The notes under the pieces: generated by a model
Databases searched by the model: none
Told to the model about the DNA's origin: nothing
The model's input: the letters and a program-made list of their open reading frames with translations, nothing else
From: a bacterium
GTDB taxonomy: Bacteria > Hinthialibacterota > Hinthialibacteria > Hinthialibacterales > Hinthialibacteraceae
Reading direction: 5' to 3'
NCBI GenBank assembly: GCA_016125385.1
Contig: WGLV01000002.1
Location: forward strand, 124,001 to 188,000
DNA length: 64,000 bases
Position numbers and translations under genes: made by a program
Shown: positions 1-64,000 of the stretch, piece by piece
How positions within the stretch are numbered: the first letter of the stretch is position 1
Layout of the letters: each line of letters begins with the position of its first letter

Positions 1-364
1 GAATGGGGTCATGCGCGACGGCTTCGGCGTGGGTCCAGTGGTAGAGCGAGTGAAGGCCGAAAATGATGGGAATGAACAGAATCGCCATCAACACGACGTT
101 GGCGGCGAGCAGTTCCATCAGACGCCGCACCACGATGCTCCAGCCAGCACGCGTCACATGCTGAATGCCCGTAAAGCAGAGTGCGCCCAGCGAGATGCTG
201 AGGAAGAAAATGAAATTGGTCAGATAGACGAAGAAAAAGCGGTCCATGCCGTTTTCCTGAATGAAACCCATCAGGCAAGCCAGCACGAGGCCGATCAGGC
301 CAATCGCGCCGCCGTAACGGGTCACGCTGAGACCGAGGCCTTCGAGGCGCCGGCGTTCGTCCAT
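1..364 (-). CDS. actF: Alternative complex III subunit ActF (quinone-binding subunit, partial, runs off the window start)
   Basis: Reverse-strand translation MDERRRLEGLGLSVTRYGGAIGLIGLVLACLMGF...; hydrophobic helices; position directly after the actE cytochrome in an act operon. Confidence 0.75.
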   Translation of the reverse strand, partial: MDERRRLEGLGLSVTRYGGAIGLIGLVLACLMGFIQENGMDRFFFVYLTNFIFFLSISLGALCFTGIQHVTRAGWSIVVRRLMELLAANVVLMAILFIPIIFGLHSLYHWTHAEAVAHDPI

Positions 365-424
365 CAATTGGGCTGGATCGTGGAGAGACAAGGTTCTTCG
401 CTCCTTCGGCTCAATCGCCGTGAA

Positions 425-1072
425 TTAAGGCTGACTGTTCAGGTATTCGGCCGGCACATCGTCCAGGGTGGCGTGCTGGCTGCGCTGCAGGGCGCGGACG
501 TACGCCACCACCGCCCAGCGGTCGTGCGGGGTCAACTTGTCGCCATACCCGGGCATATTGCGAATGCCGTTGGTGATCGTGTTGAAGATATGGCCGTTGG
601 GCCGGTTTCTGATGTCGTCGGTGTGATACGACGTGGGCTGAATCCACGTGGGTTGCTGCAATTCTTCGGCGCGTTTGTTGACCATGCCGTCGCCGTAACC
701 CGACTGGCCGTGGCAGGGCGCACAGTTGATCGTATAGCGCTCGCGGCCACGCTGAATCAGCGCATCGGTGACGGGCAGGGGATACCCCGTGACCCATTCG
801 CCATTTTCAACGCCGGTATGAAACGCGTCATCGACCACCATCTCGCCGCGCGCCACTGTGCCGGGAACCGGGGGGCGCATGACGCGCCGGTCGGCGAACA
901 TGGCGGTATACATCTGCGATTTGAATCGGGGCTGATTGTCCATATTCTGGATGGGATGGACTCGCGGTTTGGGCGATTTGGTCACGCGCGACTTGGCGAT
1001 CAGCGCCACGGGAATCGCGGCGACGATCAACACAATGATGATGGCGAACGTGATCTTGGTGCGGACGCTCAT
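425..1072 (-). CDS. actE: Alternative complex III cytochrome c subunit ActE
   Basis: N-terminal TM anchor, single CAPCHG heme motif, GYGDGMVNKRAEEL, act operon context. Confidence 0.85.
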   Translation of the reverse strand: MSVRTKITFAIIIVLIVAAIPVALIAKSRVTKSPKPRVHPIQNMDNQPRFKSQMYTAMFADRRVMRPPVPGTVARGEMVVDDAFHTGVENGEWVTGYPLPVTDALIQRGRERYTINCAPCHGQSGYGDGMVNKRAEELQQPTWIQPTSYHTDDIRNRPNGHIFNTITNGIRNMPGYGDKLTPHDRWAVVAYVRALQRSQHATLDDVPAEYLNSQP

Positions 1073-1075
1073 CCG

Positions 1076-1618
1076 TCAGTCCTCTACTTTCTCAACGGAA
1101 AGCCCGTTGCACGACTCGAGCAGCTGGCGCGTCTTCTCCAGATCGAACCTGGGATCGGACGCCTCAATGACCAGAAAGAACCGGTCGTCGGTCGCGCGGG
1201 CGAATTTTTCGACGGTGAATAGCGGATGGTAGAGTTGAGGCAACCCGTTCAGGGCGAACAACGACCCGACCGCGGTCAGCGCGCTGAAAAGCACGGTGAG
1301 TTCAAAAATAATCGGAATATTGGCGGGCAGGCTGAAAAACGGCTTGCCGCTGATGATGGTCGGGTAATCGATGGCGTTCATCCACCACTGCATCGCCAGC
1401 GCGGCGGTGCAACCGGTGATGCCCGCGCACAACACGATCCATGGAATCACCGTGGGTTTGATGCCCATGGCGTCGTCCATGCCGTGAATGGGGAAGGGCG
1501 AATGGCAGTCCCAGTCACTGTATCCGGCGTCGCGAACCTTTTCGGCGGCGTTGACCAGGCCGTCGACATTGTCGAATTCGACCAGATAGCCATAGAGTTG
1601 TTTGTTCGTTTCACTCAT
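1076..1618 (-). CDS. actD: ActD, DUF3341 family membrane subunit
   Basis: LYGYLVEFDNVDGLVNAAEKVRDAGYSDWDCHSPFPIHGMDDAMG is typical of DUF3341/ActD. Confidence 0.88.
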   Translation of the reverse strand: MSETNKQLYGYLVEFDNVDGLVNAAEKVRDAGYSDWDCHSPFPIHGMDDAMGIKPTVIPWIVLCAGITGCTAALAMQWWMNAIDYPTIISGKPFFSLPANIPIIFELTVLFSALTAVGSLFALNGLPQLYHPLFTVEKFARATDDRFFLVIEASDPRFDLEKTRQLLESCNGLSVEKVED

Positions 1619-1640
1619 CGTGTACGATCCACTCTCGTCG

Positions 1641-3131
1641 TTAAACTTCGGCTTTCACTTCGACTTTGTGAGCGCCCGGAATGTCGCCGTGATAGTCGCC
1701 CGCGCCGCGATGGTGGCCGCGGTCGAGGTGAGCCTGCGGCATGACGGTCTTCACTTCCGCCATCGCGATGGCGGGCAGAAATCGCAGAAAGAGGAGGAAG
1801 CAGGTGAAGAAGAGTCCGAAGCTGCCCATCAGGGTCAGGATGTCGATCAAGGTCGGGTAGTACATGCCCCAGCTGGAGGGCAGGAAATCTCGGCTCAGCG
1901 ACGTGACGACAATTACGAAGCGCTCGAACCACATCCCGACGTTGACGCACATTGCGACGAACATGGTCACGTAGAGATTGGTCCGGTTTTTCTTCGACCA
2001 CAGCAGCTGCGGAGCGATCACGTTACAGAACACCATCACGCAGTAGGCCCATTGATAGGGGCCAAACATACGGTTGAGGAAGGTGAACATTTCAAAACGG
2101 TCGGCGCTGTACCATGCGGTGAAGAATTCGACGCTGTAGGCGTAGCCGACGATGCAGCTGGTGAACAGCAGCACCTTGTTCATATTTTCGATGTGGCGCA
2201 GGGTGACGATTTCCTTCAGCCCGAGAAAATGACGAACGGGAATGAGGAGGGTCAACACCATCGCGAAACCACCGAAGATCGCGCCCGCGACGAAATAGGG
2301 CGGGAAGATCGTGGTGTGCCATCCCGGGAGCTGGGCGACGGCGAAGTCGAAACTGACCACCGAGTGCACCGAAAGAACCAGTGGCGTGGCGAGAGCGGCG
2401 AGAATCAGATACGCGACCTCATGACGATGCCAGTGGCGATGCGATCCGCGCCAGCCCATCGAGAGAACCCCGTAAGCGATGCGGCGATACTTGTTTTTCG
2501 CGCGGTCGCGCAGGGTTGCCAGATCGGGAATCATGCCGACGTACCAGAACAGAACCGATACCGTGGCGTAGGTACCGACCGCGAAGACGTCCCACAAAAG
2601 CGGGCTGCGGAAGTTCGGCCACATGCCCATGAAGTTCGGATAGGGGAACAGATAAAACGCCAGCCAAGGACGCCCGACGTGAATTCCAGGAAAGATGCCG
2701 GCGCACATGACCGCGAAGATGGTCATCGCCTCGGCGGACCGGTTGATGCTGGTACGCCACTTCTGGCGGAACAGGTAGAGAATCGCGGAAATCAGCGTTC
2801 CGGCGTGGCCGATACCAACCCAGAAGACGAAGTTGATGATCGCGAAGCCCCATCCGACCGGATTGTTCACGCCCCAGACGCCGACGCCCTCCCATACGAG
2901 ATATGAAATCATCGCGCCGAGGATGCCGAGAAAAGACACCGAAATGGCGAGCATGATCAGCCACGCCCGGTGAATGCGCGGGTCTTCAACAATAGAGCAC
3001 ACCTTGTTGGTGACCGAGCCGAAATCGTTATCGCCGGTTACCAGCGGTGCGCGAACGCGGGGGTCGTCCTGAGTATTATCGATTTCACGAGTGTAGGGCG
3101 CCGTGACCATGATCCTCGCTTTGCTCCTCAC
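1641..3131 (-). CDS. actC: ActC, NrfD/PsrC-like quinol-interacting integral membrane subunit
   Basis: 496 aa polytopic protein with [38 protein letters not shown]; operon position. Confidence 0.88.
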
Positions 3132-6100
3132 TGGCCGAGGCCAGGAGCGGGTTTGGGTTTCGGATTTTCGCCAGGTACGACACGTGAGGCTTCAGGTTGA
3201 GAACTTCGAGGAGGGTGTAGCTGCGTGCGTCGCTGCGCTTTTTGGAAACCTGGCTGTTTTCGTCGTTCAGGTCGCCGAAGGTGATGGCTTGCGTGGGACA
3301 GGTCTGCTGACAGGCGGTGACGATTTCACCGTCGGCGATGGCGCGGCGTTCGTTTTTCGCCGCGATTTTGACCGCTTCAATGCGCTGCATGCAGAACGAG
3401 CATTTTTCCATGACGCCGCGCATGCGCACGGTGACTTCAGGGTTGAAATGCAGTTTTTCGACTTCTTTCAACCCGTAATTGAAATTGAAGAAATTAAAGC
3501 GGCGCACTTTCAGGGGACAGTTGTTAAGGCAATAACGGGTTCCAACGCACCGGTTGTACACCATCACGTTGACGCCTTCATTACTGTGAACCGTCGCCTG
3601 AACCGGGCAAACCTGTTCGCAAGGCGCGTTTTCACAATGAATGCAGGTCATGGGTTGAGGCGTAACGCTGGGCTTGTCGGGATCGCCCTTGAAATAGCGG
3701 TCGACTCGAATCCAGTGCATCTCGCGGCCCCAAGTCACCTGTTCCTTGCCGACGACGGGGATGTTGTTCTCCGACTGGCAGGCGGTGACGCAGGCGTTGC
3801 ATCCGACGCACTTGTTCAGGTCGATGGTCATGCCCCATTTCTTTTCATTGTATTCATGGGGCTGCCAGAGATCGACCTTGGGGAAATGTTCGCCGCGTTC
3901 TTTGGCGAATTCCGGTTTGTTTTTGTAGGTTTCGTGGGTGGATTCGTAGATGATTTCGTCAATGCGCTCGTTACGCTCTTTGAATCCAATCTTGTCTATG
4001 GCGAAGTGGTCCTGCGTGGACGCCAGTTTATACCGCCGGCCCGCCGGTTTAAGCGATACGCCCGCATGGTGCATCGCCGCCGCCGTACGGATTTCATACG
4101 TATTCACGCCCGCGTCTTCCGCCACGCGTCCCGCATGCGTGCGGCCATAACCCAGCGCGATCGCGACGGAACCCGGCGCGACGCCCGGCATGACGTATAC
4201 GGGGACGTCCAGCGTCCGGGAACCGGCCGTGATGGTCACCACGTCTTCGGTTTTGACGCCAAGCGTTTCCATGTCGCGGGGGCTGATCAACAGGGCGTTG
4301 TCCCACGTCAGTTTCGATAGAAAATCGGGTGTTTCCTGTAACCAGCCATTATTGGCGAAGCGGCCATCGAAGAGTTTTGAATCTTCAAACAGAACCAGTT
4401 CATACTGGGCTCCGTTCAGCGTCTCCGCCTGACTGCTGGGTTGAGCGAGCGTTTTGACGACGGCGTCGACGTTAATCGCCGGCGCATACAACGGCTCGGC
4501 GGAACCGGCGAGAACGCCGTTGTGCAGAAAACGGCGCCAGTCCTGTTCAACACGGCCGTACTGGTGTTCATCAAAGGTCTTGCGAACGATGTCGTGTCCA
4601 CTCTCCGGTTCATCTCCGGCGATCAGCGCCAGCAGTTCGACGGGTGACTTTCCGTCGTACAGCGGGGCGATCAGCGGTTGGATTGACGAGATGGTTCCAT
4701 CGTATGAACGAGCGTCGCCCCAAGCTTCAAGAAAATGAGCGCGGGGAATGTACCATTCGCAGAGTTGGCTGGTTTCGTTCTGATAAAGGCTGAGGTGAAT
4801 GGTATGTTTGACGCCGGGCAGATTTTCCGTGAACTCCAGACCGGCGGGGGCGTCGTAGGCGGGGTTGCCGCCCAGAATCACCAGCGTGTCGATTTCTTCA
4901 CGTTCCAGCGATTCAGCCAATTCTTCGATCTGTTCGCGTTGAGTAGGACGCATGGGGTCAGCGCCGGGGATGTATTGAATCGACTTGCCAATGTTGCCCA
5001 GGGCTGAGTTCAGCACATGCGCGATGACATGGACGGTTTCAGGCTGACGGGAACCCGCGAACACGACGCCTGCTCCGGCGTTATCCACCAGATCCTTCGC
5101 CATGGCGCGTACGAATTCGACAACTTCGGCGTCCGGTTCATCCGCGCCTTCATTGGAAAGCACGCCCTTCAGGCTGCTCAGTTGATCGGGCAAACCGTGC
5201 ATCTCAACCACCGCTTCAGCCAGAGAACGCGCGAACGCTTCGATCTGGCTGGGTTTCAGGGCAAGACGGTGATCGGCCATTGCGCCTGTGGCGGAGAACA
5301 GGGACTCAATTACATATAAGCGGTTCATCTCGCCATCGGGATCGCGCTTTTCAGCCCACTTGCGCGCCCATGAGAGGGAAGCGGGGTGGGATCCGAGAAA
5401 ATCGCAATCCAGACTGACGATGACTTTCGCCTGAGAAAACTCGGGTTGAGGACGATAAGGAACGCCAAAGGCGATTTTGGCTCCTGAGCGTTCGTTATCG
5501 TCATTGATTGGTTCGTATTCAGCCCATTTCGCCTGAGGGTACGACTGCTGAATTTTTTTCTTCAGGCGTTGAAAAGTGGGAGAAGCGGTCGACTCATGCA
5601 GGAAGAACAACCCCGAGCCATTACCGGTTCTTAATCCGGCGAAAAGTTCTTTACCCGATTCAACGAACTGTTCCCAAGATTTGGTGATTTCCTGACCGTT
5701 TTCACGGTGAATGATCGCCTGACCACGGTCCGGATCGTACATTTCAAGGATGGCCGCCTGCGCCTGCGTTCCAGCGGCGCCAAGGCTGTCAGGGTGATCG
5801 GGGTTGCCCTCCACCTTGATCGGCCGGCCATCGTAACTTTTGACCAGCAGGCCGGTTGCGACGCCGGCTTTTTCCATGGACGTGGCGAAAAAGACCGGCA
5901 CGCCAGGCATTCGGTTGTCGGGGCGGTGGGCGTAAGGAACGATCTTTTCCTTCGGCCAGCGGCATGAGGTCAAACCCGCCAGGGCGAAGGATGCGGCCAT
6001 TACTTTCAGGAAGGAACGGCGGTTTTCGCCGAGCAGCTGACTGGCTCCTTCCGGAAACTCACGCCGCATGAATTCATGGAATTCGGGCGTGTCGGCCAAT

Positions 6101-6156
6101 TCGTTCAAACTGCGCCAGTATTGTTGTCCTGCTTTTTTCCGGTCTATCGATGGCAT
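3085..6156 (-). CDS. actB: ActB, fused molybdopterin-oxidoreductase-like and 4Fe-4S ferredoxin-like subunit of alternative complex III
   Basis: [26 protein letters not shown] then Tat-like [21 protein letters not shown]-terminal ferredoxin Cys clusters ([36 protein letters not shown]). ORF-track start (6240) trimmed to the conserved MPSID start. Confidence 0.9.
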
Positions 6157-6794
6157 GTCGAACAGTCCGTTGGGGGGTTGATGTTGTACAATTTTTTGAT
6201 GCGGGCGCCAACCACTTCCTGACCTTCTTCCGGAGCCCAACTCAGGTCGTACACCTTGTCGAGCGGGCGGAGGTTCTTTTCAGGATTGCGGTGACAATCG
6301 AGGCACCACGCCATGCTTAGCGGTTTTTCCTGCGAAACCACTTCCATCTTGTCGACGCGTCCGTGACAGGAGACGCAACTGATCCCGCGAGTGACGTGAG
6401 CGCTGTGGTTGAAATAGACGAAGTCGGGGAGGTCATGTACGCGTACCCACTCGATCGGCATCCCCGTGGCGAAACTGTCCCGCACGGGCAACAGTTTGTC
6501 GCTATCGGGGCGGATCATTTTATGGCAGTTCATACAGGTCTGGGTCGGAGGGATTGACGCGTGGGCGGTCTGGTCGACGGTGTTGTGACAGTAGCGGCAA
6601 TCCATGCCTAACTGACCCGCATGGATCTCGTGACTGTAAGGAACCGGCTGCTGTGGAGCGTAGCCAATGTCGGTATTGTAGGGCGACCCGCCGTAGTAGA
6701 GTAAGAAAATAACGTATGCCGGAACCAGAATGGCGGCGACGCCGAGCGCCGGGCGGAGGTAGTTAATCCATTTGGGAAAAGTGAACTTTGACAT
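6144..6794 (-). CDS. actA: ActA, pentaheme c-type cytochrome
   Basis: Five CxxCH motifs (CRYCH, CMNCH, CVSCH, CLDCH, CSTCH) and an N-terminal TM segment; first gene of the operon. Confidence 0.9.
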   Translation of the reverse strand: MSKFTFPKWINYLRPALGVAAILVPAYVIFLLYYGGSPYNTDIGYAPQQPVPYSHEIHAGQLGMDCRYCHNTVDQTAHASIPPTQTCMNCHKMIRPDSDKLLPVRDSFATGMPIEWVRVHDLPDFVYFNHSAHVTRGISCVSCHGRVDKMEVVSQEKPLSMAWCLDCHRNPEKNLRPLDKVYDLSWAPEEGQEVVGARIKKLYNINPPTDCSTCHR

Positions 6795-7105
6795 AGGTTA
6801 TTTGTTTAGCTAAGTATGATGATAAAGATACAAAGCTATGCCGAGAATGCAAGGGGGTGATTAAAAAAATACACGAATTTTTTTATTTTTATTCTTTGCA
6901 AATGCCCGAATAATGATTACTAATTTAATAAACTTTTAACTAATCGACCCTGTATTCCCTTCAGCCTTGCTTGCAAAAAGCCGAAACTATTTCTCAAAGC
7001 GCACAAAACTCTCTATGCAGGCTTTTGATGTCGCGAAAGCTTGCTATGAATTTGAACGTTCTGGAAGTATGATTCGGCGAAAGAAGCGGAGGTGAGGAAT
7101 CTCTG

Positions 7106-8065
7106 ATGACGTCAGTTACTTTAGCATGCGCTTTGGCTGAATGGAAAGGCCAACTGATCGAAATTGAGCGAAAGGCTGAAAAAACCGTCGTCAATTATAT
7201 CCGTGATCTTTCCATGTTTCGCGACTATCTGTTTGAGTCCGGATATTGTCGAAACGAAGAAAAGGGCGTTGAGATCGAGGTTTGTGATACACTGGCGGTT
7301 CGAGGATTCATCTCATGGCTAACCGATCGCGGGAACGCCGCGCGCTCAATCAATCGGCGATTGTCGAGCCTTCGTCTGTTCTTTCATTTTGCTGAACAGC
7401 GAGGATTAATCGCCGTCAGCCCCATGCGAACCATCCACTTTTTAAAGCAGAAAAAACGGCTTCCGGTCTTTCTCGACCAGCAACAGGCGCAGGATCTGGT
7501 GGAACACCCCATGCCCAGCGGCGATAAAGATGAGGCATTGGCGATTCGCGACCGCGCCATGCTCGAATTGTTATACGCCAGCGGGATGCGCGTTTCCTCT
7601 CTCTCGGGGCTCAACTGCTCCGATCTGGATATGGCGCGCGGGGCGGCGCGTATCCGCGCTAAAGGAGGCAAGCGGCTGACGTGTCCGCTGAGCGATGCGG
7701 CGATGGAGACCATGCGCTCTTATCTGAAAATCCGTGAGCGCTTGTTGAAAGGGCCTGACTCAAAACGTCATCCGAAAGATCCGGCTGCGTTGTTCGTGGG
7801 ACGCTTTGGTGAACGTCTTTCGCCTCGGGCGGTGCAATACCGCCTGAAAAAATTCGCATTGGCGTTGGGTTTGGGAAAGGCGACGCCGCACACGTTGCGG
7901 CATTCATGCGCGACGCATCTGCTGGAAAACGGAGCGGATTTACGGTTTGTGCAGGAACTGTTGGGCCACAGTAACCTGTCAACGACGGAGCAATATACGC
8001 ACGTTACCATGAGCCGCATCCAGGAAGTCTATCAGGGGGCTCATCCCCGCGCCGGCAAAAAATAA
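7106..8065 (+). CDS. Tyrosine recombinase XerC/XerD family
   Basis: SAM-like N-terminal domain; catalytic Arg (ASGMRVSSL), Lys region, HTLRHS, LLGHSNLSTTEQYTHV. Confidence 0.93.
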   Translation: MTSVTLACALAEWKGQLIEIERKAEKTVVNYIRDLSMFRDYLFESGYCRNEEKGVEIEVCDTLAVRGFISWLTDRGNAARSINRRLSSLRLFFHFAEQRGLIAVSPMRTIHFLKQKKRLPVFLDQQQAQDLVEHPMPSGDKDEALAIRDRAMLELLYASGMRVSSLSGLNCSDLDMARGAARIRAKGGKRLTCPLSDAAMETMRSYLKIRERLLKGPDSKRHPKDPAALFVGRFGERLSPRAVQYRLKKFALALGLGKATPHTLRHSCATHLLENGADLRFVQELLGHSNLSTTEQYTHVTMSRIQEVYQGAHPRAGKK

Positions 8066-8069
8066 CCCG

Positions 8070-8306
8070 TCAATTCGATTCGCCGGATTTCGCTTTGACT
8101 CCCGGACGCTCATAGGCCCTCTTGTACTCGATTTTTGAATGCCAGGGTTGGCCGAGTACAGGTAACGCCGCGTAGGGCGATGGCCCACCGGGAGTCAACA
8201 GCAACGCGACGCATTGCTCTGAATCCAGTTGGCAGAGAACCCCGTGCGGCTTGGTAATTTCCACTTCTTTTTTTCTGGACCGTTTGCTTTTTATCTGGAT
8301 AGGCAT
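8070..8306 (-). CDS. Small conserved-looking hypothetical protein
   Basis: 78 aa ORF 22 bp downstream of the 8328-8888 ORF on the same strand; no recognised family. Confidence 0.45.
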   Translation of the reverse strand: MPIQIKSKRSRKKEVEITKPHGVLCQLDSEQCVALLLTPGGPSPYAALPVLGQPWHSKIEYKRAYERPGVKAKSGESN

Positions 8307-8327
8307 GGCCGTATCACCCCGTCTCCC

Positions 8328-8888
8328 TCATTTGGGAATCCACCCAAAAGAGTTGTACAACTCATTCGCTCCCATGTATTGTTTGATCAGGATCATGGCT
8401 AGAACCGCTGTGCATGCGGCGACTGTAAGCCAAATAAAACCATTGAATTGCTTCTGTTCCTGATGGATGTGCGCGTAACTGTACCGCTGGCTGATCGCGT
8501 TTTTGCGTTCTCGGAGTGATGGAATCCGCGGGGCTTCCGCGACTTCGTCGAACGTCTTGCCCTTTTGAACCAGCCGCATGCGGGCGTGGAGAATCGTGCG
8601 GTCGACATCGCGTAATAGACTCTGTGGATGCTTTCCAACGATGTACATGCGGTTGGGGGGTAGTAATTCGTGCGTTACGTAGTCGCGCAAGCGCTGGGCC
8701 CGGGTGACGTTTTCGTCATCCTCTTTGAGCATAATCCGGGCTCGATTCAACAATTCGACAGCCTGCTTTTCAATCTGCTGTTGCTGTGGCGTCAGAATGG
8801 AGTTTTTTTGATCGAAATGGCCACATGATCGACTCCTTTCTGGGGGACTTTCTTCCATTGTCTCTGGGAACAGTGGTGTAACAAACAC
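8328..8888 (-). CDS. Hypothetical protein with a C-terminal transmembrane helix
   Basis: Charged helical region followed by FIWLTVAACTAVLAMILI; no overlapping better ORF. Confidence 0.6.
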   Translation of the reverse strand: MFVTPLFPETMEESPPERSRSCGHFDQKNSILTPQQQQIEKQAVELLNRARIMLKEDDENVTRAQRLRDYVTHELLPPNRMYIVGKHPQSLLRDVDRTILHARMRLVQKGKTFDEVAEAPRIPSLRERKNAISQRYSYAHIHQEQKQFNGFIWLTVAACTAVLAMILIKQYMGANELYNSFGWIPK

Positions 8889-9245
8889 ACTATAGCAAAA
8901 ATAATTACTTCGTCAAGTAAAATGTTAAGAATTGATTCTGTCTCTTGGATAACGTAACAAAACAACTGTTTATTGAAAAGAATTATTTCAATTGTAGCCA
9001 TGTGATGGGAGAAGAATGCTTCATCTTTTACATGGCGCTTTGTTGAGTCATTGATTCCAACTGAAGCATGATCGTCTTTGAAGGTGGTCCTGGTAATGGA
9101 GGGACCACTTCATTCTGGTTTAGCTTGAGAGTGAGGCAAATATAACTCGCGAGAATTAAGCGAAATAGGTATACTCGTTTATTCGTATAGAAATGAGGCC
9201 GGATATTCTTTTGGCATACATCGGATTCAGGGGGGATCAGGAGGA

Positions 9246-10964
9246 ATGAGTTCCTATCTAGTCAATCTTTGGAATGAGCGCCCAATTCTATTGAATAATC
9301 CGGTAATCCTGCGTGAGATGCTGCCGCGCTTGCGCCGGAAATCCACCTTCATTCAGTTTTTCTCATTCATCGCGCTCAATCTTTTCTTCTGCTTGATCTG
9401 GTGGAACCAACTGCGTACTCAGGACGGAGCGATGGTATTAGCCGGGTCGTCCATGCTCGGTTATCTCTCGACCTTACTTCATCTGTTCGTCCTGATCTGG
9501 ACGCCTCTGGTGACCTCTGTTTGCATCAACCAGGAACTGGAAAACGGAACCTGGGAGATGTTGCGCGCCAGCCCGGCGAATCTGGCCAGCATCCTGCTCG
9601 CTAAACTCCTGGCTCCGATTCTCACCATGTGGATTTTCATTGCTTCGCTGATTCCACTGCTGGCGTTGAGTGTTCCCGCAGGCGGCGTGTCGGGTGTTGA
9701 ACTGGCGATTCACTGTCTGGCGCTGATGGAGACCATGTTTTTTTATGCGGCGATCGGGATGTATTTTTCCGTCCGGGAAAAATCGTCGATTCGCGCGGTG
9801 TCGCAGACATATGGATTTATTATTCTGACGACGTGGATCATCCCGATTCTGAGTCAGTTCATACTTCGGTCGCCCGTGCTGATTTTGTTGATGCCAAGCG
9901 CGTTGGTATCGATTTATCAAAGCCCCCAACTGGCGAATATGTTGCTGCCTTCCTGGGCGGCCGGTATCATCATTCCCTTTCATGTTGCGGTCTATTTTCT
10001 GGTGGTAGCCATTACTTTTATAATGACGATTTCTCGATTACGTCATCAGGAAATCCGCCTCGGCGAACAACGGGAAGCGCCGAAATGGCAACGCTGGCTG
10101 CCTTCATTCGCCCGGCCACAGCGCCCGCTGTACGATCCAATTCCCGATTCGGTTCATCCCATGCTGGCTCTTGAATACCGCAATAAAATGACTCAGGGGC
10201 GTTTTTCACTGACGGCGTCATTACTTATTCTGGCTCTGTTGAGTTTCGGGCTGGGGGCGGGCATCACCCGCGATCGCTTCGGATACGGCGCCTTTTCGCT
10301 GATTACACTGGCGTTTATTCCATTTATGGTGATACCCGGCGCGACCTTTGCCTTGCGGCGTGAAAAAGACCTGGGCATGTGGGAATCGCTGATGACAACA
10401 ACACTCTCCCGGTTTTCCATTGTGGCTTCAAAATCGGCGATGGAATTGTTTGTGTTCGTTTTACAGATCGCGGCTTTTCTGGCGTTGTGGATCATCTTCG
10501 CCTGGACGGGCGCGTTCGAGACGGCGGGGATTCAGGCATTTATGTCACGGAAGGCGTTTCTGTATCTTCCGGTTTCGGCGCTTGCGACTGGCTTCTTTCT
10601 TCACTGCGCCAGTTTATATTCTTCCGCCCGCTTTCAAAAAATGAACACCGCTTACGCGGCGTCTTTCGTCTTCGCGTTTTTGCTCTATATCGGCGTGTAT
10701 TTGCTGGCCTCAACGCTTGGCGTCCGTTTTGGCGCCATTGATGTCAATTCTCCTCAAAAGCAGTTATTAGCCGTCATTTCTCCCTTCTGGCTTTATCTCA
10801 CCCCCGCCATGTTATACAACGCCAGCGCCGCCGATCAGGAGGTCATCTGGTATTCGCTGGCATCGCTGCAAGCCGTATGGATGACGATTCTGGGCATCAT
10901 CCTGTTCGCTTTTACCGTCAAGCGGATTGAGCATGATGAATCAGAGTCGGCGCGGCGGTTCTGA
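9246..10964 (+). CDS. ABC-2 type transporter permease (two-half, 572 aa)
   Basis: Polytopic; ELENGTWEMLRASPANLASILLAKLLAP and RREKDLGMWESLMTTTLSRFSIVASKSAMEL resemble ABC-2 permease motifs. Confidence 0.8.
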   Translation: MSSYLVNLWNERPILLNNPVILREMLPRLRRKSTFIQFFSFIALNLFFCLIWWNQLRTQDGAMVLAGSSMLGYLSTLLHLFVLIWTPLVTSVCINQELENGTWEMLRASPANLASILLAKLLAPILTMWIFIASLIPLLALSVPAGGVSGVELAIHCLALMETMFFYAAIGMYFSVREKSSIRAVSQTYGFIILTTWIIPILSQFILRSPVLILLMPSALVSIYQSPQLANMLLPSWAAGIIIPFHVAVYFLVVAITFIMTISRLRHQEIRLGEQREAPKWQRWLPSFARPQRPLYDPIPDSVHPMLALEYRNKMTQGRFSLTASLLILALLSFGLGAGITRDRFGYGAFSLITLAFIPFMVIPGATFALRREKDLGMWESLMTTTLSRFSIVASKSAMELFVFVLQIAAFLALWIIFAWTGAFETAGIQAFMSRKAFLYLPVSALATGFFLHCASLYSSARFQKMNTAYAASFVFAFLLYIGVYLLASTLGVRFGAIDVNSPQKQLLAVISPFWLYLTPAMLYNASAADQEVIWYSLASLQAVWMTILGIILFAFTVKRIEHDESESARRF

Positions 10965-11116
10965 CCAGTGGTTGTATAATATGGCTGTATGGCGTTTTGT
11001 TTCGGGTTACTGAAACACGTAAAAGACGTTTTTCGTATCCATGCTGAAACGGCGTCCGATTGAGCGCGGCGCGCATCGCCTCTAAGATGAATAAAACTGA
11101 AAAACGAGGGAACTCC

Positions 11117-11374
11117 ATGAACGAAACTGAACGGGAACCGGCCGAAAGCAAAGGGATGACCACGTGGCAGAAAATACGGATGGTGATAGCCGCTCTGTTA
11201 CTGCTGCTGCTGGGAATTTTTCTGGCGATGAATTTCACGTCAACACCGGTCTGGTTTTTTGGTCTGAATTTTCAATTGCCGCTGATATTGCTGGCTCTAA
11301 TCTGTTTTGCGATCGGCTTTATGTGCGGATGGGTGGGAAACATCTGGTATAAGCGCCGCCTGCTTGACGAATAA
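11117..11374 (+). CDS. LapA-like (DUF1049) small membrane protein
   Basis: Two TM helices: [51 protein letters not shown]. Confidence 0.65.
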
Positions 11375-11412
11375 TCCGAACCGTTTATCGCCTCGACGCA
11401 GGAAGGAGAATC

Positions 11413-11700
11413 ATGACGAGACCCAAAAAACTCGACGAACATCATATCGAGATGAAAGTTGGCGAACTTGATGGTTGGAGTGCGCTTAATGGAGCCTTGC
11501 GCCGCGACGTCCAGTTCAAGGATTTTGTCTCCGCCTTCGGTTTTATGACCCGGGTGGCGATGGAAGCGGAAAAAATGGACCATCACCCCAATTGGTCGAA
11601 TGTGTATAACAAAGTCTCCATTGAACTATCCACGCATGACGCGGGGGGAATCACCGAACTCGATTTCGACCTCGCTGAAAAAATCAATCAACTCCTATAA
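11413..11700 (+). CDS. Pterin-4a-carbinolamine dehydratase family protein
   Basis: [38 protein letters not shown] is the PCD/DCoH signature. Confidence 0.93.
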
Positions 11701-11726
11701 ATGTGAATCCCGTTTTGCTACAAACG

Positions 11727-11756
11727 ATACGGGCGGTTATCCGCCCGTATTTTTTT
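11727..11756 (+). terminator. Rho-independent terminator
   Basis: ATACGGGCGG-TTAT-CCGCCCGTAT followed by T7. Confidence 0.9.
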
Positions 11757-11788
11757 ACCCGCCGATTCGGGGAAAGGGGAGAACCGAT

Positions 11789-12622
11789 ATGAACAGGTGG
11801 ACGATCTGGATGGCGATGATGGCGATTGGCGCGGCGGCGTTCGCGCAGGATGGAAACATTAACGAGTTGCGTAAAGGGAAAAATTATATTGATACCCCGG
11901 TGTATTCGGAAGAAGACGATCAGGAAATCATCCGGCTGTTCGAGCCGTTGCGCGTCACCGACGTGTGCGATGGGATGGATTTCGTGGGCCTGCCGGACGT
12001 TGGGTTAATGGACCCTGAAATTCTGCCGTTGTGGCGCGACACGGAGCATTTCAAGCATCGCGTGGTGGGCGTCGCGGTGACGGCGCGCTATGTTCCGACG
12101 CAACGCCCTCATTTCGGCGTTCGCAAGGGAGAAGATTTCGACGCCTGGGTCGGCCATTTTTACAGCACATATTCTCCGGAGCCATTTACTCCGCTGATCC
12201 GTAAGGGGACGGTGCTCGTATTCGATGACGCTCCATTGGGCAAGGAAACCGGCAGCATCGGGTCCAACAACATCATGAGCTGGGTATTGCGTGGATGCGT
12301 TGGCGTGGTGACCGACAGTTCGGCGCGTGACACCGATGAGATCATTGCGGAGAAGATCCCTTTATATTTCCGAGGCGTGGGGAGAGGTATCCGTCCGGGG
12401 AGGAATGAGATCGAGTCGGTGAACAGGCCGATTGTATGCGGCGGCGTACTGGTTATGCCGGGTGACGTCATCGTGGCGGATGGCGACGGCGTGATCGTCG
12501 TCCCGCGCAGACAGGCGCGGCAGGTCGCTGAATACGCGATGAAGACCATCGAATCGGACAAAGCCGCTCGCCGTGCTCTTTATGAAAAGCTGGGGCTGCC
12601 ACTGGATGACTCAGTCCGGTAA
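11789..12622 (+). CDS. RraA-like/HMG aldolase-family protein with N-terminal signal peptide
   Basis: MNRWTIWMAMMAIGAAAFAQDG signal; RVTDVCDGMDFVG, RGCVGVVTDSSARDTDE, PGDVIVADGDGVIVVPRRQA. Confidence 0.85.
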   Translation: MNRWTIWMAMMAIGAAAFAQDGNINELRKGKNYIDTPVYSEEDDQEIIRLFEPLRVTDVCDGMDFVGLPDVGLMDPEILPLWRDTEHFKHRVVGVAVTARYVPTQRPHFGVRKGEDFDAWVGHFYSTYSPEPFTPLIRKGTVLVFDDAPLGKETGSIGSNNIMSWVLRGCVGVVTDSSARDTDEIIAEKIPLYFRGVGRGIRPGRNEIESVNRPIVCGGVLVMPGDVIVADGDGVIVVPRRQARQVAEYAMKTIESDKAARRALYEKLGLPLDDSVR

Positions 12623-12645
12623 ACACGAGACAGGCGTATATCAAA

Positions 12646-12668
12646 AAAGGCGGCTTCAAGCCGCCTTT
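12646..12668. terminator. Bidirectional hairpin terminator between convergent genes
   Basis: AAAGGCGGC-TTCAA-GCCGCCTTT. Confidence 0.8.
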
Positions 12669-12691
12669 CGTTTGTTCATCAATTCCCCTCG

Positions 12692-13741
12692 CTATACCAA
12701 CGCGTATACAGAAAGACCGAACGCAAGCGTGCTGATAAACAGCATAAGCGCGATCCGCACCGAATGGGGAAACACGATCAACTCGTTAGCCCATTCCGGC
12801 GCCAGCGCGGAGACCGCCGCGGCGGGCAGTGCGAAGTCGGTCAGGCTTTTCGACGCGGGGCACCACACGACCAGAAATACGCAATGCAGAATCACGGCGT
12901 AAGCCAGCCAGGGAATGCTGGTTTTGGTGGCGCATAATGGAGCTGCGATCAGTACTGAAAATAACGCCAGCCAGGCGAACAGCGATTGGGGGGATCCCAG
13001 AGAGAGCCAGTTGCGGTTAATGAGATAGTCGAACAGGTATATCGATTCGCCGCCGCCGGTAAACACCATCGCGATGTAGCCGCCGATCGTAATGAGTTGA
13101 ATCGCCCAGATGCATCCAAAAATACTGTGCGGGCCGCGATTACGAGTCTGCTGGATGAGCAGGGCGGCGTCGAGCGCGGCGATGAAGAAGATGCTTTCAA
13201 TTCTCGTCAGAAACAGGCATGCGCTGAAAACACCCACGCCCACGGCGGCCGCCATGGAAGGAACCCGCATCGAAGCCGTGCAGGGGATCAGCAGAGACAT
13301 CCAGAAAACCGTCAGCGGAATCGATGTTCCATACGTCGGAGAAAGGAAAAATACGCAGACGATCCAGAGCACGGAAATGTCGGCGTATAAACTTTGCATG
13401 CGGCGGAAATGAGAACGTAGAGACAGGGCCGACAACGCGTACAGTGCGACGCCTATCAGCCCGCTGATGCGCGCCATTTCATCAACGATGGCGCCCATGT
13501 CCGCGATACGCCGGAGAACCCAGCGCCACATCGGATCGGGGCTGACGCCGGGATGTAGAGCCTGACCCTGCACGGCGACGGCGAACGACTGTTCCATCAC
13601 CTGCCGGGCGTCTTGCGTGATGAGCCGGTCGAGCAACGCCTGCTGGCGTCCGAACAGAAAAACCACCAGAAGCCCTGCCGTAGCAAGCCAGAGCAACGAC
13701 CGCTCACGGCCAAAGCCTTCTTCGCGAATATAAGAGATCAT
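12692..13741 (-). CDS. Polytopic membrane protein of unknown function
   Basis: 349 aa with multiple hydrophobic segments; no family assigned. Confidence 0.65.
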   Translation of the reverse strand: MISYIREEGFGRERSLLWLATAGLLVVFLFGRQQALLDRLITQDARQVMEQSFAVAVQGQALHPGVSPDPMWRWVLRRIADMGAIVDEMARISGLIGVALYALSALSLRSHFRRMQSLYADISVLWIVCVFFLSPTYGTSIPLTVFWMSLLIPCTASMRVPSMAAAVGVGVFSACLFLTRIESIFFIAALDAALLIQQTRNRGPHSIFGCIWAIQLITIGGYIAMVFTGGGESIYLFDYLINRNWLSLGSPQSLFAWLALFSVLIAAPLCATKTSIPWLAYAVILHCVFLVVWCPASKSLTDFALPAAAVSALAPEWANELIVFPHSVRIALMLFISTLAFGLSVYALV

Positions 13742-13880
13742 GGTTTTATGAAATTCACATTTAATGAATCGTGCGTCATTCAGCGGCGGCGACTTGGAAC
13801 CGGTTCCATTACGCCTCGCGAAAACCGCTCTAGCATCATCCGAATCGACCCGAAATGCAAGGTTTTACGCAAAAACAAAA

Positions 13881-13904
13881 GAGGGCGGGAATCGTCCCGC
13901 CCTC
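13881..13904 (-). terminator. Terminator downstream of the phosphofructokinase gene
   Basis: GAGGGCGGGA-ATCG-TCCCGCCCTC; T-rich on the minus strand after the stem. Confidence 0.8.
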
Positions 13905-13933
13905 CTGTTTGCATACCATTCAATCTGTTCGAC

Positions 13934-15157
13934 TCACGCTTTGGGAGCGGGAGGAGCAAAGAGGCGGTTCGCCACGGGAGCGTCGCCCATCAGCGGAAGA
14001 ACGTAATGACGGAATGCGTCAGTCACGTTGTTGCCCTCGGCGTTGATGAATTCGTCGGGCATATACTTGGTCTTCGCCGCGATCTCGTCGAGTTTGACCA
14101 GGTCGTACTCGACCGCGTAGTCGCCAACGCGCTTGATCACCACGGAGCCGTCGACGTTATGCCACAAGGCGTATTGAACCGCTTTTTCGCCGACTTCGCG
14201 CGCTTCGTGCTGGTCGACGGGTGAAACCACGCCGAGAAAACTGCGCTGCAGATAACCCAGCGTATCGGCGCGTACGCGTTTGATCCCCAATTTGTCCTTG
14301 ATGAGGTTCGACAGCACGTCGCCCAAAGCGCCGGTGCCGGAGAGCTGAATGTTGCCATGCGCGTCTTTTTCAGCGCTGCCGGTGATGCTGACGACCAGCG
14401 GAACGTGTTTGCCGTTTTCGTCCTTGCTTTCCCAGATTCCTTCCGAAGCCGCGATGATGCATCGGCCGTACTTTTTATAGGTCGCGTCGACGTCAGCCAG
14501 AAACTTGTCGCGGTTGAACTGGCGTTCGGGTACGTACACCAGATGGGGGCCGTCATCGGGATAGCGGCGGTAGGCCGCAGCCGCGCCCGTCAGAAAGCCG
14601 GCGTGACGCCCCATCACCACTGCGATATATACGCCGGGCAGCGCGCTGTTATCGAGATTCGCGCCCGCCATCGCCAGCGCGACGTACCGCGCCGCCGAAC
14701 CGAAGCCGGGGCAGTGGTCGGTGACCACCAAGTCGTTGTCGATGGTTTTGGGGATATGGACGCAGCGGCATTCATAATTGGCTTCATCGGCGAACTGGTT
14801 GACCAGGCGGCAGGTATCGGAAGAGTCGTTGCCGCCGATGTAGAAGAAATAACGGATATCGTATTTTTTGAATACGTCGAAAATCTTTTTGCAATACTCA
14901 ATGTCCGGTTTGTCGCGGGTCGAGCCAAGCGCGGAGCTGGGGGTGCAAGCGACCTGCTCCAGATTGTGGGAAGTGGCCTGGCTGAGGTCGACGAAATCTT
15001 CTTTAACGATGCCGCTGACGCCGTGACGCGCGCCGTAGACGTGGGTTACTTCATTGAACTTTCGGCATTCGAGCGCGGCGCCGACCAGGCTCTGGTTGAT
15101 GACCGCGGTGGGGCCGCCGCCCTGGGCGATGACCGCTTTGCCTTGAAGTTTGGACAT
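13934..15157 (-). CDS. Diphosphate (PPi)-dependent 6-phosphofructokinase
   Basis: AQGGGPTAVINQSL, YIGGNDSSDT, IPKTIDNDLVVTDHCPGFGSAARY; the Lys in PKTIDND indicates PPi dependence. ORF-track start trimmed to MSKLQGKAV (exact base may be off by 1). Confidence 0.92.
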   Translation of the reverse strand: MSKLQGKAVIAQGGGPTAVINQSLVGAALECRKFNEVTHVYGARHGVSGIVKEDFVDLSQATSHNLEQVACTPSSALGSTRDKPDIEYCKKIFDVFKKYDIRYFFYIGGNDSSDTCRLVNQFADEANYECRCVHIPKTIDNDLVVTDHCPGFGSAARYVALAMAGANLDNSALPGVYIAVVMGRHAGFLTGAAAAYRRYPDDGPHLVYVPERQFNRDKFLADVDATYKKYGRCIIAASEGIWESKDENGKHVPLVVSITGSAEKDAHGNIQLSGTGALGDVLSNLIKDKLGIKRVRADTLGYLQRSFLGVVSPVDQHEAREVGEKAVQYALWHNVDGSVVIKRVGDYAVEYDLVKLDEIAAKTKYMPDEFINAEGNNVTDAFRHYVLPLMGDAPVANRLFAPPAPKA

Positions 15158-15306
15158 GGCTGAACTCCTCATCGTGGGGATCGGCGGCGTCGCGGCCGCC
15201 TTCGACAAAACATCAGCATTGTAGTTGTCTGAGGGGGTTCGGTAAATGAGTTCGCCCTTCAGGCGGGCGCGTTTCAACGAATTCTAACCGTATGATCGAA
15301 ATTATA

Positions 15307-15825
15307 TTACTGGGGGTAAATTTCCTCGAATAACCTTACGATGCGTTCGGCGCATTGTTGCGCCGACTGGCCGTCGGAGACAACGGTGCAGTGCGCGGCC
15401 TTCTGATAAAGCGGAGTGCGGGCGGTCAGCACGTCGGCGATCTCTTCGCTGGCGTCCGCCGCGCCGGTGAGCGAAGGGCGGTTGGGATCGCCTCCGATGC
15501 GCCGCGCGAGCGTCTCCACCGCCGCTTGCAGCCATACGACGAAGCCGTTGCGCCTTAATGCTTCGACGTTGCCCTCGCGAACCACCACGCCTCCCCCGGC
15601 GTCGATGACGACGCGGTCTTTCGCGCAAAGTTCCGCGACGACCGCTTCCTCTTCATCGCGAAACGCCTCCCAGCCATGTTCGGCGACGTAGTCGGGAATC
15701 GACCGCCCGAAGCGTTCCACCAGCAATTCGTCGGTGTGATACACGGGCCAGCCGAGGCGCTCGCCAAGTTGATTGCTGATGGTCGTCTTTCCGGTTCCGC
15801 GATATCCGATGAGAACGAGATTCAT
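15307..15825 (-). CDS. aroK: Shikimate kinase
   Basis: MNLVLIGYRGTGKTTISNQLGERL, DTDE-like HTDELL, DAGGGVVVREGN, RTPLYQ. Confidence 0.93.
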   Translation of the reverse strand: MNLVLIGYRGTGKTTISNQLGERLGWPVYHTDELLVERFGRSIPDYVAEHGWEAFRDEEEAVVAELCAKDRVVIDAGGGVVVREGNVEALRRNGFVVWLQAAVETLARRIGGDPNRPSLTGAADASEEIADVLTARTPLYQKAAHCTVVSDGQSAQQCAERIVRLFEEIYPQ

Positions 15826-16691
15826 GCCGATCCCTTCAGCGCCTGTTCGACGGCGGCGGTCATGACATCGACGGGCGCCTCGCGCTCCGTCCACAGGCGA
15901 AATTGCTCCGCGCCCTGCTGAACAAACATCGGCACGCCGTTGATGGTGCGCGCGAAGCGCCGCTCCGCGCATTGCAGGAGCAGGGTGCGCGCGGGATTGT
16001 AAATCGTATCGAATACCAGATGCCGCTCGGAGAGCAACGATTCATCCAGCAGGCAGGCGTCGACGTGCGGGTGCATGCCGACCGGCGTGGTGTTAATTAT
16101 GACGTCGGCTTCGCGCACGATATCGCGCGTGGTTTCGGGGGCAAGCTCCGCCGCCGCGATCAACGCGTTAGAATGCGCTCGGACGTCGCTGGCCAGCGCG
16201 TTCGCCTTGGCTTCCGAGCCGGAACGGTGCATGAGAAACAGGCGCGCGGGTTTGCGCTGACAGGCGGCGGCGAAGGCGATGCCGCGCGCCGAGCCCCCCA
16301 CGCCGAGAATGACGACAGTCTTGCCATCGAGCCGTTCGTGTTCCTCGATCGCTTTCAGTGCGCCCAGCCCATCGGTGTTTGTGCCAAACAAATGTCCCTC
16401 GCGGTTTACGATGGTGTTGACCGCGCCGATCTTTTTCGCCAGCGGGTCGATCTCGTCGAGGTGTTGCATCACCTCGACCTTGTGTGGAATGGTGACCGAC
16501 AGGCCGCGCAGGTTGAAGCCTCTCATCCCCTCGATCGCGCGACGCACGTCTTTGACGTGAAACGCGACGTAGGCGAAATTCAGCCCAAGCGCCTGAAAGG
16601 CCGCGTTGTGCATGCGCGGTGAAAGGGTATGTTGTATTGGATCGCCGATGACGGCGCAGATTTGGGTCGAGCCGTTGATTGAATCCATCAT
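15822..16691 (-). CDS. aroE: Shikimate dehydrogenase
   Basis: VIGDPIQHTLSPRMHNAAF, SVTIPHK, NTDGLGA, GVGGSARGIAFA, NTTPVGM. Confidence 0.95.
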   Translation of the reverse strand: MMDSINGSTQICAVIGDPIQHTLSPRMHNAAFQALGLNFAYVAFHVKDVRRAIEGMRGFNLRGLSVTIPHKVEVMQHLDEIDPLAKKIGAVNTIVNREGHLFGTNTDGLGALKAIEEHERLDGKTVVILGVGGSARGIAFAAACQRKPARLFLMHRSGSEAKANALASDVRAHSNALIAAAELAPETTRDIVREADVIINTTPVGMHPHVDACLLDESLLSERHLVFDTIYNPARTLLLQCAERRFARTINGVPMFVQQGAEQFRLWTEREAPVDVMTAAVEQALKGSA

Positions 16692-16799
16692 TTTCTATCA
16701 TCCATCGCCCGGCGCGAATTGTACGAGTTAACTTTCTTCGCCGGGCTGAGGCATGATAGCATGATCGGAGCGTATATCTTAAGCAACAGGGAAGGGATT

Positions 16800-18158
16800 A
16801 TGACGCGTTTTTCATGGGTGGTTTCAGTTCTGTTCTGTTTGATTATCTCCGCGAACGCCCAGCCATGCGGACCATCGCCCGCATGGGACTCGGGCGCCTC
16901 CTATAGCCGTTCGATTTACGTATCCCCGGATGGCGATGACACAAACGGGACGGGAGAGAAATCCGCGCCGTTCCAGACGCTGGAGCGCGCCGCTCGCGAA
17001 GCCGCGCCCGGAACGAGAATTCTGCTTGCCCCCGGCTCACATCGGCCCGGGCAGTACATCGCGGATTTACAGGGAACGGAAAACGCGCCTATCTGGATCG
17101 GCGCCGAAATCCCCGATCAACCGCCGCTGTTTGAAGGAGGAAACACCGCCTTTCAATTGAGCGACCCCGCTTATTTGATACTGGAAAACCTCGCCGTCGC
17201 GGGCGCGTCGGCGAATGGAATCAACATCGACGACGGCGCGGATTACTCGACCCCCGCGCATCATGTGATTTTGCGGGGATTGAGTGTCCGTGACGTGGGG
17301 CCCAGCGGAAATCACGATGGAATCAAACTGTCCGGGCTCAATGAGTTTCTCGTCGAACGATGCGCGGTGACGCGGCCCGGAAGCGGCGGTTCGGCGATCG
17401 ACATGGTGGGGTGTCATGATGGGTTGATCGCTTTCAACCACTTTGAAGAAATCGGATCAAGCGGCGTGCAGGCCAAGGGCGGTTCCGCGCGAGTGACGAT
17501 CTACGCCAATGTGTTTTTTGGCGGCGAGCGCGCCGTCAATCTGGGAGGCTCGACCGGGCTCGATTACTTCCGTCCCATCGATGCTCCCTATGAAGCGGCG
17601 CATATCACCGCTTGGGCGAACACGTTTCATCAATGCCAGACGCCGGCGGCGTTCGTTGGCTCCGAGTATTGCCTTTTTGCGCACAATACGGTGTATCTGC
17701 CGGGCAAGTGGGCTGCGCGCATTCTTCAGGAAAACACAGGCGCCCGTTTTGTACAAAGCCGGTACGGCGTCTATGCCAACAACATCGTAGTGATTGATGA
17801 TCAGGTCAGTACGCTGGTGAATGTGGGACCGAATACTCAGCCGGATACGTTCCGTTTCGCTGGAAACCTCTTTTTTCACAAATCCCAGCCGGGTTTTCAG
17901 CAGGTATTGCCCGGAGAGGAATTTCCAAATGGGTTTGGTTTGAATCCTGAGTTCGTGAACGCGCCGGACGATTTTCATCTTCGAGCGGACAGCCCTGCTT
18001 TTGGCGCCTCGCTTAACTTGCATGAAGCGATTGGTGACTGGCCGATTGAAGTCCCCAAACTGGGCGATGTGGAAGGCGTATGCTGGAAAACGCCCGCTGC
18101 GGTGGGGGCGTTGCAGAGCGGAGGCGAAACCGGCGCCACTCACTGGCCGGATCATTAA
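16800..18158 (+). CDS. Secreted right-handed parallel beta-helix (pectate-lyase-like) protein
   Basis: Signal peptide MTRFSWVVSVLFCLIISANAQPC; YVSPDGDDTNGTGEKSAPFQTLERAAREAAPGTRILLAPG. Confidence 0.85.
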   Translation: MTRFSWVVSVLFCLIISANAQPCGPSPAWDSGASYSRSIYVSPDGDDTNGTGEKSAPFQTLERAAREAAPGTRILLAPGSHRPGQYIADLQGTENAPIWIGAEIPDQPPLFEGGNTAFQLSDPAYLILENLAVAGASANGINIDDGADYSTPAHHVILRGLSVRDVGPSGNHDGIKLSGLNEFLVERCAVTRPGSGGSAIDMVGCHDGLIAFNHFEEIGSSGVQAKGGSARVTIYANVFFGGERAVNLGGSTGLDYFRPIDAPYEAAHITAWANTFHQCQTPAAFVGSEYCLFAHNTVYLPGKWAARILQENTGARFVQSRYGVYANNIVVIDDQVSTLVNVGPNTQPDTFRFAGNLFFHKSQPGFQQVLPGEEFPNGFGLNPEFVNAPDDFHLRADSPAFGASLNLHEAIGDWPIEVPKLGDVEGVCWKTPAAVGALQSGGETGATHWPDH

Positions 18159-18168
18159 GAGGAGAACT

Positions 18169-18876
18169 ATGAAGACAATCGTGACCGTTTCGGCATTGCT
18201 TTTCGGTTTAATGACAATCGCCGCATGTAATCAGGATGGGGCTCCATCATCTATGTCTGCGAATGACCGTTCGATCCACGAGTCGTTCACTGAGCCGCCC
18301 GCCGCGCCGTGGCAATGGATTCGTGAGAATCCGGAAGCGTGGCGCATTGTGGAAAACGGCGGCATGGAAATTATGGTTGAGCCCGGCGGCCTGATGGGAG
18401 AAGGGAAAGATGCGAAAAACATCCTCGTTCAGCCCTGGCCGACTGGTGCAACGACTGCGTCCGTTGTCGTTACCGCAAATCATCAGGCTCAGTACGAACA
18501 GGCGGGGTTGATTCTCTACCGTGGCGATGACGATTACGTGAAACTGGTTGTTGAAATGGTCGACGGAACGCCCTCGATTGTATTGGTCACGGAAGTAGAC
18601 GCTCGCCCCGTTGTAGCGGGAAAAATTCCCTGTCCGGGACTCGACGCGGGGATATGTAAATGCACGCTGGTTCTGAACTGGAACGATGGCCTGGTCGAGG
18701 CGATGGCCTATTCAGTGGATGCGCATGATTCCGGCGCCGGGATGGGGATGATGCCAGTCGGAAACGGTGAATTCCCAACTGAAGCGGAGAGTCGAATCGG
18801 CGTTTTTTCGCAGGGAGGCGAGCCGGGAGCGAACCGCTGGGTGAAATTTGAAGATTTTCGAGTGTATGTAAAGTGA
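18169..18876 (+). CDS. Lipoprotein with DUF1349-like concanavalin-type domain
   Basis: Lipobox LMTIAACN; APWQWIRENPEAWRI and QYEQAGLILYRGDDDYVKLVVE are DUF1349-like. Confidence 0.75.
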   Translation: MKTIVTVSALLFGLMTIAACNQDGAPSSMSANDRSIHESFTEPPAAPWQWIRENPEAWRIVENGGMEIMVEPGGLMGEGKDAKNILVQPWPTGATTASVVVTANHQAQYEQAGLILYRGDDDYVKLVVEMVDGTPSIVLVTEVDARPVVAGKIPCPGLDAGICKCTLVLNWNDGLVEAMAYSVDAHDSGAGMGMMPVGNGEFPTEAESRIGVFSQGGEPGANRWVKFEDFRVYVK

Positions 18877-18960
18877 TATCCAATGCGCCGCGATCGGCCG
18901 CCCTTCATACAAAATGGAAAAGCGTAATACAATGAGAAATCAAACCTATGGGCGGAAATC

Positions 18961-19551
18961 ATGAAAAAAGGTTCGATCTTTACGCTTTTTCTTTTACTGG
19001 CCGTGGCATCCGCGTCGGCTCATCGCATGGACCTTGCCTACTACATGGAAGGCGAGGATCTGGTCGTCGAAGCCTGGTTGGGGCGCGACGAGCCTGTGGT
19101 GGAGGGTGATGTAACCGTTGCAGGCTCCGACGGGACTGTGTTGATCGAAGGTAAGACCGACGACAAGGGCGTTTTCCGCTGGGCCATTCCTGAAGAACGC
19201 GATCTGAAGATTACCGTCTTTGCGGGACGCGGGCATCAGGGCGAGGTGGAGATCATGAAAGAAGACCTCGCCGTATTGCGTGCTTCCATGCCGCCGGATG
19301 AGCAGCCCGAATACGCCCGTGAGGAATCCGCAGGCGCGACTAACGTGGCAACAACCGCTCCCGCTCCGAGAGTGGCTCCTCCATCCCGCAGCGCGCTCAT
19401 CTCGACGCAGGATCGTTTCGGCATGCCTGAACGCACCGTCATCGGTCTCGTATTCATTTTCAGCGCGGCGGCGGCGTGGTTGAGTTATCAGAACAACCGG
19501 CGTCTCAAGGCGCTTGAAGATCGGCTTAACGCGCGTGAATCACGAGATTGA
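18961..19551 (+). CDS. Exported NikL-like protein associated with ECF Ni/Co transporter
   Basis: Signal peptide ending ASAH-RMDLAYYMEGEDLVVEAWLGRDEPV; C-terminal TM helix; adjacent to cbiQ/cbiO homologs. Confidence 0.65.
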   Translation: MKKGSIFTLFLLLAVASASAHRMDLAYYMEGEDLVVEAWLGRDEPVVEGDVTVAGSDGTVLIEGKTDDKGVFRWAIPEERDLKITVFAGRGHQGEVEIMKEDLAVLRASMPPDEQPEYAREESAGATNVATTAPAPRVAPPSRSALISTQDRFGMPERTVIGLVFIFSAAAAWLSYQNNRRLKALEDRLNARESRD

Positions 19552-20308
19552 ACGCTACGCACAGGGCGATTCGCCGCTGCACCGTTGGGACGCGCGCTGG
19601 AAGCTGGGCGCGTTTTTGCTGCTCGCCGCATCGTGCGCATCGCTGAGCACGCTGGAGGGCGCCGGTACGGCGCTGCTGACGGCCATAATCGCGCTCGTTT
19701 TGTCGCGTTTGCCCTTGCGGTTGACGGCGGTGAGGATGGGAGAAATTCATCTGTTTCTGATCCCCTGTTTTCTGGTGCTTCCATTTACCGCCACAGGCCC
19801 CACGGCGACATTCGAGGGCATCCGATTCAGCATTGAGGGTCTCGACATGGCGGCGATGTTATACCTGCGCGCGCTATCGATCGTCATGCTGTCGATTGCG
19901 TTGATTTACACTACTCCCATGAGCCGCCTGATGCAGGCGGCTGAATCTCTGTACTTTCCCCGTACGCTGGTTCAGATCGCCCTGCTGACGTATCGTTACC
20001 TGTTTACCCTGGCGGAAGAATTTCAGCGAATTCGGTGCGCGTTGCGTGTTCGTGCGTTTCGCAACGAAATGACAATGCACGCCTATCGCGTCTGGGCCAA
20101 CGTGGCGGGCATGACGCTGGCGCGCAGTCTTGAACGCACCGAGCGGGTGCATAACGCGATGAAATGCCGTGGCTACGATGGCTGTCTGAAAACTCTCAAG
20201 CCTTTTCAGGCGAAAGTTTCGGATATGAACCTGTTCGCGCTGGCGATCATCGCCGCGGGTGTCGCGGTGGCGGTCGATTGGGCGGCGAAGGGCTGGATAT
20301 CGATATGA
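19535..20308 (+). CDS. cbiQ: ECF transporter T component, CbiQ family
   Basis: HEIERYAQGDSPLHRWDARWKLGAFLL; ALRVRAF and HNAMKCRGYDG coupling motifs; GTG start overlapping the upstream ORF. Confidence 0.9.
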   Translation: MNHEIERYAQGDSPLHRWDARWKLGAFLLLAASCASLSTLEGAGTALLTAIIALVLSRLPLRLTAVRMGEIHLFLIPCFLVLPFTATGPTATFEGIRFSIEGLDMAAMLYLRALSIVMLSIALIYTTPMSRLMQAAESLYFPRTLVQIALLTYRYLFTLAEEFQRIRCALRVRAFRNEMTMHAYRVWANVAGMTLARSLERTERVHNAMKCRGYDGCLKTLKPFQAKVSDMNLFALAIIAAGVAVAVDWAAKGWISI

Positions 20309-21054
20309 GTTGTCTGATTGAAATCGATGGATTGCGCTATCACTATCCCGATGGACGGTCGGCGCTGAACGGCATCGACCTGCACGTCAAACATGGCGAG
20401 CGCGTTGGTCTGGTCGGCCCCAACGGCGCGGGAAAGACCACGCTCTTTCTGACGCTGGCGGGCGTAATCGATTCATTCGAAGGCGAGGTAAGCGTCGCGG
20501 GGTGCGACCTGACCACGCCGGAAGGTCGCAAAGAAGTCCATCGCAAACTGGGGATTGTATTTCAACAGACCGACGACCAGTTGTTTCATGCCAGCGTAGA
20601 AGAAGACATCGCCTTTGGTCCGCTCAATCTGGGAGCGGATGAAGCCGAAGTACGGCGGCGCGTGGATTGCGCACTGTCCAGCGTTGGGCTGAACGAAGAT
20701 TTCAAGAATCGCCTGCCGTTTCATCTTTCCGGTGGGGAAAAGCGGCGCGTGGCGATCGCCGGCGTACTGGCGATGGAACCGGATGTTCTTCTGCTGGATG
20801 AACCTTCCAGCGATCTCGATCCCCGAGGCCGCCGTGAACTGGTTCAGATTCTCGACCGGCTGCCGATTACGCGGGTTATCTCAAGCCACAATCTTGATTT
20901 CATCTGCGAGACATGCGAGCGGGTAGTGATTATCGATGGCGGCGTGGTTCGCGCCAGCGGCCCCACGCATGAAATTCTGGCGGATGAAGATCTGATGCTG
21001 AAACACGGTCTTGAAACGCCTTATTTTCTCCGGGAAGCGATTCGCGGTAAGTAG
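20305..21054 (+). CDS. cbiO: ECF transporter ATPase, CbiO family
   Basis: Walker A GPNGAGKTT, VFQQTDDQLF, LSGGEKRRVAIAGVLAMEPDVLLLDEPSSDLD. Confidence 0.95.
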   Translation: MSCLIEIDGLRYHYPDGRSALNGIDLHVKHGERVGLVGPNGAGKTTLFLTLAGVIDSFEGEVSVAGCDLTTPEGRKEVHRKLGIVFQQTDDQLFHASVEEDIAFGPLNLGADEAEVRRRVDCALSSVGLNEDFKNRLPFHLSGGEKRRVAIAGVLAMEPDVLLLDEPSSDLDPRGRRELVQILDRLPITRVISSHNLDFICETCERVVIIDGGVVRASGPTHEILADEDLMLKHGLETPYFLREAIRGK

Positions 21055-21092
21055 TGAAGATTTATCAGTACGGGCGGGGAAATAAGAAAGAA

Positions 21093-21117
21093 AAAGGCGG
21101 AGAAACTCTCCGCCTTT
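21093..21117. terminator. Hairpin terminator between convergent genes
   Basis: AAAGGCGGAGA-AAC-TCTCCGCCTTT. Confidence 0.85.
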
Positions 21118-21141
21118 CGTGTTTGTATCGATCAGTTGCGT

Positions 21142-29801: not shown

Positions 29802-31223
29802 ATGCGGTTTCTGGAAGAATTTTCACTCGATCTGACTGGAGCCAGGCTGCTCTATGATTCCGTTCCGGCGGAATGGACGGAGGATATCCGTTCGCGCTGT
29901 AAAGCGCTGCAAGATGAATTCAAAGCCGAAGATCAAGAAGGCTACGACGGACTGGTCAAACGGCTGCGCGCCTGGACCTGGTGCCACCAGGTTCCCGCCG
30001 ATCATTCCGACTATGCGGCTCTTGAACGAATCGCCGAAATCGCCGATCGAATTCGTGCCGAAGCGAAGGCGTTTATTACAGTGGGGATCGGGGGGTCGGA
30101 TCTCGGCTCTCGTACGCTGCATGACATGCTGAATCATCCCTACCATAACGACATGGCCGCCAGCGGCGCCGCGAATGGCGCGCCTGAAGTGTATTTCACC
30201 GGCGATACATTTGATCCGTTGCGGTTACGTGGATTGCTGGATGTTCTGAAACAGCGTGGACTGCTGGATCGCACTTTCGTCAACATCGTCAGCAAAAGTG
30301 GAACCACCGCGGAAACCGCTTTAGCCGGTATGATTCTCGCCGATGCGCTGGGCAAAGACTGGATGAGCCGTACAGTCGCGACCACCGGTTTGAATGACAA
30401 AAGTCTTCTCTTTCAGATGCAGGCCAAGGGAGCGGGCGAATTCATGGCGCTATTACCGGTGCCGGACGGCGTGGGAGGACGCTTCTCTTTCGCTTCCCCT
30501 GTGGGGTTGCTGCTTCTCGCGGTCAGCGCCGATGGAGACCCGCTCAAGCGGCTTCAGGATGCGATGGCGGGGTATGGCGCCGCTCATGAAGCGTTTTTGA
30601 ATGGCCCGGTTCAGAGTTCACCCGCGTATCAGTTAGCCGAGTTCCTTCATCTCGCCGAAACAGGCTGTGGAAAGTCATTGATGGTGTTTTATCCCTACTT
30701 TGATAACGTCAAACTGGGCGACTGGTTCGTCCAGTTGTACGAAGAATCGGTTCAGGAACGTGGTAAGGGGCTGAACGTGATCTCGACCACTGGTCCGACC
30801 GGAAACCATTCACTGCTCAATGGTGTGGTGAATGGTCCGCGTGACAAGGTGATCCTTTTTCTGACGCCCAAGTCGTTCGGCGAAGATATCGCCATCCCGG
30901 CCGATGCTCCGCTGGAAGGCGGCCTGAAAGATTTCAAAGGCAAAACGCTTCAACAGGCTCAAACGGCTTCCATGCGCGGGACTTATCAAGACTTCGTCGC
31001 CCGCGCGGTTCCATCAGCGATTCTCACGTTTCCAAAACGCGGCGTGGCGGAAACCTTTGCGTTGATGCGGGTCCTGATGGATATGACCGCGATCAAGGGG
31101 CGGCTGCAATCGCTGCATCTCGATCCGCTGACGGGCGCGCGCCGCGTGTCGGATGAAGAAACCTACATTCAGACCGGCGTGGAAGGCTATAAGAAACGCA
31201 TGAAGGAAAACATCGCGGGATGA
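29802..31223 (+). CDS. pgi: Glucose-6-phosphate isomerase
   Basis: TVGIGGSDLGSRTLHDML, FVNIVSKSGTTAETA, GVGGRFSFASPVGLLLLAVS, GPTGNHSLLNGVVNGPRDKVILFL. Confidence 0.93.
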   Translation: MRFLEEFSLDLTGARLLYDSVPAEWTEDIRSRCKALQDEFKAEDQEGYDGLVKRLRAWTWCHQVPADHSDYAALERIAEIADRIRAEAKAFITVGIGGSDLGSRTLHDMLNHPYHNDMAASGAANGAPEVYFTGDTFDPLRLRGLLDVLKQRGLLDRTFVNIVSKSGTTAETALAGMILADALGKDWMSRTVATTGLNDKSLLFQMQAKGAGEFMALLPVPDGVGGRFSFASPVGLLLLAVSADGDPLKRLQDAMAGYGAAHEAFLNGPVQSSPAYQLAEFLHLAETGCGKSLMVFYPYFDNVKLGDWFVQLYEESVQERGKGLNVISTTGPTGNHSLLNGVVNGPRDKVILFLTPKSFGEDIAIPADAPLEGGLKDFKGKTLQQAQTASMRGTYQDFVARAVPSAILTFPKRGVAETFALMRVLMDMTAIKGRLQSLHLDPLTGARRVSDEETYIQTGVEGYKKRMKENIAG

Positions 31224-31257
31224 TAAATCCTGTACCATATCAATAATAACGCAAGAA

Positions 31258-31277
31258 GGGCGGCCGATCGGCCGCCC
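31258..31277. terminator. Perfect palindrome, likely terminator stem between convergent genes
   Basis: GGGCGGCCGATCGGCCGCCC. Confidence 0.6.
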
Positions 31278-31301
31278 CTCATTTCATGTCTGTAGCCAAC
31301 A

Positions 31302-32603
31302 TCAGAACGTTATCGTCGCCTGAAGATAACCCCAATCAGCGTCGGAATCGTCGCCCGTGTCATCTACGTACGAGCCCGCGAAGAAGTGGGAGTATCCGCT
31401 TTCCAGTTGAAAATTATCACAGACCTGGTATTGCAGTTTCAAGTCAAGTTCCGTTCCCAGGTAAGAGTCGGCGTTTACGCCGGCGATAGCGGTTCGGACT
31501 GGCGCCCCACCCGCGCTGTACCATGCGTCGCCATTCGGTTCATCAAGAATAAAGAAATGAACTTCTGTTTGCGCGGTCAACTTCTCCAACGGCTTTGCGT
31601 TGACTTTCAGTTCGATGTCGTGGCCGTTGCGCCATGAAAACAGATCCATCTGACCGTAGTGGATGTGATTCGTAGGGAAGAGGTTGTCGAAGGTATTGTG
31701 CTCGCCGTCGAGCGGGTCGTCATCGCCGGTCGCGTAGCTGTATCCCAGCGACATGCGCGGGTTCCATGGGCATTCGGCGGTATAGCCCAGTTCGATATGG
31801 CTGGCGAAGGCTTCATGATCGAGGCCGCGATAATCGCCGAACTGACCGGCCAGTTCGATCTCCCAATCCCACCGGCTGTCGTATGCTCGTCCGGTTCTTA
31901 CGCCGAGAGTATGCACTTCGTCATCAACCGAATCGTCTTCACGAAGCAGATAGTACGCTTCAAGAAAGTCGACGTACGGAACGTCTTTCCACGTCGAATA
32001 CACGCCGTACAGTCGGTTGTCGGGTTCAAGAAATTCGTTGAAGTTTCCCCAGTCGTGCGTCACCGGTTCTCCCACGAAAGCGTCAATGGATCCGCCATAA
32101 AAATCGGGCAGATCAAGTGATACCTTCACCGCGTCGAATGAACGAGAGACATTGCTCCATAAAAAACCACCTAGCAGCCGTTGTTTTCCGTATGCGAGAA
32201 TCTGCCGCCCCACTCGCAACGACAGCGGTGAGTCAAAAATGTGATGCACGTCGACGTAACCCTGAAAGAGGTCAAGGTCATCTTGAAACGCATTAGGGAC
32301 GGAGGTGTGGTTAAAGCGATCCGACCCCCAGGCGCGCGAATCCTGCGCTTCTAAAAAGACACGCCATGTATCGTCGGGTCTTACGTCGAGATGCAACTTG
32401 CTTCGCAGCAGAAAAAAATCATCGTCATAATCGGAGGTTCCATTCGGCTTGTAAAAGTCGCTTGAAACTTCGCCGCGTCCCCGGATTTCACCACCGATGC
32501 TGGCTTTGCCATCCCAGAAGGAGATGGAGTCGTCCGCCGCAACGGCCGTTGAGAAAACCACGGCCGTTGATGCAATCAGGCCAAGAAGAACACCCTGTTT
32601 CAT
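31302..32603 (-). CDS. Outer-membrane porin, alginate-export-like family
   Basis: Signal peptide; FLEAQDSRAWGSDRF, LSLRVGRQILAYGKQRLLGGFLWSNVSRSFDAVKVS, alternating beta-strand pattern to a C-terminal aromatic. Confidence 0.82.
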   Translation of the reverse strand: MKQGVLLGLIASTAVVFSTAVAADDSISFWDGKASIGGEIRGRGEVSSDFYKPNGTSDYDDDFFLLRSKLHLDVRPDDTWRVFLEAQDSRAWGSDRFNHTSVPNAFQDDLDLFQGYVDVHHIFDSPLSLRVGRQILAYGKQRLLGGFLWSNVSRSFDAVKVSLDLPDFYGGSIDAFVGEPVTHDWGNFNEFLEPDNRLYGVYSTWKDVPYVDFLEAYYLLREDDSVDDEVHTLGVRTGRAYDSRWDWEIELAGQFGDYRGLDHEAFASHIELGYTAECPWNPRMSLGYSYATGDDDPLDGEHNTFDNLFPTNHIHYGQMDLFSWRNGHDIELKVNAKPLEKLTAQTEVHFFILDEPNGDAWYSAGGAPVRTAIAGVNADSYLGTELDLKLQYQVCDNFQLESGYSHFFAGSYVDDTGDDSDADWGYLQATITF

Positions 32604-32642
32604 GTTTCGCTCCCCATATATTGGAATCAGTAAGGCGAAGCC

Positions 32643-34049
32643 TTATCTCATTGACGTCAGGGTTCCCTCAGTGGAATGTAAAGAATTCTGGCCCTTGCGT
32701 ATATAGTCGATCGATTGAGTCAGGATTCTCGCAGATTCCTGCGGCGCATGGAAGCCCATCGAATTTTCCGCTTCGGCGAAGTCGAGGAGAAACTGCGCTT
32801 TGCGCTGAAAACTTCTCGCCGTCTGAAGGCGTTCATCCGGTACGTTGGCTTCCTGGGATGCCTTGATGTCATCGATCAGGTCCATTAACGCATCCATGGC
32901 GGTGTTTCGCATTTCGAAGAAATTGCGCTGGATGGTCTCAACGCGTGCTTTCAAATCATCTTCCGCGAAATGATGGCATGTCTGGCAGGCGTTATTCACG
33001 TTGAGCATCGGGCTTCGCACGTGATGGTCGCTGATTTTCATCGCGCCTTCACGTTTGTAGGGCATATGGCAATCGGCGCAGGCGACGCCGGAACGGGCGT
33101 GAATCCCCTGGCTCCATGTTTCAAATTCGGGGTGCTGGGCTTTCAGAACGTCCGCACCGGTTTCAGCGTGAGTCCAGTCCTTGAACCCGGTTTCTTCGTA
33201 ATACGACAGAATCTGGTCGGCTTTGAGTCCCTTGGTCCACGGATAGGTCAGGCGTTTTTCCTTACCTTTGAAGTAATACTCGACGTGGCATTGTGCGCAG
33301 ACAAAGGTCCGCATCTGTTGCCGGGTGGCGTCCCGGTTGACATCGTAATTATCGATTCCCTCGACTTCTTTTTTATACGCTGCGTAGCCTTCCAGAAATC
33401 CGGGCCGGGTTACACGCAACTGCATGGTTTCAGGATCGTGACAGTCGATGCACGCGACGGGGTGTTCGACGTGTTGGCGCGCTTCGGCGTAGGGGAGTTG
33501 ATTCATTTTTTCAAAGCCTTTGATCAAATCGCCGTCGCCCATTTTTTTGTAGGGAACGTACACCGAGGCGTGACAATGAATGCAGGTCCCCGGCTGTGGT
33601 TTGGTCTGCCGCTGGGTATAGGTTTGGTCGTCGAGCATGTAGGCATGTCCGCGTTCTTCGCGGAAATCGATGGCGAAAGCGTAACCCGCCCACATTTTTT
33701 TCAGACGTGGGTCTTCATCGATTTTCGATTGAGCGATTACGGATCGAGGGTCCGCCTCGGTCGGGATGTGCGGCAGAGCTTCGCTGCCGCCATATCGCGT
33801 GCGTTGTTGGTCGACCGTTTTTTTGTAATCGTCATACTGCAACGGGAAGTTTTTACCCCACACGGCGGGATCGGTGGTTTCGTCGTCGAGTTCGACCACA
33901 CGAAAAAAAGGATTTCTCGCTTCCTGTTTGTGTTCGAAGATGCTCACCAGCAGGGCGGTGACGGCGAACGCGCCCAATGCCGTGACGACGCCGGCGCCAA
34001 TGAGAACGGCGCTGAACCTGGATGGAGTTTTATCAGTTCCACTCATCAT
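32643..34049 (-). CDS. nrfA: Ammonia-forming cytochrome c nitrite reductase catalytic subunit
   Basis: Five heme motifs (CIHCH, CIDCH, CAQCH, CADCH, CQTCH); CHVEYYFKGKEKRLTYPW; HPEFETWSQGIHARSGVACADCHMPY. Confidence 0.95.
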   Translation of the reverse strand: MMSGTDKTPSRFSAVLIGAGVVTALGAFAVTALLVSIFEHKQEARNPFFRVVELDDETTDPAVWGKNFPLQYDDYKKTVDQQRTRYGGSEALPHIPTEADPRSVIAQSKIDEDPRLKKMWAGYAFAIDFREERGHAYMLDDQTYTQRQTKPQPGTCIHCHASVYVPYKKMGDGDLIKGFEKMNQLPYAEARQHVEHPVACIDCHDPETMQLRVTRPGFLEGYAAYKKEVEGIDNYDVNRDATRQQMRTFVCAQCHVEYYFKGKEKRLTYPWTKGLKADQILSYYEETGFKDWTHAETGADVLKAQHPEFETWSQGIHARSGVACADCHMPYKREGAMKISDHHVRSPMLNVNNACQTCHHFAEDDLKARVETIQRNFFEMRNTAMDALMDLIDDIKASQEANVPDERLQTARSFQRKAQFLLDFAEAENSMGFHAPQESARILTQSIDYIRKGQNSLHSTEGTLTSMR

Positions 34050-34104
34050 AATCCTCTCCGAATTTTTTTTGTTGTATGGGACTTCTCAATGGAACGAACA
34101 CACT

Positions 34105-34557
34105 TCAGTTGGCGTGCCCTACGTTGGAGTGACATCGAATACATGAAAGAGAATCATCGCCGTACACGGCGTGATCGACGGCGTTAACAATGTCTTGATG
34201 ACAACTTCGGCAGGCGTTTTCAGTGACGGCTCGATTGCGCGACTTGATTTGAATCGGTTCGTGGAAACGGCCGGTGGTGAACGCCAGAGAATGATGAAAT
34301 CCATTATCCATCTTCGTCCAGTATTTCCCCACCAGGTCATGGGGGGCGTGGCAGTCGTTACAGACGGCGACGAGGTGATGACTCGATTTTTGCCATGCGT
34401 CGAACTGGTCGCGCATAATGTGGCAATTCGCGCAGGCGGCGGGATCATTGGTCAGGTATGACGCTCCGTTGGCATACCAGAACGTATAAGCGCCCACGCC
34501 TCCTACCGCGCCCACGGCGATGCTGACGATGAGTATGGCGGTTTTCAGGTGTGTCAT
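34105..34557 (-). CDS. nrfH: Cytochrome c nitrite reductase small subunit (NapC/NirT family)
   Basis: N-terminal TM anchor, four CxxCH motifs (CANCH, CNDCH, CRSCH, CIRCH), CNDCHAPHDLVGKYWTKMDNGFHHS. Confidence 0.95.
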   Translation of the reverse strand: MTHLKTAILIVSIAVGAVGGVGAYTFWYANGASYLTNDPAACANCHIMRDQFDAWQKSSHHLVAVCNDCHAPHDLVGKYWTKMDNGFHHSLAFTTGRFHEPIQIKSRNRAVTENACRSCHQDIVNAVDHAVYGDDSLSCIRCHSNVGHAN

Positions 34558-34576
34558 GTCGGTCCCCTGATTCGGT

Positions 34577-34607
34577 CCGCCCGCCATTTGTGCAAAATGG
34601 CGGGCGG
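34577..34607. other. Strong GC-rich hairpin in the hcp-nrfH intergenic region
   Basis: CCGCCCGCCATTT-GTGCA-AAATGGCGGGCGG, 13 bp perfect arms, no T-tract after it on the transcribed strand. Confidence 0.85.
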
Positions 34608-34619
34608 GATGGTCTCGAT

Positions 34620-36266
34620 TCAGGCGCTCATGGCCTTGAGGTCTTCTTCCACTGAGGCGATCGGCATGATGTTGAATTTCTCTACAAGAACATTTAACAC
34701 GCCTGGCGTCAAGAAGGCGGGTAATTTCGGTCCAAGACGAATATTACGCACGCCGAGATGAAGCAGCGCCAGAAGGACGCAAACCGCCTTCTGTTCGTAC
34801 CATGAGATCACCAGATTGAGAGGCAGATCGTTCACGCCCACGCCAAACGCGTCAGCCAGCGCGCCCGCGACGCGGATCGCCGAGAATGCGTCGTTACACT
34901 GCCCCATGTCGAGCAGACGCGGCACGCCGCCGATGTCGCCCAGATCGCAATCGATGACGCGGAATTTGCCACAGCCCAGCGTGAGCACGACCCAGTCCTC
35001 AGGCATTTCTTCCGCCAGTTCGGTATAATAATTCCGTCCGGGTTCGGAACCGTCGCACCCGCCGATCAGGACAAAGCGCTTGATGGCGCCGCTTTTTACC
35101 GCGTTGACGACCGTATCGGCGAGCCCCAGAACCGCGTGATGGCCGAAGCCCACAGTGTGATAGCGTGGCTCGCTGTCGTCCTGAAATCCCTCCGCTGCCA
35201 GCGCGGCTTCAATGACCGGTGTGAAGTCTTGATTGACGACGTGTTCGACGCCAGGCCAGCCGACCAGATTGGCGGTGAAGATGCGCGCCTTGTAACTCAT
35301 GCGCGGTTCCTGAATGCAGTTGGTGGTCATCAGAATCGCGCCGGGAAACTGTTCGAATTCGTTACGTTGCCGCATCCATGCGCCGCCGAAATGGCCAACC
35401 AGATGTTTATATTTTTTCAATTCGGGGTAAGCGTGTGCGGGCAGCATCTCGCCGTGCGTATAGATGTTGACGCCCTTGCCCTCGGTTTGTTTAAGCAGTT
35501 CTTCCAGGTCTTTCAGATCGTGTCCTGAAACAAGAATCGCCTTGCCCTTTACATGCCCCATCAGGACGGGAGTCGGCGTCTGCTGGCCGTAGGCTCCGGT
35601 GTTTGCTTCATCGAGCAACTGGAGAACAACCAACGAAATCTCGCCGCATTTCAGATTGATGGCGAGCAGTTCACCGATGGATGGATTTGATTTCGTGGTG
35701 AAGTCGAGCGCTTCGTGAAAGAAAGCGTAAACCGAATCGTTTTCCTTGCCCAGAATCTGGGCATGCGTCGCGTATGCTGCCGCGCCTTTTACGCCGTAGG
35801 TCAAAAGTTCCTGCAAAGAGGTGACGTCGTCGCCGATGTTCTGCATGCGCTGCAGAATGGAGACCGCGCGCCCCATCTGAAGCATCTCGTCCCTGTTTTT
35901 TGCTCCGGCCCAGGCGGCGGGCCCCGCCAGCGTTTCGGGTTCTTCGCCCGCATTGCGGCTGGCTTCGATATAAAGGCGTTGCGCCTTGTCGCGAACCAGC
36001 AGCGCCTCGTGAATCAGTTCTTCAATACGTCTCGCGTCGAAATTCACGTTGGTGACCGTTGCAAACAGAGCGTGGATGGTGAATACATCGACGTTCCGGT
36101 CGCGCGCTCCGAATTGGGCTGCGCGATGGGCGTACATCGAAACGCCTTTCACCGCGTGGATCAGAAGATCCTGCAAAACGGCGGTTTCGTCGTCTTTACC
36201 ACAGACGCCCTTGCCGTTACTGCAACCAACGCCGTTCAACGTTTGTTCACACTGATAGCAAAACAT
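34620..36266 (-). CDS. hcp: Hydroxylamine reductase / hybrid cluster protein
   Basis: MFCYQCEQTLNGVGCSNGKGVCGK; FVLIGGCDGSEPGRNYYTELAEEMPEDWVVLTLGCGKFR; GQCNDAFSAIRVA. Confidence 0.97.
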   Translation of the reverse strand: MFCYQCEQTLNGVGCSNGKGVCGKDDETAVLQDLLIHAVKGVSMYAHRAAQFGARDRNVDVFTIHALFATVTNVNFDARRIEELIHEALLVRDKAQRLYIEASRNAGEEPETLAGPAAWAGAKNRDEMLQMGRAVSILQRMQNIGDDVTSLQELLTYGVKGAAAYATHAQILGKENDSVYAFFHEALDFTTKSNPSIGELLAINLKCGEISLVVLQLLDEANTGAYGQQTPTPVLMGHVKGKAILVSGHDLKDLEELLKQTEGKGVNIYTHGEMLPAHAYPELKKYKHLVGHFGGAWMRQRNEFEQFPGAILMTTNCIQEPRMSYKARIFTANLVGWPGVEHVVNQDFTPVIEAALAAEGFQDDSEPRYHTVGFGHHAVLGLADTVVNAVKSGAIKRFVLIGGCDGSEPGRNYYTELAEEMPEDWVVLTLGCGKFRVIDCDLGDIGGVPRLLDMGQCNDAFSAIRVAGALADAFGVGVNDLPLNLVISWYEQKAVCVLLALLHLGVRNIRLGPKLPAFLTPGVLNVLVEKFNIMPIASVEEDLKAMSA

Positions 36267-36290
36267 GAAAAACCTCCTGCCTCGGGTTAT

Positions 36291-36707
36291 TTATGCCAAT
36301 CGCCAGCCGGTTTTTTGAAACTGGATGACTTTATCGAGTTTGATATCGGATAAGGCTTTTTCAATTTTGGAGCGTTGCTTGAGCCAGAATTCGTGCATGG
36401 GGCAGGGGTTGCCGCCCCCGCAGACTGGCAGCCCCATCATGCAGCGTGAGCGCCATTCCACGCCGTCGACCGCGTCGGCCACGTCGAGCATAGAGATTTC
36501 ACCGGCGGGGCGGGCGAGCGCCAAGCCGCCCTTGTATCCGCGCTTGCTCTGGATGAGGCCTGACTGCCCCAAGTTATACAGCAATTTGGAGAGATAGGGC
36601 CGCGTGATACCGGTTCGTTCGGCGATGTCCTTTTCCTGAACCCACTGCTCGCCGATTGGATCGAGGCAACTCAGCGCCATGATGGCGTAGCCGGCGGTCT
36701 GTGACAT
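36291..36707 (-). CDS. Rrf2-family transcriptional regulator with three-Cys cluster motif
   Basis: MSQTAGYAIMALSCL, winged HTH ITRPYLSKLLYNLGQSGLIQSKRGYKGGLALARP, SRCMMGLPVCGGGNPCPMHEFW. Confidence 0.93.
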   Translation of the reverse strand: MSQTAGYAIMALSCLDPIGEQWVQEKDIAERTGITRPYLSKLLYNLGQSGLIQSKRGYKGGLALARPAGEISMLDVADAVDGVEWRSRCMMGLPVCGGGNPCPMHEFWLKQRSKIEKALSDIKLDKVIQFQKTGWRLA

Positions 36708-36729
36708 GGAAAGCATGATATGGCGTCCT

Positions 36730-36800
36730 TTACCTGAACCTTGTGCGTATTTTATGCAAAGATTACCTGGTGGTCAAGTATTAAAAATACCTTTAGGTAA
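36730..36800. promoter_or_regulatory. Cluster of TTACCT/AGGTAA elements upstream of the Rrf2 gene, candidate autoregulatory operator
   Basis: TTACCT at 36730 and 36763, and TACCT-TT-AGGTA palindrome at 36788-36799. Confidence 0.45.
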
Positions 36801-36823
36801 TAAAAACGATCCGGCGCAAAAAA

Positions 36824-36846
36824 AAGGCTCTCGATGAGAGAACCTT
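36824..36846 (-). terminator. Terminator downstream of the aldo/keto reductase
   Basis: On the minus strand AAGGTTCTC-TCATC-GAGAGCCTT followed by a T-run. Confidence 0.85.
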
Positions 36847-36870
36847 CTTTCGCGATGCTATGTGTGAGGA

Positions 36871-37812
36871 TCAGGTTCTGGCGGTAAAAATCGGCTCAAC
36901 GCCCCGAGCGAGGCGTTGTATCGCGTTTTGTTCGTCACTGGATAGTGGCTTAAAATTTTCCGCGATTGCGAGCGCTTTCCAGAACAGCTCCTCTTCGCCG
37001 GGTGGGATGGCGGCGGTGATGTCGAGCGATAGAGTGAAACGCGCCGCGAGTTCCGTTTCGGCGTCATCGGTCACCGGCTGATACCAGCATTTTTCATACG
37101 GTTCGCGATTCGCGCCGTCCGCCCATTTGGTTTTGGCCAACGCTTTCAGGGCCAGGCGAGCCGCGCCTTTTTCTTTCGCTTTCTGCATGACCTGCGGGCC
37201 GAAATCCCCTTCATTCCAGGTGACGAAATTGAAGGGGAAGAGGACCGAATCGAAGTCGAAGCGGTTTAATGCTTCAATGGCGGCTACCGGAGAATGCGCT
37301 GAAAAGCCGAGATGCTTCAGCACGCCTTCCTCGCGCGCCTTGATAAAGACCTTCATGGCGCCGTCGTCGGCGAAAACCGTGTTCACGTCGTCCATCGTGG
37401 TGATGGCGTGAAGCTGATACAGGTCTAAATGGTCGGTGCGCAGGCGGGTGAGCGACTGGTCCAGCTCGCGTCTGGCGCCTTCCGCCTTGCGCTGGCCGGT
37501 CTTGCAGGCGAGAAATACGTCTTTACGGAACGGTTCCAGAGCGGGGCCCAGTTTCAGTTCCGCGTCGCCGTATGACGGCGCGACGTCGAAGTAGTTTACG
37601 CCACGCTCCACCGCTTTGGCGACGGTTTCATTGGCGTGATCTTGTTCGGCGTCTTTGACGACGATGCCCCCGAACCCGATGATTGACAGTTCGATGCCGG
37701 TGTCGCCATAGGAGCGGCGAGCCAGTTTGACCGAAGGCTCCGCCGCATGTACCGCGCAGGCGGCGGTCAGGCCTGCGATGGATGAGGTTTTAATAAAATC
37801 TCGGCGTTTCAT
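36871..37812 (-). CDS. Aldo/keto reductase family oxidoreductase with Tat-like leader
   Basis: MKRRDFIKTSSIAGLTAACAVHA; NYFDVAPSYGDAELKLGPAL; RLRTDHLDLYQLHAI. Confidence 0.92.
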   Translation of the reverse strand: MKRRDFIKTSSIAGLTAACAVHAAEPSVKLARRSYGDTGIELSIIGFGGIVVKDAEQDHANETVAKAVERGVNYFDVAPSYGDAELKLGPALEPFRKDVFLACKTGQRKAEGARRELDQSLTRLRTDHLDLYQLHAITTMDDVNTVFADDGAMKVFIKAREEGVLKHLGFSAHSPVAAIEALNRFDFDSVLFPFNFVTWNEGDFGPQVMQKAKEKGAARLALKALAKTKWADGANREPYEKCWYQPVTDDAETELAARFTLSLDITAAIPPGEEELFWKALAIAENFKPLSSDEQNAIQRLARGVEPIFTART

Positions 37813-38004
37813 AAAACACCCCCTGGGTTATTTGTGCTTTCAACAAGTCTGATTATTTCACTATATGGAAGAGGGAAATCGTTTTTGTGTCAAATGCGCG
37901 ATTTTGGCTGAATTTCAATTGCGCTTGATTTGGTTCTTCCGGTAAGATGAGTCACTGTCCGTGAAACGGTCAGCATAAACCCAGGTAACCCTGATGGAGC
38001 CGGC

Positions 38005-38841
38005 ATGATGCGTAAACTGATTTTGAATACGTCGATGATCCTGTTCGCCGCCTCGCTATGCGCGGCGGAGACGATTGAATTTACCGCGCGCTCTCAACAG
38101 CAGGATCCCTCTACTGAAGGCGTCTGGCGAAGCGTCGAAACGAAGACGTCGTGGGATCCCGCCAAAACCTGTGTCATTATCTGCGATATGTGGAACAAAC
38201 ACTGGTGCGACGGCGCTACCGAACGCGTTGGAGAAATGGTCCCCCGTATGAATGCGTTGTTGAACGCTTTGCGCCGTGACGGAGTGCTGGTCATTCACGC
38301 CCCAAGCGGAACGATGGATTACTATAAGCAGATGCCTCAACGCCAGCGCGCCATCGACGCGCCCTATTCGAAGCCGCCGGTCGAGATCGCGGGATGGTGT
38401 TATCTCGACCTGAATGATGAATCCGCGCTGCCCATAGATGATTCCGACGGTGGATGCGACCGCGACGGCGATAACGTACAGTACACCGCCTGGACGATGG
38501 AACACCCCGGATTGGAACTCGCTCCTGAAGACGCCGTCAGCGACGACGGTCAGGAAATTTATAACCTGATGGCGCAGCAGGGAATCGACAACGTTATCAT
38601 GATGGGCGTACATCTGAACATGTGCGTTCTAGGCAGACCGTTCGGCATTCGCCAGCTCAAGCGGCTCGGTAAAAACGTAGTGCTGGTGCGCGACCTTACC
38701 GATACCATGTATAACCCCAAAATGCCGCCCTACGTCGATCATGAAACCGGGACGAAGCTGGTCGTGATGCACGTGGAAAAATACTGGGCGCCATCGACGA
38801 CCAGCCGCGACCTGATGGATGAGATTTCAGGCTCAAAATGA
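38005..38841 (+). CDS. Exported isochorismatase-like cysteine hydrolase
   Basis: Signal peptide MMRKLILNTSMILFAASLCAAE; TCVIICDMWNKHW; IDNVIMMGVHLNMCVLGRPFGIRQ. Confidence 0.88.
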   Translation: MMRKLILNTSMILFAASLCAAETIEFTARSQQQDPSTEGVWRSVETKTSWDPAKTCVIICDMWNKHWCDGATERVGEMVPRMNALLNALRRDGVLVIHAPSGTMDYYKQMPQRQRAIDAPYSKPPVEIAGWCYLDLNDESALPIDDSDGGCDRDGDNVQYTAWTMEHPGLELAPEDAVSDDGQEIYNLMAQQGIDNVIMMGVHLNMCVLGRPFGIRQLKRLGKNVVLVRDLTDTMYNPKMPPYVDHETGTKLVVMHVEKYWAPSTTSRDLMDEISGSK

Positions 38842-38915
38842 ACGGATTCAGCGAAATTGCATGATTCGCGTTCGCGCGAAGTTCAATTTGAAAAATGGGA
38901 AAGGAAGAAGATGAG

Positions 38916-39881
38916 ATGAGATGGCGATATGGTATTCCTTTGCTGATTGCGGCTTTCTGCATGATGTCGGCGAACGCGGCTCCGCCGCCGATTCCGAAAG
39001 GATATCCCTCGCAGGAGGCGATCGTCGCGGCGGTGCAGTCGGGACAACTCAAACTGGCTGAGGCCTTCAATCTGCCGACGCCCGATTCCATTGAAGAAAC
39101 GAAAGGGATCGAATATGGCAAGGCGGGTGACAAATCACTTCAACTCGATTTGTATCGGCCGAAAAGCACGTCCAAGCCGACGCCGGTCATACTTTTTATT
39201 CATGGCGGCGGCTGGAAAAGCGGTAATCGCGCGGATATGAAATACTACTGCCTGTATTTCGCTCAAAAGGGATACATCACCGCCACTATGTCATACCGAT
39301 TGGCCGGCGAGGCGAAATATCCCGCCGCCGTACAGGACGCCAAATGCGCGGTGCGCTGGTTACGGGCGAACGCGAAGCAATACTCGATCGATCCAAACCG
39401 TATCGTAGTGAGCGGCAATTCGGCGGGCGGTCATCTTTCCCTGATGGTGGGTTACGCGCAGGACCCCGCGCTGGAAGGCGATAGCGGCAATGCCGGCGTC
39501 AGCAGCAAGGTTCGCGCGGTCGTTGATTTTTACGGCCCGGTTGATTTGACCGGCGACGATGCGCGCGATAACGGTCTGGTGAACAATTTTATCGGAAAGC
39601 CGTTCGATCAGGCGAAAGATGCTTATCAGCAAGCCTCGCCTCTGTTTCATCTCGACAAGAAAGACCCGCCGACCTTGATTTTTCATGGAACGATCGACGA
39701 CACGGTGAACATCCGTCACGCGGATCGCCTCGATAAACAGCTGACTGAACTGGGAATCGATCATGTGTATGAACGCTATGAAGGCTGGGGACACGTGATG
39801 GACCTCGCGAAGCCGGTGAATGACCGATGCGTCTACATGATGGAACAGTTTTTTGAAAAATACGCTCCACTGCCGAAATAA
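38916..39881 (+). CDS. Secreted alpha/beta hydrolase (BD-FAE/esterase-lipase type)
   Basis: Signal peptide; VILFIHGGGWKSGN, ISVSGNSAGGHLS-like VVSGNSAGGHLSL, PTLIFHGTIDDTVN. Confidence 0.93.
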   Translation: MRWRYGIPLLIAAFCMMSANAAPPPIPKGYPSQEAIVAAVQSGQLKLAEAFNLPTPDSIEETKGIEYGKAGDKSLQLDLYRPKSTSKPTPVILFIHGGGWKSGNRADMKYYCLYFAQKGYITATMSYRLAGEAKYPAAVQDAKCAVRWLRANAKQYSIDPNRIVVSGNSAGGHLSLMVGYAQDPALEGDSGNAGVSSKVRAVVDFYGPVDLTGDDARDNGLVNNFIGKPFDQAKDAYQQASPLFHLDKKDPPTLIFHGTIDDTVNIRHADRLDKQLTELGIDHVYERYEGWGHVMDLAKPVNDRCVYMMEQFFEKYAPLPK

Positions 39882-39910
39882 GGAATCATTCGGCGTTTCA
39901 AATGCAGATA

Positions 39911-39940
39911 AACGCCCGTTTGTATAAGCGGGCGTTTTTT
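39911..39940 (+). terminator. Rho-independent terminator
   Basis: AACGCCCG-n10-CGGGCGTT followed by a T-run. Confidence 0.85.
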
Positions 39941-40026
39941 CATGTATGGGTTGATGCGAGGCATGCACTAGGGGTTTTGATAAAATCGATTCAGAATATA
40001 GATAACTTCAGTTCAATGAGATTGAT

Positions 40027-40599
40027 ATGATGCGCGTGCCTGATTCCCGTTTCGTGATTGTGTTCACGGTGATACTGATTGCTTTTATTTTCGCGGCTTG
40101 CGGCGACCAGGAAGCGCGCCGGGCCGCTGTTCCCACCTCAACCCCGGAGCCTCCGCCTGTGACGCCCGTCGCACTTCCGATGGACGTCGACTGGCCCGGC
40201 TTGCGTCAATTGGATCGGCTTACCGCTGAAGCTGTCGTGCTTTCCGCGACTGGCAAGGATGACGCGTTTCGTAAAGCGGCGGTCACGCTGATCGCGACGG
40301 CGTCGGACGTCGTCCGGCAAGACCCGCCTCCCGGCGCGCATTTTGGCCACTTCATCAAAATGTACCAGGAAGAACTGCGCCATCTTCTTGAACTCGCGGA
40401 TGATCCCGAAAATCTGAATATTGATAAATTACGGATGATGGTTTCCGGTTTTCCGTTAATCGTGGATATGTTGAGACAGGCGGCAGGGACTCCGGCTTGG
40501 GATCAGCCCGTTCAGGCTCCGGCGATCTCGGGTTCAACGCCTGAATCCGCGAGCGGGGAGCCGATTTCGCCGACTAGCGCTTCAAGCCCCGATCAATAA
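40027..40599 (+). CDS. Hypothetical lipoprotein
   Basis: Signal and lipobox FIFAACGDQ; Pro/Thr-rich linkers; no family recognised. Confidence 0.65.
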   Translation: MMRVPDSRFVIVFTVILIAFIFAACGDQEARRAAVPTSTPEPPPVTPVALPMDVDWPGLRQLDRLTAEAVVLSATGKDDAFRKAAVTLIATASDVVRQDPPPGAHFGHFIKMYQEELRHLLELADDPENLNIDKLRMMVSGFPLIVDMLRQAAGTPAWDQPVQAPAISGSTPESASGEPISPTSASSPDQ

Positions 40600-41516
40600 G
40601 GCTTGCGTGCGAGAATAATCGCGTAATCAGTACTCAGATCGTCATCGCTCAGTGATTGAAACCGGGGCTTCAGCGCATCTCGTTTGATTTCCGAGGCTCG
40701 GTAATGCCTGTCTTCCCCGATAATTTCAAAACCCGCTTCGCGCATGGCGCCGAGATGCCATGAATGCGGCGCCCTGTTGGTCAGACAGGGGCGCCGCCCC
40801 TGCATGAGCCTGAACGCCTGGTCGCTGACCGTCCAGTGCCCGTTCCATTCATCCGCGACTCCGAAACTTGAATAGTCGATGTGGTGAGTCATGACGCCGC
40901 CCGGCGTAAGCCATCGGTAAAAGAGCCGATAAGCCTTCGCGTATTCCTCCACGTGTTGCATAACCGCTTGCGAAACGATGCGCTGGGCTCCGCCTTCCGC
41001 GATAACGGCGTCATCGTATCGCGGAGCATGATACTCGATCCGTATTTCGTTGGATTGAGCCTGTTTTTCTTCATGCGCCAAACGTAACGCCTGGTGAATT
41101 GATTCGATTCTTGCGGGATTCAGCGATCGGCTGAGCGTCTTCTCATCGAGCAGGTCAATTGGAAAGGCGATATTGTTGTCGTACACGTCACGCCGCGCGA
41201 ATCGATCGATTAACTCACGCAGAATCGCTTCATCTCTTTGTAATGATGCAAAACGGCAAGCGTCAAGCGCATAAAGGCGGCGCGCTCCCAACAGCATCCA
41301 GCTCAATCCGGCGCCTGATGAAAATCCACATCCGAATTCAATAACGGATTCAGGAATCTCGTCAATGCCATGACGAGCGGCGAACGTGTAATGCCGGAGG
41401 CAGGTTGAATAGCAGTAGGCGGGATCGAGTGTTTCGCCGCCGTTTGGATTCAGCCGCAGATTCCACAAGGGCGTATAACTCAACAGCCCGCCAAGAATTC
41501 GCTTCAGTTTGATCAT
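40593..41516 (-). CDS. SAM-dependent methyltransferase-like protein
   Basis: VIEFGCGFSSGAGLSWMLLGARRLYALDACRFA; RLFYRWLTPGGVMTHHIDY; start set below the upstream terminator. Confidence 0.8.
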   Translation of the reverse strand: MIKLKRILGGLLSYTPLWNLRLNPNGGETLDPAYCYSTCLRHYTFAARHGIDEIPESVIEFGCGFSSGAGLSWMLLGARRLYALDACRFASLQRDEAILRELIDRFARRDVYDNNIAFPIDLLDEKTLSRSLNPARIESIHQALRLAHEEKQAQSNEIRIEYHAPRYDDAVIAEGGAQRIVSQAVMQHVEEYAKAYRLFYRWLTPGGVMTHHIDYSSFGVADEWNGHWTVSDQAFRLMQGRRPCLTNRAPHSWHLGAMREAGFEIIGEDRHYRASEIKRDALKPRFQSLSDDDLSTDYAIILARKPY

Positions 41517-41533
41517 GATCAAGAACAAAGAAA

Positions 41534-41558
41534 AGCGCTCTCTCAAAGAGAGAGCGCT
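41534..41558 (-). terminator. Terminator downstream of the carbonic anhydrase gene
   Basis: AGCGCTCTCTC-AAA-GAGAGAGCGCT, T-rich on the minus strand. Confidence 0.85.
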
Positions 41559-41581
41559 ATAGGAACGTTTTCTGAAATTTC

Positions 41582-42310
41582 TCAGTTTTCCGCCTGGGGT
41601 TGGGCTTCAAGAAGCCTTTCAAGGCGGGGATGTTCACCCATCCATTCCACTTTGCCGTCTTCAATGTGATAAACCGCGCCGACGACTTTCAGTTTCTTCT
41701 CTTTTACCAGTTCGCGTGTTTCGGGGCTATTGACGATCAGGTCTCGAATCGATTGCCATACGTTGGTTTTGACCGCTTTTTCCACCAGGTCGTCGCCCGT
41801 TGCATTTGGATCGCGGCGTTTGACGCGTTCGACGGCGGGTTTGATGTTATCGACCAGTTGGGGAATGCTGCCGTGAAGTTCCGCGCCCTGCGCGACGGCG
41901 GTAACCGCTCCACAATGCGAGTGTCCCATCACGACCATCAGCGGCGTACCCAGGTGGGCGACGCCGTATTCGATTGAGCCGATTTCATCGATATCGCAAA
42001 CGTTGCCTGCCACGCGGATCACAAAGACGTCGCCGATACCGAGGTCGAAAATGTGTTCCGGGGAGACGCGCGAGTCGGAACAGGCGATCAACGTTACGAA
42101 GGGATGCTGGCCCGTACTGGTTTCCTGCAAACGAGCGGCGTCGAGATGTTCGTATTTGCGGGCGCCGGTAACAAAACGCTCATTACCGTCTTTCATCGCC
42201 TGCAAGGCCTGATCGGGCGTCATATCGACGCCTTCGGAGGCGGCTTGAACGAAGGCGCAAACCAGGAGAGTGAAGATCGCGATCAGACCAGTTATCCAAT
42301 TTTTTTTCAT
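41582..42310 (-). CDS. Exported beta-class carbonic anhydrase
   Basis: Signal peptide MKKNWITGLIAIFTLLVCAFVQAA; zinc ligands in LIACSDSRVSPE and VVMGHSHCGAVTA. Confidence 0.95.
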   Translation of the reverse strand: MKKNWITGLIAIFTLLVCAFVQAASEGVDMTPDQALQAMKDGNERFVTGARKYEHLDAARLQETSTGQHPFVTLIACSDSRVSPEHIFDLGIGDVFVIRVAGNVCDIDEIGSIEYGVAHLGTPLMVVMGHSHCGAVTAVAQGAELHGSIPQLVDNIKPAVERVKRRDPNATGDDLVEKAVKTNVWQSIRDLIVNSPETRELVKEKKLKVVGAVYHIEDGKVEWMGEHPRLERLLEAQPQAEN

Positions 42311-42342
42311 ATCGAGTGCTCCATGATTCATGATTGGTTCTA

Positions 42343-42981
42343 TCAGGCTGAATCATCGTCGTATGAGTCGACGAATTGGCATATTGTACTTGCCGTATGG
42401 CTGAAGCGGTATCCGTTTTTTTGATTTATCAAACCTCGTTCATCCAGATTCCTCAAATGCCTTCGAACGCTTTCAATCGACAACCCGGCTGAATCCGCGA
42501 TGCGGCCCAGCCATTGACCTTCATCCTGGGGTTGAGCCGCGGATTGCAGGCTGATTTTATAAGCGCAAAACAAGACCGCCATGTCGCCGGAGGCAAGTGA
42601 AGCGCCCGTTCTCATCAGATTCGGCGATTCAGTGGATGGGCTCAACGACATCTGAAAAAATAGGCGTTTGATAAACTGGAAACTGATGTCGTCTGGAGCT
42701 CCGTGTTCAAAAAACGCAATCATCACGTCGGCGCTTTCTCCATGCGGAACTTTAAGAGAGTCAGAAATATTCAGTCTCCCCTTCTCCAGCCATCGCCGCC
42801 ATTGATCGCGAATTTTCTGAATGTATTCCACGTTGCGCATGCGGCAAAAAAACACGCCGACGTGCTGAATAGCCGTCGCGCGGTCTCCAGGCGAAACGCC
42901 GGGGACATGGCGGGCGAAGCGAACAAGCGCGTCGCTCAGCTTCCGCTCCGTGGAATCGTCTCCCTGTGCTGATTTCGTCAT
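42343..42981 (-). CDS. Putative helix-turn-helix transcriptional regulator
   Basis: C-terminal LGRIADSAGLSIESVRRHLRNLDERGLINQKNGYRFS is winged-HTH-like. Confidence 0.6.
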   Translation of the reverse strand: MTKSAQGDDSTERKLSDALVRFARHVPGVSPGDRATAIQHVGVFFCRMRNVEYIQKIRDQWRRWLEKGRLNISDSLKVPHGESADVMIAFFEHGAPDDISFQFIKRLFFQMSLSPSTESPNLMRTGASLASGDMAVLFCAYKISLQSAAQPQDEGQWLGRIADSAGLSIESVRRHLRNLDERGLINQKNGYRFSHTASTICQFVDSYDDDSA

Positions 42982-42995
42982 TCCAGCATTACCCG

Positions 42996-43673
42996 TTACT
43001 GCAATTTGTAGATTACCGCCATGCCGTCGCCCTTTTCATCCGAGCAGCGGATGATCTGGATGTCGTAATGCGGATCGCTTTCCATGAAATCGAGAAAATC
43101 GCGCATTTCATCGGCGAATTTCACCACGTTGTCGGCGATGATGACCGCTCCAGGCTTCAGGCTTGGCGCCAACGCCTTGAAATAGTTGAAATAATCTTTC
43201 TTGAGGGCGTCGATGAACATGAAATCGAACTTGCCTTCCAATGAGGGCAAGACTTTCAGCGCATCGCCTTCCACTACGGTAACCGTTTTATCCAGTCCCA
43301 TGTTGTGAAGGTGTTCGCGCGCGGTTTTCACCATTTGAGGATCGATGTCGATCGTGATCAGCTCGCCGCCGGTGCGTTCAAAGGCGACGCCCATCTCCAT
43401 CGCTCCATATCCGGTGGCGGTTCCCACCTCGACGCCCCGTCTGCAACCGGCGCTTTCGATCATGATGCGCAAAAACCTCGCGTCGCCGGGCGTCGTGTTT
43501 AAACCGATCCGTTCAAAATTCTTGATATAGTTCTCTCGAAACATAGCGATCTTTCCCGGCGAAGTTTCATCGCCGATTGACTGCGGCTCCGCCGCCCAGA
43601 TCAGGGCCGCGCTCACTGCGAATCCCACGATGCACGACGTAAACCAAAACGCTGACTTATTGAGTTTCATCAT
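42996..43673 (-). CDS. O-methyltransferase family protein with N-terminal signal sequence
   Basis: MKLNKSAFWFTSCIVGFAVSAALIWAAEPQ; GVEVGTATGYGAMEMGVAF, ITIDIDPQMVKTAREHL, FDFMFIDALKKDYFNYF, GAVIIADNV. Confidence 0.9.
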   Translation of the reverse strand: MMKLNKSAFWFTSCIVGFAVSAALIWAAEPQSIGDETSPGKIAMFRENYIKNFERIGLNTTPGDARFLRIMIESAGCRRGVEVGTATGYGAMEMGVAFERTGGELITIDIDPQMVKTAREHLHNMGLDKTVTVVEGDALKVLPSLEGKFDFMFIDALKKDYFNYFKALAPSLKPGAVIIADNVVKFADEMRDFLDFMESDPHYDIQIIRCSDEKGDGMAVIYKLQ

Positions 43674-43846
43674 TGCTGCTCCTTACAAGGTGATTTTACG
43701 CCGGAAGCATCACTATACGGCGCCGGAGGTGAAGCGGTAAAGAAGCGCCGGGACCGGAGGCGAAATCAGAGTGAAACGGGCATAGTCTATGAATCGGTTT
43801 GTATGATATTCTTGTTTATCAGGTTTGAAATATGGGGGAGGTTCTT

Positions 43847-44668
43847 ATGGGGAAGATCGCGGTTGGCGTGAACATGGAATTCGTCCGCAGCGCGGACAAA
43901 GGGTTTGAAGAAGGCGTGAAAATCGCGGCGGATCTGGGCTATGAATATATAGAGCCCATGGTGCATAACGGCCGCGAGCTTTTGTCGGAAGCGGGGTATT
44001 TCCATTCGTTCAGCATGGATGAAGACCCCCGGCTGATGAAAGAAATTTGTGACCGGTATGGAGTAAAACTCTCAGGCCTGTCGGCGCATTGTCCGCTGAT
44101 GAGACCAGAGATCAGCGTGCCTTACCTTCAGCGTGCGATTCGCTTCGCCGCCGACGCCGGCGCGCCGGTCGTGAACACGGATGAAGGCGTCAAACCCGGC
44201 TGGATGGAATACGACTTGGCGCACCAGGTGATGACCTATACCCTGACTCAGGTTTCAATCACCGCCGAGCGTTACGGAGTGATCGTTGGCATTGAAGACC
44301 ACCAGATTTATTCACAAACCACGGAAGGCCTTCTGAAAATCGCCAATCTGGTTGATTCCCCGTATATCCAGATTAACTACGACGCAGGCAATGCCTATAT
44401 CGCGGGCAGCGACCCGTATGAGATGCTGGAAGCCTGTCTGCCAAGGCTTTATCACGTTCACGCCAAGGATATTGGCGGCGTGTTGCTTGAACAACGCGGT
44501 CACGTGACCGGGACGCCTGTGGGCGTGGCGTGTGGAGAAGGCGTAATCGACTGGAAGCGCGTTATTAATATGATCAAGCCGGTTCCGCGCGATATCGTGC
44601 TGTCGGTTGAATGCGGGACCATCGAACAGGCGAAGAAAAGTCTTGAGCATCTCAACGGATTGCTCTAA
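43847..44668 (+). CDS. Sugar phosphate isomerase/epimerase (xylose-isomerase-like TIM barrel)
   Basis: AVGVNMEFVRSADKGFEEGVKIAADLGYEYIEPMVH; GVIVGIEDHQIYSQT; YDAGNAYIAGSDP; YHVHAKDIGG. Confidence 0.92.
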   Translation: MGKIAVGVNMEFVRSADKGFEEGVKIAADLGYEYIEPMVHNGRELLSEAGYFHSFSMDEDPRLMKEICDRYGVKLSGLSAHCPLMRPEISVPYLQRAIRFAADAGAPVVNTDEGVKPGWMEYDLAHQVMTYTLTQVSITAERYGVIVGIEDHQIYSQTTEGLLKIANLVDSPYIQINYDAGNAYIAGSDPYEMLEACLPRLYHVHAKDIGGVLLEQRGHVTGTPVGVACGEGVIDWKRVINMIKPVPRDIVLSVECGTIEQAKKSLEHLNGLL

Positions 44669-44683
44669 AGGGGGGAAAGCATC

Positions 44684-45937
44684 ATGACGGCACAAACTTC
44701 ACGGCGGAATTTTTTACAGGCCACGGCGGCGATGAGCGCCATTGCGGCGTCATCCTACGCGCGGGCGGCGGGGGCGAACGAACGCATTCACATCGGAATG
44801 ATTGGAACCGGCGGCCGGGGACGTTATCACATCGGCTGGCTGCATCGCGTGTCTGAGACCGAGCCGTTGGAAATCACGGGGGCATGCGACATCTGGAAAA
44901 ACAATCGAGAAGCAGGCCTCGCCGAAATCGAAAAGCGGTTTAACAACAAACCCACCGGCTTTACCGATTACCGGGTGTTGCTGGCCGACCCGGATATCGA
45001 CGCGGTGCTGATCGCGACGCCCGACCATCAGCATTGCGGGATGCTGATCGACGCGGTGAAGGCGGGCAAGGACGCATACGTCGAAAAACCCATCGCGATG
45101 GAACTCGATGTACTGAACCGCGCCTATGACGCGGTGACCGCATCCGATCGGATCGTGCAGCATGGTACGCAGGGGCGAAGCAGTGCGGGCGCTGCGGCGA
45201 TTCGCGATTTCATCCAGAGTGGAAAACTGGGTAAAATTCTGCGCGTGGAAGAAAGCCGCAGTTTTTATACGCCCTACTGGAACAATTACGCCGTGCCTGA
45301 AAGCGAATCGGATACCGACTGGAAGGCATTTCTCTATGGACGCCCCGCACAGCCCTTCGACGCGGACAAACATGGCCACTGGATGGGGTACCGCGATTTC
45401 TCATCAGGGACGGTGGGCGGCTGGATGAGCCATCTCAGCGATTTCATCCATTACGCCACCGGTTGCGGTTACCCGCAAAACGCGGTTTCGCAGGGCGGTA
45501 TCTATTCGCCGACTTCCGATCCGCGCCGGACCTGCACCGATACCGTGACGGCGATTCTGGAGTACGCCGAAGGATTCACCATGCTGTTCACCACGCATTT
45601 CGGTAACGGTGCGAACGATTACGTCCTCATTATGGGAACCAAGGGGACGATGAGCATCGGCGCGCCCGACGGCAACGATTCCGGAATGCGTGGCCAGGTG
45701 AGCGGAGTGGGCAGCGACCATCCCGACCGAGTGGCATCTGAAATCGAGCTGGATAATACCACCGACGAAGATCACATGACCAACTGGGTGCGCTGTATGA
45801 GAAGCCGAAAACAACCCGCCGCCTGCATGGAGTGGGGATACCGGCATGGCGTCGCCTGCATCCTTGGCGACCGGGCCTGGGAAGAAGGCCGCAAAATGGC
45901 GTTCGATCGGGAAAAACGAGAAATCGTTCCCGCCTGA
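44684..45937 (+). CDS. Gfo/Idh/MocA family oxidoreductase with Tat-like leader
   Basis: SRRNFLQATAAMSAIAASSYARA; IGMIGTGGRGRYHI; VLIATPDHQHCGMLIDAVKAGKDAYVEKPIA. Confidence 0.96.
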   Translation: MTAQTSRRNFLQATAAMSAIAASSYARAAGANERIHIGMIGTGGRGRYHIGWLHRVSETEPLEITGACDIWKNNREAGLAEIEKRFNNKPTGFTDYRVLLADPDIDAVLIATPDHQHCGMLIDAVKAGKDAYVEKPIAMELDVLNRAYDAVTASDRIVQHGTQGRSSAGAAAIRDFIQSGKLGKILRVEESRSFYTPYWNNYAVPESESDTDWKAFLYGRPAQPFDADKHGHWMGYRDFSSGTVGGWMSHLSDFIHYATGCGYPQNAVSQGGIYSPTSDPRRTCTDTVTAILEYAEGFTMLFTTHFGNGANDYVLIMGTKGTMSIGAPDGNDSGMRGQVSGVGSDHPDRVASEIELDNTTDEDHMTNWVRCMRSRKQPAACMEWGYRHGVACILGDRAWEEGRKMAFDREKREIVPA

Positions 45938-45969
45938 TCCGGCGGGAATCATAACAATTTGTATGAAAA

Positions 45970-46005
45970 GATGAGCGAGCCGTCAGGTGCGCTCATCTTT
46001 TTTTT
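45970..46005 (+). terminator. Rho-independent terminator after the Gfo/Idh gene
   Basis: GATGAGCG-n12-CGCTCATC followed by T8. Confidence 0.85.
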
Positions 46006-48001
46006 CGCCTCCGATGAGAATGAGTTCCTCCATCAAGTCGAGCAGATCCTGAACCCGGTATGGTTTTTTCAAAAATCGCAGCCGCGGATCGGTCATGTCT
46101 TCGGGCGGTTTTGTGATGGGATATCCACTCGACAAGATAATGGGAACATTGGGCGCTTCGTTTCGGATAATGCGCAATGCTTCGTCTCCACTCATGTTGG
46201 GCATGGTGAGGTCAAGCAGGATGAGATCGATTTCACCGCGATGTTTTCTGAATTGTTCTACGCCTTCCTCTCCGTTTTCCGCCAGATGAACGAGATAGCC
46301 CCTTCGTTGCAGAATCATCTTCACCGCATTGCGGACCGTGGCTTCATCGTCAACAACAAGGATGGAGTTTTGTGGAGAAACCTCTTTGGCGGGGGAAAAC
46401 GTAGAGGTACGCACGGGTTCTTTTTCAACCGGTGCGGATTCGATGGGCAAATAGACTCGAAATACGCTGCCCTCGCCAACTGAACTTTCAACCTGAATGG
46501 CGCCTTTGTGCGATTTGATGATGCCCAGCAGGGATGAAAGTCCCAACCCCCGGCCAGTAAACTTCGTTGTGAAAAATGGATCGAAAATGGAAGCGATTAA
46601 TGACTCGTCCATTCCGCATCCATTATCGGTTACGCGCAACTCCGCATACTCGCCGGCGCGGTTCGCGTAGCTGAAGCGGCAGCCGCCCAGTTCGTCCGCC
46701 GTCAACATTCGATGGGCAAGCTCAACCACGACGCGCCCGGAACGGCTTTCAATGGATTCCGCCGCGTTCGTTATGAGGTTGAAGGCGATTTGCGTGAATT
46801 GAGACGCGTCGCCGCGGATATAGATCGGCCCGGGGGGGAGTTTGAATTCGAGAACTGCTTTTTTAGGGATGGAAACCCGCGCCAGGTTCTCAAGATCATG
46901 TAATTGTTTGTTGATGTCGATGGTGTCGACGATGTTCTTGCTCTTGCCCGCGTAGGCGAGCATCTGGTTGGTCAGATCGGCCGCGCGTAACGCCGCCTGT
47001 TCGATGTCCTGCACGGTTTCCATAAGTTGTGGATCTTTTTGTGAGATGTCCTGATGCAGAATGTTGGCGTTGACCAGCACTCCCATCAGAATATTGTTGA
47101 AATCGTGCGCAATGCCTCCCGCAAGCACGCCCAGGCTTTCCAACTTTTGAGTCTGGCGGATTTTTTCATCAAACTCTTTTTGACGTTCTTCCTGTTCCCG
47201 TTGTTCGGTGATGTCCCAGCACACGCCCGTCATACAGGGTTTTCCATCGGATTGAGTGTGATAAACCCTGCCTTTTGTTTTGATGATTCGTGTTTCGGCG
47301 TTACGGGTAATCTGAAACTCCATTTCCAGCGGATCTCCGCTTCGGATGGCTCTCCCGATTCCGCTCCTCACCTTATTGCGGACACTGGGCAGGATGGCTG
47401 AAAAGAATTGTTTATAATTTGTTTTAGCGGTTTTGGAATTAAGCCCGAAAAGTGAGCACAGGCTATCATCTCCCTCAAAATGGTCATCATCAATGTTCCA
47501 ACTCCATGCGCCCGCGTTGGATGCAGCCAGGGCGAGTTGAAGCCGTTCCTGGCTGTGGCGCAGGTCAGCCTCAATCGATTTCCGGGTATCGATTTCGTAT
47601 TCCAATTGTTCGTTGATGACTTTCAGACCGGGCAGCCGTAACGCTTCCGGAGCGACCTTGATCAGGGCGGCGACGGTGATCCATGAAGCGATCGCAGTGC
47701 AGGCTTTCGCGATGGCTGAAATGCGGTAGATGGGGTGCCAGAAAATGATCGCTTCAACAAGGTGAACGGTTCCGCAGGTAAAAATGAACATACCAAACAA
47801 CCAGTACACGGAAGGAAAGACAATATCGCTTTTGCGCCGGTAATAGTAATACAAAATGACGCATGGGATGGCGGTGTAGGCGCCCCATGTCAAAAGGTCG
47901 GAGATAATGTGTATCCAGCCGTGAAACGCGGTCCAGTTTCCACAATACCAGCGCGGTGGAAAATCGGATGTATCGAACAAATTCGTGAGAAAGTGCCACA
48001 T
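45983..48001 (-). CDS. Hybrid sensor histidine kinase: ethylene-receptor-like TM sensor, PAS, HisKA/HATPase, receiver
   Basis: N-terminal ISDLLTWGAYTAIPCVILYYYYRRKSDIVFPSVYWLFGMFIFTCGTVHLVEAIIFW; PAS; GGIAHDFNNILMGVLVNANIL; VTDNGCGMD; ILVVDDEATVR...DLILLDLTMPNMSG. Confidence 0.92.
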   Translation of the reverse strand: MWHFLTNLFDTSDFPPRWYCGNWTAFHGWIHIISDLLTWGAYTAIPCVILYYYYRRKSDIVFPSVYWLFGMFIFTCGTVHLVEAIIFWHPIYRISAIAKACTAIASWITVAALIKVAPEALRLPGLKVINEQLEYEIDTRKSIEADLRHSQERLQLALAASNAGAWSWNIDDDHFEGDDSLCSLFGLNSKTAKTNYKQFFSAILPSVRNKVRSGIGRAIRSGDPLEMEFQITRNAETRIIKTKGRVYHTQSDGKPCMTGVCWDITEQREQEERQKEFDEKIRQTQKLESLGVLAGGIAHDFNNILMGVLVNANILHQDISQKDPQLMETVQDIEQAALRAADLTNQMLAYAGKSKNIVDTIDINKQLHDLENLARVSIPKKAVLEFKLPPGPIYIRGDASQFTQIAFNLITNAAESIESRSGRVVVELAHRMLTADELGGCRFSYANRAGEYAELRVTDNGCGMDESLIASIFDPFFTTKFTGRGLGLSSLLGIIKSHKGAIQVESSVGEGSVFRVYLPIESAPVEKEPVRTSTFSPAKEVSPQNSILVVDDEATVRNAVKMILQRRGYLVHLAENGEEGVEQFRKHRGEIDLILLDLTMPNMSGDEALRIIRNEAPNVPIILSSGYPITKPPEDMTDPRLRFLKKPYRVQDLLDLMEELILIGGEKKDERT

Positions 48002-48217
48002 GAGATGGCTCCCGGTTATAAAAAATTCATGAATAGGGTTGATCTGTTGTGTGGATTCCGCGTTGGCTGGCCGGATGATGTTGAATATCAGGCGGATGAA
48101 TTACGATTTAAATATGGTGAATTGATATTAATGTATATGAGTTGCATGGTTAATCAATGGCGGACGGATTGGCTCAATCCATTGCGGATGAGCTGAGATA
48201 AATCGTTCCCCGATGCA

Positions 48218-49270
48218 CTAATCCTGCGACAGGCGGGGATCGATGGCGTCGCGCAGGGCGTCACCCACGAGGTTATAGCTCAACACCGCGAGAAAGATGG
48301 CGATGCAGGGAGGATATACCATGAACGAGGCGGATTTGAGCTGATCGTAGGCGTCACGCAGAATGTTACCCCATGATGGGCTGGGCTGTTGAACGCCGAA
48401 GCCCAGCCAGGAGAGCCCCGCCTCGGCCAGAATGGCGTAAGCGATGCCGAAAGTAATGGTCACCAGCACGGGCGCCATCGCGTTGGGCAGCAGATGGACG
48501 AGTATGATGCGCGCGTGGTTGCACCCTAGCGCCCGCGCGCCGAGTATGTAGTCCGACGATTGCAGGCGGATCAACTCACCGCGAGTATAGCGCGCGATAG
48601 AGGTCCAACTGGTCAGGCCGATCACCATCATGACGTTGACGATGCTGGGCTCAAGCCAGGCCAGAATGGCGAGGATGAGGAAAAACGTTGGAAAACATTG
48701 AATGATCTCAATGACGCGCGAGATAACAATATCGGTCCACCCACCGTAATATCCCGCCAACGATCCGAGCAAAACGCCGATCATCGCCGCGATGCCCATT
48801 GAGACGAAACCCACCTGCAGCGAGACGATGGTTCCATACACCATGCGCGCGGCGAGGTCACGCCCGTTCTGGTCGGTACCGAACCAGTGGGCTGTGCTGG
48901 GAGGCCTGAGCGTATACGGCGAGGTTTCGGTGGGGCCATAGGGGATCATTGGCCACAGGGCGAAATCATTCTCGCTGAGTGCGGTTTTCGCGTCGAAGGT
49001 GACCTGGCTGAAGGGTGGGGTTTTCTGAATTACGTACTTCATCAACGGGACATTATGAATTACGTCCACCACGGCGGGAAAATGCCACTTCCCCTGATAA
49101 ATCGCGAAGATCGGCTGACGATTGGCGATCAGGGGACTGAAAAACGCGATCGCCATCATCAACGCGATAAAACCAAGGCCTATCATGCCCCGGTAGTTTC
49201 TCAGGTAAGAATCCATCGCGATGCGCCACAGCGAGCGCCCGATGGGATGAGCGTTGGGCGGCTTACTCAT
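48218..49270 (-). CDS. oppC: Oligo/dipeptide ABC transporter permease (OppC/DppC type)
   Basis: FGTDQNGRDLAARMVYGTIVSLQVGFVSM; SWLGFGVQQPSPSWGNIL; GDALRDAIDPRL. Confidence 0.95.
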   Translation of the reverse strand: MSKPPNAHPIGRSLWRIAMDSYLRNYRGMIGLGFIALMMAIAFFSPLIANRQPIFAIYQGKWHFPAVVDVIHNVPLMKYVIQKTPPFSQVTFDAKTALSENDFALWPMIPYGPTETSPYTLRPPSTAHWFGTDQNGRDLAARMVYGTIVSLQVGFVSMGIAAMIGVLLGSLAGYYGGWTDIVISRVIEIIQCFPTFFLILAILAWLEPSIVNVMMVIGLTSWTSIARYTRGELIRLQSSDYILGARALGCNHARIILVHLLPNAMAPVLVTITFGIAYAILAEAGLSWLGFGVQQPSPSWGNILRDAYDQLKSASFMVYPPCIAIFLAVLSYNLVGDALRDAIDPRLSQD

Positions 49271-50243
49271 AACGCACTCTCGGATCGACCACGCCGTACA
49301 ACAGGTCGGCGATCAGCGTGCCCGTCAGCACCAGCACGGCGGTGATGAATGAAAGCGCCATGATAGTGGGGTAATCGCGCTGAAAGATGCTCTCAAAAAA
49401 CAGACGGCCGATGCCCGGCCAGTTGAACATGACTTCGAGAATCACCGAACCGCCAATGATTTGCGGCAGCGTTAGACCGAGCAACGTCACCAATGGAATC
49501 AATGTGTTACGGAAGGCGTGTTTCGCGATTACGCTGGTCTCTCCCAGACCCTTGGCTCGAGCGGTGAGAATGTAATCCTGCTTGAGCACTTCAAGCATGT
49601 TCTGGCGGACGAAACGTGACTGGTAGGCCAGGCTGCCATAGGTAAAGCAAAACGTGATCAGGATGTAATGGCGGGCGAGGTCGGCGGTTTGCTGCAGCGG
49701 CGTCATCGATTGATAACCGTCCGAAACCATCCCCTGAAATGGCAACAGGTCCCATTGGATGCTGATCCATAAGATGAGCGGAATCGCCATCACGTAACTG
49801 GGCACGGCGTAAAGCCCGTACAGGATCGTGCTGGATATGGAATCGAACCAGCCATTGCGTTTCGCTCCCGATAGAACGCCGATGGGGATCGATATGACGA
49901 AGCCGATCGCGATGGAGAGAGCCGCCAGCGACATGGTGGCGGGCAGGCGTTCGAGAATTTTTTCCGATACCTTGCGCGAATCGGGGGTCATCGAATTGCC
50001 GAAGTCGAGGGTAGCGATTCGCTTAAGCCATTCGACGTATCGAACCGTGATTGGTTTGTCGAGGCCGTAATATTCGCGCAGTTGTTTGAACGCGCGTTCG
50101 CTGACGCGCGGGTCCATGATCTGATTGGCCTGCATGGCGGCGGGGTCTCCCGGCGCCAGATTGATGATGAAAAACGTCACCAGCGTGATGCCCAGCAGGG
50201 TGGGAATCGCGAGCAGTATTCGGCGAATGGCGTACGTCAGCAT
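49263..50243 (-). CDS. oppB: Oligo/dipeptide ABC transporter permease (OppB/DppB type)
   Basis: MLTYAIRRILLAIPTLLGITLVTFFIINLAPGDPA; QDYILTARAKGLGETSVIAKHAFRNTLIPLVT. Confidence 0.96.
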   Translation of the reverse strand: MLTYAIRRILLAIPTLLGITLVTFFIINLAPGDPAAMQANQIMDPRVSERAFKQLREYYGLDKPITVRYVEWLKRIATLDFGNSMTPDSRKVSEKILERLPATMSLAALSIAIGFVISIPIGVLSGAKRNGWFDSISSTILYGLYAVPSYVMAIPLILWISIQWDLLPFQGMVSDGYQSMTPLQQTADLARHYILITFCFTYGSLAYQSRFVRQNMLEVLKQDYILTARAKGLGETSVIAKHAFRNTLIPLVTLLGLTLPQIIGGSVILEVMFNWPGIGRLFFESIFQRDYPTIMALSFITAVLVLTGTLIADLLYGVVDPRVRYE

Positions 50244-50264
50244 CGGGAGTCCTGAGCCGCCGGG

Positions 50265-52064
50265 TCAGGGCTTAACCGCCGCCGCCTGCGGTGAAACCGG
50301 GGTCCACCATGCCTGATCGGACGGGCTGAAGTTAAAGATGCCGCGCGGTCCATACTGGATGCCGCGAATGCGTTTGTTGATCGCGTAAGTGCTTGAGCGG
50401 TTATACAGGAACAGATAGGGCTGATCGTCGTAAACGAGTTTGTGGATCTCCTGATAATATGCTTTCCGTTTATCTGGATCGAATTCGTGTCTGCCCAGTT
50501 CAAAGAGTTCATCCACGCGAGGGTTGCTATAGCCGCCATAATTGCGGCCGTCTTCGTATTCTTCGGTTCGCCAAAGGTTCCAGCCGGTGTCGGGGTCGGT
50601 TCCAGTGCCCCATCCCGCCATGTGAGCCTGAAATTCGTGCTTGCGGGTCATCTGCATGAAGGTCGCCCATTCCACGGTGCGCGTCTTCATATCGACGCCG
50701 ATGGCGCGCAGGTCCTGCTGAAAATAGTTGGCGATTTGAGGAGCGGTTTGCGACCCCTGCGGCAACAGCATGGTGAATTCGAATTTGACGCGCTTGCCGT
50801 CGACGTCCTTATACCGCCAGCCATCGGTTTCATCTTTTTCCCATCCGGCTTCGTTCAGTAATTCATCCGCCTTGGCTGGATCGTATTTGAGCAGTTCGAC
50901 ATTGGGGTTATACATCCATGCGTCGGGGTGATAGATACCGCGGCATTGTTCGTAGAGGTTGTATAAAACTTTGTCGAGAATCAGGTTGATGTTCATGGCG
51001 TGAGTCATGGCGACGCGCACGCGTTTGTCGTTGAAAAACGGGTTGCCGCCGTCCATGTTCCAGCCGATATAGTAATACGACCATTCCGGCTGGAGCAGTT
51101 TGCGGCCGATGCTGGCGAACTGATCGCCGCTGGTCTGTTTGGCGAATTGCTCGCCGGAAAGCAGCGTGCAATCGAGATCGCCTTTTTCAAACGAGAGCAG
51201 TTGTGCGTTGTGATCGGGAATCAGGCGGAACACCACCCGTTTGAAGTAGGGCTTGGGACCGGGGTAGTCTTCCCAGCGTTCGAGTACGATGCGGTCGTTG
51301 GCGATCCATTCCTTGATTTTGTATGATCCGCTTCCCACCGGATTGCGGTTCAGTTCGGAATAATAATCGCCCTGTTGCAGACTGGGTTCCTCATCCTGAT
51401 GAACTTCGTACAGATGTTTGGGGATGATCGGGAAGAACACGTTCCATTTGGCTGTGGGCACCGCTTCCTTATGGACGAATTTCACCGTGAGGTCGTCGAG
51501 CGCGACGCATTCCTTGATGTCGTCGGTGCCGGTTTTAACCGCGGGGCAGGGAACCCGGTCATCGAGAATGGTCTTCCATGAATAGGCGATATCATGCGCG
51601 TTCAGCGGTTCGCCGTCCTGCCAGGTAAGGCCCGGTTTGAGTTTAAGAATCGCGGAGAGGTGATCTTCAGATTCCTCGTACGAATCGACCCACGCTTTAT
51701 TAAGCGTCCAGTCCATTTTGGCGTCGAATTGAAACGGGCCTTCGAACGTCAGATCGTTTACCATGTATTCATACATGGATGAAGCGAAGATCGGGTTCAA
51801 ATTCTGCGGATTCCCATCGAGATTGAGATAGAGCGTTCCGTCCGTATCAACCTGAGAGCGGTCATCAGGCGCGGCCTGGTACATCTCGGGCGGATTCACC
51901 AGAGGATCGTCGGCGGGATTGTAGGCGAATTCTTCGCCGGACGATTCTTCCTGAACCGGCGCCTTGGTACAGGCGGAAAGCAGCAGGGCGGCGCAAACGG
52001 CGGCGGCGATGGTCAGAGTGGACAGAGTACGCGTTGAACCATTATAGAACGGGACTGATTTCAT
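50265..52064 (-). CDS. oppA: Peptide ABC transporter substrate-binding lipoprotein (SBP family 5)
   Basis: Lipobox LLLSACTK; LNLDGNPQNLNPIFASSMYEYMVNDLTFEGPFQFDAKM; GSGSYKIKEWIANDRIVLERWEDYPG. Confidence 0.94.
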   Translation of the reverse strand: MKSVPFYNGSTRTLSTLTIAAAVCAALLLSACTKAPVQEESSGEEFAYNPADDPLVNPPEMYQAAPDDRSQVDTDGTLYLNLDGNPQNLNPIFASSMYEYMVNDLTFEGPFQFDAKMDWTLNKAWVDSYEESEDHLSAILKLKPGLTWQDGEPLNAHDIAYSWKTILDDRVPCPAVKTGTDDIKECVALDDLTVKFVHKEAVPTAKWNVFFPIIPKHLYEVHQDEEPSLQQGDYYSELNRNPVGSGSYKIKEWIANDRIVLERWEDYPGPKPYFKRVVFRLIPDHNAQLLSFEKGDLDCTLLSGEQFAKQTSGDQFASIGRKLLQPEWSYYYIGWNMDGGNPFFNDKRVRVAMTHAMNINLILDKVLYNLYEQCRGIYHPDAWMYNPNVELLKYDPAKADELLNEAGWEKDETDGWRYKDVDGKRVKFEFTMLLPQGSQTAPQIANYFQQDLRAIGVDMKTRTVEWATFMQMTRKHEFQAHMAGWGTGTDPDTGWNLWRTEEYEDGRNYGGYSNPRVDELFELGRHEFDPDKRKAYYQEIHKLVYDDQPYLFLYNRSSTYAINKRIRGIQYGPRGIFNFSPSDQAWWTPVSPQAAAVKP

Positions 52065-52112
52065 GGGTTGAGCTTCTCCCGGATATTTCTTTCAACTGAA
52101 TTCGGCAATCAA

Positions 52113-52448
52113 TTAGTCGAGCATGGCGTCGAACGCCTCAAAGTCGCTTTGATAAATGGTGAAACTTTTGTCGAGATGAACCACGCGGAACAGCTCCAGC
52201 AGTTCGCCGCTTGGGCTGCACAGAGCGATGATTTTGCTGGCTTCGGTTGCGTCGCGATGCGATTCAAGCAATTGGCGCAGACCGGAACTGTTCATGTACT
52301 CGGTCTGCGAAAAATCGATCAGTATTTTTCTTCGATCGCGAACCGAGCGTTTTAACGCCGCTGAAAACTCGGGCAGGTTTACAACGTCGATGCGCCCGCA
52401 GGGTTTAATGACGGCGATATCCGTTTCAAGCCTGACTTCAATACTCAT
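52113..52448 (-). CDS. STAS-domain anti-sigma-factor antagonist
   Basis: IKPCGRIDVVNLPEFSAALKRSVRDRRKILIDFSQTEYMNSSGLRQLLES. Confidence 0.93.
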   Translation of the reverse strand: MSIEVRLETDIAVIKPCGRIDVVNLPEFSAALKRSVRDRRKILIDFSQTEYMNSSGLRQLLESHRDATEASKIIALCSPSGELLELFRVVHLDKSFTIYQSDFEAFDAMLD

Positions 52449-52558
52449 TCATGTAACTCCATCAAGCGTACTGTCTGGGTTGATTCAGTGTATCACGAAT
52501 CGTCTCATAGGGGATGCGTTTGCGACTTCCCTGCGAGAGATTGAAATACGGGACCGCT

Positions 52559-53692
52559 TTATTTTACGTCGATTGCAAGAAAGGTTAAATCGTCATCGAT
52601 TTCACCTTGATGGTGAATTTTCAGATCGTGATACAACCGATCGATAAAATCACTTAACGGCAGATGAGCGTGACGCTGAATCATTGCTTTCAGACCTTCC
52701 ATACCCAGCATGGCGCCGGCGGCGTTTCGCGCTTCGAGAAAACCGTCGGTATACATCATGATCCGGTCTCCCGATTCGATGGAGGCGACCGTCTCATTTT
52801 GTTCGCTCAAAATCTTCGGAATCATACCCACCGGCGGCATGTGCGATGAAATCGCGTCAAGCGCGCCGGTCGCGCCGCGCCGGATGAACAGATCGGGGTG
52901 CCCTGCGTTGGAGACGGTCAGGACGCCTTCATCCAGATCGAGAACCGCCAGGCAGAGCGTAATGAACATGGAGGTTCGCTCAAGATTGGCGGTGATGAAT
53001 CGGTTTAAGAGATGAACGACGTTGGAGGGTGGGCGGTTTTCAGCGAGCCGTTGCTGGAGCTGCGTGTGAACCAGATTGGCGGTCAGCGCGGCGGAGACGC
53101 CGTGTCCGCTGACGTCGTACAGAGCGGCGGCGATGCCATGATCGCCGTGCTGGTGGATGCTCAGGTAATCGCCGCCAATGGCGATGAGCGGTTCATAGCG
53201 GTAATCGAGATGAAGCCGCGCGGTTTCGATTTTTTCAGGCAGAAGGCAACGTTGAATAATGCCGGCGTGGAGAAGGTCTTCATCCAGCTGACGCTGTTGT
53301 TCCTTCACCCGCTGTTGCATCTCGCTGATATTGAGCACTCGCTCGACGACCTTGATGAGGTAAGGCAGGTCGATCGGCTTGGCGACGAAATCGCTCGCGC
53401 CGCGTTTCATCGCTTCGATCGCCGATTCCATGGTACCGAACGCGGTCATGATAACCACAGGCGTTTCAATGCCGCGCTCGACGATCTCTTGAAGCAGTTC
53501 GAGCCCCCCCATTTTGGGCATCATCAGATCGCTGACGATGAGATCGGGTTTGGCTCCGGCGATTTTTTCCAGCGCTTCTTCGCCGTGGCCCGCTTCGACG
53601 ACTTCGTAGCCTTTAAATTCAGCGAAATCGCGCAGATTTTCGCGGATCTCGAGTTCGTCATCGACAATTAATAGTTTTTTCGCCGCTGCCAT
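52559..53692 (-). CDS. Response regulator with PP2C-type (RsbU/SpoIIE) phosphatase output
   Basis: LLIVDDELEIRENLRDF, DLIVSDLMMPKMGGLELLQ; IGGDYLSIHQHGDHGIAAALYDVSGHGVSAALTANLVHTQLQ; GDRIMMYTDGFLEARN. Confidence 0.95.
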   Translation of the reverse strand: MAAAKKLLIVDDELEIRENLRDFAEFKGYEVVEAGHGEEALEKIAGAKPDLIVSDLMMPKMGGLELLQEIVERGIETPVVIMTAFGTMESAIEAMKRGASDFVAKPIDLPYLIKVVERVLNISEMQQRVKEQQRQLDEDLLHAGIIQRCLLPEKIETARLHLDYRYEPLIAIGGDYLSIHQHGDHGIAAALYDVSGHGVSAALTANLVHTQLQQRLAENRPPSNVVHLLNRFITANLERTSMFITLCLAVLDLDEGVLTVSNAGHPDLFIRRGATGALDAISSHMPPVGMIPKILSEQNETVASIESGDRIMMYTDGFLEARNAAGAMLGMEGLKAMIQRHAHLPLSDFIDRLYHDLKIHHQGEIDDDLTFLAIDVK

Positions 53693-53858
53693 ATTGAGTA
53701 GATCCCGCCGCTTTGCCGTCGCTGAAAGAATGTGGAACTACTTTACAACAATCGGCCGGAAAATTGACTCCCCGTGTCATCCGTTGATCGGAAATCCCGT
53801 CGTGTGAGACAATAAAATGGAATCAAACTCTGCGACGCGCATCAGTGGGGATGAAATG

Positions 53859-55940
53859 CCGAAACATAACATGAATCGACGGCGCTTTATTGAAGTTCAG
53901 GCGTTGACCGGGGCGGGGTTGTTGATGGCGCCGAAACTGGCGTCAGCGAACGCCGGTTTGGAACTGAAACCAACCGGACTGATCGGAGGCTTGAAACAGG
54001 TCGAAGGAGAATCGCTTATCGAAGGCGGCACCTGGTATGAAGCCGAAACAAAAGGGCAGGGGTTTGAGTATCGCTTTGAAAAGGGCGCTTTAAAAAACGC
54101 ATCCTGGCTGATGGCTGATTTTCTGGTGTCAGGTCTTTACCTGACGGTATTTGAATTGCGCTTACGCGAAGGAGAAGACGGTCCATCTTTTGTGTTGCGG
54201 TACAAAGGTTTGAATCAGGCCGGCGCCCGAATTCGGCTGCCGCTTGAATCCGTCAATCAGAATCGCTGGCGACTCGAACGCGAGGGAGCCTGGTTGAAGC
54301 CGTTATGCAGCGGCGACCGCGTCGATCTGGAACAAGTGGATCGGATGCGGTTAACAGTAGCGATCAAAACCGATGATCCGGTCCGGTTTATTCAGACATC
54401 GTTTTTCGCAATGAATGAAGAACCGCCTCGTCTCGACAAGCCCGCGCTTCCCAAGGGTGTATTGCTCGATGAAATGGGGCAAAGCACGATTCATCAGTGG
54501 CCGGCGAAAACCAAAAGCGTGGATGAATTAAGTCAACGCCTGACCGATCAACTCAAACGTTCCAGCGCTGCCCAATGGCCGGATGGTTTTTCCGCTTGGG
54601 GCGGGTGGGCCGCCAATCCTTCAAAACCCTCGCATGCCCCCGGATTTTTCAGGACGCATCATGATGGAAAGCGCTGGTATCTGGTCGATCCGGATGGCTT
54701 TCTATTCTGGTCAGCGGGGCTGGATTGCGTCCGCGCGTCGATTGGCGCCAACTGCGGCGGTCTGGAAGCCGCGCTACGCTGGAAACCAGAACCGCCTGGA
54801 GAATATCAAAAAGCGTTTTCCGCCGAATCCGCCGATTATCTTTCCGCGAATTTTATTCGCGTGTTTGGCGCCGATTCATGGTATGACAAATGGGCGTCCA
54901 TCACGCTCTCCGAAATGAAGGCCATTGGTTTCAATACGGTGGGCAACTGGTCGCAGTGGGAGATCGCCCGGAAGGCGCGTTTCCCTTACGTCATCCCCAT
55001 GGGCTCAGGATGGAAACGTTCGCGCATGGTGTACCGCGATTTTCCTGATGTGTATCACTCCGATTTTGAATTGGACGCGGCGGATTACGCCGGCCAGCTT
55101 GATCCTTTGAAGGACGACCCCTCCATGATTGGTTATTTTCTGATGAATGAACCGACGTGGGGTTTTTCAAAAGAACCGCCTGCCGTGGGGATGTTGTTTA
55201 ATACCCCCGAGTGCGAATCAAGAAAAGAACTGGCGAAGTTTCTGGGAGAGCGTTACGCCGATTCCTCCACACTGGCGAAGTCATGGGAGCTCGACGTGGA
55301 TTTCAACCGGATCGCTCGCGGCGAGTGGAAAACCCGGCTGACGGAAACCGCGCGTAAAGACCTGGTGGATTTCAGTGAATTGATGGTCGAACGCTATTTC
55401 ACCATGTTGAGCGACCATTGCAGGAAGGTCGATCCAAATCATCTGAATCTTGGAATCCGATACGCGGGCGTACCGCCGGAATGGACGCTGCGGGGAATGC
55501 GCAATTTCGACGTGTTCAGCGCGAACAGCTATACCGAGAAAGTTCCGTTTGATGCGTCGAAAAAGATATCCACCATGTTAAATCTTCCCGTTATGATTGG
55601 TGAATGGCATTTCGGCGCGTTAGATGTGGGGCTCCCGGCTTCAGGGATCGGCCGTGTTGCGACTCAGAAGGAACGTGGCGCCGCTTACCGCTATTACCTT
55701 GAAGACGCGGCGGCGAATCCATACTGCGTGGGAGTACACTGGTTTACTATGTACGATCAGTCGGCGATGGGACGTTTTGACGGAGAAAATTACAACATCG
55801 GCTTTTTTGATGTGTGCAACCGGCCGTATGAAGAGTTGGCCGCCGCGGCGCGAATCGCTCACGAGCGGATTTACGATCTGGCGGCTGGCACGAAAAAACC
55901 TTTTGACGAACCGCCAACCTATCTGACGAAAATATATTGA
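53859..55940 (+). CDS. GH50-like beta-agarase family glycoside hydrolase, exported
   Basis: NRRRFIEVQALTGAGLLMAPKLASANA; RTHHDGKRWYLVDPDGFLFWSAGLDCVRASIGAN; GYFLMNEPTWGF; VGVHWFTMYDQSAMGRFDGENYNIGFFDVCNRPYEEL. Confidence 0.8.
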   Translation, partial: PKHNMNRRRFIEVQALTGAGLLMAPKLASANAGLELKPTGLIGGLKQVEGESLIEGGTWYEAETKGQGFEYRFEKGALKNASWLMADFLVSGLYLTVFELRLREGEDGPSFVLRYKGLNQAGARIRLPLESVNQNRWRLEREGAWLKPLCSGDRVDLEQVDRMRLTVAIKTDDPVRFIQTSFFAMNEEPPRLDKPALPKGVLLDEMGQSTIHQWPAKTKSVDELSQRLTDQLKRSSAAQWPDGFSAWGGWAANPSKPSHAPGFFRTHHDGKRWYLVDPDGFLFWSAGLDCVRASIGANCGGLEAALRWKPEPPGEYQKAFSAESADYLSANFIRVFGADSWYDKWASITLSEMKAIGFNTVGNWSQWEIARKARFPYVIPMGSGWKRSRMVYRDFPDVYHSDFELDAADYAGQLDPLKDDPSMIGYFLMNEPTWGFSKEPPAVGMLFNTPECESRKELAKFLGERYADSSTLAKSWELDVDFNRIARGEWKTRLTETARKDLVDFSELMVERYFTMLSDHCRKVDPNHLNLGIRYAGVPPEWTLRGMRNFDVFSANSYTEKVPFDASKKISTMLNLPVMIGEWHFGALDVGLPASGIGRVATQKERGAAYRYYLEDAAANPYCVGVHWFTMYDQSAMGRFDGENYNIGFFDVCNRPYEELAAAARIAHERIYDLAAGTKKPFDEPPTYLTKIY

Positions 55941-55950
55941 TCGAATGTGA

Positions 55951-55980
55951 CAAGGCCTTCCGAACGGGAGGCCTTGTTTG
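55951..55980 (+). terminator. Terminator after the agarase-like gene
   Basis: CAAGGCCT-n10-AGGCCTTG followed by TTTG. Confidence 0.7.
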
Positions 55981-56199
55981 ATTATCTATCGCCGCCCGCT
56001 TTGATTTTTGCGCCGGGCGCCTGGCTGAAAAACAAATCGTCCACGGAATCCGTTTCTGTTGAGCCTCGATCGTTTGAGCGGCGGAATCGCTTTTGAATAA
56101 CGGATGAACAATCGAGCGAAGGGGGCATGGAACACGTTACGGATTTACATCGGCGCGCCACGCCCTGCCTGACGGTTGGACCTTTACGGCGTTGATCTC

Positions 56200-56748
56200 T
56201 TAACATGACTGGTTTGAATCTTCATTTTGGGGTTCAAAGTCACGATACAACAGGCTGGGTTGAATACCCTGGTTGTTCTGATATTTTCCGCTGTTGTACT
56301 TGGTGAACTCGCCTTCGATGCCATGATAATAAATCTGGCAAATCTGCACCCCGGGATACACGCGAATAGGCTGAACGCAAAACATCTCCAGCGTCCAGTA
56401 ACCCGCGAATCCCACGTCGCCGAATCCTGCGGTTACGTGAACGAACAAGCCGAGGCGTCCGATGGACGAGCGCCCCTCCAGCATGGGTACGAAAGTATCC
56501 GTTTTGGTATATTCCAGCGTCCGGCCCAGATACAGGCGGTTGCTTTCCAGCACGAAGCCTTCATCGGGAATGACGATTGGCTCGGCTTCGTTCGGCTTTT
56601 TCATATCGAGGCAGCGATCGCGATAGACCAGCAGTTCGTTATGCAGGCGCAGATTATAACTGTTGGGATTCAACTGGCGCTCGTCGAACGGTTCGATGAC
56701 GATTTCGCGCCCCAGATGCTTTTGTATCTGCTTTCCGGATAGAATCAT
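56200..56748 (-). CDS. dcd: dCTP deaminase
   Basis: MILSGKQIQKHL; NPNSYNLRLHNELLVYRD; LEGRSSIGRLGLFVHVTAGFGDVGFAGYWTLEM. Confidence 0.95.
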   Translation of the reverse strand: MILSGKQIQKHLGREIVIEPFDERQLNPNSYNLRLHNELLVYRDRCLDMKKPNEAEPIVIPDEGFVLESNRLYLGRTLEYTKTDTFVPMLEGRSSIGRLGLFVHVTAGFGDVGFAGYWTLEMFCVQPIRVYPGVQICQIYYHGIEGEFTKYNSGKYQNNQGIQPSLLYRDFEPQNEDSNQSC

Positions 56749-56753
56749 ATTAT

Positions 56754-57176
56754 TCAGGTCACGGCGGACAGGGTCCGGATGCGTTCGACCATCGAATAAA
56801 ATCCGTTGCGCCGGTTAGGGCTGAGATGCTGATCGAGCCCCAGTTTTTCGAATACCGCGTCGATGTCGACGGAGCGGATTTCATCCAGAGTCTTGCCCGA
56901 ATACGCCATAAGTAAAATCGCGATCAGGCCTTTGACGATATGGGCGTCGCTGTCGGCGATAATTTCATACCGAACTGGGTCGTCATCCGAAACGCGCGTC
57001 ACCATCCACACCTGACTCAGGCAGCCTCGGACTTTCGTTTCTTCGGTCTTTAACGCCTCATCCATCGGAGGCAGATGACGGCCCAGATCAATGATGACCC
57101 GATAGCGTTCTTCCCAGTCATCCAGAATTTCAAACGTTTCATATAAATGATCGAGCTTATTGGTCGTCATTCTCAA
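56754..57176 (-). CDS. sufE: SufE family Fe-S assembly / cysteine desulfurase sulfur acceptor
   Basis: DDWEERYRVIIDLGRHLPPMDEALKTEETKVRGCLSQVWMV; ADSDAHIVKGLIAILLMAYSGKTLDEI. Confidence 0.96.
   Translation of the reverse strand: MRMTTNKLDHLYETFEILDDWEERYRVIIDLGRHLPPMDEALKTEETKVRGCLSQVWMVTRVSDDDPVRYEIIADSDAHIVKGLIAILLMAYSGKTLDEIRSVDIDAVFEKLGLDQHLSPNRRNGFYSMVERIRTLSAVT

Positions 57177-64000: not shown

Follow-up and report, generated by a model that had tools for sequence, protein, structure and literature searches.

A bacterial hybrid histidine kinase with a predicted ETR1-type sensor domain

The stretch of DNA from an uncultured bacterium analyzed here (64,000 nucleotides, referred to throughout as the window) carries on its minus strand an ORF at 45983-48001, for which a hybrid histidine kinase with a sensor resembling that of the ethylene receptor ETR1 had been proposed. 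The question raised by this locus is whether the sensor belongs to the ETR1 family and, if so, whether ethylene or some other signal is what it detects.

Domain architecture

The ORF starts with an ATG, with a ribosome-binding-like GGGAG on its 5' side, and encodes 672 amino acids; coordinates, strand and length all agree with those originally given. The domain order ETR1_N, PAS, HisKA, HATPase_c, receiver was recovered by hmmscan against Pfam, as had been claimed for the PAS, HisKA/HATPase and fused receiver portion, and all of the following features lie on the minus strand. The sensor domain (aa 1-126; 47624..48001), made up of an N-terminal cap and three predicted transmembrane helices, precedes a PAS domain of the PAS_3 type (aa 178-260; 47222..47470; E = 1.8e-06) and a HisKA dimerization/phosphoacceptor domain (aa 293-351; 46949..47125; E = 1.2e-06), in which the phospho-accepting His299 lies within the motif GIAHDFNN. 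The HATPase_c catalytic domain (aa 397-521; 46439..46813; E = 4.5e-19) has its N, G1, F and G2 boxes (NLITNAAES at 408, DNGCGM at 459, FDPFFTT at 473 and GRGLGLSS at 483), and the receiver (Response_reg, aa 547-655; 46037..46363; E = 9.2e-20) has the phospho-accepting Asp597, the DD pair at 551/552 and Lys646, each placed from its motif positions in addition to the Pfam match. The presence of His299, the ATP-binding boxes and Asp597 identifies a hybrid histidine kinase, and with these residues and Lys646 all in place both kinase and receiver look intact. In sequence, the window protein combines such a kinase with a sensor of the ETR1 type. Its best NCBIfam matches are to a CckA-type kinase core and fall far under any equivalog cut-off.

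Family and fold of the sensor

An HMM search of the N terminus had been named beforehand as a result that might refute the ETR1 assignment. The sensor matched ETR1_N (PF25487) over aa 27-123 with E = 7e-31 and 106.8 bits, against a curated Pfam cut-off of 27 bits, and the match spans model positions 2-97 of 97, which places it within the family; the same model had no matches in 14 control genomes. Structure prediction with AlphaFold2, built from a 27-row alignment, gave a confident fold of three long helices (27-55, 63-85 and 92-121; mean pLDDT 91.7, pTM 0.79), and these are the three predicted transmembrane helices of the sensor. In a phage collection we found generic kinase and receiver matches only, none of them covering the sensor among the matches listed.

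The idea that an unrelated domain with three transmembrane helices resembles ETR1_N by chance can draw on the lack of a good PDB match, either by sequence (0 matches up to E = 1) or by fold (none at E <= 0.001, and no ETR1 sensor structure among the results). It is refuted by the HMM result and, given also the empty control genomes and the conservation seen family-wide, we assign it a negligible probability.

Conservation of the predicted ethylene-binding residues

In Arabidopsis ETR1 (AtETR1), seven residues are needed for ethylene binding (D25, Y32, I35, P36, I62, C65 and H69), a list that reportedly originates with Wang et al. 2006. All seven have equivalents in the window sensor (D35=D25, Y42=Y32, I45=I35, P46=P36, I73=I62, C76=C65 and H80=H69), in keeping with the SD, AY, IP and CG-x-x-H residues picked out in the original prediction, and K99 aligns with K91 of AtETR1; identity to AtETR1 is 28% over the 95 columns of aligned helices. 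In the same way, D35, C76, H80 and K99 are in register with D35, C75, H79 and K98 of AzoEtr1, the Azospirillum brasilense receptor, and both these residues and D25, C65, H69 and K91 of ETR1 are named in PMC11819568. The HMM match, the residue alignment to AtETR1 and AzoEtr1 and the confident three-helix model together back the assignment of an ETR1-type sensor, and the window sensor is, by these predictions, a true homologue of the plant ETR1 ethylene-binding domain.

We then compared the site with the rest of the helices in 43 distinct sequences (mean pairwise identity 53%) of the clade to which the window sensor belongs, which is marked out by an RWxCG motif in the cap. Mean conservation is 98% in the seven site columns and 65% in the helix columns; seven helix columns picked at random equal the site in only ∼2 of 100000 draws (p about 2e-5). 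Most of the clade loci had been retrieved with the patterns W[YD]CGNWT and [NK]LFDTSD[FY] and the remainder with the Pfam model, and the DNA retrieval patterns excluded all seven site positions. This conservation bears on the proposal that the three helices are a mere membrane anchor or dimerization module and that the PAS domain does the sensing, which is in line with the PAS domain found in the window protein and some of its relatives. Few positions of the domain, however, are as conserved as the binding-site residues, and two relatives that give no PAS match, L008 and the HDOD fusion L016, retain both domain and site, and we consider a purely structural role very improbable.

Two clade members from Bacteroidota differ at the position of AtETR1 Asp25, a residue required for binding in AtETR1: L029 has Asn and L023 has Glu, and both keep the equivalents of Cys65 and His69. 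With these substitutions, the ligand is perhaps not uniform within the clade. In two sensors of the other major group described below (L065 and L066), Phe replaces the conserved Pro36.

Comparison with known ethylene receptors

Azospirillum is a proteobacterium, and its AzoEtr1 has been demonstrated to be an ethylene receptor: residues 1-130 bind 14C-ethylene saturably when expressed in Pichia (PMC11819568). The Azospirillum locus that we compared opens with MFGGVEAF, just as specified by the cloning primer used in that work (PMC11819568). Like the window protein, AzoEtr1 has an ETR1_N sensor with all seven residues, a PAS domain and a histidine kinase; its sensor (1-130) is 38% identical to the window sensor, with the same FDTS start and the same C..W spacing in the cap. 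It differs in having PHGxC where the window sensor has RWxCG, and in lacking a fused receiver, the separate AzoRR-etr1 gene adjoining it instead. Moreover, ethylene binding by AzoEtr1 is experimental, whereas that of the window sensor is presumed. SynEtr1 (slr1212) of Synechocystis is likewise a bacterial ETR1-type sensor kinase acting by phosphotransfer (PMC11819568, PMC7700396), a likeness taken from its published description, but its GAF photoreceptor sets it apart, as does its use of a separate response regulator, slr1213, as the signaling target.

AtETR1 shares with the window protein the three-helix domain of the Cu(I)/ethylene type and the hybrid kinase with receiver, but it has no counterpart of the bacterial N-terminal cap, and its signaling runs chiefly via CTR1 rather than by phosphorelay. 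It also carries a GAF domain.

The implication of the original prediction that a sensor of this kind outside cyanobacteria would be new did not hold, given that AzoEtr1 binds ethylene and that putative ethylene receptors had already been noted in further bacterial phyla (PMC11819568, PMC7700396). The window protein is an additional member of an already known family, and bacterial ETR1-type receptors precede it. A literature search for planctomycete ethylene receptors returned nothing relevant.

The N-terminal cap and the RWxCG clade

The sensor peptide quoted in the original prediction agrees letter for letter with the translation but begins at residue 33, and hence omits the conserved cap with which the sensor domain really starts (residues 8-32, LFDTSDFPPRWYCGNW...). 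Within this cap, which defines the clade, lies the motif RWxCGxW (R17, W18, C20, G21 and W23). In a tree of 61 sensors, for which the root is arbitrary, the bootstrap had not fully settled and SynEtr1, likewise a characterized ethylene binder, was not included, the RWxCG group containing the window sensor is split with support of 100/96 from a PHGxC group. The latter takes in AzoEtr1 and sensors from Rhizobium, cyanobacteria, part of the Planctomycetota and Flexithrix (three copies), and AtETR1 is placed next to it. The window sensor thus does not fall with the characterized receptors of the PHGxC clade, and AzoEtr1 and AtETR1, the characterized ethylene binders in the tree, lie outside the RWxCG clade, whose inner branches are poorly resolved and which occurs in several phyla. 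The cap Cys and Trp and the seven binding residues are common to both groups. In the literature searched, we found no characterized member of the RWxCG clade, nor one binding ethylene or copper.

This placement raises the question of whether Cu(I) might be bound at the same Cys/His site while the signal is not ethylene but copper level, redox state or another small π-acceptor ligand (CO, acetylene or other olefins). The conserved Cys76/His80/Asp35 site would fit a metal or other-ligand sensor equally well, and the clade has its own cap and stands apart from the characterized ethylene binders on the 100/96 branch. However, conservation extends beyond the metal ligands to the Ile and Pro positions that are important for ethylene binding in AtETR1, and AzoEtr1 and the cyanobacterial sequences also have the cap residues Cys20 and Trp23; the extra cap Cys is therefore no mark of a different ligand. 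The invariance of the cap motif is also partly built in, because the retrieval patterns selected for cap sequence. On balance we think a signal other than ethylene unlikely, while giving it appreciable weight. Rather more doubtful still is the wider proposal that RWxCG sensors form a second major ETR1-sensor lineage, common in Planctomycetota and their relatives, that has kept the copper site and become specialized to a non-ethylene ligand, whether CO, copper itself or an olefin of another kind. What is new here is modest and phylogenetic: the uncharacterized clade, of which the window protein is one ordinary member, is the only part likely to interest a specialist. Having an intact site and a different cap, RWxCG sensors could help to show which residues determine ligand specificity.

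Proposed mechanism

Given its homology to the receptors above, the window kinase is probably a Cu(I)-dependent sensor of ethylene, or of a small olefin, that alters the activity of a phosphorelay kinase. A dimer would hold Cu(I) via Cys76 and His80 of helix 2, with Asp35 of helix 1 positioning the copper site and pairing with Lys99 of helix 3, the putative output helix. Binding of ethylene, or a similarly small olefin, to the Cu(I) would send a signal from helix 3 through the linker to the PAS and HisKA domains, changing how His299 autophosphorylates and passes its phosphoryl group to Asp597 in the fused receiver, from which the group may move onward to an HPt or response regulator. The identities of metal and ligand, the sense of the regulation and the partner downstream are all inferred. 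Counting against this reading are the low identity to AtETR1, the absence from the literature searched of any ethylene- or copper-binding RWxCG member, and the variants at the Asp25 position; the PAS domain could also supply a second input. If the kinase does bind ethylene, then ethylene sensing reaches mostly uncultured lineages with no obvious plant link.

Genomic neighborhood

Upstream of the kinase on the same strand are genes for a peptide-type ABC transporter (a solute-binding protein and two permeases). Whether they share an operon with the kinase was considered, but some 216 bases intervene and no clear promoter or terminator signal was seen, leaving such a link no more than a possibility. 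Beside the kinase we saw no gene related to ethylene, a point against the ethylene reading, and the neighborhood does not identify the kinase's output. Farther upstream of the transporter genes, and again on the kinase's strand, the protein encoded at 52559-53692 (minus strand) joins a receiver to a SpoIIE-type PP2C phosphatase and is a conceivable candidate for a phosphorelay partner. An ORF of 707 aa at 53817-55940 (plus strand) has no Pfam match at E <= 0.001. Elsewhere, a Cu P-type ATPase was identified in the window genome, scoring 590.9 bits (cut-off 397), and such a protein is present in 14/14 control genomes, making it near universal and unremarkable.

Relatives and distribution of the family

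The closest sensor, from Planctomycetales bacterium ZRK34, is 62% identical to the window sensor and is its sister in the tree (98/94 support). The closest whole protein of like architecture, from Planctomycetota bacterium H5_PLA8 (L010), is 37% identical over 671 aligned positions, with the same ETR1_N-PAS_3-HisKA-HATPase-receiver order and a sensor that is 59% identical to that of the window and identical to that of L054; unlike AzoEtr1, it is an uncharacterized protein. The distribution of the ETR1_N family is patchy yet not rare: we saw matches in 19 of the 199 genomes sampled from Planctomycetota, in 4 of 68 from the phylum of L008 (labeled Candidatus Hydrogenedentota), and in 2 of 14 from the window's own phylum, a count that discounts one false match. 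This match, L002, looked like a second case within the window's own family but was rejected, scoring 25 bits, below the cut-off, and representing a different polytopic membrane protein. The window genome has a single ETR1_N copy, and plasmid-borne copies are found in Azospirillum, Rhizobium, Novosphingobium, Acaryochloris and others.

The outputs attached to the sensor also vary. L008 consists of ETR1_N, HisKA and HATPase only. Three proteins of ∼300 aa from Phycisphaerae and other Planctomycetota (L024:5001-5873, L027:4911-5876 and L028:4923-5834) have ETR1_N and no Pfam output domain, and no kinase gene directly follows the first of these. An unusual output is seen in an uncultured Gimesia (L016:4785-6335, plus strand), where an ETR1-type sensor is fused to HDOD without a histidine kinase. 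Flexithrix dorotheae, the source of L029, has four ETR1_N genes, with both the PHGxC and RWxCG clades represented among them.
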